Below, one piece after another: positions 1 to 64,000 of a stretch of DNA of 64,000 nt. Numbering within the stretch: the first letter of the stretch is position 1; the number at the start of each line of letters is the position of its first letter. A model generated the notes under the pieces. It ran no database searches. It was not told where the DNA came from and worked only from the letters and a program-made list of their open reading frames with translations. A program made the translations under genes and the position numbers. This DNA comes from Aliarcobacter sp. Lineage in GTDB: Bacteria > Campylobacterota > Campylobacteria > Campylobacterales > Arcobacteraceae. The stretch is from the NCBI GenBank assembly GCA_028688995.1, contig JAQTXB010000005.1:39816-103815 (forward strand), written 5' to 3'.

Positions 1-570
1 AAAAATCCCTACAACTAGTGATTCTATGTATGAAGGAGCTGAAACATTTACTTTAAATGCAAATGCTACTTCTTCTTATATTACTGATTCTGATACTGCT
101 ATTGGCACAATTAAAGATGACGGTACTGCTTCTGATGGTGATGATAATGATAGTTTATCTGACAATGACAAACCTACTTTAACTTTATCTGATGCTACTA
201 TTGAGGAAGGAAGTACTATTATTTTTGCTGGTACTTTATCAAATGCTAGTGAATATGCGGAAGAATTTACTCTTTCTACTACTTTAGGAACTGCTGAATC
301 TAATGATTTTAATTCTGATAAAACTTCTTGGACAGTAACATATATTGATTCTAACTCAGCTACTCAAACATTAAGTGTAGATACAAATGGCAAGTTTACT
401 CTTCCTGCTGGAATAACTTCATTTAATGTAAAAATCCCTACAACTAGTGATTCTATGTATGAAGGAGCTGAAACATTTACTTTAAATGCAAATGCTACTT
501 CTTCTTATATTACTGATTCTGATACTGCTATTGGCACAATTAAAGATGACGGTACTCCTTCTGATGGTGA
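1..570 (+). repeat. 429-bp tandem repeat in the adhesin gene (last full unit plus part of the previous one)
   Basis: The stretch starting at base 1 recurs at base 430 almost unchanged for about 145 bp; I see one G/C difference near 127/556. The period is 429 bp, or 143 codons. Only the end of the earlier copy is in the window, so more copies probably lie upstream. After about base 575 the sequence diverges into non-repeated domains. Confidence 0.9.
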
Positions 571-3500
571 TGATTTAGATTCTACTTCTGACAATGATAC
601 AACAAAGTTTTCAATTGCAGATGCAGAAGCCTATGAAGGTGCAAACAATACTATTACTTTTACAGTTACTAGAATTGGTGATGCAGAAACTTCTCAAACA
701 GTAGATTATAATGCGACTATAGAGACAGGGAATACTGCGGAAACAGGAGATTTTACAGGAACATTAAGCGGAACATTAACTTTTTTAATAGGTGAAAACT
801 CTAAAACAATTACTTTAAATGTACCTATTGATACTGATTCTAACGAAGATACTTTTACCGTAACATTAAGTAATAATTCAGCAGGTAGCTTAATTTTAGA
901 TGGAACTGCAATTGGAACTATAAAAGAGTCAAATACTCCACCTGAGGGAAGTGATAAAACAATATCTTTAGGGAAAAATACTACTTATGTTTTAAGTGCT
1001 AGTGATTTTGGATACAGTGATGTTAATAATGATGCTTTTTCAAAAGTAAAAATTACAACTTTAGAAACAAATGGGAAACTGTTATATTTTGATACAACTA
1101 CATCAACATGGAAAGATGTTACCCAAGACCTAGAAATTTTAAAAACATCTATTGATAATGGTTATTTGATATTTAAACCAAATTCAAATGAAATAGGTGT
1201 TCCTTATACAACATTTGGATTTTCAGTAAATGATGGAACAGATTATGATTCATCACCAAATGTTATTACTTACAACATTGGAAACACTTTAAGTGTATCA
1301 AATCCTCTTCCTGTTGATGAAGGAAAATCAGCTATCTTTACTATTAGTTTAGATGAAGCAAGAAATGTAAGCACTTTATTAGATTTAAATATTGGTGGAG
1401 TAGATTCTTCAACTGATTATGACAATACTTTGTATTATAAAAAATGGGCAAATGATGGACAAAGTTGGTCATGGGAAATAGCAACAGCAAATCAAGTAAC
1501 AATTACACAAGGTCAAACTTCAGTTGAAATTAAAGTAAAAACTTTAAGTGATGCAGTTGCAGATAATGAAGAACCTTTAACTTTAACAGCAACTATAAAT
1601 GGTGGTACAAATACAGATATGGTAAATACAAGTGCTGTTGGAAGTACAACTATAAATGATTATCCATCTTTAATAATTGATACGAAACCAAATATCACTG
1701 AAGGTGATTTTGCAGTATTTGAAGTAAGTCTAAGTTCTCCAAAATCAACTGATACAATTATTACTCTTGGAGGTGGAGGTACTGCGACATGGGGAGTTGA
1801 TTATTCTCAAAATTATGAATATTCAACAAATGATGGACTAACTTGGCAAACAATTTCAAATTTTTCAGTAACTATTCCGGGAAGTTTAACAACAACACCA
1901 TCTGTATTAATTAGAACACAAACTACAAATGATGGAGTTTCTGAGCCTGACGAAACAATTATATTAACTGCAACTACTACAGATAATGGAATTTCAACAA
2001 AAATAGTATCAACAACTACAACAATAGTTGATAAAGTTAATTTAACTGTTTATGAAGAAGGTAATGATACAAATTTATCATCTCAGTCAAATAGCGTAAC
2101 ACTAAGTGCAACATCAGAATATACATATAAAATTTTAGGTCAAGGAGTAAATGGAAGTGTAATTCAAAGTGGAAATAATTTAATTTATACTCCAAATAGT
2201 GATTTCTCAGGAAATGATAGTTTTACATATATTAGAACAAATTTAAGTACAGGATTAGAAATAACAGGTAGTGCAAATGTTACTGTAAATGCAAATGCCG
2301 ATACACCTATTATTTCAATTGATGTAAATAATTTAGTAACGGCAACCGCTTCTTCAACATTAATTAATGATGATTTAACATCAACTAACAATGGTTCATG
2401 GAAAGATAATAGTGGAACAGCTGTTTATACCACAGGGAGTTCATATACCTTATCATCTTCTACAGCTACAGCTACAGGTATTTCACTAGATCCTAAACGT
2501 TTTATGATTAAATCATTATCTTCTTCAATGACTGCAGGAACATATAGTCTAACATTTACAGATACGGGAACAGGAGGGACAAAAGCTGTTTATTTTGTAA
2601 ATCTAAATGGTACAACAGTAACAACAGTAACAACATTTTCTTTATCATCAGGTACTTGGACAGCAACATTACCAGCAAATAGTAGTGCAAATGCAATTAT
2701 AATAGCAAACCTTGACACGACAGGAAATAAAACAGTAATTCCTGACAATATAGTATTAACAAGTCCTGTATCTACAACTTATACCTATGATATTAATGTA
2801 AATAATAATCTTACAGATATAGATGGTTCAGAAACTTTAAGTAGTGTAACTATTTCAGGAGTACCTGCTGGAGCAACATTTAATAAAGGTACAAATAATA
2901 ATGATGGAACGTGGACATTTACACAAGCTCAACTTAGTGGATTAAAAATTACTACTACTTCAACAAGTTTTACTTTAACTTCAGTAGTTCATTCAATTGA
3001 TGGTACTTCAACTTCACCAAATGCAACAGATTCTGTAACAATTACTAATACAAATTTATTACCATTAATTGGTAACCAAACTTTAGCTGTTTCAAATGCA
3101 CAAGCAACAACATCAGGAGCAAATATTGCAACAACTTATGGTGATGGCACAAATGTTTTTTCTTGGGATCCTTCAAAAACACAAATTCCTGAACTTTATG
3201 CTAATGGCCAAAAAGTAGTTATTACTTATGATAATGTAAATCACACTGTAACTGGAACGATTGACAATGGTGCAACTAATATTTTTACTACAACCATTAC
3301 AATGGCTAATACTAATGGAACAACATTAAATTATACACAAGGAAGTCAACTTCTTGGAGTTGCAAATATACTTGATGGTGACATCATTTTACCTGGTGGT
3401 GGAAATCAAGATTATAGAGTATTTCAATTTACAGATAGTAATTCTTCCTCTATTGTTGATGCATTAGTTTATGCACACAACCTAATAGAAGATACACCAG

Positions 3501-4444
3501 CAGAAATTGCAAGTTTAGTTGCTGAGCATACTGTTAATACAAATAATTATTATATTGGTGTTGATAGTAATAATATGAATGCAGGACAACAATTAATTTT
3601 TGATTTTGCAACGGTAGGTACTTATGATACTACAACAACACATGCAAATGAAGTTTCAGAAATAAATATCAAACTTTTCAATTTTGGTAGTGTGAAATCT
3701 GGAGATGAGTTATATATTACAGTTATTACAAAAGACCCTAATAATGTAGGTCAAACTATTAGAGAAAATATTTTATTAACTCAAGATAGTGATTACACAA
3801 GTGAACTTGAATATACAGTTAGAAGTTTAACAGGAAATCCAATAGTTGGAGTTGAATTTTTAGCTGGAAATAATAGTTCTTTTAAATTGGGTATAGAATC
3901 AATTGGAAGTATAAATTATAACGATACTTTTGAAATGAAATATGCTTATGATATTACTGATGCTACTGGTGATACAGACAATGGATTGACAACTATACAA
4001 GTAGGAACAAGAACAATTAATACATCTTTAGATTATACATTAGATAGCAAAATTGTATTTGATGCAACAGATAAAGTCCTAGATGCTGGGACTGGAACTG
4101 ATACTTTAGTTTTAGGAACAGGTATAGATATTAATTTTGATTCTTATACAAATAGTATTAAAAATATTGAGAAAATTGATTTGACAAATTCTTCTGCAAC
4201 AAATGATTTGTCAAATATAAAACTACAAGATGTGATTGATATGACAGATAGTAATAATTTACTAACAATTTTAGGAGATGGAGATGGTACAGCTCCTAAT
4301 AGTGATAGTGTAATTTTAAAAAGTGAATCATCAAAAGTTTGGAGCTTTGCTTCATCAGATTCAACTTATAACAATTATACAAATAGTGGTGATAATTCAG
4401 TTTCATTAAAAATTGATAAAGATATTCACGTTTCAATAATATAA
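2..4444 (+). CDS. Giant repeat adhesin, type I secreted (3' part only)
   Basis: Window-truncated gene: the frame is open from base 2, so the true start lies upstream. The visible 1481 residues are Thr/Ser/Asp/Asn-rich tandem Ig-like domains. Two near-identical copies of a Calx-beta-like unit come first, then a further Calx-beta domain, cadherin-like domains and VCBS/Big-like stretches. The last ~120 residues match the C-terminal module of VCA0849-type type I secretion substrates: an LDAGTGTDTLVL stretch, then IEKIDLTN, LQDVIDMTD and LLTILGDGDG. Classic RTX nonapeptide arrays are not obvious in this part. The gene is followed 31 bp later by a complete type I secretion system, as in LapA-like surface adhesins of biofilm formers. 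The inferred role is a cell-surface or released adhesin. The substrate bound cannot be read from the sequence. Confidence 0.88.
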   Translation, partial: KIPTTSDSMYEGAETFTLNANATSSYITDSDTAIGTIKDDGTASDGDDNDSLSDNDKPTLTLSDATIEEGSTIIFAGTLSNASEYAEEFTLSTTLGTAESNDFNSDKTSWTVTYIDSNSATQTLSVDTNGKFTLPAGITSFNVKIPTTSDSMYEGAETFTLNANATSSYITDSDTAIGTIKDDGTPSDGDDLDSTSDNDTTKFSIADAEAYEGANNTITFTVTRIGDAETSQTVDYNATIETGNTAETGDFTGTLSGTLTFLIGENSKTITLNVPIDTDSNEDTFTVTLSNNSAGSLILDGTAIGTIKESNTPPEGSDKTISLGKNTTYVLSASDFGYSDVNNDAFSKVKITTLETNGKLLYFDTTTSTWKDVTQDLEILKTSIDNGYLIFKPNSNEIGVPYTTFGFSVNDGTDYDSSPNVITYNIGNTLSVSNPLPVDEGKSAIFTISLDEARNVSTLLDLNIGGVDSSTDYDNTLYYKKWANDGQSWSWEIATANQVTITQGQTSVEIKVKTLSDAVADNEEPLTLTATINGGTNTDMVNTSAVGSTTINDYPSLIIDTKPNITEGDFAVFEVSLSSPKSTDTIITLGGGGTATWGVDYSQNYEYSTNDGLTWQTISNFSVTIPGSLTTTPSVLIRTQTTNDGVSEPDETIILTATTTDNGISTKIVSTTTTIVDKVNLTVYEEGNDTNLSSQSNSVTLSATSEYTYKILGQGVNGSVIQSGNNLIYTPNSDFSGNDSFTYIRTNLSTGLEITGSANVTVNANADTPIISIDVNNLVTATASSTLINDDLTSTNNGSWKDNSGTAVYTTGSSYTLSSSTATATGISLDPKRFMIKSLSSSMTAGTYSLTFTDTGTGGTKAVYFVNLNGTTVTTVTTFSLSSGTWTATLPANSSANAIIIANLDTTGNKTVIPDNIVLTSPVSTTYTYDINVNNNLTDIDGSETLSSVTISGVPAGATFNKGTNNNDGTWTFTQAQLSGLKITTTSTSFTLTSVVHSIDGTSTSPNATDSVTITNTNLLPLIGNQTLAVSNAQATTSGANIATTYGDGTNVFSWDPSKTQIPELYANGQKVVITYDNVNHTVTGTIDNGATNIFTTTITMANTNGTTLNYTQGSQLLGVANILDGDIILPGGGNQDYRVFQFTDSNSSSIVDALVYAHNLIEDTPAEIASLVAEHTVNTNNYYIGVDSNNMNAGQQLIFDFATVGTYDTTTTHANEVSEINIKLFNFGSVKSGDELYITVITKDPNNVGQTIRENILLTQDSDYTSELEYTVRSLTGNPIVGVEFLAGNNSSFKLGIESIGSINYNDTFEMKYAYDITDATGDTDNGLTTIQVGTRTINTSLDYTLDSKIVFDATDKVLDAGTGTDTLVLGTGIDINFDSYTNSIKNIEKIDLTNSSATNDLSNIKLQDVIDMTDSNNLLTILGDGDGTAPNSDSVILKSESSKVWSFASSDSTYNNYTNSGDNSVSLKIDKDIHVSII

Positions 4445-4475
4445 AAAATAAAATAAATAAAAAGGAAAATAAAAA

Positions 4476-5822
4476 ATGTTTAATAAAAAGTTCTTAAGAA
4501 GTGCCGTATTATCATGTCTATTGGTTTCATTTTCAAGTGCGAATGCAAGTAGTTTAACTTTAGATGAGATGTTAGTTGAAGTTATTAAAAAAGATTCAGA
4601 GATTCAAGAAAGATTATATCAATTTGAATCAATTGTTCAAGAAGTAGAGATGTCAAAAGCAGGTTATCTTCCAACACTTGATTTAAGTGCAAGAAGTGGA
4701 AAAAAAGAATCAAGAAATTGGGAACCAGATGTTTTAAAAGATAAATATGATTATTCAGAAGGTTCTTTAAAAGCAGTTCAAAATCTTTTTGATGGATTTG
4801 CAACAACTCATGCAACAGATAGAGATAAAGCAAGAGCAAAAGCTGCTTATAATAAGTATTTAGAAGTTGCTCAAGATAAAATGCAAAAAGCTCTGATAGC
4901 TTATATTGAAGTTATCAAATATAGTAAACTTGTAAAAATTACTGAAGAAAATATCAAAATTCATGAAAAAATAAAAGAAAAAGTAGAAGAAAGATATAAA
5001 AAAGGTTATGGAACAAAAAGTGAAGTTGAAAGGGTTGTGGGAAGATTATCTCTTGCTATTTCAAATCATGTATCTGCAAAAAGTAATTATGCTGATGCAA
5101 AAATCAAATTTAGAAAAGCATTAGATAGAAATATTGAAGCAGAAGATTTACAAGCTCCTAATTTTAAATATGCTTTACCAAATAATTTTGATGAAGCATA
5201 TAAAAAAGCAGTTGAAAAAAACCCTTCAATTATAGTTGCAAATTATGATAAAAATGTATCAAAAGAAGCTTTAGGATATGCAAATAGAAATAATTATCCA
5301 ACACTAGATTTAGAGCTAGCAGCAAATAGATATAACAATAAAAATGGTTCACAAGTTGATTCAAGAGATGAAGATTATAGTGCAATGCTTGTTATGAATT
5401 ACAACTTATATAATGGTGGAAAAAACGAAGCTGAAAAATTAAAATATAGAAGTTTACAAAAATTTGAAGATGCTCATACTCAAAGGTTAAAAGATGAGTT
5501 AAAAGAGTCTTTAGATTTAGCATGGAACTCGTATACAATGTTAAATGAACAATTAGTTCATCAAAAAGATTATTTAAGATATACAGAAATTAGTAAAGAC
5601 TCATATTTTGAAGAGTTCCAACTAGGAAGAAAAACACTAATAGATTTATTAGATATTCAAGATGAAATTAATTCAATTAAAATGCAAATTACTGCAAATG
5701 AGTATGATATTTTAATCTCAAAATATAGAATTTTAGACTCAACAGGTGATTTATATACATCTTTTATGAAAGAGTTAAATGAAAATATTATTGGTAGTGA
5801 TAATAAAAAATATATAGATTAA
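4476..5822 (+). CDS. TolC-family outer membrane channel of the type I secretion system
   Basis: A 448-residue outer membrane efflux protein. It has a Sec signal peptide (hydrophobic residues 9-20, likely cleavage after ANA at 25) and two similar halves of long amphipathic helices around short beta segments, as in TolC/LapE/AggA. Size is normal for the family. It would form the trimeric outer membrane and periplasmic channel through which the adjacent adhesin is exported. It lies 31 bp after the adhesin stop with a Shine-Dalgarno (AAAGGAAAATAAAAAATG) and 24 bp before the ABC exporter, so it probably shares their operon. Specificity for the adhesin is inferred from position. Confidence 0.9.
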   Translation: MFNKKFLRSAVLSCLLVSFSSANASSLTLDEMLVEVIKKDSEIQERLYQFESIVQEVEMSKAGYLPTLDLSARSGKKESRNWEPDVLKDKYDYSEGSLKAVQNLFDGFATTHATDRDKARAKAAYNKYLEVAQDKMQKALIAYIEVIKYSKLVKITEENIKIHEKIKEKVEERYKKGYGTKSEVERVVGRLSLAISNHVSAKSNYADAKIKFRKALDRNIEAEDLQAPNFKYALPNNFDEAYKKAVEKNPSIIVANYDKNVSKEALGYANRNNYPTLDLELAANRYNNKNGSQVDSRDEDYSAMLVMNYNLYNGGKNEAEKLKYRSLQKFEDAHTQRLKDELKESLDLAWNSYTMLNEQLVHQKDYLRYTEISKDSYFEEFQLGRKTLIDLLDIQDEINSIKMQITANEYDILISKYRILDSTGDLYTSFMKELNENIIGSDNKKYID

Positions 5823-5846
5823 TTTAAAAATAAAAAGAGAAATATT

Positions 5847-8000
5847 TTGAATAATATAAATAATAAAGTTTTGTCTGAATCACTATTTAAAAATTTACTT
5901 CAATTTTTTAAATATTACCATAAATCAATTAGTGCAAATACACTAATTGAAGGTTTTCCTCTAAAACAAGAGGAAAAAATCCCTGATTTATTTGCCGATT
6001 ATGGAGGCAAACCTTTATTGGTCTCTTTGGCTAAAAAAGCTGGATTTAAATCAACACTTGTAAAAAAAGAGTTAGAAATGATTAATTCTTTAATTTTACC
6101 AGCTATAGCTATTTTAAAAAATAATTCAACTTTAATAATAGAAAAAATCAATATAGATACACAAACTATAGTTTTTATTCATGAAGAGATGAGTGATTCA
6201 AGAGATGAAATAAGTTTTAGTGATTTTAAAAATATCTACACTGGAGAAATAATTCTTTTAAAAAAAGAGTATTTTGATTCAGAGTTAAAACCATCAATTT
6301 TACAAGATAATGAACATTGGTTTTTTGGTATTATTAAAAAAAACATACCTATTTATAAAGATGTAATAATAGCTTCTTTATTAATAAATATTTTTGTTTT
6401 ATTTAGTCCTTTTTATATAATGAATATTTATGATAGAGTTGTTCCTACCTTTGCACAAGAAACTTTATGGGCTATGTCAATAGGAATTTTAATTATCTAT
6501 TTATTTGATTTTTTTGTAAAATCTATAAGGTCATATTACATAGATATTGTTTCAAAAAAAATAGATATTGTTGTATCTTCAAAAATTTTTGACAAAATTT
6601 TAAATATGAAACTCTCTTCAAGACCAAAATACACAGGTGCTTTTGCAAATAATATAAAAGATTTTGAACAAGTGAAAAGTTTTATTTCAAGTGGAACAAT
6701 AGCAGTATTGGTTGACTTGCCTTTTGCTATTTTATTTTTAATAGCAATTTTTTATATCTCAGGAAGTATTGTTTTAGTTCCTATTATTTTTGTAGTTCTT
6801 ATTTTTATTTATTCATTGCTTATTAGAAAACCTCTTCATAAAAGTATTGAAGCTGCAAATGAATCTATTTCCCATAAAAATGGAATATTAATTGAAAGTT
6901 TAAATGCCCTTGAAACAATAAAAAGTTTAGGAGCATCAGGTCATCTTAGATGGAAATGGGAAGAAACTACAGCTGATATATCAAAAAAATCACTTGTAAC
7001 AAAAATACTATCAACTTCAATATCTAATGTAAATGCTTTTTTAGTGCAGTTTAGTACAGTTGTAGTTGTAGTTGTTGGTGTTTATATTATCTCAGAGAAT
7101 AATCTAACTTTAGGTGGACTAATTGCTGCTGTTATATTATCTTCAAGAGCAATCGTACCAATGGGTCAATTTGCTTCGTTAATTAGTAATTATGAACAAG
7201 CAAAAGCTTCATATAAAATGCTTGATAATATTATGAATTTACCAGAAGAAAGAGAAAAAAATAAAGCTGCCATTCATAAACAAGATATTTTTGGAGATAT
7301 AAAATTTAATAATGTTTCATTTGCTTATAATGAAAACAAAAAGGCTTTAGAAAATGTTTCATTTGAAATAAAAAAAGGTGAAAAAGTAGCGATTATTGGG
7401 AAAATGGGTTCAGGAAAATCAAGTATTTTAAAACTCTTGATGAAGTTATATGATTCAAATGAAGGTGAAATTATAGTTGATGGAGTTGAATTAAAACAGA
7501 TTGAAACAGCAGATATTAGAAAAAACTTTGCTTATGTTTCGCAAGATAGCGTTTTATTTAATGGCACACTAAAAGAAAATATTTTATATAAATCTCCATA
7601 TGAGTCAGATAAAAACTTATTAAAAGTTACTAAAATAGCTCAACTTCTAGATTTTGTAAATTCACATCCATTAGGTTTTGATTTAAATATTGGAGAAAGA
7701 GGTGATACTTTATCTGGTGGACAAAAAAAAGCTATTTCTCTTGCTCGTGCAATAATTGGAAATTATTCAACTCTATTACTTGATGAGCCAACTGATAGTA
7801 TGGATATGAGAACAGAATTTAATCTAATAAATGATTTAAAAAATGAAATAAAAGATAAAACAGTCATATTAATAACACACAAAAATTCTATGTTAGAACT
7901 TGTTGATAGAATTATTGTTGTTGATAATGGAAAAATATTAATTGATGGACAAAAAGATTATGTTCTAAAAACTTTGATTGGAAAAAATAATGAAAAATAA
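5847..8000 (+). CDS. Type I secretion ABC exporter, LapB-like
   Basis: A 717-residue inner-membrane exporter. Residues 1-150 form a C39-peptidase-like domain with no catalytic Cys/His arrangement, so it is probably a substrate-docking domain as in LapB/HlyB. Six membrane segments lie between about 170 and 440. The nucleotide-binding domain carries Walker A GKMGSGKSS (518-526), signature LSGGQ (622-626), Walker B LLLDEPTD (643-650) and switch His678. The start is TTG, the only one fitting the upstream AAAAAGAGAAATA. It would energise export of the adhesin through the HlyD- and TolC-like partners encoded on either side. Confidence 0.93.
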   Translation: MNNINNKVLSESLFKNLLQFFKYYHKSISANTLIEGFPLKQEEKIPDLFADYGGKPLLVSLAKKAGFKSTLVKKELEMINSLILPAIAILKNNSTLIIEKINIDTQTIVFIHEEMSDSRDEISFSDFKNIYTGEIILLKKEYFDSELKPSILQDNEHWFFGIIKKNIPIYKDVIIASLLINIFVLFSPFYIMNIYDRVVPTFAQETLWAMSIGILIIYLFDFFVKSIRSYYIDIVSKKIDIVVSSKIFDKILNMKLSSRPKYTGAFANNIKDFEQVKSFISSGTIAVLVDLPFAILFLIAIFYISGSIVLVPIIFVVLIFIYSLLIRKPLHKSIEAANESISHKNGILIESLNALETIKSLGASGHLRWKWEETTADISKKSLVTKILSTSISNVNAFLVQFSTVVVVVVGVYIISENNLTLGGLIAAVILSSRAIVPMGQFASLISNYEQAKASYKMLDNIMNLPEEREKNKAAIHKQDIFGDIKFNNVSFAYNENKKALENVSFEIKKGEKVAIIGKMGSGKSSILKLLMKLYDSNEGEIIVDGVELKQIETADIRKNFAYVSQDSVLFNGTLKENILYKSPYESDKNLLKVTKIAQLLDFVNSHPLGFDLNIGERGDTLSGGQKKAISLARAIIGNYSTLLLDEPTDSMDMRTEFNLINDLKNEIKDKTVILITHKNSMLELVDRIIVVDNGKILIDGQKDYVLKTLIGKNNEK

Positions 8001-9288
8001 AAACGATACTGAATATGTAAACTCTGTATCTCAAGCCCTATTAGAAGATACTCCAAATAGTACAAAAGTAATTTTATATACAGTAACTCTTTTGATATTT
8101 TTCTTTTTTATTTGGGCATATTTTACAAATGTTGACCAACTTGTAAGGGGTGAAGCAAAAGTAATCCCTTATGGACAAAATCAAAAGGTTCAAAATTTTG
8201 AAGGTGGAATAGTTTCTGAGATTTTAGTAAAAGAAGGTGATTTAGTTCAAAAAGGTGATGCTTTACTAAAAATAGAGAATAAACAATACTCTTCTATTTA
8301 TGAAAAAAATGTTTTTGAAATTGATGAATTAAAAATTAAAGAAAAAAGATTATTTGCAGAAGCAAATGATAAAGAGTATGTTTTAGAAAAAGATGAAATA
8401 TCAAAAAAAGAATACGCTTTATATTTAAGTAATAAAGAACAATTAGACTCAAAAATCAGAATATTAGATGAACAATTAGTTCAAAAAATCAAAGAAAAAG
8501 ATGAACTTTATTCAAAAATAAAATATTTAAATAATAGTTATGAATTAATAAATCAAGAAAAAAATGTATTAGAACCTCTAAATGAAAAAGGAATAGTTTC
8601 AAAAGTAGAACTTTTAAAATTAAGAAGAGAAGCTAACTCAATTAAAGATGAATTAGAAGCCTCAAAACTTGGACTTTCAAGATTAGATTCAAATATTAGT
8701 GAATATAAAAATAGAATAAATGAATCAAAACAAGAGTTTAAAAATTCTGCACAAAAAGAGTTAAATGATATTACTTCAAAATTAAATCAATCAGCAAAAC
8801 AAAATCAAGGTTTAGAAGATCAAGTAAAAAGAACTTTAATTGTATCTCCTGTAACTGGATTTATAAAAAAATTAAATATAAATACAATAGGAGGAAGTGT
8901 TCAACCTGCGATGGATTTAGTTGAAATTGTTCCAAAAGAGGAAAATTTATTAATTGAAACAAAAATTAAACCAGAAGATATTGCTTTTTTAAAACCAGGA
9001 TTAAAAGCATCTATCAAATTTACAGCTTATGATTTTGCAATTTATGGTTCTTTAGATGGAGAAATAGAAAAAATATCTCCTGATTCAACAACAACTGAAA
9101 AAGATGAGACTTACTATTATATTTATATAAAAACAGATAAAAATTATCTAGGAAGTAAAGAAAAAGCTTTAAATATTATTCCAGGAATGAGAGGAAGTGC
9201 TGATATTATAACTGGTCAAAAATCAATATTAACATATCTTTTAAAACCTATTATTAAAACAAAACAATATGCTTTTACTGAAAAATAA
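7990..9288 (+). CDS. HlyD/LapC-family membrane fusion protein
   Basis: A 432-residue type I secretion adaptor. A single membrane anchor at about residues 27-45 is followed by a lipoyl-like half (around GGIVSEILVKEGD), long coiled coils (about 105-260), the second lipoyl half and a beta-barrel. It bridges the ABC exporter to the TolC-like channel. The ATG at 7990 overlaps the end of the exporter gene by 11 bases. An in-frame TTG at 7978 is a possible but less likely start. This is the last gene of the adhesin secretion unit. No strong terminator follows directly. Confidence 0.92.
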   Translation: MKNKNDTEYVNSVSQALLEDTPNSTKVILYTVTLLIFFFFIWAYFTNVDQLVRGEAKVIPYGQNQKVQNFEGGIVSEILVKEGDLVQKGDALLKIENKQYSSIYEKNVFEIDELKIKEKRLFAEANDKEYVLEKDEISKKEYALYLSNKEQLDSKIRILDEQLVQKIKEKDELYSKIKYLNNSYELINQEKNVLEPLNEKGIVSKVELLKLRREANSIKDELEASKLGLSRLDSNISEYKNRINESKQEFKNSAQKELNDITSKLNQSAKQNQGLEDQVKRTLIVSPVTGFIKKLNINTIGGSVQPAMDLVEIVPKEENLLIETKIKPEDIAFLKPGLKASIKFTAYDFAIYGSLDGEIEKISPDSTTTEKDETYYYIYIKTDKNYLGSKEKALNIIPGMRGSADIITGQKSILTYLLKPIIKTKQYAFTEK

Positions 9289-9345
9289 TATCATCTACTT
9301 ATTTAATCAGAAAATTCTATTATTTATTGTAATATTCGCAAAATA

Positions 9346-9373
9346 TAACAATAAATTGTTAACTTCTGTTAAC
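9346..9373 (+). promoter_or_regulatory. Palindromic/direct-repeat element upstream of the lipoprotein gene
   Basis: TAACAAT-AA-ATTGTTA at 9346-9361 is followed by a second GTTAAC, so GTTAAC occurs twice with 4 bp between. The 15-mer TTAACTTCTGTTAAC (9359-9373) recurs with one mismatch upstream of the NosL-domain gene (10259-10273). This could be a regulator site; no binding protein can be named. Confidence 0.3.
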
Positions 9374-9396
9374 ACAGATGAGAAAAAGGAATGTAA

Positions 9397-10176
9397 ATGA
9401 AAAGATTTTTAAAAATAGGAATGTTTGTAATTGCAACATCTATTTTTTTTGCTGCTTGTGCAACTAAACCAGTTCAAAAAACTGTTGAAAAACCAAAGCC
9501 AAAAATGACTATTACTGATGTTTTAAATAATTCATTTGTATATGAGCCAAATCAAAAAGTATATAGAACAAAATCACCAATAAGTACACCTCAAGAGAGC
9601 AATGCTTTATTCTCGAAATTTGCAAATTTCTGTTCGGAAAAAAATGGTAAATTAGTTTTTACAACTTATTATATTAATAGATATTATGCAAATGCTTATT
9701 CTAACAATATTGCAAATGCTTGTGAAATAGATAATCAACCTTATTTTATAATACATCGAGCAAATGAGAATTCTAATATACATTATTCTGTAAGTATGGA
9801 TGAGGGAATAAAAAGAATCTATTTAAGTAGAAAACAACCTGAATATGAAAAACCAACTGCTGAAAGTATAGAACAAACTGCTAAAGAAAGAAAAGAGATT
9901 CAAAGACGAGAAATTGCAAGAGAACAAAAAACTAAAGCCTTATTAGGTAAAAAAGATCAAAAAACTATGACTTTTTTTAATTCTTGGAGATATTCAGGAA
10001 GTGAAGCATCATGCTCTAAAAAATGTACTGATATGAATCAAAAAACTACTGGATTTAGAACACTTAAAGATGCCCTTAGTAATAACTGGCAACTTGTTTC
10101 TAAAGGTGATGATATAGAAGAAGCAATTGATGATAATTGTACATGCTCAGGTTCATCAGTTTTAGTAAAAAAATAA
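9397..10176 (+). CDS. Lipoprotein of unknown function
   Basis: A 259-residue protein I do not recognise. It has a lipoprotein signal peptide with lipobox FAAC (Cys21), so it should be lipid-anchored. The body is Lys/Glu-rich with a charged helix at about residues 150-185. The C-terminal ~60 residues hold four cysteines in two pairs (CSKKC and CTC), suggesting disulfides. It lies 108 bp after the type I secretion genes on the same strand, with its own Shine-Dalgarno (AAAAAGGAATGTAA) and a hairpin directly downstream, so it could be a separate unit. A link to adhesin export or retention is a guess from position only. Confidence 0.75.
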   Translation: MKRFLKIGMFVIATSIFFAACATKPVQKTVEKPKPKMTITDVLNNSFVYEPNQKVYRTKSPISTPQESNALFSKFANFCSEKNGKLVFTTYYINRYYANAYSNNIANACEIDNQPYFIIHRANENSNIHYSVSMDEGIKRIYLSRKQPEYEKPTAESIEQTAKERKEIQRREIAREQKTKALLGKKDQKTMTFFNSWRYSGSEASCSKKCTDMNQKTTGFRTLKDALSNNWQLVSKGDDIEEAIDDNCTCSGSSVLVKK

Positions 10177-10187
10177 CTCTTTATTAA

Positions 10188-10214
10188 GCAAGCAATCTTT
10201 TTTTGATTGCTTGC
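10188..10214 (+). terminator. Hairpin after the lipoprotein gene
   Basis: A perfect 10-bp stem GCAAGCAATC / GATTGCTTGC encloses a T7 loop, 12 bp after the stop. There is no T-run after the stem, so it is a probable terminator or mRNA-end stabiliser. Confidence 0.65.
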
Positions 10215-10258
10215 ATTCAACAGTTCAATTATTATTTATAATTATATTTAACAAAAAA

Positions 10259-10279
10259 TTAACTTCTTTTAACTATACT
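10259..10279 (+). promoter_or_regulatory. Putative promoter of the NosL-domain gene with TTAAC repeats
   Basis: Two TTAAC direct repeats 5 bp apart (10259-10273) abut a good -10 (TATACT, 10274-10279), 28 bp before the ATG at 10307. The geometry suits an OmpR-type activator overlapping the -35 position. That is inference. Confidence 0.35.
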
Positions 10280-10306
10280 TTTTCATATATAAATAAAAGG
10301 GAAATT

Positions 10307-11404
10307 ATGAAAAAAAGTATAAACCTACTTATGATTTTATTTGCATTTGTTTTTACAAATTTGAATGCAGAGGAAATGTTTCAAACTGTCGAAGCTAAAG
10401 ATGCAACTTTAGTAAAAACTGATTCTTCAAAAGAGTTTTGTAATGTATGTGGTATGCCTTTAACAAAATATTATAAAACAAATCATGTTACAGAGTTTAA
10501 AAATGGTCATAAAGAACAATATTGTTCTCTTCATTGTCAAGCACAAATTCATGAGAATTATGAAGATAAAATAAAATATATCCAAGTTGTTGATACAAAT
10601 TCATTAAAATTAATTGATGCCTCAAAAGCTTTTTATGTAATTGGAAGTTCAAAAGAAGGAACAATGAGTCCTATTAGTAAATATGCATTTGCTTCAAAAG
10701 AAGAAGCAGAAAAATTCCAAAAAGAGTTTGGTGGAAAGATTCATGACTTTCAAGAGAGCTTAAAAATTGCAAAAGAAAATTTAAGTAAAGATAATGAAAT
10801 TCTTGATGAAAAAAGAGCTCCAATAGCAAAAAAAGGTAAAAAAATATTTGAATCAATGTGTGATGCAAAACAATTTAAAGAGTTTAATTCAATAGGTGAA
10901 GCAAAACAATATTTAATAGATAACAACACTTGTAAAAACTTAGATTCTCAAATGTTACAAGCTGTTTCAATTTATTTATATAACCCTATTTTAGCCCTTG
11001 ATAAATCTAAAATGATGAATGTACCACAAGAAGCGAAATGTCCAGTTTGTGGAATGTTTGTATCAAAATTCCCAAAATGGGTAGCTCAAATCCAATTAAA
11101 AGATGGACATATTCACTATTTTGATGGAATAAAAGATATGATGAAATTCTATTTTAATCCTGCAAAATATAAACATCCACATGAAAAAGAAGATATTTTA
11201 CAAATCAATGCAACAGATTATTATTCACTTGAATTAATAGATGCCCAAAAAGCTTATTATGTAATTGGTTCAAATATTTACGGACCAATGGGAGAAGAGA
11301 TAATTCCATTTAAAAATGAAGATGAAGCAAAAAAATTTATGACTGATCACTTTGGTAAAAGTTTAGTAAAATTTAGTGAGATAAAAGAAGAGATGGTAAA
11401 ATAA
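10307..11404 (+). CDS. Exported protein with two NosL-like domains
   Basis: 365 residues with a cleavable signal peptide (cleavage near NLNA-EE, residue 21). There are two NosL-type copper-handling domains. The first has CNVCGM at 45-50 plus a Cys pair at 73 and 77; the second has CPVCGM at 245-250. Each is followed by the family's YVIGS...GPM/GTM segment. The linker (about 172-230) looks like a class I cytochrome c whose CxxCH haem motif has been lost: GKKIFESMC continues without the second Cys and His. NosL proteins bring Cu(I) to periplasmic copper enzymes, but no nos gene is present here, so the target is unknown. ATG 10307 was chosen for its AAAGGGAAATT and signal peptide; the frame is open upstream to 10211. 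Confidence 0.8.
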   Translation: MKKSINLLMILFAFVFTNLNAEEMFQTVEAKDATLVKTDSSKEFCNVCGMPLTKYYKTNHVTEFKNGHKEQYCSLHCQAQIHENYEDKIKYIQVVDTNSLKLIDASKAFYVIGSSKEGTMSPISKYAFASKEEAEKFQKEFGGKIHDFQESLKIAKENLSKDNEILDEKRAPIAKKGKKIFESMCDAKQFKEFNSIGEAKQYLIDNNTCKNLDSQMLQAVSIYLYNPILALDKSKMMNVPQEAKCPVCGMFVSKFPKWVAQIQLKDGHIHYFDGIKDMMKFYFNPAKYKHPHEKEDILQINATDYYSLELIDAQKAYYVIGSNIYGPMGEEIIPFKNEDEAKKFMTDHFGKSLVKFSEIKEEMVK

Positions 11405-11413
11405 GATTTTATT

Positions 11414-11436
11414 ACAATGCGATTTTATCGCATTGT
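11414..11436. terminator. Bidirectional terminator between nosL-like gene and ppnP
   Basis: A perfect 10-bp stem ACAATGCGAT / ATCGCATTGT with a 3-base loop, in the 53-bp gap between two convergent genes. Confidence 0.65.
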
Positions 11437-11457
11437 TAATAAATGACAAAATTAAAA

Positions 11458-11775
11458 TTAGTGATTTTTTATAAAAGAACAACAATAGTCAACTAAAGTA
11501 TGTACTCTTAATTTAAATTTAGAATTTGCAGGAATTTCAAATGATGCAGGACCTTCATATTTTACCCAATCTTGTGCTGGTAACATAACTTCTAAAACAC
11601 CTCTTTGAATATCCATAACTTCTTTATGAACCGTATTTAATTCATACTCTCCAGCTAACATAATCCCTAATGTTTTTCTAGAACCATCTTCAAACACAAT
11701 TGTTCTACTAGTAATATTTCCTTCAAAAAGAATGTTTGCTGCTTTTGCGATAGAAACATTATTAAACTCTGCCAT
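11458..11775 (-). CDS. ppnP: Pyrimidine/purine nucleoside phosphorylase
   Basis: 105 residues, a small single-domain cupin of the PpnP (YaiE, DUF1255) family. These enzymes phosphorolyse several purine and pyrimidine nucleosides to base and ribose-1-phosphate. Family-typical features are the GIMLAGEYELNT strand pair, the RGVLEVMLP segment and the Pro/Phe-rich end (SFEIPANSKFKLRV). Length is normal, and the ATG is preceded by AAGGAAAG. It is monocistronic, divergent from the acidic-protein/recO pair. It offers nucleoside salvage but does not sit with the ureide genes further along. Confidence 0.88.
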   Translation of the reverse strand: MAEFNNVSIAKAANILFEGNITSRTIVFEDGSRKTLGIMLAGEYELNTVHKEVMDIQRGVLEVMLPAQDWVKYEGPASFEIPANSKFKLRVHTLVDYCCSFIKNH

Positions 11776-11891
11776 TTACTTTCCTTACATGATTATTTTA
11801 TATTATTTTAGCACAAAATTTATATGATTTTATTGAAGCAAAAGAGTAGTTCTTTTTTGTTATAATTTCTAAATTTAAAAAAGGTGTAAAA

Positions 11892-12164
11892 ATGAGTATC
11901 CAAAAAGAGTTAGAAGATTTAATAAAAAATGAAGTACTTATTGAGATTGAAGAATATATTGATGAATTATTTGAAATTATTGCTTCAAAAAAAGAAGATG
12001 AAAATACAAAAGAAGAATTAAAAGATATGCAAGAAATGAAAAAAGATTTCGAAGATATGCTAGTTGATTTATCAAATGGTGAACTTGATGATGAAGAGTG
12101 CAAAGAGATTATCGAAGAAATCCATGATATGCTAAAAGAAGATGATGAAGAAGACGAGGACTAA
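11892..12164 (+). CDS. Small acidic coiled-coil protein, unknown function
   Basis: 90 residues, not recognised. It is extremely acidic (ends DDEEDED) and predicted to be entirely helical, with heptad-like Leu/Ile spacing, one cysteine, and no signal peptide or membrane segment. It starts after AAAAAAGGTGTAAAA and ends 8 bp before recO, so it is probably co-transcribed with it. The composition suggests a cytosolic oligomeric or nucleic-acid-mimic protein, which is speculation. The opposite-strand open frame here is Ser/Phe-rich and only mirrors these codons. Confidence 0.65.
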   Translation: MSIQKELEDLIKNEVLIEIEEYIDELFEIIASKKEDENTKEELKDMQEMKKDFEDMLVDLSNGELDDEECKEIIEEIHDMLKEDDEEDED

Positions 12165-12172
12165 AACTTTTT

Positions 12173-12787
12173 ATGCAAGGTTATATAATTGATATTAAAC
12201 CTGTAAAAGATGATGATTTAATAGTATCCATTTTAACTGAACATGAAGTAATGACAACTTATAGGTTTTATGGTGCAAGACACTCAAATATCAATCTTGG
12301 ATACAAGATTGATTTTGAACTTGAAAATACAAAAGCTACAATTCCTAGGTTAAAAGATGTAATTCAACTGGGTTTTCCTTGGATTTTAGACAATGAAAAA
12401 ATGTACTGCTGGCAAAGATATATAAAACTTTTTTATCCCCACTTAAAAGATATAGAACAAATTGATGCTTTTTATTTTTATTCTCTAGAAAATCTAATTC
12501 ATATTATGATAAAACAAAATGCATTACGAGCAATTTGTGAATCATATATTTCACTACTTGAATATGAAGGCCGACTTCATAGTGATTTAGAGTGTTTATT
12601 GTGTGAAAATATTATTACAGAAGATATATCATTAGTTCGAGGTTTTTTACCTGTTCATGCAAATTGCAGTCATTCAAAAATATTTAAATTTGATAACATG
12701 AAAGATTTATTTGAAAAGAAAAAAGTAATTAGTTTTAGTGATGAAGAAGTAGAATATTTATGGAATATTCTACTTCAAGGTTTGTAG
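12173..12787 (+). CDS. recO: DNA repair protein RecO (short Campylobacterota form)
   Basis: A 204-residue RecO homologue: an N-terminal OB-fold (MQGYIIDIKPVKDDDLIVSI) and a helical C-terminal half with CLLC at 141-144 and a further Cys165/His168 that may bind zinc. It is shorter than E. coli RecO, as usual in Helicobacter and relatives. RecO anneals SSB-coated DNA and loads RecA with RecR in the RecFOR pathway. Its gene follows the small acidic protein gene by 8 bp and ends 1 bp before the convergent HDOD gene. Confidence 0.85.
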   Translation: MQGYIIDIKPVKDDDLIVSILTEHEVMTTYRFYGARHSNINLGYKIDFELENTKATIPRLKDVIQLGFPWILDNEKMYCWQRYIKLFYPHLKDIEQIDAFYFYSLENLIHIMIKQNALRAICESYISLLEYEGRLHSDLECLLCENIITEDISLVRGFLPVHANCSHSKIFKFDNMKDLFEKKKVISFSDEEVEYLWNILLQGL

Positions 12788-12788
12788 A

Positions 12789-13613
12789 TTAAGCTTCGTC
12801 TAGTAATCTATCTTGTAGAGTTTCAATAGCTTTTTTAAATATTTTTACATCTAAGCCATAAGCTGTAGCTTTTTGCACAGCTTTTTCAATATTTTCTTCA
12901 CTTAAAGGTTCTTTTATAGAACATGCAGTTTTAATTACATCTAAGATTTGTGATTTTCTTTTAAAACTATCAGATGCATTTGAAATATCATCAACATGCT
13001 CAATCATATTAATCAAATTATCACTTAATTTCCAATGTCTAAAAATTTGAGCAGTAATTTGTGAAGTTGTTACACCTAATAATTCTTTCTCAACACTTTC
13101 TACACTTGCGCCAGATGCAATTTTACTTTTAAATAACTCTGATTTTTTTTCACTTAAAATTAGATCAGCCAAAATAAATTTACCTGTTTCTTGTAAAAGC
13201 GCTGGAAGTATTATCTCCTCTTTTAACTCTACATCAACTTTTGATAACCATAAACTAGCCAATGTAGAAGAGATATTTGAAGCTCTCATAAAGTCATCAC
13301 TATTTATTCCATATGGCTCTAAATTTGTCATCAATAAATTTTGAACTGTTCCACCAATTGCAATAGAAATTGTAAAATTTATTCCTAATAAGTTTATTGC
13401 ACGACTAGGTGTTTCAACTTTAGATCTAAAACCAAACATCGCTGAATTAGAAATTTTTAATAGTGTAGAAATTATTAATGCATCTTTTTCGATTATTTGT
13501 AATAAATCTATTGCTTCTTTATTAAGCTTTTTTCTGAATTCTTCAATCTCAATTATCGTTTTTGGTAGAGGTGGAAGAGATTCTATCTTTTCTAAAATAT
13601 TATTAGATGACAA
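12789..13613 (-). CDS. HDOD-domain signalling protein
   Basis: 274 residues with one HDOD domain over about residues 5-205, starting with the characteristic LPPLPKTIIEIE. HDOD proteins resemble HD phosphohydrolases but lack the metal-binding residues, and they act as regulatory modules in cyclic-di-GMP, chemotaxis and stress networks. The start is TTG, supported by AGGAG six bases upstream. It is monocistronic and convergent with recO. The pathway cannot be assigned. Confidence 0.8.
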   Translation of the reverse strand: MSSNNILEKIESLPPLPKTIIEIEEFRKKLNKEAIDLLQIIEKDALIISTLLKISNSAMFGFRSKVETPSRAINLLGINFTISIAIGGTVQNLLMTNLEPYGINSDDFMRASNISSTLASLWLSKVDVELKEEIILPALLQETGKFILADLILSEKKSELFKSKIASGASVESVEKELLGVTTSQITAQIFRHWKLSDNLINMIEHVDDISNASDSFKRKSQILDVIKTACSIKEPLSEENIEKAVQKATAYGLDVKIFKKAIETLQDRLLDEA

Positions 13614-13681
13614 TTTTAGCTCCTAATTTAATTATTATTTTGATTGTAACTAAAGTTTTATCAATAGTAAATAAATTATTA

Positions 13682-14785
13682 TTAAACATTAAATCTGAAA
13701 TGCATTATGTCACCATCTTGCACCACATATTCTTTACCTTCAAGTCTTAACTTTCCAGCTTCTTTGCATTTTGCTTCACCACCAAGATTTATAAAATCTT
13801 CATAAGCTATAACTTCAGCTTTAATAAATCCTTTTTCAAAGTCATTATGAATAACTGCTGCTGCTTGTGGTGCTTTTGTATTTTTTCTAATTGTCCAAGC
13901 TCTAACTTCAACTTTTCCAGCTGTAAAATAAGACTGTAAACCTAATTTATCAAATGCTTTATGAATAATTTGCTCTAATCCTGATTCACTAACACCTAAA
14001 TCTGCTAGAAATTCTGTAGCTTCTTCATCTTCAAGACCTACAAGTTCTTCTTCAATTTTTGCACAAAGAACAATAACATCAGCATTTACACTATTTGCAT
14101 GTTCTTTTAAAATATCAACAAATTTATTTCCACCATCTGCTAATGAATCTTCATCAACATTTGCTCCATAAATTACATCTTTATTTGATAAAAATCTTAA
14201 TTCTTTATCAAGAGCTATAAATACTTCATTTTCTTTGTTTTCAAAAGTTTTTACAGGTTGTAATTCAGCTAAATGAGCAAATACTTCTTCTGCAATTACC
14301 AATGAAGCGGCAGCTTCTTTTGAAGCTTTTGATTGTTTTTTTAATCTATCAATTTTTTTCTCTAATTGAGTAATATCTGCATAAATTAACTCTGTTTCAA
14401 TAATTTCAATATCTCTTAAAGGATTTACATCACCTTCAACATGCACGATATTTCCATCTTCAAAACATCTAACCATATGTAAGATTACTTCAACTTCTCT
14501 AATGTTAGATAAAAATTGATTTCCTAAGCCCTCACCTTTTGAAGCACCACGAACAAGTCCTGCAATATCAACAAAATCAATAGTTGAATGTTGAATTTTA
14601 TCAGGATTAACAATTTTTGCTAAAGCAGTTAATCTTTTGTCAGGAACTGGAACAATTGCTTTATTTGGCTCAATTGTACAAAATGGATAATTTTGTGCCT
14701 CTGCGTTTTGCGCTTTTGTTAAAGCATTGAATGTTGTTGATTTACCCACATTTGGAAGTCCTACTATTCCTACACCTAATCCCAT
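13682..14785 (-). CDS. ychF: Ribosome-binding ATPase YchF/OLA1
   Basis: 367 residues, full length for the family. The P-loop GLPNVGKST is at 9-17; DIAGLVRGAS and the NVDE-type fourth motif (in place of NKxD) explain the preference for ATP over GTP; a C-terminal TGS domain follows. YchF is a conserved translation-associated P-loop ATPase that binds ribosomes and responds to oxidative stress. ATG with AAAGGATTATA. A probable monocistronic gene whose upstream region is a long gap shared with the ureide locus. Confidence 0.95.
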   Translation of the reverse strand: MGLGVGIVGLPNVGKSTTFNALTKAQNAEAQNYPFCTIEPNKAIVPVPDKRLTALAKIVNPDKIQHSTIDFVDIAGLVRGASKGEGLGNQFLSNIREVEVILHMVRCFEDGNIVHVEGDVNPLRDIEIIETELIYADITQLEKKIDRLKKQSKASKEAAASLVIAEEVFAHLAELQPVKTFENKENEVFIALDKELRFLSNKDVIYGANVDEDSLADGGNKFVDILKEHANSVNADVIVLCAKIEEELVGLEDEEATEFLADLGVSESGLEQIIHKAFDKLGLQSYFTAGKVEVRAWTIRKNTKAPQAAAVIHNDFEKGFIKAEVIAYEDFINLGGEAKCKEAGKLRLEGKEYVVQDGDIMHFRFNV

Positions 14786-14855
14786 TATAATCCTTTTGTC
14801 TTTTTCTATAAATAACCTATAATATCCATCAAATCAGTGTTTTTAAGGGGTTCTT

Positions 14856-14930
14856 ATGATTTTTGATTGTAGAATAAAACATCAATATTTAGCAATATTT
14901 TTCAAATCACGAGGAGTTTTCAAGGACTAA
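14856..14930 (+). CDS. Possible 24-residue leader or remnant ORF
   Basis: An ATG five bases after AAGGGG opens a 24-codon frame (MIFDCRIKHQ...) ending TAA two bases before the next small ORF. The ribosome-binding site and spacing are good, but length and composition give no family. It could be a leader peptide or chance. Confidence 0.25.
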   Translation: MIFDCRIKHQYLAIFFKSRGVFKD

Positions 14931-14932
14931 AA

Positions 14933-15076
14933 ATGATAAATTTTAAAATACTATCAAAAAGAATCCCAACCAATGAGGAAGGCATTTTTTATATAAGTAT
15001 TATAAACGAAAATGGCAAAGAAGTAGATAAAACGTATATTAGATACCAAGAAAAGGATTCATATAAGCTAATATAA
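14933..15076 (+). pseudogene. Possible N-terminal remnant of a phage-type integrase
   Basis: A 47-codon ORF after AAGGACTAAAA. The peptide has a KRIPTNEEGIFYISIINENG stretch followed by KEVDKTYIRYQEKD. This resembles the arm-type DNA-binding start of tyrosine recombinases, where a strand-turn-strand 'GIFYK...NGKEV' leads on to a 'KTIG' segment. The frame stops where that segment would follow. If the reading is right, this is a decayed integrase beside the accessory ureide region. The recognition is from memory and not certain. Confidence 0.35.
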
Positions 15077-15294
15077 CTAAATACTTGCAAGATATTAAAT
15101 AAATTATAAGAAAATCCAATAAAGATCTATCTTAGATTTAACATTTTCACTGAAATTTGATGATTTTATGACGCCCTACTCTTTTATTTTTAATCCAAAT
15201 GTTTCATCTAAAAATATATATTTTTCATTAACACTATATTTTAATTATTGTTTCTTTTATAAATTAAAATTTCAGAATTTATTAATTTGTATAA

Positions 15295-15332
15295 ATTGTA
15301 GACAATTATTGTAGACAATTATTGTAGACGAT
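15295..15332 (+). promoter_or_regulatory. Triple 13-bp operator array of the liv-type operon
   Basis: Three consecutive boxes start at 15295, 15308 and 15321: ATTGTAGACAAT twice, then ATTGTAGACGAT. Each is a dyad (TTGTnnACAA), the half-site geometry expected for GntR/FadR-family regulators. The same array precedes the puuE operon. The likely ligand-responsive factor is the FCD-type GntR protein encoded at 20734. Confidence 0.75.
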
Positions 15333-15333
15333 A

Positions 15334-15342
15334 TGTTAATAT
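15334..15342 (+). promoter_or_regulatory. Extended -10 of the liv-type operon
   Basis: TG-T-TAATAT begins two bases after the third operator box, exactly as in the puuE promoter. The overlap with the operators means a bound regulator would block or contact RNA polymerase. Confidence 0.5.
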
Positions 15343-15387
15343 TTTTTATCAGTTTATCAAGTATAAACTTTAATAAAGGAGATGAAA

Positions 15388-16557
15388 ATGAGAAAAATAC
15401 TTAAGACAACTTTAGCAGTTGGTATGCTAACAAGTGTACTATTCGCACAAGACAGTATAAAAATAGGTTTTGTTGGTACTTTATCAGGTCAAAATGCAGC
15501 TTGGGGAACTTCAAATGTTCGATCAATGGAAACATCAGCTGATATTTATAATCAACAAGGTGGTATAGAAATTGATGGAAAAAAATATAAAGTAGAAATT
15601 GTTCCTTTCGATGATGCCTTTGATCCAAAAATTGCAGTTGCAGGAATGGAAAAAATGGCTCAACAAGGAATCAAATATGTTGTTGGTCCTAATGATGATG
15701 CGCAAGCAATTGCAGTAAAACCAATAGCAGAAAGAAATAAAATAGTTTATTTTCCATATGCTTTTGATAAAAGTTTATATATAAAACCTGCAAATTATGC
15801 AGTATTTGGAATGATTGCTTCTTATCAATGGGAACCATCAGTTTACAAATGGTTAAAAGACAATAAAAATGTAAAAACTATTGCATTTATTGCAGCAAAT
15901 GCAGCTGACCCATTAAATCAAAGAGATAATGGAATAAAAATCGCCCAAGATTTAGGTTTAGATGTTGTTGAAGCAAAAGCAACATACAAAGCTGATACTA
16001 GAGATTTTTATTCAGTTATTACACCAATTGTTAAGAAAAAACCAGATTTATTAGTACTTTCAGGTGTTTCACCAGCAACTGCTCCACTTATTATAAAAAC
16101 AGCAAGAGAGTTAGGATTTAAAGGTTACATGGCAGCAGGAACTGCTCTTGATGCAAGTATCTTAAAAGAAGGTGCTGGAGATGCGGCAAATGGATTTATT
16201 TGTCAAGGTGGAGTTGATGAAGAGTTACAATCAGATGTTATGAAAAAATGGGTTGATTCCTATACAAAAAAATATGGTGAATATAATGATGAATCAAATA
16301 CAAAAATATTTGCTTTAGAGTATATTTTAGAAGTTCTTAAATCAAATCCAAAAGCTATAAATGATGCTGATGAGTTCTTAAAAACTGTTGATTCTAACTG
16401 GAATGTTCCAAATATTTTCATAAAAGACGAAACAAGTAAATTTAAATTTGTTGGGAAAACTACATTTGGTCAAAATAGACAATTAGGTGTTCCTCTTACT
16501 CCTAAAGTTTATGAAAATGGAGAATTTAAAACATTATTCGTTGGTTCTGCTGACTAA
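15388..16557 (+). CDS. Liv-type (HAAT) ABC transporter substrate-binding protein, probable ureide binder
   Basis: A 389-residue periplasmic binding protein of the branched-chain amino acid/amide (type I) family, with a signal peptide cleaved near residue 20 (LFA-QD). The GFVGTLSGQNA start and the VVGPNDDAQA segment are typical. Start 15388 is preferred to the ATG at 15382 because AAGGAG then has normal spacing. First gene of an operon with both permeases, both ATPases and a hydantoin/allantoin-type racemase, under the triple-box operator shared with allantoinase. The substrate is therefore more likely allantoin, allantoate or a related hydantoin/ureide than an amino acid; that is inference. 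Confidence 0.88.
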   Translation: MRKILKTTLAVGMLTSVLFAQDSIKIGFVGTLSGQNAAWGTSNVRSMETSADIYNQQGGIEIDGKKYKVEIVPFDDAFDPKIAVAGMEKMAQQGIKYVVGPNDDAQAIAVKPIAERNKIVYFPYAFDKSLYIKPANYAVFGMIASYQWEPSVYKWLKDNKNVKTIAFIAANAADPLNQRDNGIKIAQDLGLDVVEAKATYKADTRDFYSVITPIVKKKPDLLVLSGVSPATAPLIIKTARELGFKGYMAAGTALDASILKEGAGDAANGFICQGGVDEELQSDVMKKWVDSYTKKYGEYNDESNTKIFALEYILEVLKSNPKAINDADEFLKTVDSNWNVPNIFIKDETSKFKFVGKTTFGQNRQLGVPLTPKVYENGEFKTLFVGSAD

Positions 16558-16565
16558 TTTAAAGT

Positions 16566-16602
16566 AGAGACATTTTAAAAATGTCTCTAAACATGTTTAG
16601 AG
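16566..16602 (+). promoter_or_regulatory. Two overlapping hairpins between binding-protein and permease genes
   Basis: Hairpin A (16566-16588) pairs AGAGACATTT with AAATGTCTCT. Hairpin B (16585-16602) is the 18-nt palindrome CTCTAAACATGTTTAGAG. They share CTCT, so they cannot both form. B takes in the AGAG of the livH Shine-Dalgarno (AGAGGA). A may stabilise or terminate the binding-protein mRNA to give excess binding protein; B could lower permease translation. Confidence 0.5.
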
Positions 16603-16612
16603 GAACATAAAA

Positions 16613-17485
16613 ATGGAACAAATATTACTTAATGGTTTAATTACAGGTGCCCAATATGCGTTAATAGCATTGGGTCTAACATTGATATTTTCTTTAATGA
16701 ATATTCTAAACTTTGCCCATGGACAAATGTATGTTTTAGGTGCATTTATAACTTATTATATTTATGGAAAATTAGGATTACCTTTTATTGTTGCGATGAT
16801 TTTATCGGGATTGACTTTGGCTGTGATTGGGGCTATTTTTGAAAAATATCTTTTTAGTACAGTTTTAAAAAGATCCGTAAGAGAAGAAAGTACGATGCTT
16901 TTAGCAGCTGGAACTGCATTTTTTTTAGATTCTTTAATCTTGATACTTTTTGGAGAAAAACAAAGAAGTGTACCTAGTTTGGTTGATGGAGTATTTTTTG
17001 GAGAGGATTATGGTTTAGACATTATTATCCCTTTTAATAAGATTGTAATTGGATTAATTGCAACTACGATGATAGTGTGTTTTATATTATTTATGCAATA
17101 TTCAAAAACAGGTCGTGCAATGAGAGCTTTAGCACAAGATAAAACAGCGGCACAGTTAATGGGAGTTAATTTAGATAAATATAGATTAATAGGTTTCGCA
17201 TTAGGAGCTATGTTAGCTGGAATTGCTGGAAGTTTACTTGTAACTGTAACAGGAGTTAATTCAGGAATTGGTGGAAGTATTTCAATTCAAGCTTTTACAA
17301 TGATTATGATTGGTGGAGCTGGAGTTATATCAGGAGCTATTTTAGGTGGTTTTATTTTAGGTCTTGTTGAGGCTTTTGGTCTTTATTATTTGCCAGGTGA
17401 TATAACATATTTGACAATATTTGCAGGTTTAATGATATTTCTTACTTTACGTCCTCAGGGACTTATGGGTAAACCTTGGGGTTGA
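16613..17485 (+). CDS. Liv-type ABC transporter permease (LivH-like)
   Basis: A 290-residue inner-membrane permease with about eight hydrophobic segments. The LivH signature region (LGLTLIFSLMNILNFAHGQM, from about residue 20) and the cytoplasmic coupling loop YSKTGRAMRALAQDKTAAQL are visible. It pairs with the LivM-like product to form the channel for the ligand held by the preceding binding protein. ATG after AGAGGAACATAAAA; that Shine-Dalgarno is partly inside a hairpin. Two bases separate it from the next gene. Confidence 0.92.
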   Translation: MEQILLNGLITGAQYALIALGLTLIFSLMNILNFAHGQMYVLGAFITYYIYGKLGLPFIVAMILSGLTLAVIGAIFEKYLFSTVLKRSVREESTMLLAAGTAFFLDSLILILFGEKQRSVPSLVDGVFFGEDYGLDIIIPFNKIVIGLIATTMIVCFILFMQYSKTGRAMRALAQDKTAAQLMGVNLDKYRLIGFALGAMLAGIAGSLLVTVTGVNSGIGGSISIQAFTMIMIGGAGVISGAILGGFILGLVEAFGLYYLPGDITYLTIFAGLMIFLTLRPQGLMGKPWG

Positions 17486-17487
17486 TT

Positions 17488-18453
17488 ATGGAAAAAAGAG
17501 AATTTATATTAAGAGTAATAATTGCAATAGTTTTTCTACTTGTAATTATTCCTGTTATTTTATTGGTTATACAAAGAAATGATTTTTTATATGGGATAAC
17601 TTCTGTTGCAATATTAGCAACAATTAGTGCAGGAGTTTGGTTGTCTTTTTATATGGGACGAATAAATATGGGACAAGGAGCTTATGCTCTAATTGGAGCA
17701 TATACAACAGCTGTATTAGTTGTTCAATATGATATATCTTTTTGGATAGCTTTATTTGTATCTGGTTTTGTTGCAGCTTTTTTTAGTATTTTGATTGGTT
17801 TACCAATTTTAAGACTAAGAGGTGTTTATTTTTCAATGGTTACTTTAACTTTAACAGAAGTTGTAAGATTAATAGCTATTGCACTTGTTCCTTTAACAAA
17901 TGGACCAAGAGGTATAACAAATATTCCTCTTCCTGGTGAATTAAGTCTATTTGGAATTACAATAATTCCTGATTTTGCAACTTTACAAAACAGTAAAATT
18001 GCTTTTTATTATTTAGCAGTTGTGGTTATGATTGTATCTTTTGCTATTGTTTATAGATTAGTAAACTCAAGAATGGGAATATTACTAAAATCTTTACAAC
18101 AAAATGAAGAATTAGCTTCATCATTTGGAGTTAATATAGCTTATTTAAGAGTTATATCTTATGCAATATCTTCATTTTTGGGTGGTATTGGTGGAGCTAT
18201 TTTTATCAATTTAACCCAATCAGTTTATCCTACAACTTTTCAAGTTGCAGATTCAATAAACTATATGCTTTATACATTTTTAGGTGGATTAGCTTATGTA
18301 TTTGGCCCAATTTTAGGTGCATTTGTTTTATATTTTAGTTGGGATATGTTGTTTATTTTTAAAGAGTATCAATTATTGATATATTCAAGTATTATGATTT
18401 TATTGATGTTGTTTTTACCAAATGGAATATTAAGTTTAAGGTTTAAAAAATGA
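17488..18453 (+). CDS. Liv-type ABC transporter permease (LivM-like)
   Basis: A 321-residue second permease with many membrane segments, the GLPILRLRGVYFSMVTLTL region and the EELASSFGVN coupling loop of LivM proteins. ATG 17488 lies two bases after the livH-like stop and follows TTGGGG; an in-frame TTG at 17476 is less likely. The stop overlaps the next start (ATGA), indicating translational coupling to the ATPase gene. It acts with the LivH-like partner in uptake of the operon's ligand. Confidence 0.92.
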   Translation: MEKREFILRVIIAIVFLLVIIPVILLVIQRNDFLYGITSVAILATISAGVWLSFYMGRINMGQGAYALIGAYTTAVLVVQYDISFWIALFVSGFVAAFFSILIGLPILRLRGVYFSMVTLTLTEVVRLIAIALVPLTNGPRGITNIPLPGELSLFGITIIPDFATLQNSKIAFYYLAVVVMIVSFAIVYRLVNSRMGILLKSLQQNEELASSFGVNIAYLRVISYAISSFLGGIGGAIFINLTQSVYPTTFQVADSINYMLYTFLGGLAYVFGPILGAFVLYFSWDMLFIFKEYQLLIYSSIMILLMLFLPNGILSLRFKK

Positions 18454-19232
18454 AAAAGATTATTTTAGAAATTAATAATTTGACAAAAAAATTTGGTTCA
18501 TTAGTTGCAATAAATAATGTTACATTTGAAGTTTATGAAAATGAAATCTTATCAGTTATTGGCCCAAATGGTGCAGGAAAATCAACTATGTTTAAGTTAA
18601 TTTCTTCATTTTTAAAACCAACATCAGGAAGTGTAGTTTTTAAAAGAGAAAAAATTTCAGGTTTAAAACCTCATATAACTGCACAAAAAGGTGTGGTGAG
18701 AACTTTTCAAGAGACAACAGTTTTTAAAGATATGACAGTTAGAGATAATATTATCATTGCCCACCAACTACAAGCAAAATCAACATTAATTGATTTTTTC
18801 TTTAATACAAAAATTGCCCAAGTTGATAATGAAAATTTTGCTAAATCTGCCGATGAAATAATTGAGTTTTTAGGTTTATCTCATGTAAAAAATGAAATAG
18901 CAAGTAATTTACCACATGGATTATTAAGAGCTTTAGGAATTGCAAATGCACTAGCATGTAAACCAAAAGTTTTATTACTTGATGAACCATTTGCAGGTAT
19001 GAATCATGATGAAACTAGAAAATGTATGGAAATGGTAAAACAGATTAAAAATTCTGGTGTTACAGTACTTTTAGTAGAACATGATATGCCAGCAGTTATG
19101 GAAATCTCAGACCGAATAGTTGTTATTAGTTTTGGAGAAAAAATTGCAGAAGGAAAACCTGCTGAAATTCAAAAAAATCCAAAAGTAATTGAAGCATATT
19201 TAGGTGTTGAAGATGAAGAAATAGGAATGTAA
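18450..19232 (+). CDS. Liv-type ABC transporter ATPase (LivG-like)
   Basis: A 260-residue ATPase: Walker A GPNGAGKST at 38-46, Walker B VLLLDEPFAGMN, switch His in LLVEHDM. The signature motif is the degenerate form common in LivG proteins (LPHGLLRALGIA instead of LSGGQ). It hydrolyses ATP as a heterodimer with the LivF-like product to drive import. It overlaps the upstream permease by 4 bp and is separated by a single base from the next gene. Confidence 0.92.
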   Translation: MKKIILEINNLTKKFGSLVAINNVTFEVYENEILSVIGPNGAGKSTMFKLISSFLKPTSGSVVFKREKISGLKPHITAQKGVVRTFQETTVFKDMTVRDNIIIAHQLQAKSTLIDFFFNTKIAQVDNENFAKSADEIIEFLGLSHVKNEIASNLPHGLLRALGIANALACKPKVLLLDEPFAGMNHDETRKCMEMVKQIKNSGVTVLLVEHDMPAVMEISDRIVVISFGEKIAEGKPAEIQKNPKVIEAYLGVEDEEIGM

Positions 19233-19233
19233 A

Positions 19234-19953
19234 ATGGCTTTATTAGAGTGTAAAAATATTAGTATTAATTATGAACAAATAAGAGCAGTTAAAGATGTTT
19301 CTTTAGTTTTAGAAGAAGGTGAAACTATTACTTTAATTGGTGCAAATGGTGCAGGAAAATCTTCAATATTAAAAGCTATTACGGGGCTTAAAGGTCTAAA
19401 TAGTGGTGAAATTATTTTTAATGGAGAAAGAATTGATGGCATGTCGCCTTCTTCAATAGTTGAAAAAGGAATTGCTATGACACCTGAAGGAAGAAGAGTT
19501 TTTCCTTATATGAGTGTAAAAGACAACCTTTTAATGGGAGCTTTTACAAGAAAAGACAAAGATGGAATTAAAGAAGATTTAGAAAAAATCTTAACTAAAT
19601 TTCCAAGATTAAAAGAGAGATACAAACAACAAGCAAGCACTATGAGTGGTGGTGAACAGCAAATGATGGTAATTGGGCGAGCTTTGATGTCTAGACCAAA
19701 AATTTTATTGATGGATGAACCTAGTCTTGGAATTGCTCCAAAATTAGTTCAAAATATTGCAAGATCAATTGTTCAAATAAACCAAGAAGATAAAATTTCT
19801 GTAATTTTAGTTGAACAAAACTCAAGAATGGCATTAAAAATTTCACAACGTGCATATGCTATGCAATTAGGCGAAGTATTATTAAGTGGAAAATCAAAAG
19901 ATTTAATTCACGATGAAAGAATAATTGAATTATATTTAGGAGGAAGTCATTAA
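19234..19953 (+). CDS. Liv-type ABC transporter ATPase (LivF-like)
   Basis: A 239-residue ATPase with Walker A GANGAGKSS, signature MSGGEQQMM, Walker B ILLMDEPSLG, and the LivF-typical MTPEGRRVFPYMSVKDNL region. It partners the LivG-like subunit. Its stop codon overlaps the racemase start, so the racemase belongs to the same transcript and probably to the same pathway. Confidence 0.92.
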   Translation: MALLECKNISINYEQIRAVKDVSLVLEEGETITLIGANGAGKSSILKAITGLKGLNSGEIIFNGERIDGMSPSSIVEKGIAMTPEGRRVFPYMSVKDNLLMGAFTRKDKDGIKEDLEKILTKFPRLKERYKQQASTMSGGEQQMMVIGRALMSRPKILLMDEPSLGIAPKLVQNIARSIVQINQEDKISVILVEQNSRMALKISQRAYAMQLGEVLLSGKSKDLIHDERIIELYLGGSH

Positions 19954-20651
19954 TGAAATTGGCAATTATTAATCCAAATTCAACGGAATCAATGACGTTA
20001 AAATGTAAAGAAGTTGCTTTAAAATTTAAAAATAGTGATACAGAAATTTGGGCATCAAATCCAACAGATTCACCCAAAAGTATAGAAGGTCATTATGATG
20101 AAGTTCAAAGTTTAATGGGTTTAATGCAAGAGCTAAAAAAAGCTGAAAAATGGGGTGCTGATGCCTACATAATAGCTTGTTTTGATGATCCTGGAATTGA
20201 AGCTGCGAGGGAGTTGGTATCAGGTCCTGTTATTGGTATTTGTGAAGCAGCGATGCATATGACAACAGTTGTTGCTTCAAGTTTTTCAGTTGTAACTACT
20301 TTAAATCGTTCAGTTCCAATAATTGAAGAGTTAAGTCATAAATATGGAATGAATAAATTTTGTAGAAAAGTAAGAGCAGCAAATATTCCTGTTCTTGCTT
20401 TAGAAGATGGAACATGTAATGCAATTGAAAAAATAGAAAATGAAATATTAAAAGCTGTAAAAGAAGATAATTGTGAAGCGATTATTCTCGGATGTGCTGG
20501 AATGGCAGATTTAACTATTGAATTATCTAAAAGATGTAATATTCCTGTTGTTGATGGAGTTTTATGTGCAATAAAGATGGCAGAATCATTGGTTGGTGCA
20601 AAACTCGTAACAAGTAAAATTAATTCTTACTCATATCCAATTGTAAAATAA
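19953..20651 (+). CDS. Hydantoin/allantoin-type racemase (Asp/Glu racemase superfamily)
   Basis: 232 residues, a two-cysteine cofactor-independent racemase. Cys76 (IIACFDDPG) and Cys181 (IILGCAGM) are the expected acid/base pair. The IINPNST start and the GPVIGICEAA segment are characteristic of hydantoin and allantoin racemases (HpxA-like) rather than glutamate racemase. It overlaps the ABC ATPase stop by one base. Beside a ureide pathway, the sensible role is interconverting the two allantoin enantiomers so that a stereoselective allantoinase can use both. The exact substrate is inferred. Confidence 0.85.
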   Translation: MKLAIINPNSTESMTLKCKEVALKFKNSDTEIWASNPTDSPKSIEGHYDEVQSLMGLMQELKKAEKWGADAYIIACFDDPGIEAARELVSGPVIGICEAAMHMTTVVASSFSVVTTLNRSVPIIEELSHKYGMNKFCRKVRAANIPVLALEDGTCNAIEKIENEILKAVKEDNCEAIILGCAGMADLTIELSKRCNIPVVDGVLCAIKMAESLVGAKLVTSKINSYSYPIVK

Positions 20652-20695
20652 TCAAAATAAAATGAGTTATATTTTATTTATTATATGCAATTCGA

Positions 20696-20701
20696 TATAA
20701 T
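20696..20701 (+). promoter_or_regulatory. -10 element of the GntR regulator gene
   Basis: A perfect TATAAT lies 32 bp before the ATG. No copy of the ATTGTAGACAAT box is present here, so the regulator seems to have its own promoter without obvious autoregulation by that box. Confidence 0.5.
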
Positions 20702-20733
20702 AAAAGTTATTAATATATTAAGGTACTTAAATA

Positions 20734-21417
20734 ATGAATTCAAATGATTTATATACTCTTGAAGATAACATTGTAAATTCTATTTTTGATGCAATCTTTA
20801 CTAAAAAATTACATCCAGGTATAAAATTATCTGAAAGTGTTTTGGCAAAAGAGTTAAATACAAGTAGAGATGTACTTAGAAAAGCATTTAGCAAATTACA
20901 AACAATGGGTATTCTTACATATAAAAAGAATCAAGGATTTAATGTTGTTTGGTTAAGTGAAGAGAATGCAAGAGATATATATGCTGCAAGAAAAGTAATC
21001 GAAGCTGGAGTTGTTGAAATTGTAACTAAAAAAGTTTCAACTCAAAATTTAGATTTATCAATTCTTAGTGAAAATACAGATAATGAAGAGTATTTAAAAG
21101 TTTCACTCAGAAATGGAGAATATGTAAAAACTTCTTGTGATTTTCATTTGAATCTTGCAATATTAAGTGATAATGAATTTTTAATTAATGCCTTAAAACC
21201 TTTAATTCCATTAAGCATTTTAGCAGGTCTTATTTATGAAGATAAACATACTCATTTTTGTTCTTATGATGAACATAGAAAATTAATTGATGCAATAAAA
21301 AGTAATGATTCTATTTATGCAAAAAATATAATGAATGAGCATTTAGACCATTGTGTTGATGCACTTAAATTTGAACAAATTCAAACTAACAAAAATAAAT
21401 TCTTTTTTAATAACTAA
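20734..21417 (+). CDS. GntR-family transcriptional regulator with FCD domain
   Basis: 227 residues: an N-terminal winged helix-turn-helix (LSESVLAKELNTSRDVLRKA, about 30-50) and an all-helical FCD ligand domain with spaced His/Asp residues (HLNLAIL; CSYDEHRKLI; NEHLDHCVDAL) that may bind a metal and an organic acid. It sits between the two ureide operons. FCD regulators usually repress and are released by a pathway metabolite. It is the obvious candidate to bind the triple TTGTnnACAA arrays at 15295 and 21507. The effector could be allantoin, ureidoglycolate or glyoxylate; that is inference. Confidence 0.88.
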   Translation: MNSNDLYTLEDNIVNSIFDAIFTKKLHPGIKLSESVLAKELNTSRDVLRKAFSKLQTMGILTYKKNQGFNVVWLSEENARDIYAARKVIEAGVVEIVTKKVSTQNLDLSILSENTDNEEYLKVSLRNGEYVKTSCDFHLNLAILSDNEFLINALKPLIPLSILAGLIYEDKHTHFCSYDEHRKLIDAIKSNDSIYAKNIMNEHLDHCVDALKFEQIQTNKNKFFFNN

Positions 21418-21440
21418 GTAAAAATTTTTACTTAGTTATT
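21409..21440 (+). terminator. Terminator overlapping the GntR stop codon
   Basis: A perfect 32-bp palindrome (arms 21409-21424 and 21425-21440) with central A5/T5. It overlaps the regulator stop codon, so it ends the first ureide operon and separates it from the puuE operon. Confidence 0.7.
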
Positions 21441-21506
21441 GTAAATTCCTCACATATTAAATATCAATAACTCAAAATAATTCTATTTAAATTTATAATT
21501 GTTTAT

Positions 21507-21544
21507 ATTCTATACAAATATTGTACACAATTATTGTAGACAAT
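21507..21544 (+). promoter_or_regulatory. Triple 13-bp operator array of the allantoin operon
   Basis: Boxes start at 21507 (degenerate, ATTCTATACAAA), 21520 (ATTGTACACAAT) and 21533 (ATTGTAGACAAT), again at a 13-bp pitch. The third box sits two bases before an extended -10, the same geometry as at 15295-15332. Confidence 0.72.
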
Positions 21545-21545
21545 C

Positions 21546-21554
21546 TGTTAAAAT
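21546..21554 (+). promoter_or_regulatory. Extended -10 of the allantoin operon
   Basis: TG-T-TAAAAT lies two bases after the third operator box, about 50 bp before the puuE start. It matches the liv-operon promoter in position and sequence. Confidence 0.5.
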
Positions 21555-21604
21555 CTTTTTATTAAATTAGGAGCAAGAATATTGCTCTGTTAAAAGAGAA
21601 TAAA

Positions 21605-22513
21605 ATGATTAATGAAAACTATCCTAGAGATTTAATTGGTTATGGAAATAATCCAGTAAATCCAAAATGGCCTAATAATGCAAAAATAGCTTTGCAGTTT
21701 GTTTTAAATTATGAAGAAGGTGCTGAAAATTGTATCTTACATGGTGATGAAGCGAGTGAAGTGTTTTTATCTGAAATGAATAATCCTCAAGCTTTTTTGG
21801 GACAAAGACATAAATCAATGGAATCATTATATGAATATGGTTCAAGAGTTGGTGTATGGAGATTATTAAAACTTTTTGAAGATTTTAATATCCCAGTAAC
21901 AATTTTTGCAGTTGCAATGGCAATTGCAAGAAATCCAAAATTATCTGAATACCTCGCAAAAAACAATTACGATATTTGTTCTCATGGTTATAGATGGATA
22001 AATTATCAAAAAATTGAAGAAAACATTGAGAGAGATCATCTATATAAAAGTATTGAAATCTTAGAAAAAATGATTGGAACTAGACCTCTTGGTTGGTATA
22101 CAGGTCGAGATAGTGAAAACACTAGAAAACTTGTTGTGGAAGAAGGAGGATTTTTATATGACAGTGATTCATATAATGATGATTTACCATATTTTACTCC
22201 TGAAATAGTTGACAGAAAACATCTCATTATTCCATATACGATGGATACTAATGATATGAGATTTGTATTTGGAGGTTTTAATCATAGTGATGAATTTTTT
22301 AATTATTTAAAAGATAGTTTTGATTGTTTATATGAAGAAGGAAAAACCACACCAAAAATGATGAATATAGGTATGCATTGCAGAATATTAGGACGACCTG
22401 GAAGATTTCAAGCAATAAAAAGATTTTTAGAATATGTAAGAAAATTTGATGATGTATGGTTTTGTAAAAGAATTGATATTGCTAATCATTGGCACAAAAA
22501 TTTTAATATTTAA
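21605..22513 (+). CDS. puuE: Allantoinase, PuuE type (polysaccharide-deacetylase fold)
   Basis: 302 residues matching the PuuE family, which hydrolyses allantoin to allantoate with a NodB-like fold unrelated to the amidohydrolase AllB. Diagnostic segments are YPRDLIGYGNNP at the N-terminus, NYEEGAENCILHGD, ICSHGYRW, and GWYTGRDSENTRKLV. Length is normal. First gene of the operon behind the triple operator. It is followed 11 bp later by allantoicase, which uses its product. Family identity is strong; stereospecificity cannot be read. Confidence 0.93.
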   Translation: MINENYPRDLIGYGNNPVNPKWPNNAKIALQFVLNYEEGAENCILHGDEASEVFLSEMNNPQAFLGQRHKSMESLYEYGSRVGVWRLLKLFEDFNIPVTIFAVAMAIARNPKLSEYLAKNNYDICSHGYRWINYQKIEENIERDHLYKSIEILEKMIGTRPLGWYTGRDSENTRKLVVEEGGFLYDSDSYNDDLPYFTPEIVDRKHLIIPYTMDTNDMRFVFGGFNHSDEFFNYLKDSFDCLYEEGKTTPKMMNIGMHCRILGRPGRFQAIKRFLEYVRKFDDVWFCKRIDIANHWHKNFNI

Positions 22514-22524
22514 TAGGAGAAAAA

Positions 22525-23544
22525 ATGAACGAAAATCAAAAACAATTGATAAATGTAGCAAGTATTGAACTAGGTTCAACAGTAATATATACAACAGATG
22601 AATTTTTTGCAAGTGCAAATAGAATGTTAGCTGAAACAGAAGCAGTTTTTAAAGATGAATACGATGACAATGGTCATTGGATGGATGGTTGGGAAACTAG
22701 AAGAAAAAGAGTTGAAGGAAATGATTTTTGTATTATCAAATTAGGAAATTTATCTGTAATTGAATCATTTTTAGTAGATACTTCTTTTTTTAGAGGTAAT
22801 TATCCTCTTGCAGTTTCAATTAAAGGTTGTAATGTAAAAAATATGGATGATAAAAATTTTATTGAAAATCTAAATGATTTTGAATGGATTGAATTATTAG
22901 AACAAAATAATCTTGTAGGAGATAAAAAACAATATTTTGATTGTAAAGCTTTAAATGAAATTACTCATTTAAGGGTAGACATTTATCCTGATGGTGGAAT
23001 TGCAAGATTTAAAGCATTTGGAAAAATTTGTTTTGATGAAAAATTTTTTGAACAAGAAAATATAAATGTTACATCTATGAAAAATGGAGCAAGAGCTGTA
23101 TTTGCAAATAATGAATTTTTTGGTCCATTAAAAAATGTTTTAAAAGATAATGATGCAATAAATATGGGTGATGGTTGGGAAACTAGAAGAAGAAGAGAAC
23201 CAGGATATGATTGGGGAATTATTGAATTAGCACAACCTGCAATTATTGATAATATCATGGTAGATACAAAATATTTTAAAGGAAACTTTGCAGATAGTTT
23301 TTCTATTTGTGCAGCTTATTTAGATGAAACAACTGATAGTGCTGTAGTTACTCAAAGTATGTTTTGGGAAGAATTAGTTCCTAAACAAAAACTACAAATG
23401 GATTCAAAACATTATTTTGATAGTTCATATTTATTACATAAAAAGCCAATTACTCATATTAGAATGAATATTTTCCCAGATGGTGGAATTTCTAGATTAA
23501 AAATGTTTGGTAAGTTTATCAAAACAAATAAAGTAGAAAAATAA
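22525..23544 (+). CDS. alc: Allantoicase
   Basis: 339 residues with the two-repeat allantoicase architecture. The motif DGWETRRKR occurs near residue 54 and as DGWETRRRREPGYDW near 215, and each repeat ends with a HLRVDIYPDGG/HIRMNIFPDGG strand. It hydrolyses allantoate to (S)-ureidoglycolate and urea. AGGAGAAAAA precedes the ATG. It sits between allantoinase and ureidoglycolate lyase with tiny gaps (11 and 1 bp), giving the full chain from allantoin to glyoxylate. Choice of the urea-releasing allantoicase route means urea, not ammonia, is released at this step. Confidence 0.94.
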   Translation: MNENQKQLINVASIELGSTVIYTTDEFFASANRMLAETEAVFKDEYDDNGHWMDGWETRRKRVEGNDFCIIKLGNLSVIESFLVDTSFFRGNYPLAVSIKGCNVKNMDDKNFIENLNDFEWIELLEQNNLVGDKKQYFDCKALNEITHLRVDIYPDGGIARFKAFGKICFDEKFFEQENINVTSMKNGARAVFANNEFFGPLKNVLKDNDAINMGDGWETRRRREPGYDWGIIELAQPAIIDNIMVDTKYFKGNFADSFSICAAYLDETTDSAVVTQSMFWEELVPKQKLQMDSKHYFDSSYLLHKKPITHIRMNIFPDGGISRLKMFGKFIKTNKVEK

Positions 23545-23545
23545 A

Positions 23546-24061
23546 ATGAAATTAGTTCTAAAGCCTGAACTTTTAACTTGTAAATCATTTAATGATTTTG
23601 GAAAAGTAATTAGTATTGATGATAGTAAATCAATACTAATTAATGATGGCTATGCACAAAAACATTTCAATTTGTGTGATATGGATAGTAATGAAAAAAA
23701 TGGATTATCAACTTTACATATCTATTTAGCAAAAAAAAGAATTTTTCCTTTAAAAATAAACATGCTTGAAAAACATCCTTATTTTTCACAAACATTTATG
23801 CCAAGAAGTAATAAACCTTTTTTAGTTGTAGTTGCACTAGGAGAAGAAACACCAAATTTAGAAACTTTAAAAGTATTTAAAACTAATGGAAATCAAGGTG
23901 TTCATTACAATAGAGGAATTTGGCATTTTCCGTTAATAAGTATTGAAGATAATGAACAATTTATCGTTATAGATAGAAATGATTTAAAAATAAAAGAAAA
24001 TAAATTAGAAGATTGTATTGAAGTATATTTTGAAAATCAAATTGAAGTAATGGATATTTAA
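23546..24061 (+). CDS. allA: Ureidoglycolate lyase
   Basis: 171 residues, cupin-fold AllA family, slightly longer than E. coli AllA. Conserved regions are the N-terminal ELLTCKSFNDFGKVI, EKHPYFSQTFMP, VVALG and the metal-site stretch HYNRGIWHFPL. It splits ureidoglycolate into glyoxylate and urea. It starts one base after the allantoicase stop. With malate synthase G in the same run of genes, the glyoxylate has a direct outlet. Confidence 0.92.
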   Translation: MKLVLKPELLTCKSFNDFGKVISIDDSKSILINDGYAQKHFNLCDMDSNEKNGLSTLHIYLAKKRIFPLKINMLEKHPYFSQTFMPRSNKPFLVVVALGEETPNLETLKVFKTNGNQGVHYNRGIWHFPLISIEDNEQFIVIDRNDLKIKENKLEDCIEVYFENQIEVMDI

Positions 24062-24244
24062 AATGGAACATTTATTAAAAATAAATAGTCCACCTAAAAA
24101 AATGACTTCTCTGCTCTCACAAAAAAGTCATAGGGGCGATGTGATTATAAAATATACAATTTAAAAAGTTGTTTAAACAAGAGAGCCGTTATTATAAATT
24201 CTAAGTATATGAATATATTTTTTTCAATTTCAAAGGAAATAACA
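24062..24244 (+). other. Leader region of the NCS1 permease: possible structured RNA or small ORF
   Basis: A 183-bp gap inside an otherwise tightly packed operon. One reading is RNA structure: stem ATGACTT (24102-24108) with AAGTCAT (24125-24131), whose loop GCTCTC (24113-24118) can pair with GAGAGC at 24181-24186 as a pseudoknot, plus a smaller hairpin ACAATT/AGTTGT (24156-24172). The other reading is coding: an ATG one base after the allA stop opens a 33-codon frame (24063-24164), continued in the +1 frame to about 24204. I recognise neither a known riboswitch class nor a protein family. Confidence 0.4.
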
Positions 24245-25669
24245 ATGGTTAATAATATTAATAGTGATTCTTTATCTCCAACTACTAAAAGTGAAAAAAG
24301 CTGGAAATGGTTTGAGATATCTAATATTTGGGCAAATGATATTCAAAGTCTTTTTGGATATACATTAGTTGCATCTTTATTTATAAGTTATGGTGTTACT
24401 GGTTGGACAGCATTTTCTGCATTAATTGTTGCAGGATTAATAGTTACTTTTTTAGTAAATATTTCTGGAAAAGCAGGAGTTGATTACGGTATCCCTTATC
24501 CTGTATTAGCAAGATCAAGTATGGGAATAAATGGAGCAAAATTATCTGCAATAATTAGAGCAATAGTAGCTGTATTTTGGTTTGGTGTTCAAACTTACTT
24601 TGCTTCAACTGCCTTACATCTTTTAATTACAGCCTTAACAGGAATTCATCTAGAATCAAAATTTTTAGGAATAGATGGAATTGGATGGTTTTCATTTTTT
24701 CTTGTTTGGGCTTTACAAATGATAATTTTCTCAAAAGGTATGAATTGGGTTTCAAAATTCTTAAATTTTGCTGCACCATTTGTTTATATAATCATGATTG
24801 GTTTATTAGTAGTATTATGGGATAAATCAGGTGGTGAATTATTTCATGTAGCAAATAATATTTTTTCAAATAAAGAAACTAGTTTTAGTTCTGAAGTAAA
24901 TGGTTTTTTTGCAATTGTTGGAACTATGATTGCTTATTTTGCTGCTGTAATGATAAATTTTAGTGATTTTTCAAGATATGCAAAAGATAATAAATCAATG
25001 GTTGTCGGTAATTTAGTAGGTTTACCTTTTAATATGGTACTTTTTTCTGCTCTTGCTCTTTTAATTACAGCAGGTTCGGTTGTTGTATTTGGTGAAAAAT
25101 TAACAAATCCAATGGATATTGTTGAAAAAGCTGATAGTACTATTTTAAGTTTAGTTGTTGCTATTACTTTCTTTACTGCAACTGTAGGTATTAATTTAGT
25201 AGCTAATTTCATACCAGCAGTAAATGGTATTACAAATTTGGCTCCACATAAATTAACATTTAAAAAATCAGGATTTGTAACTTCTGCTTTTGCTTTAGTT
25301 ATTGGTGCTTTTTGGGTTAGTTTTATTAGTGAAGTAGGTATTAGCCCAATAGTTAATACTTTAGGAGCTACTTTAGCACCATTATATGGTATTTTAGTAA
25401 TTGATTACTATTTAGTAAAAAAACAAGAATTGAATGTAAAAGCTTTATATGATGAAACAGAAAGTAGTGAATATTATTATACAAATGGTTGGAATTTAAA
25501 TACTGTAGTTTCATTTGTTATTGGAGCATTATTTTCTATCTGTACAGTTTGGGTTGATTCATTAAAAGATCTTCATGGATATGGTTGGATTATAGGTGCA
25601 GCTTTAGGTGGATTTATATATTTCATATTATCAAAAAATATTACAAATGAAGAATTAGCTTATAATTAA
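24245..25669 (+). CDS. NCS1-family nucleobase/hydantoin permease, probable allantoin transporter
   Basis: 474 residues with about twelve membrane segments and NCS1 hallmarks: WANDIQSLFGY in the first helix, GVDYGIPYPVLARSSMG, and IRAIVAVFWFGVQTYF. The family carries cytosine, uracil, hydantoins and allantoin (PucI, Mhp1). Position between allA and malate synthase makes allantoin the likely cargo. ATG 24245 follows AAAGGAAATAACA; an in-frame ATG at 24209 lacks a good site. Eight to ten bases separate it from the next gene. The locus thus has two candidate importers for the pathway, this one and the Liv-type ABC system. Confidence 0.88.
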   Translation: MVNNINSDSLSPTTKSEKSWKWFEISNIWANDIQSLFGYTLVASLFISYGVTGWTAFSALIVAGLIVTFLVNISGKAGVDYGIPYPVLARSSMGINGAKLSAIIRAIVAVFWFGVQTYFASTALHLLITALTGIHLESKFLGIDGIGWFSFFLVWALQMIIFSKGMNWVSKFLNFAAPFVYIIMIGLLVVLWDKSGGELFHVANNIFSNKETSFSSEVNGFFAIVGTMIAYFAAVMINFSDFSRYAKDNKSMVVGNLVGLPFNMVLFSALALLITAGSVVVFGEKLTNPMDIVEKADSTILSLVVAITFFTATVGINLVANFIPAVNGITNLAPHKLTFKKSGFVTSAFALVIGAFWVSFISEVGISPIVNTLGATLAPLYGILVIDYYLVKKQELNVKALYDETESSEYYYTNGWNLNTVVSFVIGALFSICTVWVDSLKDLHGYGWIIGAALGGFIYFILSKNITNEELAYN

Positions 25670-25679
25670 AAGGAAATAA

Positions 25680-27854
25680 ATGAATAATAAAATATTAGTG
25701 AATGGTTTACAAGTTGATGAATCTCTTTTAAATTTAATAAATAATGAAATTTTACCTGTAACAAATCTTAATCAAGAGAGTTTTTGGAATAATTTTGAAA
25801 ATATCATAAATGAATTTACTCCACAAAATAGAGAATTATTAAATAAAAGAGATGATTTTCAAAAGAAAATTGATAAATGGCATAAAGAAAATCAATTTAA
25901 TAAAGATACATTCAATGATTATAAAAACTATTTAAAAGAAATTAATTATTTAGTTGATGATGTAGATGATTTTACAATTGAAACAAAAAATGTAGATGAA
26001 GAAATTATATTACAAGCTGGACCACAACTTGTTGTTCCTGTTAAAAATGCTAGATTTGCATTAAATGCAGCTAATGCAAGATGGGGTAGTTTGTATGATG
26101 CTCTTTATGGTACAGATGTTATTTCAACTGAAAGTGATTTATCAATTACAAAAGAATATAACAAAAAAAGAGGAGAAGCTGTAGTTTCATATGCAAAAGA
26201 GCATTTAGATAAAGTTGCTCCTTTAAATATTGGAAGTCATAAAGAAGCTGTAGAATATAAAATAGTTAATAATAGATTACAAATTAAACTTAATAATGGA
26301 CAAATAGTTACTTTAAAAGATGAAACTAAATTAATAGCATATGATGGAGAAAAAGATAATCTTAAATCTTTAGTATTTAAGAATAATAATCTACATTTAA
26401 TAGTTGAGTTTGATAAAAATAGTTTTATTGGAAAATTAGACATAACTGGTATTAAAGATATTATTGTAGAAGCTGCTGTTACAACTATTATGGATTGTGA
26501 AGATTCTGTTGCAGCAGTTGATTCTGAAGATAAAGTTGAAGTATATAGAAATTGGTTTGGTCTTATGAAAGGTGATTTAGAAGAGAGCTTTTCAAAAGAT
26601 GAAAAAATTATAACTAGAAAATTAAATGATGATAAGATATTTAAAACATTAGATGATAATGAGTTGATTTTGCATGGTAGAAGTCTTTTATTCATAAGAA
26701 ATGTAGGTCATTTAATGACAAATCCATCAATTTTAGATAATGAAAGGAATGAAGTATTTGAAGGAATTATGGATTGTATGATTACAACACTTGCAGCAAT
26801 TCCAGATTTGACAAATAAAAATAAGAAAGCTAATAGTAGAACTAAATCTCTTTATATTGTTAAACCCAAAATGCATGGTCCAGAAGAAGTTGCATTTGCT
26901 GTTAAATTATTTGAAAAAGTTGAAGAAGCTTTAAATCTTCCTAAAGAAACTATAAAAATAGGAATTATGGACGAAGAAAGACGAACTACAGTTAACTTAA
27001 AGCAATGTATAAAAGAAGCAAAATCAAGAGTTGTATTTATAAATACAGGTTTTCTAGATAGAACAGGTGATGAGATACATACTTCAATGTTTGCAGGAGC
27101 AATGACACCTAAAACAAAAATGAAAGAAGAAGTATGGATTAAAGCTTATGAAAGTTGGAATGTTGATGTTGGTTTAGAGTGTGGATTGCAAGGAAAAGCT
27201 CAAATAGGAAAAGGTATGTGGGCTATGCCAGATGAAATGGCGAAAATGATGAAAGAAAAAATAAATCATCCAAAATCAGGAGCAAATACTGCATGGGTTC
27301 CATCACCAACTGCTGCAGTTTTACACTCAATTCATTATCATCAAATAAATGTATTTGATATTCAAAGTGAATTAAAAGGTAGAAGAAGAGCATCAATTGA
27401 TGAATTATTAACTATACCTCTTTTAAAAGATCAACTTTCACAAATAGAAATAAAAAAAGAGATTAATAACAATGCACAAGGTATTTTAGGTTATGTTGTA
27501 AAATGGATTGATTCAGGAATAGGATGTTCAAAGGTTCCAGATATAAATAATATTGCATTGATGGAAGATAGAGCAACGCTAAGAATTTCGTCTCAACATT
27601 TAGCAAATTGGATAGAACATGGTATTTGTACAAAAGAAGAAGTTTTAGAATCTCTAAAAGAGATGGCAAAAGTGGTAGATAAACAAAACGAAAATGATTT
27701 AAACTATATCAAAATAGCTCCGGCATATGATGGTTTTGCATTTAAAGCAGCTTGTTCGTTAGTATTTGATGGAAAGTATCAATCATCTGGATATACAGAA
27801 CCATTATTACATGAATTTAGAAAGAAGTATAAAAGTATAAACCATTCAAAATAA
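25680..27854 (+). CDS. glcB: Malate synthase G
   Basis: 724 residues, the normal length of the single-chain G isoform. It contains NARFALNAANARWGSLYDAL, the IMDEERRTTVNL barrel segment, RTGDEIHTSMFAGAM, GKGMWAMPDEMA, and a C-terminal segment with EDRATLRISSQHLANW. It condenses glyoxylate with acetyl-CoA to malate. It starts 10 bp after the NCS1 permease with AAAAGGAAATAA, so it is part of the allantoin operon. It would feed glyoxylate from ureidoglycolate into the TCA cycle. No glyoxylate carboligase or isocitrate lyase is in the window. Confidence 0.96.
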   Translation: MNNKILVNGLQVDESLLNLINNEILPVTNLNQESFWNNFENIINEFTPQNRELLNKRDDFQKKIDKWHKENQFNKDTFNDYKNYLKEINYLVDDVDDFTIETKNVDEEIILQAGPQLVVPVKNARFALNAANARWGSLYDALYGTDVISTESDLSITKEYNKKRGEAVVSYAKEHLDKVAPLNIGSHKEAVEYKIVNNRLQIKLNNGQIVTLKDETKLIAYDGEKDNLKSLVFKNNNLHLIVEFDKNSFIGKLDITGIKDIIVEAAVTTIMDCEDSVAAVDSEDKVEVYRNWFGLMKGDLEESFSKDEKIITRKLNDDKIFKTLDDNELILHGRSLLFIRNVGHLMTNPSILDNERNEVFEGIMDCMITTLAAIPDLTNKNKKANSRTKSLYIVKPKMHGPEEVAFAVKLFEKVEEALNLPKETIKIGIMDEERRTTVNLKQCIKEAKSRVVFINTGFLDRTGDEIHTSMFAGAMTPKTKMKEEVWIKAYESWNVDVGLECGLQGKAQIGKGMWAMPDEMAKMMKEKINHPKSGANTAWVPSPTAAVLHSIHYHQINVFDIQSELKGRRRASIDELLTIPLLKDQLSQIEIKKEINNNAQGILGYVVKWIDSGIGCSKVPDINNIALMEDRATLRISSQHLANWIEHGICTKEEVLESLKEMAKVVDKQNENDLNYIKIAPAYDGFAFKAACSLVFDGKYQSSGYTEPLLHEFRKKYKSINHSK

Positions 27855-27875
27855 AATTAGCAATATCATAAATAT

Positions 27876-27936
27876 TTAAGTTAATATAAAATATTCAATA
27901 TATCCCAGTTTTTGCTGAATTAATATATTAACTTAA
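27876..27936. repeat. 13-bp inverted repeat after malate synthase
   Basis: TTAAGTTAATATA (27876-27888) and its exact complement (27924-27936) flank 35 nt that contain a smaller CAG/CTG hairpin. No T-run follows. It could be a weak terminator or a relic of a mobile-element boundary at the edge of the gene-remnant zone. Confidence 0.45.
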
Positions 27937-28022
27937 GAATAAAGTGTTAACTCTATTAACTCAGAATATAAACTACTTACGACTAAACTTACTTTAGCAC
28001 CTTATTCTAACAAAATGATTTT

Positions 28023-28412
28023 TTATACTATTGTTTCATAAAAGACTACACAATTACGTCCAGATTCTTTAGCTTTATATAGTGCTTTATCTGCTATATT
28101 AATTATTTGTATATGATTATTGTTTTCATCTGGAATAATTGCTGTAGTACCAAAACTTGCAGTTATATATCCAAACTCTGATAATTCATGGGGTAATTTT
28201 AAATCTAAAATTTTTTCTTTTAAAATATTAGCTAAATTTAAAATATTTTTTTTATCACAATCTGAAACAATTACAACAAACTCCTCTCCACCATAACGAG
28301 CAACAAAATCACATTGACGATGTAAGTTTTCTCTTATTGTATTTGCAAAAACGATAAGACAATTATCTCCAGCTTGATGTCCATAAAAATCATTATATTT
28401 TTTAAAAAGATT
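28023..28412 (-). pseudogene. Truncated GGDEF (diguanylate cyclase) gene
   Basis: Minus-strand frame with the C-terminal two-thirds of a GGDEF domain: FKKYNDFYGHQAGD, inhibitory-site RQCD, active-site YGGEEF, and the terminal DKALYKAKESGRN, then a stop. The N-terminal part and any sensory domain are missing. The homology stops abruptly at about 28405-28412, where an opposite-strand kinase remnant begins. Reading continues in frame beyond the junction, but into non-homologous sequence without a start. It is a remnant left by rearrangement. Confidence 0.75.
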
Positions 28413-28615
28413 TGTTTTTAGAAATCGAACTAAAAAAAGAGAATCTAAAAAATATATATGTTTGCATAAAAGATAATGGAAAAGGTTTTGAAGACATAAA
28501 ATATAAAGGTTTAGGATTAAAACTTGTAGAACAATTTTGTAAAAAACTTCAAAATGGAAAATATGAATTTTCTTTTGAAAACGGAGTTAAATTTGAATTA
28601 CGATTTAGTATATAA
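28412..28615 (+). pseudogene. C-terminal remnant of a sensor histidine kinase
   Basis: About 67 residues of a HATPase domain: the G1 box CIKDNGKGF and the G2-like KGLGLKLVEQF, ending normally in FELRFSI. The sensory part, the phospho-accepting His region and the N box are missing. It abuts the GGDEF remnant head to head at about 28412 and lies six bases before the response regulator remnant, its probable former partner. Confidence 0.7.
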
Positions 28616-28620
28616 ATATA

Positions 28621-29136
28621 AGTGGCTCAATTGATGGAATTAACAGTGCAAGACTTTTAAATAAAGAGTATTTTTTACCTATTATTTTTACAACTGCTTA
28701 TGGAGATTCACAAACTATAAATGAAGCAACAGATACGAATATATTTGCTTATTTAATAAAACCTTTTGAAAAAAATCAAGTTGAATCTTCTTTATTGATT
28801 ACACTTAAAAGAATAAATATTTCTTTTGATAAAACAATTATTTCTAACAATGATATTTTAGAATTAGGAGTTAATCAAAGATATAATTTACAAAATCAAA
28901 CATTTTATATCAATAACAAAGTAATAAATTTAACAAAAAAAGAGAATGATATTTTATATATTTTATGTAAAAATCTAAATCAAAATATCTCTTATGAATG
29001 TTTATTGGAATATGTTTGGGGAGATAAAAATATTTCAAATTCCACTATAAGAGATACTATTTCAAGATTAAAATGAAAAATTCCTACTTTAAATATAGAA
29101 ACAATAATCAACTTTGGCTATATTATAAAAACGTAA
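28621..29136 (+). pseudogene. Remnant of an OmpR-type response regulator, N-truncated and with an internal stop
   Basis: The frame starts inside a receiver domain (GSIDGINSARLL), keeps the Thr (IIFTTAYGD) and Lys (LIKPFE) switch residues, but lacks the phosphorylated Asp. A winged-helix output domain follows (LTKKENDILYILC, YVWGDKNISNSTIRDTISRLK). At 29074-29076 a TGA interrupts the recognition region; the same frame continues with KIPTLNIETIINFGYIIKT to a stop at 29136. Missing start and internal stop mark it as a pseudogene. Confidence 0.72.
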
Positions 29137-29151
29137 CTACTTAAATAAAAA

Positions 29152-29262
29152 GATGATTATCAATAATCCAAAGATAGCAAAGACTTTTATTCCATAAATA
29201 AAAATGCCAAAGAAGATAAAATTATAATTTTAGAAAAATATTGTAAAACTTATTTATATTAA
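29152..29262 (+). pseudogene. Possible C-terminal remnant of another gene
   Basis: A 37-codon frame with one stop after four codons, reading SKDSKDFYSINKNAKED and ending ILEKYCKTYLY. Composition looks protein-like and it sits in the same decayed zone, but no family is recognised. Confidence 0.25.
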
Positions 29263-29271
29263 TTTTTACAT

Positions 29272-29298
29272 GAGCCTATTAAAAAATAGGCTCTAATA
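29272..29298. terminator. Terminator before the glycine-zipper lipoprotein gene (convergent)
   Basis: A 9-bp stem GAGCCTATT / AATAGGCTC around a short A-rich loop, within a few bases of the minus-strand stop codon at 29306. Symmetric, so it may act in both directions. Confidence 0.7.
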
Positions 29299-29305
29299 AA
29301 TTTAA

Positions 29306-29791
29306 TTAATTTACACTTTTACCTGGTTTTTTAATATCAATATTTGATACTGTCCCATCTTCTCTTACTAAAAACTCTACTCTTGTGCCAGCAGGTAAAT
29401 CATTTTTTATATATGTTTTATAAAGTCTTCCATTATCTGATCTAATAGTTACTTCATATGCTTCTACTTCATTGTTATTAGCCATTTTTCCACCAGCAAA
29501 TCCTGCTAATGCTCCAACACCAGCTCCTATTAATCCACCAACAGCAGCATTTTTCCCACCTTTAGCACTTCCAATTAATGCTCCACCAGCAGCACCAATT
29601 CCAGCACCAGCTAAAGTTGTATTCATTGAACCTTCATCAATTAATACTTTTTGAGAAGATTGAATAGTTCCAACTTCAAAAACTTGTTTTATTGTTGCTC
29701 CTGAAGATGGATTAACACCTAATCCTGAATTTGAACAACCAGTTAATAATAGAGTAGCTGATAATAAAGAGATAGTTAATATTTTTCTCAT
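29306..29791 (-). CDS. Glycine-zipper outer membrane lipoprotein (SlyB/Pcp-like)
   Basis: 161 residues with lipobox LLTGC (Cys19), then a glycine-zipper membrane-active stretch (GAGIGAAGGALIGSAKGG and GGLIGAGVGALAGFAGG, about 60-105) and a small C-terminal beta domain ending in a Lys-rich tail. The family includes SlyB and Pcp, outer-membrane lipoproteins tied to envelope stability. ATG after AAGGAAAAAACAAA. Monocistronic: a terminator follows and a divergent antiporter gene lies upstream. The upstream gap contains TGTGTTAT...ATAACACA, a possible regulator dyad. Confidence 0.82.
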   Translation of the reverse strand: MRKILTISLLSATLLLTGCSNSGLGVNPSSGATIKQVFEVGTIQSSQKVLIDEGSMNTTLAGAGIGAAGGALIGSAKGGKNAAVGGLIGAGVGALAGFAGGKMANNNEVEAYEVTIRSDNGRLYKTYIKNDLPAGTRVEFLVREDGTVSNIDIKKPGKSVN

Positions 29792-30064
29792 TTTGTTTTT
29801 TCCTTGATAGTTAAAATTAATTATGTGTTATAAATTAATTATAGATTCATAACACAATTTTTTGAAAACGAATTTTACATTAATTAGTTCATTTTTAATA
29901 TGAAATAGTAAAAAACTCTTTAAATTTATGTTCAAATAAATCCATTTCTAAATATTCAAAGAAAAAAAGATTCTTCTTTAAATATAATTAATTACACATT
30001 TATTCACTACTATTTGCTAAAATAACAAAAAAATTTAATTTTTGAATATTTTATAAGGAACCTA

Positions 30065-31786
30065 ATGGAAAACAATGATTTATTAAGCTCTGCACTCTAT
30101 CTTTTTGCAGTTGTTGCAATTTTAATAACCTTATCTAAAAGTCTAGGACTTGGTAGTATTTTAGGATTATTAATAGCAGGTATAATTGTAGGACCTTTTT
30201 CTCCTGGACCTATTTTAACTGAAAACGTAAGTTCAGTACGTCATCTAACAGAGTTTGGAGTAGTACTTTTACTTTTTGTTATAGGTCTTGAAATACAACC
30301 TCAAAAACTTTGGAGTATGAGAAAAGAAGTTTTTGGATTGGGAAGTGCTCAAATATTAGTTTCAGGTTTTTTAATATTTTCATATGCAACTTTATATGCA
30401 GAATCTTGGCAAGTTACATTAGTTCTTTCTTTAACTTTTGCTCTTTCTTCTACAGCTTTTGTAATGCAAATTTTGCAAGAAAAAGGAATAGTTTATTCTG
30501 TTGAAGGTAAAACTAGCTTCTCAATTTTATTAATGCAAGATTTAGCAGTAGTTCCTCTTTTGGCATTAGTTCCAATTGTAGCAATAAATGGAAATATTAC
30601 AACATCTAGTGAACCTATTTGGCAAGTAATATTAATTGCATTAAGTTCAATTATGGCTTTAATATTATTTGGAAAATATGTTGTACCAAAACTATTGGAT
30701 TATTTAGCAAAACATCAAAATAAAGATGCTTTCTTTTTTTCTGTATTAACATCGGTTATATTTGCTGCTTGGGCAATGGAAAAAGCTGGTTTATCAATGT
30801 CACTTGGTGCATTTATTATGGGAATGATTTTATCAAGTTCAAAATACCATTATCAAATTAGAGCATATATTGAACCTTATAAAGGGCTTTTAATGGCACT
30901 ATTTTTTGTGGCTGTTGGAATGTCAATTGATTTGAAAGAGATGATGAATAATCCTTTTACTCTTTTACAACATTTAGTCGTGATTATGGGAATAAAAATA
31001 GTAGCACTTTTTACAATTATGGTTTTTGTGGGATATAAACGTTCAACTGCTATTTCTGTATCTTTTCTTTTAGCACAAAGTGGAGAGTTTGGTTTTGTTG
31101 TATTTGGAGCTATGAAAGCTGTTGGAGCCATAAATAATGAAATCTTTATTGCTGGAATTACTATTGTTTCGTTTAGTATGCTTATAACTCCCCTTGTTGT
31201 AAAACTTAGTGAAAAACTTGCGGTAAAATTTGATACAACACCTATTGAAATTAAATCTGCATATATTCCAGAAACACAATCACAAAGTGTTGTAATTGCC
31301 GGATATGGAGAAGTTGGAAGATTAACAGCTACAATGCTTGAACATGCAAATGTTCCTTTTGTTGCTTTTGACAATAATGCCAAAAGAGTTGAACTAGGAG
31401 AAAAAGAAGGAAGAGCTGTTTATTATGGAGAATTAAGTCATCTAGATTTTATTACAAGAATTGGCTTGGAAAAAGCACAAATAGTTATTGTTACAATTGA
31501 AAACCACCATACAGCTGCAAATATTATTTCTCATCTTAGAAATGAATACCCTGCTCTAAGAATACTTTCAAGAACAAGAAATATGATTACGCGGGATTTA
31601 TTAATTAAACATGGAGTTTCATGGGCAATGCCTGAATCATCAGAAGGTGCGTTAAGATTAGCAGCTGAAACATTATTGGGAATTGGTAGATCAAGGGAAG
31701 AAGTTATAGATATTTTAACTTATTTTAGAAAAAACGATTATGAAACAATAAATGATCTTCATGGAAAAATAGATAATAAAATATAA
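30065..31786 (+). CDS. CPA2-family cation:proton antiporter with NAD-binding regulatory domain (KefB-like)
   Basis: 573 residues. The N-terminal ~390 form a Na+/H+ exchanger domain of about 12 helices (LGLGSILGLLIAGIIVGP, FGVVLLLFVIGLE, and SFLLAQSGEFGFVVFGA). The C-terminal part is a TrkA-N/RCK-type domain with the Rossmann motif VVIAGYGEVGRL. Related proteins exchange K+ or Na+ for H+ and are gated by nucleotides or thiol conjugates. No KefF/KefG partner is adjacent, so glutathione control cannot be assumed. ATG after ATAAGGAACCTA. Monocistronic, ending at a bidirectional hairpin. Confidence 0.88.
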   Translation: MENNDLLSSALYLFAVVAILITLSKSLGLGSILGLLIAGIIVGPFSPGPILTENVSSVRHLTEFGVVLLLFVIGLEIQPQKLWSMRKEVFGLGSAQILVSGFLIFSYATLYAESWQVTLVLSLTFALSSTAFVMQILQEKGIVYSVEGKTSFSILLMQDLAVVPLLALVPIVAINGNITTSSEPIWQVILIALSSIMALILFGKYVVPKLLDYLAKHQNKDAFFFSVLTSVIFAAWAMEKAGLSMSLGAFIMGMILSSSKYHYQIRAYIEPYKGLLMALFFVAVGMSIDLKEMMNNPFTLLQHLVVIMGIKIVALFTIMVFVGYKRSTAISVSFLLAQSGEFGFVVFGAMKAVGAINNEIFIAGITIVSFSMLITPLVVKLSEKLAVKFDTTPIEIKSAYIPETQSQSVVIAGYGEVGRLTATMLEHANVPFVAFDNNAKRVELGEKEGRAVYYGELSHLDFITRIGLEKAQIVIVTIENHHTAANIISHLRNEYPALRILSRTRNMITRDLLIKHGVSWAMPESSEGALRLAAETLLGIGRSREEVIDILTYFRKNDYETINDLHGKIDNKI

Positions 31787-31797
31787 AATAAAGAATC

Positions 31798-31824
31798 AGA
31801 TTGTATATTTATAATATACAATCT
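31798..31824. terminator. Bidirectional terminator between antiporter and PAS-GGDEF genes
   Basis: A perfect 11-bp stem AGATTGTATAT / ATATACAATCT with a 5-base loop, in the gap between convergent genes. Confidence 0.7.
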
Positions 31825-31838
31825 AATAACAATATATA

Positions 31839-33218
31839 TTAAATTTCATCTTCAGCTATTACTATATTTTTTCCACTATTTTTAGCTTTATATAAAACTG
31901 TATCAACTCTTTTAAATAATGTTTCTTTATTATCACTATCATTACAAACAGCAACTCCAAAACTGCAAGTTACATCATAATTAAGAGTATCAAATTTATA
32001 TTTTGAGATAATATTTTTCAGATTTGTTGCTACAAGTTTAGCTTGTTCAAGACTTGTGCCAGGTAATAAAATCACAAACTCTTCTCCTCCCCATCTTGAA
32101 AGAGTATCTGTACTTCTAATATTTTGTGAAATTAGTTTTGTCATTACTCTTAAAACATCATCACCTATATCATGCCCAAAGGAATCATTTATCAATTTAA
32201 AATTATCAATATCAAGTAAAATAATACTAAGTTGATTTCTTTGTATTTTTGCTTTTTGAAATTCTAAATCAAAAAACTCTTCAAATTTCATTCTATTAAA
32301 AACACCAGTTAAAACATCAATAGAAGCTTGTTCTTCAAAAGTTTGAGCCATAGAATATAATTCATCAACTTTATGTTTCATAGCTTTATTTAAAGTACTT
32401 AATTGCTCTTTTGCTTGTTCAAATTCAGTTACATCATGTCTAATAGCAATGTATTCAACCACATCACCATCTATATCTAAAATAGGAACTACAGTAGAAT
32501 AAACCGTATAGCTTTTTCCATCTTTTTGAATATTAGTTATTAATCCATTCCAAGTTTTTTTAGCTTTGATTGTGTCCCAAAGCTCTTTATAAATTTGTGA
32601 AGGCATCGTTGGATGACGAACAATATTGTGTGGTTTACCAATTAATTCTTCTCTTTTATAACCTGAAACTTCACAAAATTTATCATTTACATAAGTAATA
32701 ATACCTTTTGGATTTGTTTTAGAAACAATATTACTTAAATCAACAGCTTTTTTATATTCATTTAATAAATTTGAGTGATCATCTCTATAGTCAATATCTT
32801 TATCTTTTATTTGTTCATAAGTATTAAATAATTCATTACTTATTTTTAAAAAGTTTTTTTCCACATCATCCAATAAAACAAAAGAGGATATACCCTCTTT
32901 ATAAAAATAATAAATAAGACTATTTTTTAGACAAGTTAATAAGGTAAATAACTCAGAGACATTAAAAAAAGATTTATTTAATATCTGTAAGAATTTTGTT
33001 TTTACTGGACACTCTGATATTTCAACATCCCATTGCATTACTCCAATTAGACAATCAAAAAATTCATAAAAAATCTTTCTATCCTCTGAACTTAAAACTA
33101 ATTGATGAATTGCAAATATATTTTTAACTTCATCAACATTAAGCCAATTATCTATAATTAAATTTTTATTAATTCTAAGGAAATCACAAAACTCTTTTAT
33201 TTTAACTACTCTTTTCAC
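31839..33218 (-). CDS. PAS-GGDEF diguanylate cyclase
   Basis: 459 residues from the GTG at 33218, chosen because AGGGAG lies four bases upstream; a TTG at 33233 lacks such a site. An N-terminal helical domain of unknown type (about 1-150) is followed by a PAS domain (GIITYVNDKFCEVSGYKREE...RHPTMP, Aer-like), a short coil and a GGDEF domain. The active site is WGGEEF, with the inhibitory-site RSTD five residues before it. It should make cyclic-di-GMP with product inhibition, probably responding to redox or oxygen through the PAS domain. It has no membrane segments, so it is cytosolic. Confidence 0.88.
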   Translation of the reverse strand: MKRVVKIKEFCDFLRINKNLIIDNWLNVDEVKNIFAIHQLVLSSEDRKIFYEFFDCLIGVMQWDVEISECPVKTKFLQILNKSFFNVSELFTLLTCLKNSLIYYFYKEGISSFVLLDDVEKNFLKISNELFNTYEQIKDKDIDYRDDHSNLLNEYKKAVDLSNIVSKTNPKGIITYVNDKFCEVSGYKREELIGKPHNIVRHPTMPSQIYKELWDTIKAKKTWNGLITNIQKDGKSYTVYSTVVPILDIDGDVVEYIAIRHDVTEFEQAKEQLSTLNKAMKHKVDELYSMAQTFEEQASIDVLTGVFNRMKFEEFFDLEFQKAKIQRNQLSIILLDIDNFKLINDSFGHDIGDDVLRVMTKLISQNIRSTDTLSRWGGEEFVILLPGTSLEQAKLVATNLKNIISKYKFDTLNYDVTCSFGVAVCNDSDNKETLFKRVDTVLYKAKNSGKNIVIAEDEI

Positions 33219-33258
33219 CTTACTCCCTATCAATCAAATTATAAATGACAAATTTATT

Positions 33259-34683
33259 CTAATTATTTTCTATTAAATCTTGTAAAAATTTGATTGTCAT
33301 TCTAACTCCCGTACCACTTGCACCATGTGGATTATATCCCCAAGGTTTTTCTACAAACGCTGGACCTGCTATATCAAAGTGAATCCATTTCTCTTTGTTT
33401 TCTTCATAAATAAAGTTATCTAAAAACATTCCAGCTGTTATTGCTCCACCATATCTTGTATTTGCAATATTACAAATATCAGCTATTTCTGATTTAATAG
33501 CTTTTTTTAGGAATCTATTAAAATCTAAAGTTGTTGCATATTCACCTGATTTTAAAGCAGATAAAACAGCATTTCTTTTTAGTATTTCATTATTTCCCAT
33601 AACTCCTGTTGTATATTCACCAACTCCAACCACACAAGCACCAGTTAATGTTGCATAATCAAAAATATAATCAATATCTTTAATTTCATCTTGGGCATAA
33701 GATAAACAATCAGCTAGAACCAATCGCCCTTCCGCATCTGTATTTCTAATCTCTATTGTTTTACCATTTTTTGCTTTTAAAACATCATCAGGTTTATATG
33801 CATTTCCACCAATCATATTTTCAACAGCACCAACAATAGCATGAACTTCAAAAGGTAATTCTAATTTTGCAATTGCCCAAATAGTTGACATAACTGCACA
33901 ACCACCAGATTTATCAGCTTTCATTGTAACCATAAAATCAGCAGGTTTTAAAGACAATCCTCCTGAATCATATGTTAAACCTTTTCCAACTAAAACAATT
34001 TTTGCTTGTGGATTTTGAGGTTTATATGTTAGATGAATAAGTTTTGATTCATGAACAGAAGCTCGTCCAACGCTAAGCATTGCATTCATTCCATTCTCTT
34101 TTAAGAATTTTTCACCTTGAATTTTTACTTCAATATCAACATCTTTTGCAAGTCTTTTTGCAGCTTTTGCCATAACTTCTGGATAAAAATCTGCTGGTGG
34201 AGTATTTACCATATTTCTTGTTTTATTTACGGCTTTTGAGATAATTTTTGATTCTCTTAATATATCAAGTAAGTTTTGAGTTTTGCTTGATACTAAAATT
34301 TCTAATTCTATTTTCTTTTTATCTTTTTCTGATTTGTAAGTAGTAAATTTGTATTCACCTAATAATGCACCTTCAATTAAAGCTTTAAAATTACTTTCTA
34401 ACTTCTCAATTAATTCAATTCTTGCACTTTTAAATTTTGTTGTTTGAAGTTTCTTAATTGCTGTTGCACTTGCAATTGCAACTGAATCATAATCATCTTC
34501 TTCATAACCCACATAAATTTTTTTAGACTCTGCTAATAAAACACAAGCTTCATCTTTTGCTTTAAAATCTAAAGTCTCTAAAAGTTCTTTATGAGCTGTC
34601 ATATCAATGTTTTTTACAAAAATAATTTCAATTTCTGCACCACTTTCTTCAATACCTTTTTCAAGTAAATTAATCTTCATCAT
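33259..34683 (-). CDS. pepA: Leucyl aminopeptidase (M17)
   Basis: 474 residues, full length for the cytosol aminopeptidase family. An N-terminal macro-like domain is followed by the catalytic domain with the two-metal and active-site segments VGKGLTYDSGGLSLKP, MKADKSGGCAVM and NTDAEGRLVLAD. It removes N-terminal residues in cytosolic peptide turnover; some homologues also bind DNA. Two adjacent in-frame ATGs follow AAAGGATAA, and either may start it. It overlaps the dedA stop by 14 bp, so the two are co-transcribed. Confidence 0.95.
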   Translation of the reverse strand: MMKINLLEKGIEESGAEIEIIFVKNIDMTAHKELLETLDFKAKDEACVLLAESKKIYVGYEEDDYDSVAIASATAIKKLQTTKFKSARIELIEKLESNFKALIEGALLGEYKFTTYKSEKDKKKIELEILVSSKTQNLLDILRESKIISKAVNKTRNMVNTPPADFYPEVMAKAAKRLAKDVDIEVKIQGEKFLKENGMNAMLSVGRASVHESKLIHLTYKPQNPQAKIVLVGKGLTYDSGGLSLKPADFMVTMKADKSGGCAVMSTIWAIAKLELPFEVHAIVGAVENMIGGNAYKPDDVLKAKNGKTIEIRNTDAEGRLVLADCLSYAQDEIKDIDYIFDYATLTGACVVGVGEYTTGVMGNNEILKRNAVLSALKSGEYATTLDFNRFLKKAIKSEIADICNIANTRYGGAITAGMFLDNFIYEENKEKWIHFDIAGPAFVEKPWGYNPHGASGTGVRMTIKFLQDLIENN

Positions 34684-35371
34684 TTATCCTTTTTTCTACT
34701 TTTTTTGTAGCTTTATTAAAATAATATATTATGCTTCCTGCTGCACATAATATTACTGGAATTACAAAATACCAATGTTCTTTTGCCCAATGTAAAACAA
34801 CCAAAATCTCATTTCCAAAATACCAAACAGGAACTATTGTTAATGCTGCCCAAAACCATGCTGAAATTAGATTGATAAAAGCAAACATTTTTGCATCATA
34901 TCTTGTTAATCCAATAGAAATTGGTATTACAGTTCTCATTCCGTACATATATCTTTGTACAAAAATTATTGGCCAACCATGTTTTTTTAAAAGTAAATGT
35001 GCCAATGCGAACTTTCTTCGTTGACCTTTGAACTTTTTATGCACATAAGCTTTATTAAATCTTCCAATATAAAAATAAACCTGATCACCAGCAAAACCAC
35101 CAAGACCAGCTACAAATATTGCAAAATATAAATTCATATCACCCGTATGAGCTAATAATCCAGCCATTATAAGACCAGCTTCACCCTCTAACATTCCCCA
35201 TGCAAAAAGTATAATATAACCATATTTTCTAAGTAAATAAACAAATTTCTCTTCAAATCCATCAACAGGAGCTTCATATAATTTGTATGCTAAAAATGCA
35301 AAAAACAGAGTTAATACAACTGCAAGTATTTTTCCAAAATGGGGTTGAATTTTTCTAAAAAGCTCTTTCAC
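34670..35371 (-). CDS. DedA-family membrane protein
   Basis: 233 residues with about five membrane segments and DedA/VTT-domain features: GLLAHTGDMNLYFAIFVAGLGGFAGDQVYFYIGR and the FVQRYMYGMRTVIP loop with its membrane-embedded Arg. DedA proteins are linked to lipid-carrier recycling (undecaprenyl phosphate or phospholipid scrambling) and proton-motive-force maintenance. The start is GTG after AAAAGGGGTATT. It lies 10 bp after trpB and overlaps pepA, in a trpB-dedA-pepA transcript. Confidence 0.88.
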   Translation of the reverse strand: MKELFRKIQPHFGKILAVVLTLFFAFLAYKLYEAPVDGFEEKFVYLLRKYGYIILFAWGMLEGEAGLIMAGLLAHTGDMNLYFAIFVAGLGGFAGDQVYFYIGRFNKAYVHKKFKGQRRKFALAHLLLKKHGWPIIFVQRYMYGMRTVIPISIGLTRYDAKMFAFINLISAWFWAALTIVPVWYFGNEILVVLHWAKEHWYFVIPVILCAAGSIIYYFNKATKKVEKRINDED

Positions 35372-35381
35372 AATACCCCTT

Positions 35382-36590
35382 TTATTCGAAATTTAATAAA
35401 CTCTTTGCTTGAATCATATCTTTATCACCACGACCAGATAGATTCACAATTACTATTTTATCTTTAAATTTATCTTTTGCTTTTTTTAAATATGCAATTG
35501 CATGTGAAGATTCAAAAGCTGGAATAATTCCCTCACGTCTGCTTAACCATACAAATGCTTCCATTGCTTCATCATCAGTTATTGAATCATAAGAAACTGA
35601 TTTGTTATCTTTGTGAAAAGAGTGTTCAGGTCCAATTCCTGGATAATCAAGTCCTGCACTAATAGAGTGAGCTTCAATTACTTGACCATCTTCATCTTGA
35701 AGTAAATATGAACATTGACCATGTAAAACTCCTGGGCTTCCTTTTTCAAGAGAACAACCATGTTTATCTGTATCAAGACCTAAACCACCCGCTTCGATTC
35801 CAATACAAGTTACTTCTTTATCTTCTAGGAAGTGTGAAAAAATACCAATCGCATTAGATCCACCACCAATACAAGCAACTACGTAATCAGGTAATCTATC
35901 TTCTTTTTCAAGAATTTGTTTTCTTGCTTCATAACCAATGACAGCTTGGAAATCTCGTACCATCATAGGATATGGATGAGGACCTGCAACTGTTCCAATT
36001 ATATAAAAAGTATCCCTTGCATTTGTAACCCAATATCTAATAGCATCATTCATAGCATCTTTTAATGTTTTACTTCCACTTTGAACAGCAATTACTTTTG
36101 CCCCTAAAAGTTTCATTCTAAATACATTTAATTCTTGTCTTTCAACATCTTTTGCACCCATAAAAATAGTACATTCAAGTCCCATAAGAGCAGCAATTGT
36201 TGCAGTTGCAACACCATGTTGCCCCGCACCCGTTTCAGCTATTACTTTTGTTTTTCCAAGTTTTTTAGCTAGTAAACCTTGAGCAATTACATTATTTACT
36301 TTATGAGCACCAGTATGATTTAAATCTTCCCTTTTTAAATAAACTTTTGCACCAATTTCATCACTAATATTTTTTGCAAGATATAGAGGATTTTCACGTC
36401 CTACATAATCTTTTAACAAATAATTAACTTCAGCCCAAAACTCTTTGTCAAATCTATATTTTTTATATTCAACTTCTAACTCTTTTAAAATTGGCATTAA
36501 AGTTTCAGGAACATACTGTCCTCCGAAAATACCAAATTGACCCTTTTCATCTGGATCAAAAATACTTGGTTTTGGAATATAATTACTCAT
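35382..36590 (-). CDS. trpB: Tryptophan synthase beta chain
   Basis: 402 residues of the classical TrpB1 type. The PLP lysine is Lys97 in [11 protein letters not shown], and the phosphate-binding [10 protein letters not shown] and the C-terminal SGRGDKD are intact. It makes tryptophan from indole and serine, normally with TrpA. No trpA is in the window, and trpE lies 11 kb away on the other strand, so the trp genes are scattered here. It follows apt by 16 bp and precedes dedA by 10 bp. Confidence 0.96.
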
Positions 36591-36606
36591 TCATTTTCTC
36601 TTTTTA

Positions 36607-37149
36607 TTAAATTTCTAACACTGAATAAACAGGGGCTATTTCTCTTAATTTTTTTGCACCATCTAGTATTTGAATGTTCATTAAAAAACATACTTCTACT
36701 AAATTTACTTCTAATTTTTTAATTAATGTAGCTGCTGCGTTTGCAGTTCCACCACTTACAACAATATCATCAATTAGTAAAACATTCACATTTTTTTCAT
36801 TATTAAAAGCATCTAAATGAAGTTCAACTTCATCAAAGCCATATTCAAGTTCATATTTTTCACATACAGTTGTACTTGGAAGTTTTCCTTTTTTTCTAAC
36901 AGGAACAAAACCAACACCTAATCTATCCGCAAGTGCTGCACCAAAAATAAAACCACGTGAGTCAATTCCAGCAACATAATCTAAATTGTAAGATTTATAT
37001 CTCTCTTCTAAATGATCCATCAAAAGTTTAAATGCTTCTTTATTATTTAATAAAGTTGTAATATCTTTAAAAATTATTCCATGCTTTGGAAAATCATTAA
37101 TACTTCTTATTGAATCTAATAATATTTTTTTATCATTCTCGTTTAACAT
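36607..37149 (-). CDS. apt: Adenine phosphoribosyltransferase
   Basis: 180 residues from the ATG at 37149, preferred over a TTG five codons upstream because GTGGAAATAAG precedes it. It has the PRPP motif [14 protein letters not shown] and the Apt-typical [13 protein letters not shown]. It salvages adenine to AMP. First gene of a likely apt-trpB-dedA-pepA transcript. It adds to purine economy but is not adjacent to the ureide genes. Confidence 0.94.
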
Positions 37150-37298
37150 CTTATTTCCACTCAATCAAAATCCTTTAAAATTCATTACTTTGTGAAAAGC
37201 TTTTTATTCTATCTAAATATTTATTATGATTTTATGATGTTTCTTAAATATTTAAGAATCTATTAAATATAATATATTTAATTATTTAAAGGTATTTT

Positions 37299-38102
37299 AT
37301 GCGATTTTTACTACTTTTTCTGTTATATATAAATCTATACTCAGCTGAACTTCAAAAAGCCAAAATCTATGACAAATCAAAACACAATATAACTAATTGG
37401 TATATGAGTGAAAAACTAGATGGAATAAGAGCTTATTGGAATGGAAAAGAGTTTAAAAGTAAAAATGGAAATAAAATTTACGCTCCTGATTGGTTTATAA
37501 AAGATTTCCCAAACTTTGAACTTGATGGTGAATTATGGAGTAAAAGAGATGATTTTGAAAATATTCAAAATATAGTTTTAGATGAAAAGCCTACACAAAA
37601 ATGGAATGAAATTACTTACAATATTTTTGAAGTCCCAAATACAGATGGAAACTTTGATAAAAGATTAGGAAAAATACAATCTTGGTTAGAAAAAAATCCA
37701 AATAAGTTTATAAAAATAATTCCTCAAAAAATTTGTAAAAATGAATCTGAATTAAATAATTATCTAAAAGAGTTACTAGATAAAAAAGCAGAAGGAATAA
37801 TATTAAAAAATCCTAACTTGGATTATTTTATAGGAAGAAGTGAAAATATTTTAAAGGTAAAAAAATTTTATGATAATGAGGGATTAGTAATTGGATTAAA
37901 TTATTCAAAAGATAATAAATTTAAAAGTTTAAAACTAAAATTAGAAAATGGAGTAATTTTTAATCTAGGAGGTGGATTTTCAAATTACCAAAGGGAAAAA
38001 CCACCTAAAATTGGTGATATTGTAACTTTTAAATATTATGATTTAACAAAAAATAATAAACCAAAATTTGCATCATTTTTAAGAATAAGAAAAAAAGAGT
38101 AA
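37299..38102 (+). CDS. Exported ATP-dependent DNA ligase (LigE-like)
   Basis: 267 residues, a minimal ATP-dependent ligase: nucleotidyltransferase domain with the adenylated Lys39 in EKLDGIRAYW, motif III FELDGELW, motif IV EGIILKNPN, motif V LKVKKF, then a small OB-fold. A hydrophobic N-terminus (about residues 1-16, ending LYSA) looks like a signal peptide, as in the LigE group thought to act in the periplasm on incoming DNA. Replicative ligation would rely on the NAD-dependent LigA elsewhere. It stands alone in divergent position to apt. Confidence 0.88.
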   Translation: MRFLLLFLLYINLYSAELQKAKIYDKSKHNITNWYMSEKLDGIRAYWNGKEFKSKNGNKIYAPDWFIKDFPNFELDGELWSKRDDFENIQNIVLDEKPTQKWNEITYNIFEVPNTDGNFDKRLGKIQSWLEKNPNKFIKIIPQKICKNESELNNYLKELLDKKAEGIILKNPNLDYFIGRSENILKVKKFYDNEGLVIGLNYSKDNKFKSLKLKLENGVIFNLGGGFSNYQREKPPKIGDIVTFKYYDLTKNNKPKFASFLRIRKKE

Positions 38103-38105
38103 ATT

Positions 38106-38504
38106 TTAATAAAGTTCATAAGATGTTGTAATAAGGCCTGAATCTTGAATTTTTTTACAAATAGTTGTAGTTTTTGTTGTATCAACTGTTAATTCAATTG
38201 TTTTAACACTATCATCTGAAGTTTTTATTTCAAGGGATAAACAAGAATTTTTATCTGCAATTTTTGTATCTGTTACATTCCAGTTAGTATCATTTACACT
38301 AATCGCATCACTTATTTTATCTATTTTTTGATTTAGCAAATAATAACTTTGTAGCGATGAAGTTGCCGTACTAATATCTCGTTTTATTGTTGATACTAAA
38401 GCGCTATCTTTAGTATCTAAATACTTTGGGATTGCAAATGAAGCCACAATACCTAAAATCACTATGGCAAAAATAAGTTCTAAAAGTGAAAATGCAGATT
38501 TCAT
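38106..38504 (-). CDS. Type II secretion / type IV pilus-like pseudopilin
   Basis: 132 residues with a prepilin N-terminus: short basic leader, cleavage before Phe5, then Glu at +5 and a long hydrophobic helix (FSLLELIFAIVILGIVASFA). The residue before the cleavage site is Ala instead of the usual Gly, which is common in this phylum. Two or more cysteines in the C-terminal half could form a disulfide. Possible role in DNA uptake or secretion pseudopili; the nearby exported ligase makes DNA uptake attractive but unproven. It is convergent with the ligase gene, 3 bp apart. Confidence 0.85.
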   Translation of the reverse strand: MKSAFSLLELIFAIVILGIVASFAIPKYLDTKDSALVSTIKRDISTATSSLQSYYLLNQKIDKISDAISVNDTNWNVTDTKIADKNSCLSLEIKTSDDSVKTIELTVDTTKTTTICKKIQDSGLITTSYELY

Positions 38505-38576
38505 AATAATCCTTAAAAAATAATTTTAAAGATTATAAGAGTTTATTTCTTAAACTTAAATAATGTGAAATATTAT

Positions 38577-40019
38577 TTATAAAATATCTGGTATGTCAAT
38601 ATTTGTTTCTCTTTCTGTATCAGCAATATTTTCAAACACCATCTCAATTGGTGAACTATTGTGGTCATTTTCTTTATCAACAAATCTTGTAAGTGCTTTT
38701 TGGAAATCAAGTTTTACAGTACCAATTGGTCCATTTCTTTGTTTTCCAATGATTACTTCAGCCTCTTCTACTGGTTTATTTATAAATTTAGATTTATAAT
38801 CTTCACCTTTATCTTTAGCTTCTTTTTCTTTTCTTGCTTCATCTCTTTCTTTATATACGTCATCCCTATAAACAAACATGATAATATCAGCATCTTGCTC
38901 GATTGCTCCAGATTCTCTTAAATCTGATAACATTGGTCTTTTATCTGGTCTATTTTCAAGTCCCCTGTTTAACTGAGAAAGGGCAATAATAGGAATTTTC
39001 ATCTCCCTTGCCAACATTTTAAGTCCCCTTGAAATATCAGAAACCTCTTGGTGTCTATCTTTATTTCCAGTTCCTTGCATTAGTTGAAGGTAATCGATGA
39101 TTACAAGTTTTATATTATTTGATTCATTTTGGGCAAGTTTTCGCACCCTTGCACGAAGTTGATTAATATTAATACTTCCACCATCATCCACAAAAAGTTT
39201 TTTTGTATTTAAATCATCAAAAGCACCACTAAGATTTGTCCATTGCTGGTCATCCATGTCACCTTTTCTAAGATTTTGTAATGGAATTGAAGTTTTAGCA
39301 GCTAACATCCTTAACATTAGTTGTTCTGCTGGCATCTCCAAAGAGAAAAATATTACACCTTTTCCAGCTTCAACATTTTTTAATGCCATATTTAAAACAA
39401 GTGCAGTTTTTCCCATTGCTGGTCTGGCTGCAATAATAATTAAATCTCCTGAGTTAAAACCTGTTGTTCTTCTATCAAGGGCTTCAAAACCCGTAGTTTC
39501 TCCAATAAGATGTTTATTCCCCATTTTTTTCATTTGCTCTATATATGAAAGAGTATCATGGGTTATAGCTTTCATATCTTTTAATTCGCTAGTTGCAGAA
39601 TCTGTAGAAATTTTATAAAGTTCACCTTGAATAGTATCAAGTGCTTCATTTGCACTCATTTCCTCTTCAATGGCTACTTTTTTTATTGTAGTTGCAAGTG
39701 TTGCTAACTCTCTTTTTACTGAACCATCTTTGATTTCACGAACATATGCTAAAGTATTTGTAATTGGATTAGCTGATAAAATTTCTAATAAAATTGAGTC
39801 ATCAACATCTTTTGCATCAACTCTTTTTCGTATAAACTCTTCATCAATTGGCATATCATCATTATGAAGTTTTACCATCACTTCAAATATTTTTTTATGT
39901 GCTGGTAAATAAAAATCTTTAGGTTTTAATACACCTAAAACATCTTCAAGTTCTTCAGGATTAAATAGAATAGAACTTAATACGGCTCTTTCTATGTTTA
40001 TACTATATACGCTATCCAT
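38577..40019 (-). CDS. dnaB: Replicative DNA helicase DnaB
   Basis: 480 residues: an N-terminal primase-interacting helical domain (1-110), a linker, and the RecA-like hexameric helicase core with Walker A ARPAMGKTA (198-206), Walker B LVIIDYLQLM and the H4 region QLNRGLENRPDKRPMLSDLR. It unwinds DNA at the fork. The start overlaps the ispG stop by one base, so both lie on one minus-strand transcript. No intein is present. Confidence 0.97.
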   Translation of the reverse strand: MDSVYSINIERAVLSSILFNPEELEDVLGVLKPKDFYLPAHKKIFEVMVKLHNDDMPIDEEFIRKRVDAKDVDDSILLEILSANPITNTLAYVREIKDGSVKRELATLATTIKKVAIEEEMSANEALDTIQGELYKISTDSATSELKDMKAITHDTLSYIEQMKKMGNKHLIGETTGFEALDRRTTGFNSGDLIIIAARPAMGKTALVLNMALKNVEAGKGVIFFSLEMPAEQLMLRMLAAKTSIPLQNLRKGDMDDQQWTNLSGAFDDLNTKKLFVDDGGSININQLRARVRKLAQNESNNIKLVIIDYLQLMQGTGNKDRHQEVSDISRGLKMLAREMKIPIIALSQLNRGLENRPDKRPMLSDLRESGAIEQDADIIMFVYRDDVYKERDEARKEKEAKDKGEDYKSKFINKPVEEAEVIIGKQRNGPIGTVKLDFQKALTRFVDKENDHNSSPIEMVFENIADTERETNIDIPDIL

Positions 40020-41080
40020 TATTTTCTTTTTTCTGCTTCGATTTCAACTTCTTCAATAAATCTATTTATCAATGCATCTCCTGAGAGTTTGGCGATAATT
40101 TCACCTTTTTTCATAACAAGTCCACTTCCTTTTCCAAAAGCAATTGCAACATCAGCAGATTTTGCTTCTCCTATTGCATTTACAACACAACCCATAACTG
40201 AAACATCAAGTGGTGTTTTTATATGTTTTGTTCTTTTTTCTATTTCACTAACTGCACTTACTAAATCAGCTTCAATTCTTCCACATGTTGGACATGAAAC
40301 GATATTTAATCCATCTTTTGCAATTCCAACATCTTTTAAAATTGCTCGCCCTACTTTTATCTCTTCTTCAAGTTCACCTGTCATTGAAACTCTTAAAGTA
40401 TCACCAATTCCATCAAGCAATAAAGAACCTAAAGCAATTGATGATTTTATTGTTGAGTGAAATTGAGTTCCAGCCTCTGTTACACCTAAATGAAATGGAT
40501 AGTTATTCATAGGTCTTAATCTTCTATATGCTTCAACTGTTCTTTGAACATCACTAGCTTTTAGTGAAACTTTTAAATTTGTAAAACCTAAATCTTCAAG
40601 ATATTTGATATTATAATCAGCACTTGCAACCATACCTTCTGGTGTTTGTCCATATTTATCTTCGAACTGCTTTTCAAGCGACCCTGAATTTACTCCAATT
40701 CTAATAGGTATATTTCGCTCTGTACAAGCCTTAACAACTTCTTGAACTCTTTTTCTATCTCCAATATTTCCTGGATTTATTCTAATACAATCTACAACTT
40801 CAGCAGCAATTAAAGCTAATTTATGATGAAAATGAATATCTGCTACAAGTGGTAAACTTACCTGAGATTTAATCTCTTTTAATGCTAATGCTGCTTCCAT
40901 ATTTGGAACAGCAACTCTTACTATATCTGCACCTGCAAAATGTAAAGCAGTAATTTGCTCAACAGTTGCTTTTACATCTGATGTTTTTGTAAATGTCATT
41001 GACTGTACAGGAATTGGGGCATCACCTCCAATTGGTACGTTTCCGACGAATATTTGTTTAGTTGGGTATCTTTTTATCAT
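40019..41080 (-). CDS. ispG: 4-hydroxy-3-methylbut-2-enyl diphosphate synthase (IspG/GcpE)
   Basis: 353 residues, the two-domain bacterial form. TIM-barrel start ([21 protein letters not shown]) and C-terminal 4Fe-4S domain with CPTCGR and [12 protein letters not shown] cysteines. It reduces MEcPP to HMBPP in the MEP isoprenoid pathway. First gene of the ispG-dnaB transcript; a divergent sensor kinase lies upstream. Confidence 0.97.
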
Positions 41081-41135
41081 GGTGTGATTTTATCACAAAT
41101 TTATTAATTCTAAATGAAAAGATTAATCAAAAGAA

Positions 41136-41163
41136 AAGTAATCTTTTTATACAATGATTACTT
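41136..41163. repeat. Hairpin in the ispG / sensor kinase divergent gap
   Basis: An 8-bp stem AAGTAATC / GATTACTT with a 12-nt loop, 26 bp before the kinase start. It may be in the 5' leader of the kinase mRNA or a regulator dyad. Confidence 0.35.
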
Positions 41164-41189
41164 ATAAATCTACCAAAAGTCTATGATTA

Positions 41190-43265
41190 ATGTACAGAAA
41201 AAAAAATATTTATATTACACTCTTCTCTTTTTTACTTTTAACCATTTTTATAGTTTCGGGAACTTATTATTATATTTTAAACAAACAAAAAACACTTTTA
41301 ACTTCTATTTATGATTCAACAAATACGAATATTTTAAAACTAACTCAAAATTTTTTAGAAAATAAAAGAGATACAACTATATCTATAGCTTTAGCACTTG
41401 CAAAAGATAATGAATTACAAAGAATAGTTACAAATCAAGAGTATGAAAAATTAAACTATAAAGAAATTTCTGAACAAATGAGAAATAATACTAAATTCAG
41501 AAATATTTGGATTCAAATAGTAGATAATAAAGGAAATAGTGTTTATCGCTCATGGGTTGACAAAAAAGGTGATAGCTTACTTTTTAGAAAAGACTTAAAA
41601 GAATTTATAGAAAACAGACAAATTTCCACCTCTATTAGTGTAGGATTATTTGCTTTAACTATAAAAGCAAGAGCACCTATTATTGATAGAGAAAATAATT
41701 TTTTAGGAGCAATAGAAGTTATCAGTCACTTTGATTCTATAACAAATGATTTAAGAGAAAATAATATTGACTCTTTAGTCATTACTGATAAAAAATATAG
41801 AGAAATTCTAAAATTTCCATATACAAATACTTTTATTGGTGATTATTATATTGCAAACAAAAATGCTAATAAAGATTTAGTTAATTATTTAAATGCCAAT
41901 AAAATAGAGAAATACTTAGAAATTAATGACTATATTATCGAAAATGATTATTTGATTTCAAAATATAATCTCTTTAATGATAAAAATGAAAGATTAGGTA
42001 ATATTCTGAATTTTGTGAAATTAAGTGATATAGATATTCAAATTGTAAAATCTTTTAAAATACAAGTTATAATGATTTCTGTAATAGCTTTAATTATTCT
42101 ATTTTTCTCTTTTTTAATTTATTTATATACAAATTATTTAAAACAATTAAAAATACAAGAAAATAAAAAACAATCTATTCTTGACTCCCAACAAAATATA
42201 ATTGTAATTACAAATGGAAATGAAATAATAGATGCAAATCAAAGATTGTATGATTTTTTTAGTGATACAAAAGATTTAGCAAGTTTCAAAGAGAAATATA
42301 AATGTATTTGCTCTACTTTTATAGATATGAAAGATGATAAATATATAATTGAAAAATATTATAATGGAAAAAATTGGGCAGAACATATTTTAATAAATCA
42401 AGATAAAAATTTTAGAGTCGCTATTAAAAATTTAAAAAATGAACTAAAACATTTTTCAGTAAAAGCTTCAAAAATAAGAAATGAGGAATTTATTATAGTT
42501 ACTTTCAGCGATATGACCCAAGAAATATCTCAAATGGAAATCAATAAAGAAAAAGATAGAATACTTTTTCAACAATCAAAAATTGCAGCAATTGCCGATA
42601 TACTCAGAAATATCGCCCATCAATGGAGACAACCTTTAAGTGTGATTAGTACCATTTCAAGTGGTATGAAACTACAAAAAGAGTTAAATATTCTAAACGA
42701 TGAAAACTTTAATGAATCATGTGATGCAATAATAGATAATACAAATAAACTATCTAATACTATAGAAAATTTCACAAACTTTTTTAATACAGATGAAAAA
42801 ATAACTAAATTTTCATTAGTTGAGATAATAGGAAATACAATAAAAATTATGGATTCTATATTTGAAAAGAATTATATTGAATGTACTTTTACTTATGATA
42901 AAGATTTCATTTTGCATGCAAATAAAAACGATTTCTCACAAGCAATATTAAATATTTTAGATAATTCAATACATGCCCTAATAAATAATCAAAATCAAAA
43001 TGATAGATTTATATTTATAGAATTTAAAGACAATATTTTACAAATAAGAGATTCTGGAAATGGAATTGATGAAAAGATAATTGCAAAAATATTTGAACCA
43101 TACTTTACAACTAAACATCAATCTTTTGGTGTTGGATTAGGATTATATATGGTAAATGAACTTTTTGTTAAAAATTTAGGTTATAAAATTGATATTCAAA
43201 ATGTAACATATACCTATAAAAATAAAAATTATATTGGTACAGACTTTATTATCAATTTTAATTAA
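41190..43265 (+). CDS. Orphan membrane sensor histidine kinase
   Basis: 691 residues. Membrane segments at about 8-28 and 291-313 enclose a ~260-residue periplasmic double-Cache-like sensor (ALALAKDNELQRIV; KARAPIIDRENNFLGAIEV). A cytosolic PAS-like region (about 328-440) leads to the phosphorylated His477 in NIAHQWRQPLS, the N box (ILNILDNSIHAL), and G boxes IRDSGNGID and FGVGLGLYM. It autophosphorylates on ligand sensing; no response regulator is adjacent. The Cache fold suggests a small organic ligand. The ribosome-binding site is weak, and the upstream ATG is out of frame. Confidence 0.9.
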   Translation: MYRKKNIYITLFSFLLLTIFIVSGTYYYILNKQKTLLTSIYDSTNTNILKLTQNFLENKRDTTISIALALAKDNELQRIVTNQEYEKLNYKEISEQMRNNTKFRNIWIQIVDNKGNSVYRSWVDKKGDSLLFRKDLKEFIENRQISTSISVGLFALTIKARAPIIDRENNFLGAIEVISHFDSITNDLRENNIDSLVITDKKYREILKFPYTNTFIGDYYIANKNANKDLVNYLNANKIEKYLEINDYIIENDYLISKYNLFNDKNERLGNILNFVKLSDIDIQIVKSFKIQVIMISVIALIILFFSFLIYLYTNYLKQLKIQENKKQSILDSQQNIIVITNGNEIIDANQRLYDFFSDTKDLASFKEKYKCICSTFIDMKDDKYIIEKYYNGKNWAEHILINQDKNFRVAIKNLKNELKHFSVKASKIRNEEFIIVTFSDMTQEISQMEINKEKDRILFQQSKIAAIADILRNIAHQWRQPLSVISTISSGMKLQKELNILNDENFNESCDAIIDNTNKLSNTIENFTNFFNTDEKITKFSLVEIIGNTIKIMDSIFEKNYIECTFTYDKDFILHANKNDFSQAILNILDNSIHALINNQNQNDRFIFIEFKDNILQIRDSGNGIDEKIIAKIFEPYFTTKHQSFGVGLGLYMVNELFVKNLGYKIDIQNVTYTYKNKNYIGTDFIINFN

Positions 43266-43320
43266 ACTTCTATTTTGTAAAGATTAGATACAATGCACGA
43301 ATTATAAGAAAAGGGACGTT

Positions 43321-44049
43321 ATGCAAGATTTTTCTATTTTTGATTTAATAATTATATCAATTACTCTAATATTAGGACTAAAAGGACTTTTTAGAGGTTT
43401 AATAAAAGAAGTATTTGGAATTATTGGAATTATTGGAGCGATATTTGTAGCTTCAAGAATTGCGAAAGATGCAGGAGATGCATTGGCACCTATTTTGGCT
43501 ATTCAGAGTGAAGCAACTTTAAAATTAATTGGTTTTGTTGTTGCTTTAGTTGGATTTTGGTTAATTGTTTACACTTTAGGAGTAATCATAAGTAAAATCT
43601 TTTCTGCAAGTGGATTAGGTGTTGTAGATAGAATTTTTGGATTTATCTTTGGAGCATCAAAAGTATTTTTAATATTTTCAGTAATTGCTTATGCTCTTTA
43701 TCAAGTACAATCTTTCAAAAAAGTAATGGACGAAAAATTTGAAAAATCTTATGTAATGCCTCATTTAATAAGTGTAGGTTCATATATAATCAAGCTTGAT
43801 ACGACTTCAATTACAAATACAGTTGATAAAGTTGTTAATACAACAAAAACATCAGAATTAATTGATGAAACTAAAAATAACATTAAACAAAGTGTTGAAG
43901 CAACAACTGAAAGTGTAAAAGAAGCTGTTAAGGAAGAAGTTGTTGATACTATTGAGAAAAAAATTGAAGAGACTAAAACAACAACACAAGAACAAGTAGA
44001 TACTACAAAAGAAAAATTAAAAAGTATCGCAAATAAACCAGAAAATTAA
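43321..44049 (+). CDS. CvpA-family membrane protein
   Basis: 242 residues: four membrane segments in the first ~155 with the CvpA signature (FDLIIISITLILGLKGLFRG near the N-terminus), then a Lys/Glu/Thr-rich coiled-coil tail (about 165-242) longer than in E. coli CvpA. CvpA is associated with colicin V production and envelope stress, but its molecular role is unsettled. It starts after AAGGGACGTT and ends 15 bp before lysS, so the two are probably co-transcribed. Confidence 0.85.
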   Translation: MQDFSIFDLIIISITLILGLKGLFRGLIKEVFGIIGIIGAIFVASRIAKDAGDALAPILAIQSEATLKLIGFVVALVGFWLIVYTLGVIISKIFSASGLGVVDRIFGFIFGASKVFLIFSVIAYALYQVQSFKKVMDEKFEKSYVMPHLISVGSYIIKLDTTSITNTVDKVVNTTKTSELIDETKNNIKQSVEATTESVKEAVKEEVVDTIEKKIEETKTTTQEQVDTTKEKLKSIANKPEN

Positions 44050-44064
44050 TAAAGGGATTTAATA

Positions 44065-45579
44065 TTGTTTGAAAATACATATATACAACAAAGAATTGAA
44101 AAAGCTGAAAAATTAAGAGAAGTAGGAATTAATCCTTACTCAAATGAAAGTTCAAGAAATACTACAATTGCTAAATATTTAAATGTTAATAGTGACATTT
44201 TTAATTTAGAAGAAAAAAGAGATGAAAAGAGAAGTTATACAGTTGCTGGAAGAATTAAACTTTTCAGATTAATGGGAAAAGCATCTTTCATTAAAATCGA
44301 AGATGAAAGTGGAATGTTACAAATTTATGTGGCAAGGGATAATTTACCTGAAGGTTTTTACAACGATATTTTCAAAAAGAATATCGAAGTTGGTGATATA
44401 GTTGAAGTAAAAGGTTATCCATTTGTAACAGGACATGGTGAACTTTCACTTCATGCAGATGATTTAAAAATACTTACAAAAGCTATATCTCCACTTCCTG
44501 AAAAATATCATGGTATTCAAGATAAAGAGTTAAGATATAGACAAAGATATTTAGATTTAATTATGAATAGTGAAGTGAGAAAAACTTTTCACATTAGATC
44601 AAAAGTTATAAGCTTAACTAGAAGATTTTTTGAAAATAAAGGTTTCTTAGAAGTTGAAACTCCAATGATGCATCCAATTGCAGGTGGAGCAAATGCAAAA
44701 CCATTTGTTACTCATCATAATGCATTAGGAATTGATAGATTCTTAAGAATTGCACCTGAACTTTATCTAAAAAGATTAATTGTTGGTGGATTTGAAGCTG
44801 TATTTGAAATAAATAGAAACTTTAGAAATGAAGGTATGGATGCGACTCATAATCCTGAATTTACTTCGATTGAATTCTATTGGGCATATAAAACATATAA
44901 AGATTTAATTCTATTAACAAAAGAGTATTTTGAATATCTATTTGAACATTTAGAATTACCAACTCTTTTACCTTATGGTGATTTAACAATTGATTTTAGT
45001 AAATTTACTGAAATTCCATTAATTCAATCTTTATATGAAATTGGTGGAGTTCCTCAAGATATAGTTGAAGATAAAGATAAAATTATTGCATTTATGAAAG
45101 AGAAAAAACTAGATGTAAATGATAAAATGAATATTGGACAACTTCAAGGTGAATTATTTGATGAATATGTTGAAGCAAAACTTGTTAATCCAACATTTAT
45201 CACAGAGTATCCAGTAGAAATTTCTCCACTTGCAAGAAGAAATGATGAAAAACCTCATTTAACAGATAGATTTGAACTATTTATTGCAGGAAAAGAAATT
45301 GCAAATGCATTTTCAGAGTTAAATGATCCAATTGATCAACTTCAAAGATTTGAAGGTCAAATGGCAGCAAAAGATAGTGGTGATGATGAAGCACATGAAA
45401 TGGATGAGGATTTTGTAAATGCTCTATCTTATGGAATGGCGCCAACAGCAGGTCAAGGTATTGGAATTGATAGATTAGTAATGATGTTAACAAACGAACA
45501 TTCAATTAGAGATGTATTACTATTCCCAGCAATGAAACCAATAAAAAATGAAATCAATCTTCACGATGATGAAGAATAA
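44065..45579 (+). CDS. lysS: Lysyl-tRNA synthetase (class II)
   Basis: 504 residues: N-terminal anticodon-binding OB-fold, then the class II core with motif 2 ([18 protein letters not shown]) and motif 3 (GIGIDRLVM). It charges tRNA-Lys. The start is TTG after AAAGGGATTTAATA; no ATG fits the family N-terminus. It is followed 31 bp later by glyA. Confidence 0.97.
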
Positions 45580-45610
45580 TATTAATTAATAATTTTAAGG
45601 AGAATAACAA

Positions 45611-46873
45611 ATGAGTTTTTTATCAAACGCAACTTTAGAACAAGCAGATAATGAAGTATTTTCAATAATAGAGAAAGAATTAGAGAGACAAACAAATCAC
45701 TTAGAAATGATTGCAAGTGAGAACTTTACAAGTCCTGCTGTAATGGAAGCTATGGGTTCTGTTTTTACTAATAAATATGCTGAGGGTTATCCTTATAAAA
45801 GATATTATGGTGGTTGTGAATTTGCTGATGCTGTTGAACAACTTGCAATTGACAGAGCTTGTAAAATCTTTGGTTGCTCTTATGCTAATGTTCAACCTCA
45901 TTCGGGTAGCCAAGCTAATGGTGCTGTTTATGCTGCATTAATTCAAGCAGGTGATAGAATTTTAGGTATGGATTTATCTCATGGGGGACATTTAACTCAT
46001 GGTTCTAAACCATCTTTTTCTGGTAAAAATTATCAAGCATTTTATTATGGTGTTGAACTTGATGGAAGAATCAATTATGATAGAGTAATGGATATTGCAA
46101 AAATCACTCAACCAAAAATCATTGTATGTGGTGCATCTGCATACGCTAGAGAAATTGACTTTAAAAAATTCAAAGAAATAGCTGATGCTGTTGGTGCATA
46201 TTTATTTGCTGATATTGCTCATATTGCTGGTCTTGTTGCTGCTGGTGAACATATGAGTCCATTCCCATACGCTGATGTTGTAACAACAACTACTCATAAG
46301 ACTTTAAGAGGTCCAAGAGGTGGTATGATTTTAACAAATGATGAAGAGATTGCTAAAAAAATTAATAGTGCAATTTTCCCAGGAATTCAAGGTGGACCAC
46401 TTGTTCATGTGATTGCTGCAAAAGCAGTAGCATTTAAAGAAATTTTAGATCCAAAATGGAAAGATTACGCGAAACAAGTAAAAGCAAATATAAAAGTATT
46501 AGCAGATGTATTAATAAAAAGAGGATATGATTTAGTTTCAGGTGGAACAGATAATCACTTAGTATTAGTAAGTTTTTTAAATAAACCATTTTCAGGAAAA
46601 GATGCAGATGCAGCTTTAGGGAATGCAGGGATTACTGTAAATAAAAATACAGTTCCAGGTGAGACAAGAAGTCCATTTGTAACAAGTGGTATAAGAATTG
46701 GATCTCCAGCGTTAACAGCAAGAGGGATGAAAGAGAAAGAGTTTGAATTAATTGCAAATAAAATTTGTGATGTATTAGATAATATTGAAGATACAGCTCT
46801 TCATGCAAAAATCAATAAAGAATTAGAAGAATTAGCTGGAAATTTTGTTGTTTACAATAAATCGACTTACTAG
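45611..46873 (+). CDS. glyA: Serine hydroxymethyltransferase
   Basis: 420 residues, full length. The PLP-lysine segment [14 protein letters not shown], the cofactor region [11 protein letters not shown], and the [13 protein letters not shown] and PGIQGGP segments are intact. It converts serine and tetrahydrofolate to glycine and methylene-THF. TAAGGAGAATAACAA before the ATG is a strong ribosome-binding site. Downstream comes a SPOR-domain protein. Confidence 0.97.
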
Positions 46874-46899
46874 GATTTCTATTTAAATAAGGATAAGTT

Positions 46900-47898
46900 A
46901 TGCAAATAAAAGGTGATGAGTTTATTAAAAAAGTTCAGATTCAACAAGAGAGAGAAGAGCTTGAACGAAAGTTAAATGAACTTGAAGAAGTAGAAATGTC
47001 AATAAACAATGACTCTGTTATTTTTGAAAAAAACAGTAATGTAGAACAAAATGAACATGAGCTTGATAATATTATGCTAGGGTCATCTATATCAAATGAG
47101 GACAATAAGAAAAAATACCTAATTCTAGGTATTGTCCTCGTTGTTTTATTTTTATTAACTATAATCATTATTCGTCTTTTAACTAATGAAGCACCAAAAG
47201 AAGATCAATTTACATCAAATAGTGCAACTTCAACTGAAATGAAAAAACTATCAGAGAGTGATAATATTGAACAAAATTTTCAAAAAATCATTAATGAAAG
47301 AGTAAAAAAAGATGCTAATGAACCAATGGTACCTGAAGTTCAAGCTAATACATCTGGAACAACTAATGGAAGAGTTGAAGATAGTAGTAGCACAAAAGCA
47401 TTTGAGAATTTACAAAAAGAAGCAGAAAATTATAACCCAAATACATCTGGAATTTCTGATGAAGCAATTGATCAAACTATAAAAAAAGTTGAAAAAAGCA
47501 AATCAATTAATAAAGAAAAACCTATAGTAAAACAAAAAGAAGAAGCACTTCCTAAAGAAGATACTGTTGTTAAGAAAGTAGAGACAACAAAAAGAAGTTC
47601 TATTAAAGATTTAGTAGAAACACCTTCATCTACGAGAACAAATGATAGTTCTTCAAGTAGTGTATCAAGTGGATATTTCATACAAATTGGTGCATTAACA
47701 AAAAAACCAACAGATAGTTATGTAAATAGTATTAGAAGTGCAAATTTAAAATATAAAATATACCAAGATACTGTAAATGGTGTATCTTATAACAAAGTTC
47801 TAATTGGACCTTATTCTTCAAAAGCAGCAGCTAGTGAAAATATAGAAGATGTTAAACAAAAACTAAATGTTACAAGCGCTTTTGTTGTTAAATTTTAA
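46900..47898 (+). CDS. SPOR-domain membrane protein
   Basis: 332 residues. A cytosolic charged coiled-coil start (EEELERKLNELEEVEM-like), one membrane segment at about residues 73-94 (LILGIVLVVLFLLTIIIIRL), a long low-complexity Lys/Ser/Thr periplasmic linker, and a C-terminal SPOR domain (about 255-332, GYFIQIGALTKKP...SAFVVKF). SPOR domains bind denuded septal peptidoglycan, so a division-site role as in FtsN or DamX is likely. It sits between glyA and trpE in a mixed operon. Confidence 0.88.
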   Translation: MQIKGDEFIKKVQIQQEREELERKLNELEEVEMSINNDSVIFEKNSNVEQNEHELDNIMLGSSISNEDNKKKYLILGIVLVVLFLLTIIIIRLLTNEAPKEDQFTSNSATSTEMKKLSESDNIEQNFQKIINERVKKDANEPMVPEVQANTSGTTNGRVEDSSSTKAFENLQKEAENYNPNTSGISDEAIDQTIKKVEKSKSINKEKPIVKQKEEALPKEDTVVKKVETTKRSSIKDLVETPSSTRTNDSSSSSVSSGYFIQIGALTKKPTDSYVNSIRSANLKYKIYQDTVNGVSYNKVLIGPYSSKAAASENIEDVKQKLNVTSAFVVKF

Positions 47899-47912
47899 AA
47901 AAGTAGATATTA

Positions 47913-49322
47913 ATGAATTTTTATAGTAAAGAACTATTTTTAGATCAGTTTACACCTGTTTCAATATATGAAAAAATAAAAAATATATATAAAGATGAAA
48001 TAACATTTTTATTTGAAAGTACTATCAACTCAAGTACTGGTAATTACTCTTACATCATTATTGGTGATAGAGAAAGAATTTGGTATGAAAATAATACTTG
48101 TTTCTATAAAAATGAAAAACAAGAAGTTTCAGTAGTAGAATCTAACCCTTTAACTTTTTTAAAAAGATATTATAAAAACTTCGATAAGGAGTTTTATAAA
48201 GCTAAATCACAAGAGTTAGGAATTGGTTTAATTGATGGATTTATTGGAAATGTAGGCTATGATATTGGTAAAGAGTTTGAACCAAAACTGAAAAAATCTA
48301 TGAACTCTTTGATTGATCAATTAAATATTCCTGACTTAGATTTAATAAGACCTAAGATAATTCTTGGATTTTCTCATAAAACTTCTAAACTTGTTATTTT
48401 AACATCTATGGATGAAAAAGAAAAAGATTTAGAACTTATAGAAAAAGAACTTCTAAAAAGTTATGATTACACTCCTTTAAAAAAAGCAACATTAATTGAT
48501 GAAGGAAAATTCAACTTCACAAAAGAAGAGTTTTTCCAAATGGTTGCAAAGTCAAAAGAGATGATAAAATCTGGAGATGTTTTTCAAATATTAATGTCAA
48601 ATAGATTTACTCAAAAAGCTATAGTTGACCACTTAAGTTTTTATAGAGCCCTAAGAAGTAAAAATCCAAGTCCATACCTTTATCTTTTAGAATTTGAAAA
48701 GTTCTCAATTGCGGGTAGTTCACCTGAAGTTATGGTAAGACTTGTTGATGGACATTTATTATTAAGACCAATTGCAGGAACTAGAAAAAGAGGTAGAACT
48801 CTTGAAAAAGATCTTGAAATGGAAAATGAATTAATCAATGATACTAAAGAGAGAGCTGAGCATTTAATGCTTGTTGATTTAGGAAGAAATGATGTTGGTC
48901 GTGTAGCACGTCCAGGAACAGTAAAAGTAACTGATTTGATGAGAATAGAAAGATATTCTCATGTTATGCACATTGTTTCAGATGTAGAAGCTATTATAGA
49001 TGACAAATATGATATGTTTGATTTATTTGCTGCAACTTTTACAGCAGGAACTATGACAGGAGCTCCAAAAATTAGAGCAATGGAGTTAATTGCTCAATTT
49101 GAAGGAATAAAAAGAAACTTCTATTCAGGAAGTATTGCTTACTTTGGTTTTGATGGGAATATGGATAGTGCTATTACTATTAGAACCACAATGCTTACAA
49201 ATGACACTGTAATCTTCCAAGCAGGAGCAGGAGTTGTTGCTGATTCTAATCCTGAAGATGAATATTTAGAAGTACATAATAAACTAGCTGCAAATATTGC
49301 AACACTAAAAGATCTATTCTAA
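47913..49322 (+). CDS. trpE: Anthranilate synthase component I
   Basis: 469 residues of the chorismate-binding family. It has LLRPIAGTRKRG (TrpE type), DLGRNDVGRVARPGTVKV, the FTAGTMTGAPKIRAME segment and a C-terminal AGAGVVADSNPEDEY. It makes anthranilate from chorismate with a TrpG amidotransferase that is not in the window. PabB is the alternative, but PIAGTR favours TrpE. 15 bp after the SPOR gene. Confidence 0.9.
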   Translation: MNFYSKELFLDQFTPVSIYEKIKNIYKDEITFLFESTINSSTGNYSYIIIGDRERIWYENNTCFYKNEKQEVSVVESNPLTFLKRYYKNFDKEFYKAKSQELGIGLIDGFIGNVGYDIGKEFEPKLKKSMNSLIDQLNIPDLDLIRPKIILGFSHKTSKLVILTSMDEKEKDLELIEKELLKSYDYTPLKKATLIDEGKFNFTKEEFFQMVAKSKEMIKSGDVFQILMSNRFTQKAIVDHLSFYRALRSKNPSPYLYLLEFEKFSIAGSSPEVMVRLVDGHLLLRPIAGTRKRGRTLEKDLEMENELINDTKERAEHLMLVDLGRNDVGRVARPGTVKVTDLMRIERYSHVMHIVSDVEAIIDDKYDMFDLFAATFTAGTMTGAPKIRAMELIAQFEGIKRNFYSGSIAYFGFDGNMDSAITIRTTMLTNDTVIFQAGAGVVADSNPEDEYLEVHNKLAANIATLKDLF

Positions 49323-49345
49323 AACTTACCACAAAGACTTCTTTA

Positions 49346-49388
49346 TTTAATATTGGCTATTATTTCATAGAAAAAAGCCAATATTAAA
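49346..49388 (+). promoter_or_regulatory. 13-bp hairpin in front of the pdxJ ribosome-binding site
   Basis: A perfect stem TTTAATATTGGCT / AGCCAATATTAAA with a 17-nt loop. The 3' arm runs into AAAGGA, the pdxJ Shine-Dalgarno. No T-run follows, so beyond a processed trpE end it may tune pdxJ translation. Confidence 0.5.
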
Positions 49389-49397
49389 GGATACAAA

Positions 49398-50183
49398 TTG
49401 TTACTTGGTGTAAATATTGACCACATTGCAGTCTTACGAGAAGCTAGAAAAATTAATGACCCAAATCCCCTTGATGCTCTTGGTATTTGCAAACTTGCAG
49501 GTGCAGATCAAATAACTATTCATTTAAGAGAAGATAGACGACATATCCATGATAATGATGCAATTGCAATAATTCAACAATCATCTCTTCCAGTAAATTT
49601 AGAGTGTTCAATAAATAGTGATATTATTGATATTGTTTGTAAACTAAAACCAACACGTGCTACATTAGTTCCTGAAAATAGAAATGAAGTGACAACTGAA
49701 GGTGGCCTTGATGTAAAAGGACATTTTGAAAAACTTCAAAAAGTAATAGATAAGCTTCATGCAAATGAAATTGAAGTATCTTTATTCATTGATCCAAATG
49801 AAGAGATAATTGAACTTTCAAGCCAACTAGAAGTTGAATGGGTTGAACTTCATACTGGAACTTTTGCAAATATTTATGCAATGCTTAACACAAATTTATC
49901 TCAAACTCACCACAGTATTAAAGAGTTAGAGTTAAGTAAACAAGAGTTAAAAGAGAAATTAAATAAATCAATTAAAGAGATTCAAAACTCTTCAAAATTA
50001 GCAAAAAAACTTAATTTAAAAGTGGCAGCTGGTCATGGCTTAAATTATCAAAATGTTACACTTATTTCAAAAATACCTGAAATTGAAGAGTTAAATATTG
50101 GACAAAGTATTATTGCTCGTTCTGTATTTAAAGGCTTAGAAAGAGCCATAATTGATATGAAAGAGTTAATAAAAAATGACTGA
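49398..50183 (+). CDS. pdxJ: Pyridoxine 5'-phosphate synthase
   Basis: 261 residues, a TIM-barrel enzyme joining DXP with aminoacetone phosphate. The [16 protein letters not shown] start, [13 protein letters not shown] and [11 protein letters not shown] are intact. The start codon is TTG after AAAGGATACAAA, matching the family N-terminus. There is a family-typical insertion of about 30 residues near 180. It overlaps pdxA by 8 bases, so the two vitamin B6 enzymes are translationally coupled. Confidence 0.95.
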
Positions 50184-51111
50184 AATTAAACCAAAAATTG
50201 CAATTAGTATTGGAGATTTAAATGGTATTGGAATCGAAATAGCTTTAAAATGCCATGAAAAAATATCTAAAATTTGCCATCCGATTTATTGTATAAATTC
50301 TAAAATGCTCAAACTTGCATGCAATGAATTAAAAATAGAAATTCCTAATAATTTTGAAATCTTCAAAACAAAAGGTGAATTTGAAATAAAACCAGGAACT
50401 GTTTCAAAAAAAGCTGGAAGATACTCTTATGATTCATTTATGGATGCAATTAATTTAGCTGACAAAAAAGAGGCTGATGCAATTTGCACACTTCCAATTA
50501 ATAAAGAATCATGGAGTAAAGCAGATATTAAATACAAAGGTCACACAGAAGTTTTAAGGGATTATTTTGGTAAAAATGCTATTATGATGCTTGGATGTAA
50601 AAAGATGTTTGTTGGTCTTTTTACGGAACATATTCCTTTGAAAAAAGTAGCAAAAAAAATCAATGAAGAAGATTTAATAACTTTTTTAGTAGATTTTTAT
50701 AAAAATGTAAGAAGTGACAATATTGGAGTTTTAGGACTAAATCCCCATGCAAGTGATAATGGAGTTTTAGGAGACGAAGAAGTTGAAATTTTTAAAGCAA
50801 TAAAAAAAGCAAATAAGGCTTTAGATAAAAATATCTTTAAAGGTCCACTTGTTCCTGATACAGCATTTTCGCCAGTTTCAAGAAAAAACTATAAATATTT
50901 TGTTGCTATGTATCATGACCAAGGATTAGCTCCATTAAAGGCTTTATATTTTGATCAAAGTATAAATGTAAGTCTAAATCTTCCAATAATTAGAACATCT
51001 GTTGACCATGGAACTGCTTTTAATATTGCATATAAAAATGAAAAAATAAATACAAAAAGTTATGTAAATGCAATTAAAGAAGCAATAATTTTAATACAAA
51101 ATAAGAAATGA
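50176..51111 (+). CDS. pdxA: 4-hydroxythreonine-4-phosphate dehydrogenase
   Basis: 311 residues with [26 protein letters not shown], the metal-binding KGHTE and [12 protein letters not shown], and [13 protein letters not shown]. It oxidises 4-phosphohydroxy-threonine, whose product feeds PdxJ. Overlaps both neighbours: 8 bases into pdxJ and 4 bases with the next ATPase gene. Confidence 0.95.
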
Positions 51112-52175
51112 GAACTCTAGAGGCTTGTTATGAAATTAACTTTTCAAAGGTTAATTTCATTGAGCGAAAGATCAGAATTGAAGGGACAAAAACTATAATT
51201 AGTGGTGCTTTTAAAACGGGAAAAAGTTATCTAATTTATGACTTTTTATCTACTTTTAAACCAAAAGAATACCTTTATATAGACTTTTCTGATTTAAGAA
51301 ATGAAATATCTGATGTTTCTAAAAATCTTGAAAAATTTATTAAAATGAATGAAATAATTGTTTTAGTTCTTGAAAATTTTGACTTTCAATTTGAACTACC
51401 AAATTGTGAAAATATCATTATTTCAACATCAAATCCAAAAAAAATAAGAGGCTTTGAAAATATTATAATAAATGCTTTAGATTTTGAAGAGTATTTGCTC
51501 CATGATAATAGACATCAAAATATAACCCAAAGTTTTAATATATTTTTAAAATATGGTAATTTACCAGAACTTATAAATATTGATGAACACAAAAGAATCC
51601 ATCGTTTACAAGAGATTATTGAATTACAATGTAAAGATGAAACACAATATGAAATTTTTAAGATTTTGATTGAAAATATTGATGAAAAAAAATCCCTATT
51701 TCAGCTCTTTAATACACTTAAAAATAAAATAAAAATTTCAAAAGATAAATTTTACGAAACATGTAAAATTTATGAAAATAATAAATCTATCTATTTTTTA
51801 CAAAAATATAATCAAGAAAAATCTGTAAAAAAGATATACTGTTACAATCACTCCTTTTTAAATGCGATTTCCCATGTAAAAAAATTTAAAAATGAATTTG
51901 CAAATATGATTTTTTTAGAATTAGTAAATAAATATAGTGATGTTTATTATTTAGATAATATTGATTTTTATATAAAATCTAAGAATATGGCAATAATTCC
52001 TATTCCATTTTTCAATAGATTTTTAATGAATAATGCACTAAAAAAAATAATTAAAAATGCCTATGAATTTGAAATAAATGAGATTAATATTATTACCATT
52101 TCAAATAATGAAAAAATTTCTGACCCAAAATTAAAAATTAATATTATTCCATTTTATGAATGGGCGTTAAGCTAA
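51108..52175 (+). CDS. AAA-type ATP-binding protein of unknown role
   Basis: 355 residues. Walker A GAFKTGKS at 33-40, a Walker-B-like [10 protein letters not shown], then a helical C-terminal half resembling the archaeal/bacterial AAA proteins with DUF4143-type ends. Such proteins are common in Campylobacterota and poorly characterised. It overlaps pdxA by 4 bp (ATGA), so it is translated with the B6 genes and precedes pyrH by about 50 bp. A link to vitamin B6 is not implied by the sequence itself. Confidence 0.7.
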
Positions 52176-52217
52176 GTATTTGTTAATGATTTTTTAGATA
52201 AAATCCAAAAATTATAG

Positions 52218-52937
<720 letters not shown>

Positions 52938-52970
52938 ATATTAAATAAATACCAAAAGGAATAATTTACC

Positions 52971-53186
52971 ATGAGATTAGAAGAAAGAATATCAAAAGCT
53001 TTAAAACAAGTAGATAACGATAGATATGTTTTAGCAATTGCAGTTGGTCAAAGAGCTGATGAATTAAGTAAAGGTGCTAAACCATTATTAGAGCAAAATA
53101 CTCAAAAAATGAAATATACTGATATTGCAATTGATGAAATTGCAAGTGGTTTACTAAAAATAGAAGGTTTTGTAGACAAAAAATAG
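52971..53186 (+). CDS. rpoZ: RNA polymerase omega subunit
   Basis: 71 residues starting MRLEERISKAL and with the NDRYVLAIAVGQRADELSKG core of omega. It helps assemble RNA polymerase and, in many bacteria, forms part of a ppGpp site. It sits directly upstream of the ppGpp synthetase/hydrolase gene, the common rpoZ-spoT order. Confidence 0.93.
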   Translation: MRLEERISKALKQVDNDRYVLAIAVGQRADELSKGAKPLLEQNTQKMKYTDIAIDEIASGLLKIEGFVDKK

Positions 53187-53213
53187 AGATAAGCCTAAAA
53201 ACTTATCTTTAGG
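53187..53213 (+). other. Alternative hairpins between rpoZ and relA/spoT
   Basis: AGATAAG/CTTATCT (53187-53208) and CCTAAA/TTTAGG (53194-53213) interleave, so only one can form. This is a short leader before the relA/spoT start at 53224. Possible weak translational control; may also be chance. Confidence 0.25.
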
Positions 53214-53223
53214 TCTTAATATT

Positions 53224-55368
53224 ATGGATCCATTTATCAAAGAAATTCAACAAATAAACAATGTTGAAGATGCAATTAACAAACTAAATACTCAAACTGA
53301 AATAACTCCAAAATTAAATGAAATTATTAATTTTATTATAGAAGCCCATGAAGGACAATATAGAAAAAGTGGTGAACCTTATTGTGTCCATCCTATTTTA
53401 GTTGCTTCAATAACTGCCCATTTTTCTAAAGATGAAGCTATAATCGCAACTGCTTTATTACATGATGTTGTAGAAGATACAAAATATTCATTGGAATATG
53501 TTAAAGAAAAATGGGGCAATGATATTGCACATATGGTTGATGGATTAACTAAAATTGTAGAAATTAGAGAACATGAATTTATAGCTTCAAGTGATGCTAC
53601 AGATTCTAAAATAATTTCTTCTGCACTTACATTTAGAAAAATGCTAATTGCTTCTATTGATGATGTTAGAGTTTTAATTGTAAAACTTTGTGATAGATTG
53701 CATAATATGCTTACTCTTAGTGCACTACCTGCAAATAAACAAAAAAGAATAGCTGAAGAAACACTTGTTGTTTATGTTCCAATTGCTAATAGATTAGGTA
53801 TTTCTACACTAAAAAATGCATTAGAAGATTTGGCATTTTTTTATATTTATCCTAATGAATATAAAAAAATCGATACTTTCTTAAAAGAGCAACAACATGC
53901 AATGCAACTTACTTTTAATACATTTATTTCAACAACAAAAAATCTTTTAGAAAAAAACGGTTATGATTTAGATAAGATTAAAATTTACAGCAGAATTAAA
54001 CATCACTATTCAATCTATTTAAAAATGCAAAGAAAAGGAATTTCAATTGATGAAGTTTTAGATTTATTTGCAATTAGAATTTTAGTTGAAGATGATATTG
54101 ATTGCTATAAAGTTTTGGGATATATACATTTAGAGTTTAAACCTTTAATCTCTAGATTTAAAGATTATGTTGCAACTCCAAAAGAGAATGGTTATCAAAC
54201 AATCCATACAACAGTTTTTTATAATTCAAAAATTTATGAAATTCAAATTAGATCTTTTGAAATGAATAAAATTGCAGAGTTTGGAATTGCAGCCCATTGG
54301 AAATATAAAACAGGTGCAAAAAACACAACAAATCTTAATTGGTTAAAATCCTTAGAATTTTCAAATGAAAATGTAGAAGAATTTTACCAAGATGCAAAAG
54401 ATAACTTATATACACAAGAGATGATAGTTTATTCTCCAAAAGGTGAAATTTTTACTCTACCAGTTGGTGCAACTGCATATGATTTTGCCTTTGCAGTTCA
54501 TACAAATATAGGTAAACGTGCTATTGGATGTTTTATAAATAAAATTAGAAAGCCTCTTTTAACAGAATTAAAAAGTACCGATATTGTATCTATTGAATTA
54601 GGAAAAGAGACTATTGTTAGATGTTCTTGGATAGATATGGTAAAAACATCAAGAGCAAAAAAACAGATAAAACTTTTATGTGCCCATAGACAAAAAGAGA
54701 TAGATGAATTATCTGGGAAAAATATAATAAATACAGTATTTTCTAGATATTCAGAAGATATAACAAAAATATACCCAATTGATTCACCACATAAAATTCC
54801 TCAAATTTTAGACTTTTTCAAACATACTAAACAAATAATTGAGAAAAAAATACTTAGTTATAAAGGTTTAATGACTAGATTTAAAATTTTTACTAGTAAA
54901 ATCAAAGAATCTAAGTTTGATAATGTCTTAATATATTCAAATTTCAGTATAAGTTCTGTATCATTTGACCACTGTTGTCATCCAAAGTTTGGTGATGATA
55001 TTGTTGCATTTAAAAATGGAAATGAAGCTATAATTCATCACAAAATGTGTGATAAAGCCTACGATAAAATTAAAAAAAATCAAGAAATGCTTTTTTGTAA
55101 GTGGACAATTGATACAGTTTATCAATATAAAATGGTAATAAGTATTCCTAATACAAAAGGTGAATTAGCAAAAGTATTAACCTATATGGCAGAGTATGAA
55201 TTTTATATATTAGGTGTTGAGTTTGGAAGACAACCTCACTCATATATACAATACTGTTACATAGAGTTTGAAATAAATAAATCAAATATCGATGAAGTTA
55301 GAAAAATAATAGAAAAGAAAGTAAAAGTAATAGAGTTCTACTCAAAAAAAGACGCATATAATAAATAA
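53224..55368 (+). CDS. spoT: Bifunctional (p)ppGpp synthetase/hydrolase
   Basis: 714 residues. The HD hydrolase domain is intact (HPILVAS, HD at 80-81 in LLHDVVEDT, and LCDRLHNM). The synthetase domain has [12 protein letters not shown] and [14 protein letters not shown] ([24 protein letters not shown]) and a C-terminal ACT-like domain follow. It makes and breaks the stringent-response alarmone. The intact HD and single copy here suit a Rel/SpoT dual enzyme. The ribosome-binding site is weak. It follows rpoZ and precedes tyrS by 14 bp. Confidence 0.95.
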
Positions 55369-55382
55369 AGGGTAAAAAGTTG

Positions 55383-56591
55383 ATGGAAAAAAGAGTTCAA
55401 GAAGCATTAGAAGAGATAAAAAGAGGAACTTCTGAAATTATTGATATTGAAGCAATAGAGAAACTTGTAAAAAAATATTTTGAAACTGGTGAAAATTTTT
55501 ATGTAAAAGCAGGATTTGATCCAACTGCTCCAGATTTACATTTAGGACATACTGTTCTTATTCAAAAACTTGCAACATTCCAAAAATTTGGAGGAATTGT
55601 TCAATTTTTAATTGGAGATTTTACAGCAACTATTGGAGATCCAACTGGAAAAAGTGAAACAAGAAAAGTTTTAAGTGAAGAAGATGTACAAAGAAATGCA
55701 GTTTCATATAAAGAACAAGTATTCAAAATATTAGATGAATCAAAAACTCAAGTTATGTTCAACTCAACTTGGTTAAAAGAGTTAGGAACAGGTGGATTAA
55801 TCTCATTAGCTTCAAATTTAACAGTAGCTAGAATGCTTGAACGAGATGATTTCTCAAAAAGATATGCGTCTAATACTCCAATTGCTTTAAGTGAATTTAC
55901 TTATCCATTATTACAAGGTTATGATTCAGTTGCAATGAATACAGATATAGAACTTGGAGGGACTGATCAAAAGTTTAATTTACTTATGGGAAGAACTTTA
56001 CAAAAAGCTTACAACTGTAAAAAACAACAAGCAGTTTTAATGATGCCAATTTTAGAAGGTCTTGATGGTGTTCAAAAAATGTCAAAATCATTGGGAAATT
56101 ACATTGGTGTAACAGATGAAGCTTTTGATATGTTTGGGAAAATTCTATCAATTTCTGATGAGTTAATGTGGAGATACTTTGAACTGTTATCAGCAAAATC
56201 TTTAAAAGAGATTGATGAAATTAAAGAAGGTGTAAAAAATGAAACTTTACATCCTAAAAAAGTAAAAGAATCTCTTGCTATGGAAATTGTTGAAAGATTC
56301 CATGGAAATGGTGCAGGAGTTGCTGCAAAAGACGAATTTGAAAAAGTTTTTGCTAAAAAAGATATTCCAACAGATATGCCTGAATTTATATTTGAGGCTC
56401 CTATTTGGATTTGTCAAGCTTTAGTTGATAGTAAACTTGTTGATTCAACTTCACAAGCTAGACGTGATATAAAAGCAAATGCAGTATCAATAAATCAAGA
56501 AAAAATAAACGATGATAAATTAAATTTAGAAATTGGTGAATATGTTTTACAAAAAGGTAAAAAAAGTTTCGCTAAGATAATAATAAAATAG
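55383..56591 (+). CDS. tyrS: Tyrosyl-tRNA synthetase
   Basis: 402 residues. HIGH motif as [14 protein letters not shown] motif as KMSKSLGN, and a C-terminal S4 RNA-binding domain ([19 protein letters not shown]). It charges tRNA-Tyr. ATG 55383 is preferred to the adjoining in-frame TTG; AAAGGG lies about ten bases upstream. Ends 11 bp before the nitronate monooxygenase. Confidence 0.96.
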
Positions 56592-56602
56592 AAAGGCTAG
56601 TT

Positions 56603-57682
56603 GTGAAAATAGGAAAGTATGAGATAAAACATCCAATAATTCAAGGTGGAATGGGTGTAGGAATTAGTTGGGATCAATTAGCAGGTAATGTAAGTTTAGA
56701 AGGTGGATTAGGTGTTATATCTGCCGTTGGAACAGGTTACTACAAAAATAAAAGTGAAAATGTTCATATTGTTACAAAAAAAGACAAGCCAAAAGATGTA
56801 GCTAATTTTTATAATAGGGAAGCACTTTTTGAAATAATTGCAAATGCAAGAAAAATTTGTGGTAATGCACCCCTTGCATGTAATGTATTATATGCGATTA
56901 ACGATTATGGAAGAGTTGTAAGAGACGCTTGTGAAGCAGGTGCTAATATAATTATTACAGGAGCAGGACTTCCTACAAATATGCCAGAATTTACAAAAGA
57001 TTTTCCTGATGTTGCACTTGTACCAATTGTTTCAAGTGCAAGAGCATTAAAATTAATCTGTAAAAAATGGCAAAGATATAATAAACTTCCGGATGCTATT
57101 ATTGTTGAAGGTCCATTAAGTGGTGGGCATCAAGGTTTTACTTATGAACAATGTACTCAAGAAGAGTATCAACTTGAGAATATAATTGGTCCAGTAATCG
57201 AAGAAGCTAAAAATTGGGGAAATATTCCAATAATTGCAGCTGGTGGAATTTGGGACAAAAAAGATATTGATAAATTTTTAGCAATGGGTTGTGCTGGTGT
57301 TCAAATGGCAACTAGATTTATAGGTACTTTTGAATGTGATGCTGATGCTAAATTTAAAAATGTATTATTAAATGCTAAAGCTGAAGATATACAGCTTATG
57401 AAATCTCCTGTTGGACTTCCAGCACGTGGAGTTATGACTAATTTACAATTTTCTATTGAAAATAAAACAGCTCCAAAAGTTCAATGTATATCAAACTGCG
57501 TAGCTCCTTGTAATAGAGGACATGAAGCAAAACTTGTTGGTTATTGTATTGCAGATAGATTAAGTGCAGCTTATCAAGGTGACACAGAAACAGGTTTATT
57601 CTTTTCAGGTTCAAATGGATACAGAATTGAAAAAATTATCTCTGTTAAAGAACTTATGGAAAAATTAACTAAAGGAGAATAA
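56603..57682 (+). CDS. Nitronate monooxygenase (2-nitropropane dioxygenase family)
   Basis: 359 residues, FMN-dependent TIM barrel: HPIIQGGMGVGISWDQLAG, ITGAGLPTNMPEF, VEGPLSGGHQGFTYE with the catalytic His, IAAGGIWDKKDIDKFLAMGC. Enzymes of this family detoxify propionate-3-nitronate, although some members act as enoyl-ACP reductases (FabK). A Cys-rich late segment (CISNCVAPCNRG) is unusual for the simplest members. The start is GTG after GAAAGGCTAGTT. It is followed directly by the amidase. Confidence 0.85.
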   Translation: MKIGKYEIKHPIIQGGMGVGISWDQLAGNVSLEGGLGVISAVGTGYYKNKSENVHIVTKKDKPKDVANFYNREALFEIIANARKICGNAPLACNVLYAINDYGRVVRDACEAGANIIITGAGLPTNMPEFTKDFPDVALVPIVSSARALKLICKKWQRYNKLPDAIIVEGPLSGGHQGFTYEQCTQEEYQLENIIGPVIEEAKNWGNIPIIAAGGIWDKKDIDKFLAMGCAGVQMATRFIGTFECDADAKFKNVLLNAKAEDIQLMKSPVGLPARGVMTNLQFSIENKTAPKVQCISNCVAPCNRGHEAKLVGYCIADRLSAAYQGDTETGLFFSGSNGYRIEKIISVKELMEKLTKGE

Positions 57683-57687
57683 AAATT
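57673..57687 (+). promoter_or_regulatory. Ribosome-binding site and AUU start of the amidase gene
   Basis: AGGAG at 57673-57677 is followed by seven bases and the AUU at 57685. The previous stop (57680-57682) lies between them, so translation is probably coupled. The frame is closed by a stop at 57670-57672, so no ATG, GTG or TTG start further upstream is possible. Confidence 0.65.
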
Positions 57688-59490
57688 TTTAAAAAATTTT
57701 TTATTCTCACCCTTTTAACCTTTAAACTATTAGTTGCTGCTGAGTCAATTAGTAGTTTAAATGAACAGTATCAGCTATCAAAAATGAATTATCTAAAAGC
57801 TGTTATGCAAAAAAATGAACAGCAAAAAATTGATGAACTAAAAAAAATAATATCAATTGGTGAAAAAATCAATAAAGATGTTCGACCTGATAAAAAGAAA
57901 CTAGAAATATTATTAGAAAGACAAAATGAAGCTTCTTTAAATAATACAAAAAATATTTCTGAAAAAACAAAATCAACTAATAACTCTAGTAATAAACTTT
58001 TTTCTATAAATTCTGTTCGCACTTCAGGTAATGATATAATCATTGACTTTAAAGATGATATAGATAATAGCTACATAAAATTCTTTAAATTAAATCAAAC
58101 TAAGTCATTTCGAAATGTTTTTGATATTACTGGATATTATAAAGATGCTATTCCTACAAGACTTGAAATAGATGGTGTTGATAAAATTACATTGGGTCAA
58201 TTTAAATCAGATGTATTAAGAATTGTTTTATCAAGTGATAAAAGTTTATCAACCTCTTATAAATTAAATAAACGACAAATTATAATTTCAGTTGATAGTT
58301 TACAACAAAAAAGCTCATCTAATAAAAGTATAAATGAGCCTAAAGTTGATGATAATAACCCTAGTTCAGAACCAATAAATATTGATACACAAAATACTAT
58401 TCGTTCAATTGATTCAAATGATAATAAAATTGTTGTAAAGTTTAATAAGGATTATTCTAAAAAGGACATCACTCAAATTTCAAAGAAAAATGGTCCAAAT
58501 TATGAATATACATTTGATATAAATGGTAAATACAAATATACAACTCCAACTAAATTAAACATTGATAATATAGATAATGTTACTGTTAATGATAATAAAA
58601 ATAGTGTACGAATAGTAATATCAAATAAAAGTAATCCTAAAATAACTTATTCTCTATCTTCAAGGGAATTAGTAATTAATATAATTAGTAATAGTAGTAG
58701 TCCAAATACAAATACTATTACAAAGAAAAAAGAAGAACCTATTAAAGAAGTTCCAACAGCTCTTCCCCCTTCTATCTCAGCACAAATGACTACTGGTGCA
58801 CCAAAAGGTAGGAAAAAGACTATTGTACTTGATGCTGGACATGGTGGAGATGATGTTGGTGCAGTAGGTCCAAATAAAAGATATGAAAAAGTCATAAATC
58901 TAAACGTAACTAAATATTTAGCTTCAATTCTAAAACAAAGAGGATATACAGTATATCTAACAAGAGATTCAGATTTTTTTATAAAAGTTATTGATAGAAC
59001 TGTTCTAGCGAATGAAAAAAATGCTGACTTATTTATGTCTATTCACACAAATGCAGTTCCATTAGAAAAAGCAAACGAAGTTGCAGGAATAGAAACATTC
59101 TTTTTAAGTCCTGCAAGGGAAGAAAGAGCAAAAAGAGTTGCTGCCCTAGAGAATAAATCAGATATTAGAGAAATGAGTGATTCATCAAAAGATGTATTTT
59201 TAGAGTCTCTAAATCGTCCAAGAATCACGGCTTCTCATAAATTTGCAATTGATGTTCAAGCTGGTATTTTACAATCAACAAGAAGTAAATATAAAGATAT
59301 TCAGGATTCTGGAGTTAGAGAAGGACCATTTTGGGTACTTGTAGGTGCGCAAATGCCTTCTATCTTAGTGGAAGTAGGATATATCTCTCATCCTGTTGAG
59401 GGGAAAAGATTATATGATAAGAGTTATCAACAACTATTAGCAAATGGAATTGCTAATGGTGTAGATTCTTATTTTTCAAAAAATCCTTAA
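57685..59490 (+). CDS. N-acetylmuramoyl-L-alanine amidase (AmiC-like) with probable AUU start
   Basis: Read from ATT 57685, the 601-residue product begins with a textbook signal peptide (FKKFFILTLLTFKLLVAA), and GGAG lies seven bases before the ATT. The first standard start, ATG 57784, has no ribosome-binding site and would remove the signal. The mature protein has a helical start, two AMIN-like domains (about 107-205 and 238-333) and an Amidase_3 domain (378-598) with the Zn ligands: His386 in DAGHGG, a Glu in RYEKV, His in SIHTNA, plus catalytic Glu in VEVGYISHP. It cleaves septal peptidoglycan cross-bridge stems to separate daughter cells. Its 3' end overlaps the convergent NUDIX gene by 38 bp. 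Confidence 0.9.
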   Translation: MFKKFFILTLLTFKLLVAAESISSLNEQYQLSKMNYLKAVMQKNEQQKIDELKKIISIGEKINKDVRPDKKKLEILLERQNEASLNNTKNISEKTKSTNNSSNKLFSINSVRTSGNDIIIDFKDDIDNSYIKFFKLNQTKSFRNVFDITGYYKDAIPTRLEIDGVDKITLGQFKSDVLRIVLSSDKSLSTSYKLNKRQIIISVDSLQQKSSSNKSINEPKVDDNNPSSEPINIDTQNTIRSIDSNDNKIVVKFNKDYSKKDITQISKKNGPNYEYTFDINGKYKYTTPTKLNIDNIDNVTVNDNKNSVRIVISNKSNPKITYSLSSRELVINIISNSSSPNTNTITKKKEEPIKEVPTALPPSISAQMTTGAPKGRKKTIVLDAGHGGDDVGAVGPNKRYEKVINLNVTKYLASILKQRGYTVYLTRDSDFFIKVIDRTVLANEKNADLFMSIHTNAVPLEKANEVAGIETFFLSPAREERAKRVAALENKSDIREMSDSSKDVFLESLNRPRITASHKFAIDVQAGILQSTRSKYKDIQDSGVREGPFWVLVGAQMPSILVEVGYISHPVEGKRLYDKSYQQLLANGIANGVDSYFSKNP

Positions 59491-59899
59491 TATCATTTAT
59501 TAGATTAACTTGTTTACTTTTTATTCTTGGTAAATTATTTAAAGAGAAAAATTTAACTTTTGAATTTTCCCAAGATAAATAGTTACTTTTTAAAGTATCA
59601 TTATCAAAATATTTATTGAGATTTTCAATATTATTTGCATTAACTAACCAAATACCAACATCTTTATCTATATTAATTTGCTCAAAATAGTTTTCAAAAA
59701 GAGCTATATCAACATTAATTGAACTCTCTTCAATAAACTCCCTTTTAGCACACTCATAAGCAGATTCTTTATTAGTCTTTGTTCCTTTTAAACAACCCCA
59801 TTTATCTTTACTAGCAACTGATTTACATAATAAAATTTTTATATTATCATCTATTACTAAATAAGGAACTACCCCATATGATTTTACATGAGATCTCAT
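59453..59899 (-). CDS. NUDIX hydrolase
   Basis: 148 residues. The Nudix box runs from Gly39 to Glu58: GTKTNKE, then RE at 53-54 and EE at 57-58. The family hydrolyses nucleoside diphosphates linked to another moiety (ADP-sugars, 8-oxo-dGTP, RNA caps, Ap4A); substrate cannot be assigned. The first residues (SYGVVPYLV) resemble diadenosine-tetraphosphate-type members. It overlaps the convergent amidase by 38 bp and lies 15 bp after the LptF/G-type gene. Confidence 0.82.
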   Translation of the reverse strand: MRSHVKSYGVVPYLVIDDNIKILLCKSVASKDKWGCLKGTKTNKESAYECAKREFIEESSINVDIALFENYFEQINIDKDVGIWLVNANNIENLNKYFDNDTLKSNYLSWENSKVKFFSLNNLPRIKSKQVNLINDIKDFLKNKNLHH

Positions 59900-59914
59900 T
59901 TTTATTCTGCCTTT

Positions 59915-60982
59915 TTAAGAATTTATTTTTTTATTATAAAAATACAACGAAATAATTATCCATAACAACATTGGTACTAAAATAGATATTTCAGGAATTA
60001 ATATACCTCCATTTGTAAATTTGTAAAGAGTAAAGAATAGACCCCAAATAACTAATGTTCCAAATATTGAAAAAGAAGTAAATTTACCTACATTAAAGAA
60101 TCTACTATTTAATGAAGCATATGCATAAATTAACATAATAAGTGGAAGTACAAAAAATGGAATTACTGTTAAGTTATATAAAATACTTCTTATTTTATCA
60201 GTATTTACACCTTGCTCTTTTAACAAAATCATAGCTGAAACTGCATCAATGATTGAAAAATCAGATTTATTGTCATAAACATTATCTAAAATTTTTGGTT
60301 TAAATCCATCTAATGTATGTAAAAACTTTTCATATCTAATATCTAACTTAGAACTATCAGCATTTAAATCTTTAGGTTTTTCAATGATTTTTACATTCAA
60401 AACATACCATCTATCATTTTGAAAATATGCTTTTTCTCCTACAATTGTTTCAATTACATCTTTTCCTGAAACTTTAAAAATATGAATATCTTCAGCTCTT
60501 TTTTCTAATGGAAATAATTTTTTGAAATATACATAATAGTCATTATACTTTAAAAAAATATCACTTTTACTACTTGTAAAATATTCATTATTTAGAATCT
60601 TTTTCTTTTGATCAGATGAGTAAGCTAAAGGAGTCATTTGAAGGGTAATAAGTAATGTTAATAAAAAAGTAGAAATTGTAATTATTGGTAAAATAATCTT
60701 TTTATTTGTTGCTCCTAATGCATTAAAAGCTACAAATTCATTATTTCTAATAAATACAACTAAAGTTACAATCCATCCAAAAACTATTGATAAAGGTAAA
60801 GTAATTGTAAGTGTAAAAAAAGACATATACAACACATATAATATTTGTAAATTTGCTGAATGTGGAATTGATTTAAAATTTTGTAAGAAGTCAATACCTA
60901 CAAAAAAGATTTCCAATGAAATGAGAACAATAATAAAATTTATTAGATATTTTTTTAAAATATATTTTGTTAATATGCTCAT
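59915..60982 (-). CDS. LptF/LptG-family lipopolysaccharide export permease
   Basis: 355 residues. Three membrane segments on each side of a periplasmic beta-jellyroll (about 120-260), the YjgP/YjgQ architecture, with NEFVAFNALGATNKKI as the cytoplasmic coupling region. One subunit of the inner-membrane LPS transporter; I do not decide between LptF and LptG. It lies one base after pth on the minus strand and belongs to the rplY-pth-lptF/G-nudix run. Confidence 0.85.
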   Translation of the reverse strand: MSILTKYILKKYLINFIIVLISLEIFFVGIDFLQNFKSIPHSANLQILYVLYMSFFTLTITLPLSIVFGWIVTLVVFIRNNEFVAFNALGATNKKIILPIITISTFLLTLLITLQMTPLAYSSDQKKKILNNEYFTSSKSDIFLKYNDYYVYFKKLFPLEKRAEDIHIFKVSGKDVIETIVGEKAYFQNDRWYVLNVKIIEKPKDLNADSSKLDIRYEKFLHTLDGFKPKILDNVYDNKSDFSIIDAVSAMILLKEQGVNTDKIRSILYNLTVIPFFVLPLIMLIYAYASLNSRFFNVGKFTSFSIFGTLVIWGLFFTLYKFTNGGILIPEISILVPMLLWIIISLYFYNKKINS

Positions 60983-60983
60983 T

Positions 60984-61535
60984 TTACTTCAATGTGAATT
61001 TAGTTTTTACTTGTTCTATATCTTCACTTTTTAGTGCTTTTATAGCATCTATAGTGTGAGCAATTATAGCAGGTAGTTTGTTTAATTCTTCTTTTGAAAA
61101 ATTATTTAATACATAATTTGCAACATCAGCTTTATCTTGTGGTTTTCCTACACCAATTCTTACACGAATGTACTCTTTTCCAATATGTGCATCAATTGAT
61201 CTTAAACCATTATGTCCACCATGACCACCACCTATTTTAAACTTTACAGTTCCAAAAGGTAAATCAATATCATCATGAATTACAATAATATCTTCCATTT
61301 CAAGTTTGTAATACTCTTTAATAGCTTGAACAGCCATTCCAGAATTATTCATAAATGTAGTTGGTTTTGAATATAAATCGTAAGCTGATTTTTCTAAAGT
61401 TGAATGAAAATTTGATTTTTGTATATTTGAAGTTGTAAGACCTTTGGTTATCTCATCGATAACCATAAATCCTACATTATGTCTTGTCAATTGATATTTA
61501 TCACCAATATTTCCAAGACCTACAATTAAATGCAT
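60984..61535 (-). CDS. pth: Peptidyl-tRNA hydrolase
   Basis: 183 residues. Substrate Asn9 and catalytic His19 are in GLGNIGDKYQLTRHNVGF; the IVIHDDIDLPFG Asp and the GGHGGHNGLRS segment are intact. It recycles peptidyl-tRNAs dropped from ribosomes. The common rplY-pth pairing is seen: 10 bp after rplY. Confidence 0.97.
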   Translation of the reverse strand: MHLIVGLGNIGDKYQLTRHNVGFMVIDEITKGLTTSNIQKSNFHSTLEKSAYDLYSKPTTFMNNSGMAVQAIKEYYKLEMEDIIVIHDDIDLPFGTVKFKIGGGHGGHNGLRSIDAHIGKEYIRVRIGVGKPQDKADVANYVLNNFSKEELNKLPAIIAHTIDAIKALKSEDIEQVKTKFTLK

Positions 61536-61545
61536 TGAATTAAAA

Positions 61546-62082
61546 CTATTTAGCTTTAATTACACCAACAACAGGAACTCTTGGATCTAAGAAACAATCT
61601 ACATTTTCTGGTAAAGTTAAATCTCTAATTAAGATATTATCACCTGTATCTAAGTTTGTTACATCTAAAGTAATGCTATTTGGTAAGTTTTCAAGTGTAC
61701 ATTTAACAGGTACTCTTTTTGTATGAATCATTAAAAGACCTTTATTTTTAAGACCTTTTGCAACACCTGTAGTTTTAACTGGAATTTTATATGAAGTTTT
61801 AACACCAGCTTGCGCTACCATTAAATCAACATGTAATAATTCAGAAGTTAATGGACATTTTTGATACTCTTGAACTACAACTTTTACAATGTTTCCAGAA
61901 AGATTTACATCAAATGCTAATGTTTCTTTATTTCTTAAAAATTTGATAAATTCATTTTTTTTGAATGCCGCTGAAATATTCTCTAAACCTTTACCATAGA
62001 TATTTGCAATTAAATACCCTTCTCTTCTTAAAGTTTTAGTAGCTTGTTTTGTCATACTATCTCTGATGATACCCTCTAACAT
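61546..62082 (-). CDS. rplY: 50S ribosomal protein L25 (Ctc form)
   Basis: 178 residues, the long form with an N-terminal 5S rRNA-binding L25 domain ([16 protein letters not shown]) and a C-terminal Ctc beta domain ([15 protein letters not shown]). Binds 5S rRNA. AAAGGAAACGTT precedes the ATG. First gene of the minus-strand run ending with the NUDIX hydrolase; its upstream gap is shared with folD. Confidence 0.93.
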
Positions 62083-62195
62083 AACGTTTCCTTTGTTTTT
62101 AAATTTAGGGCAGGATTATATTAAAAGTTTTCTAAATATATGTTTAAGTTTTTATTAATTTTATATTTAACTTTTATTAATTGATTTTTAGATAA

Positions 62196-62201
62196 TATAA
62201 T
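62196..62201 (+). promoter_or_regulatory. -10 element of folD
   Basis: Perfect TATAAT, 35 bp before the folD start, in the 154-bp gap between divergent rplY and folD. Confidence 0.5.
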
Positions 62202-62236
62202 TCCTTAATAAAAACAAAATATAAGGTAAAAAACCG

Positions 62237-63097
62237 ATGATATTATTAGATGGAAAAGCATTATCTGAAAAAATCAAAGAAGAAGTTAAAGTTGAAGTAG
62301 CTCAACTTGTAGAAGAGAAACAAATAACTCCAGGACTTGCTGTTATTTTAGTTGGAAATGATGCAGCTAGTGCAACATACGTTGCAAGTAAAGCAAAATC
62401 ATGTAAAAATGCAGGTATTTACTCAGTTGTTCATGAAATGCCAGAGAGTATAACTCAAGAAGAGTTATTAGAAACAATTGCTAGAATGAATGAAAACCCA
62501 AAACTTGATGGTATTTTAGTTCAATTACCACTTCCAAAACATATTGATACAACTGTTGTTCTTGAAGCAATTAACCCTTTAAAAGATGTTGATGGTTTTC
62601 ATCCTTACAATGTAGGAAGAATGGTTTCAAATCTTGATGCATTTTTACCAGCAACTCCTTTTGGTGTAATGAGAATGTTTGAAGAGTATGGAATTGAATT
62701 AAGTGGAAAAAATGTTGTTGTTATTGGAAGCAGTGATATTGTTGGAAAACCAATGGCTTCACTTTTAATCAATGCAAAAGCAACAGTTACTGTTTGTAAT
62801 TCAAGAACAAAAGATTTAAAAGCTCACACACTTGCTGCTGATATTGTTGTAATTGCAGTTGGAGTTCCATATTTATTAAAAGCTGATATGGTAAGAGATG
62901 GTGCTGTTGTTATTGATGTTGGTATTAACAGACTTGAAACTGGAAAATTAGTTGGTGATGCTGATTTTGAAGGTTTAAAAGATAAATGTTCACACTTAAC
63001 TCCAGTTCCTGGTGGTGTAGGACCTATGACTATTGGTATGCTTTTAAAAAATACAATTAAAGCTGCAAAATTAAGAGAAAAAAGAGAAACTAAATAA
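62237..63097 (+). CDS. folD: Methylene-THF dehydrogenase/cyclohydrolase FolD
   Basis: 286 residues. The catalytic YVASKAKSCKNAGI (Tyr and Lys), the GILVQLPLPKHI segment, the nucleotide-binding VVIGSSDIVGKP and PGGVGPMTIGMLL are intact. The usual Arg/Ser of the dinucleotide site is Ser-Asp here (GSSDIVGKP, often GRSxIVGKP), which may affect NADP preference. It supplies 10-formyl-THF. Starts after AAGGTAAAAAACCG and is followed one base later by lepB. Confidence 0.95.
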   Translation: MILLDGKALSEKIKEEVKVEVAQLVEEKQITPGLAVILVGNDAASATYVASKAKSCKNAGIYSVVHEMPESITQEELLETIARMNENPKLDGILVQLPLPKHIDTTVVLEAINPLKDVDGFHPYNVGRMVSNLDAFLPATPFGVMRMFEEYGIELSGKNVVVIGSSDIVGKPMASLLINAKATVTVCNSRTKDLKAHTLAADIVVIAVGVPYLLKADMVRDGAVVIDVGINRLETGKLVGDADFEGLKDKCSHLTPVPGGVGPMTIGMLLKNTIKAAKLREKRETK

Positions 63098-63098
63098 A

Positions 63099-63884
63099 AT
63101 GTTAAAAAAAATATATAACTGGTCCTCTTCATGGACTGGGACAATTGTAATAGTTCTTGGAATTATTTTTTTTGTTGCACAAGCTTTTGTAATTCCAAGT
63201 GGAAGTATGAAAAATACACTTTTAATTGGTGATATGCTTTTTGTAAAAAAATTTGCTTATGGGATTCCAACTCCAAGAATTCCTTGGCTTGAAATAAAAG
63301 TCTTACCTGACTTTAATGGAAATGGTCACTTAATTGAAGGTGAAAGACCAAAAAGAGGTGACATTGTAGTTTTTAGATATCCAAAAAATGAAGATATTCA
63401 CTATGTAAAAAGAGCAGTTGCAACAGGTGGAGATTTAGTTGCAATTCAAGATAAACACCTTTTACTTCATCCAAAAGAAGGAAATGAGTTTGTAAAAGCA
63501 AACTATCCAAAAGAAAATATTGTTGAAATTGGTGATAAACTTTGGGTAGTAAATCCATATAGAAAAGATCATCCAGGAATTCATAATGACCCAAATGTTG
63601 TGAACAATGGACTAAATCCAGCTGAACTTTTTAATATGTCTCCAATAATTGTTCCAGAAGATGAAACATTTATGATGGGTGATAATAGAGATCACTCAAA
63701 TGATTCAAGATTTTGGGGAACAGTTCCATATAAAAATATAGTTGGAACTCCTTGGTTTATCTATTTTTCATGGAGTGAACATAAAGAGATTAGATGGGAT
63801 AGAGTTTTAAAAACAGTAAAAACTTTAGAAGAGACAGTAGATTTTGATAAATTAGAAATTGAACAACAAGAAGGAATTTATTAA
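63099..63884 (+). CDS. lepB: Signal peptidase I
   Basis: 261 residues with one N-terminal membrane anchor (about 14-30), nucleophile Ser36 in PSGSMKNTL and general base Lys104 in YVKRAVATGG, plus box E (GDNRDHSNDSRFWG). It removes signal peptides of Sec-exported proteins such as the binding protein and amidase in this window. It starts one base after folD and overlaps the next start by one base. Confidence 0.95.
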   Translation: MLKKIYNWSSSWTGTIVIVLGIIFFVAQAFVIPSGSMKNTLLIGDMLFVKKFAYGIPTPRIPWLEIKVLPDFNGNGHLIEGERPKRGDIVVFRYPKNEDIHYVKRAVATGGDLVAIQDKHLLLHPKEGNEFVKANYPKENIVEIGDKLWVVNPYRKDHPGIHNDPNVVNNGLNPAELFNMSPIIVPEDETFMMGDNRDHSNDSRFWGTVPYKNIVGTPWFIYFSWSEHKEIRWDRVLKTVKTLEETVDFDKLEIEQQEGIY

Positions 63885-64000
63885 TGAAATATTTTATCGG
63901 TGCAGACCACGCAGGAATTGATATTAAAGATTATGTAAAAGAACTTTTTGAGGAAAGAGGTCATGAAGTTGTAGACTTAGGACCTTTTAGTAAAGATAGA
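63884..64000 (+). CDS. rpiB: Ribose-5-phosphate isomerase B (5' part only)
   Basis: 39 codons before the window ends. The start MKYFIGADHAGIDIKDYVKE with Asp in GADHAG is the RpiB signature. It interconverts ribose-5-P and ribulose-5-P. One-base overlap with lepB. Confidence 0.9.
   Translation, partial: MKYFIGADHAGIDIKDYVKELFEERGHEVVDLGPFSKDR

Follow-up and report, generated by a model that had tools for sequence, protein, structure and literature searches.

Start codons other than AUG, GUG and UUG are, to our knowledge, rare and short-lived. The infC gene for initiation factor IF3 starts with AUU or AUA in E. coli and S. aureus and, like the amidase gene described here, has a start of the AUH class (AUU, AUA or AUC) with a strong Shine-Dalgarno (SD) sequence that is kept in relatives. 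In pcnB of E. coli, a gene unrelated to the amidase, AUU limits translation of the chromosomal gene, according to Binns and Masters (2002) as cited in PMC13009471. The genes cvfC1 (AUU) and ccpN (AUA) of Staphylococcus aureus have conserved start codons and an extended SD, and such AUU or AUA starts with a strong SD give about 10% of the output of AUG (PMC13009471). In Borrelia burgdorferi, annotation missed the AUU of pncA (BBE22) and thereby truncated a needed N-terminus (PMC13398362), as it does for the amidase. Switches from AUG to AUU have been counted once among 61,358 ancestral AUG starts (PMC5622118), and among the papers searched none reported AUU starts in Arcobacter or Epsilonproteobacteria.

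Anatomy of the amidase start site

The window, by which we mean the whole stretch of 64,000 nucleotides of an Aliarcobacter genome that was analysed, carries on its forward strand a gene for an N-acetylmuramoyl-L-alanine amidase of 601 residues (57685–59490) with a signal peptide, an AMIN and an Amidase_3 domain, an assignment that draws on Pfam, NCBIfam and the structures 8c2o and 4bin. Amidase_3 was matched at 1e-45 (residues 380–594, 156 bits against a cut-off of 27) and AMIN at 1e-4 (residues 130–195), while the NCBIfam models for AmiA, AmiB and AmiC gave 104–109 bits, below their cut-offs of 400–700; as judged from these matches, the protein is akin to AmiA, AmiB and AmiC but no equivalog of theirs. 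It is preceded on the same strand by a gene for an NMO/FabK-like flavoprotein of the nitronate monooxygenase family (56603–57682; Pfam NMO, 1e-83; 115 bits with the NCBIfam FabK model, under its cut-off), which tyrS precedes in turn, and the gene pair is kept in the family. The layout is that of a coupled pair, in which stop and start lie within a few nucleotides of each other and the upstream gene harbours the SD: its final codons, AAA GGA GAA TAA, contain the SD of the amidase (AAGGAG, 57672–57677), and its stop codon (57680–57682) lies 2 nt before the AUU (ATT in the DNA, 57685–57687), all on the forward strand.

The amidase frame is closed upstream by a TAA at 57670–57672 and extends to 59490. 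The ATT stands 7 nt after the GGAG of the SD, and the first ATG, GTG or TTG in frame is the ATG at 57784–57786 (forward strand), 33 codons downstream, for which the automatic start scorer found no SD. The original prediction had taken the ATT to be the sole in-frame position after the SD; its spacing of 7 nt stands, but a second in-frame AUH codon, ATA 57679, also lies past the SD, at a spacing of 1 nt, and is absent from some relatives. Read from the ATT, the N-terminus is IFKKFFILTLLTFKLLVAA|ES, by eye and hydropathy a typical signal peptide of 19 residues (57685–57741, forward strand) with likely cleavage at VAA|ES; the best 12-residue Kyte–Doolittle mean is 2.3 from ATT 57685 as against at most −0.1 from ATG 57784. 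The gene has an AUH codon in frame and at a proper distance from the SD, without a usable AUG, GUG or UUG, and both codon and SD are kept in relatives.

Among 343 ORFs scored in the window and 17 further stretches of the same genome (404 kb), the amidase was the only clear and unconfounded case of an AUH codon that has a strong SD and lacks a standard start nearby; therefore, this genome does not use AUH starts freely. The scan yielded three further AUH candidates. One of them, threonine dehydratase-like by eye (L309), has a normal-looking ATG further down, and another (L303) has a standard start upstream. The third (L316) is a sensor histidine kinase with a likely ATA start 6 nt after AGGAG (L316:5464–6834, this copy on the reverse strand, equal to G000:C11:25464–26834; also at G000:C8:51096–52466). 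This ATA start is conserved in 8 genomes, with an in-frame TAG just before the ATA in three, but the codon falls in the GYK codons of an overlapping response regulator (IRGVGYKL), so that its conservation is confounded. The kinase-bearing stretches of 4.4 kb (L319 and L328, from contigs C8 and C11 of G000) are 100% identical, reflecting a recent duplication or an assembly repeat. The initiator tRNA is of the ordinary CAU type and present in three copies. Arcobacteraceae infC has a conserved TTG AGT start, not AUU, in nearly all of 30 genomes read (L202–L231), and this non-AUG start might serve autoregulation.

The aligned start codon in Campylobacterota

Reading of the gene pair covered nearly all of the 20 Arcobacteraceae genera; in those genomes where the automatic picker had chosen an AUH codon further upstream, at a spacing of 4 nt, the start was reassigned by alignment. 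In 74 genomes, which represent 13 genera, alignment places ATT at this position in 66, ATA in 4, ATC in 3, TTG in 1 and ATG in 0. Thirty of them, every gene-bearing genome of the window's own genus, divide into ATT 22, ATA 4, ATC 3, TTG 1 and ATG 0, and twelve more genera (g2, g3, g4, g9, g11 and g13–g19) have ATT in 44 of 44 genomes read. With no ATG at the aligned site in relatives, the earlier claim of an AUU start is strongly supported by the relatives' codons as well as by SD spacing and the signal peptide. Genera g5, g7, g8, g12 and g20 use TTG, ATG or GTG at the amidase start; with ATG or TTG in use among relatives, the amidase gene does not strictly require AUU.

Across the AUH Arcobacteraceae, 0, 1 or 2 nt separate the upstream stop from the AUH codon. 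The ATT of these genomes comes after the stop of the upstream gene, and therefore no overlapping reading frame accounts for its conservation. A strong SD core (GGAG or GGGG) is found in 72 of the 73 AUH genomes compared with 7 of 19 family members that start with ATG, GTG or TTG (Fisher 2e-9), and the glycine codon of the SD is GGA in 68 of 73, though GGT is the commonest glycine codon elsewhere in that part of the gene; like all our statistics, these are naive, as the genomes are not independent. A stronger SD accompanying a weaker start is a published compensation pattern (PMC5622118).

AUH starts of this gene are conserved in about 100 related species, from Arcobacteraceae and other Campylobacterota families, and in the latter the upstream stop and the amidase start overlap or lie a few nucleotides apart. 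Family f4 has ATA at the aligned site in 12 of 12 genomes (one with an additional in-frame ATG upstream, two with an in-frame GTG too near the SD), family f18 has ATT, ATA or ATC in nearly all of 18 genomes and ATG in one, and AUH is likewise present in one member each of f7 and f11. In f10, f20, f22, f6 and f14, and in most genomes of f9 and of f7, the gene starts with an ATG that overlaps the upstream gene's end. A quick tree of the amidase and the upstream C-terminus gave at least 9 switches between AUH and standard codons and 26 changes among all codons; third-base switches among AUH codons occurred several times, a change from AUH to AUG in place not once, and both ATG cases within AUH families use an ATG at a different position. 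The AUH Arcobacteraceae fall almost entirely into one clade; hence the origins are few and the genome counts are not phylogenetically independent. The f4 loci (L248–L258 and L171), where the amidase start is invariantly ATA, have 49% GC, and ATA is a minor Ile codon there.

Alternative explanations and a proposed mechanism

An annotation artefact, in which ATG 57784 or another standard codon is the true start and the region upstream is a leader, is very improbable. The standard ORF listing does give ATG 57784, but this codon lacks an SD and would strip the signal peptide from a periplasmic enzyme; moreover, the residues leading up to it (LNEQYxxAKM) are conserved and many relatives have Ile or Val in place of its Met, so that initiation there is not credible, as had been predicted. 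A base error, or a strain-specific mutation of ATG to ATT, was an early caution and would be conceivable in a draft genome of 31 contigs; its probability is now negligible. Independent assemblies, complete single-contig genomes among them, carry the identical ATT at protein identities of 82%, 77% and below, as do 13 genera, which excludes a lone error and has already refuted this reading. A programmed frameshift from the upstream gene into the amidase frame, giving a fusion product, could draw on the amidase frame being open for four codons before the ATT, where the upstream stop is located. We nevertheless regard it as highly improbable: the frame offset varies by species (0, 1 or 2 nt) while the AUU is constant, and in one genome (G087) both genes share a single frame with a stop between them, which disfavours a fusion and makes the ATT itself look like the kept feature; a signal peptide in mid-protein would also make little sense.

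The AUU could instead be a neutral relic, efficient enough through coupling and a strong SD, with no drive back to AUG and no regulation, which we consider unlikely though far from negligible. The genomes are very AT-rich (28% GC at the Arcobacteraceae loci), so that changes to G are rare, and the naive probability of zero ATG from the internal ATN mix, calculated over non-independent genomes, is 5e-4 for Arcobacteraceae (f1), 0.25 for f4 and 0.14 for f18, so that lack of ATG alone is not significant in the last two. Against a relic, the third base does not follow codon usage in equally naive counts (ATT in 66 of 73 Arcobacteraceae starts versus 49% of Ile codons; ATA in 11 of 11 f4 starts in this comparison versus 27%), reversion of GUG and UUG starts to AUG runs at 2–4% even between close relatives (PMC5622118), and a strong SD is associated with AUH codons. 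Similarly doubtful is a leading regulatory role, with the AUU secondary, for a hairpin (57675–57708, forward strand; arms 57675–57685 and 57698–57708) that ribosomes would open as they terminate on the upstream gene, and here the tests disagree. In the fold of the window, the SD and the A of AUU pair in a stem with signal-peptide codons, the SD with a pairing probability of 0.94 versus 0.48 in control genes, and most Arcobacteraceae genera with AUU show the stem. Compared with synonymous shuffles, the sequences of 72 relatives are more stably folded (mean −10.0 versus −7.5 kcal/mol), an excess not seen in control genes. Leader swaps between genera, however, change little (p about 0.07), families f4 and f18 have no hairpin excess over synonymous shuffles, and a purine-rich SD pairs readily with the Leu and Phe codons of any signal peptide (0.61 in hydrophobic controls). 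The masking of SD and AUU by a hairpin is thus kept as a candidate, a lead for further work.

The reading that we favour, and hold to be quite probable, is that AUU 57685 is the true start of the periplasmic amidase, a weak codon kept by selection, coupled to the upstream gene and possibly responsive to IF3. Comparison with relatives supports the position and conservation of the start, the strong SD and the adjacent stop. From known biology, the ordinary initiator tRNA (CAU) would decode AUU with a third-base mismatch, assisted by the strong SD at good spacing. Retention of the weak codon by selection would keep amidase synthesis low relative to the strength of the SD, and the finding that none of about 100 species with AUH has switched in place to AUG suggests such selection. 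Synthesis is probably tied to ribosomes completing the FabK/NMO-like gene, with the SD in its last codons and its stop 2 nt away. Because the proposed start is weak and upstream-coupled, it may also respond to IF3 activity; IF3 disfavours weak third-base pairs at the start (PMC10158994), and excess IF3 lowers re-initiation in E. coli (PMC2268962). The originally predicted regulation by IF3 levels and the upstream stop fits this anatomy, in which a strong SD lies in the upstream end, the stop is 0–2 nt off in Arcobacteraceae and AUH has never become AUG in place.

Judging from the comparison, conservation of the weak start most likely serves to restrict a cell-wall hydrolase and to couple it to the FabK-like gene. 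Overexpression of AmiA in C. jejuni increases dipeptides in the peptidoglycan (PMC6767375), and by analogy this rise is a possible reason for a low amidase dose. More speculatively, and as a possibility to be held tentatively, Campylobacterota lineages may possess a conserved translational valve on a cell-separation amidase, built from AUH, a strong SD in the upstream gene, an adjacent stop and, in Arcobacteraceae, the hairpin, such that synthesis would track upstream translation and IF3; AUH might then mark a small regulon, with the sensor kinase as second candidate.

The amidase among known AUU and AUA starts

The persistence of an AUH start in about 100 species, across several families of one phylum, concerns a gene for a cell-wall-cutting enzyme. 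ORF finders of the standard kind admit only ATG, GTG and TTG; they set the amidase start 33 codons late here, with loss of the signal peptide, and related species are open to the same error of annotation. We anticipate that the natural set of variants (AUU, AUA, AUC, UUG and AUG) is well suited to testing weak starts as setters of protein dose.

In Campylobacterota, C. jejuni amiA represents the studied type of these amidase genes (PMC6767375), although C. jejuni was not identified among the genomes used here; in the sampled genomes of f10, f20 and f22, the same type of gene stands behind an NMO-like gene and, unlike the AUU case, uses an ordinary ATG that overlaps the upstream end. The amidase differs from infC in being a cell-wall hydrolase and not IF3, so that direct feedback does not apply, and infC of Arcobacteraceae itself starts with TTG. 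Conservation of cvfC1 is reported among Staphylococci, whereas the AUH of the amidase spans several Campylobacterota families. The starts of cvfC1 and ccpN are experimentally proven, and genetic and biochemical data together with a crystal structure back that of pncA (BBE22), whereas the amidase start is supported here by sequence comparison. On that comparison, the amidase is a new and unusually deeply conserved AUH-start gene, to be placed beside infC, pcnB, Borrelia pncA and cvfC1/ccpN.
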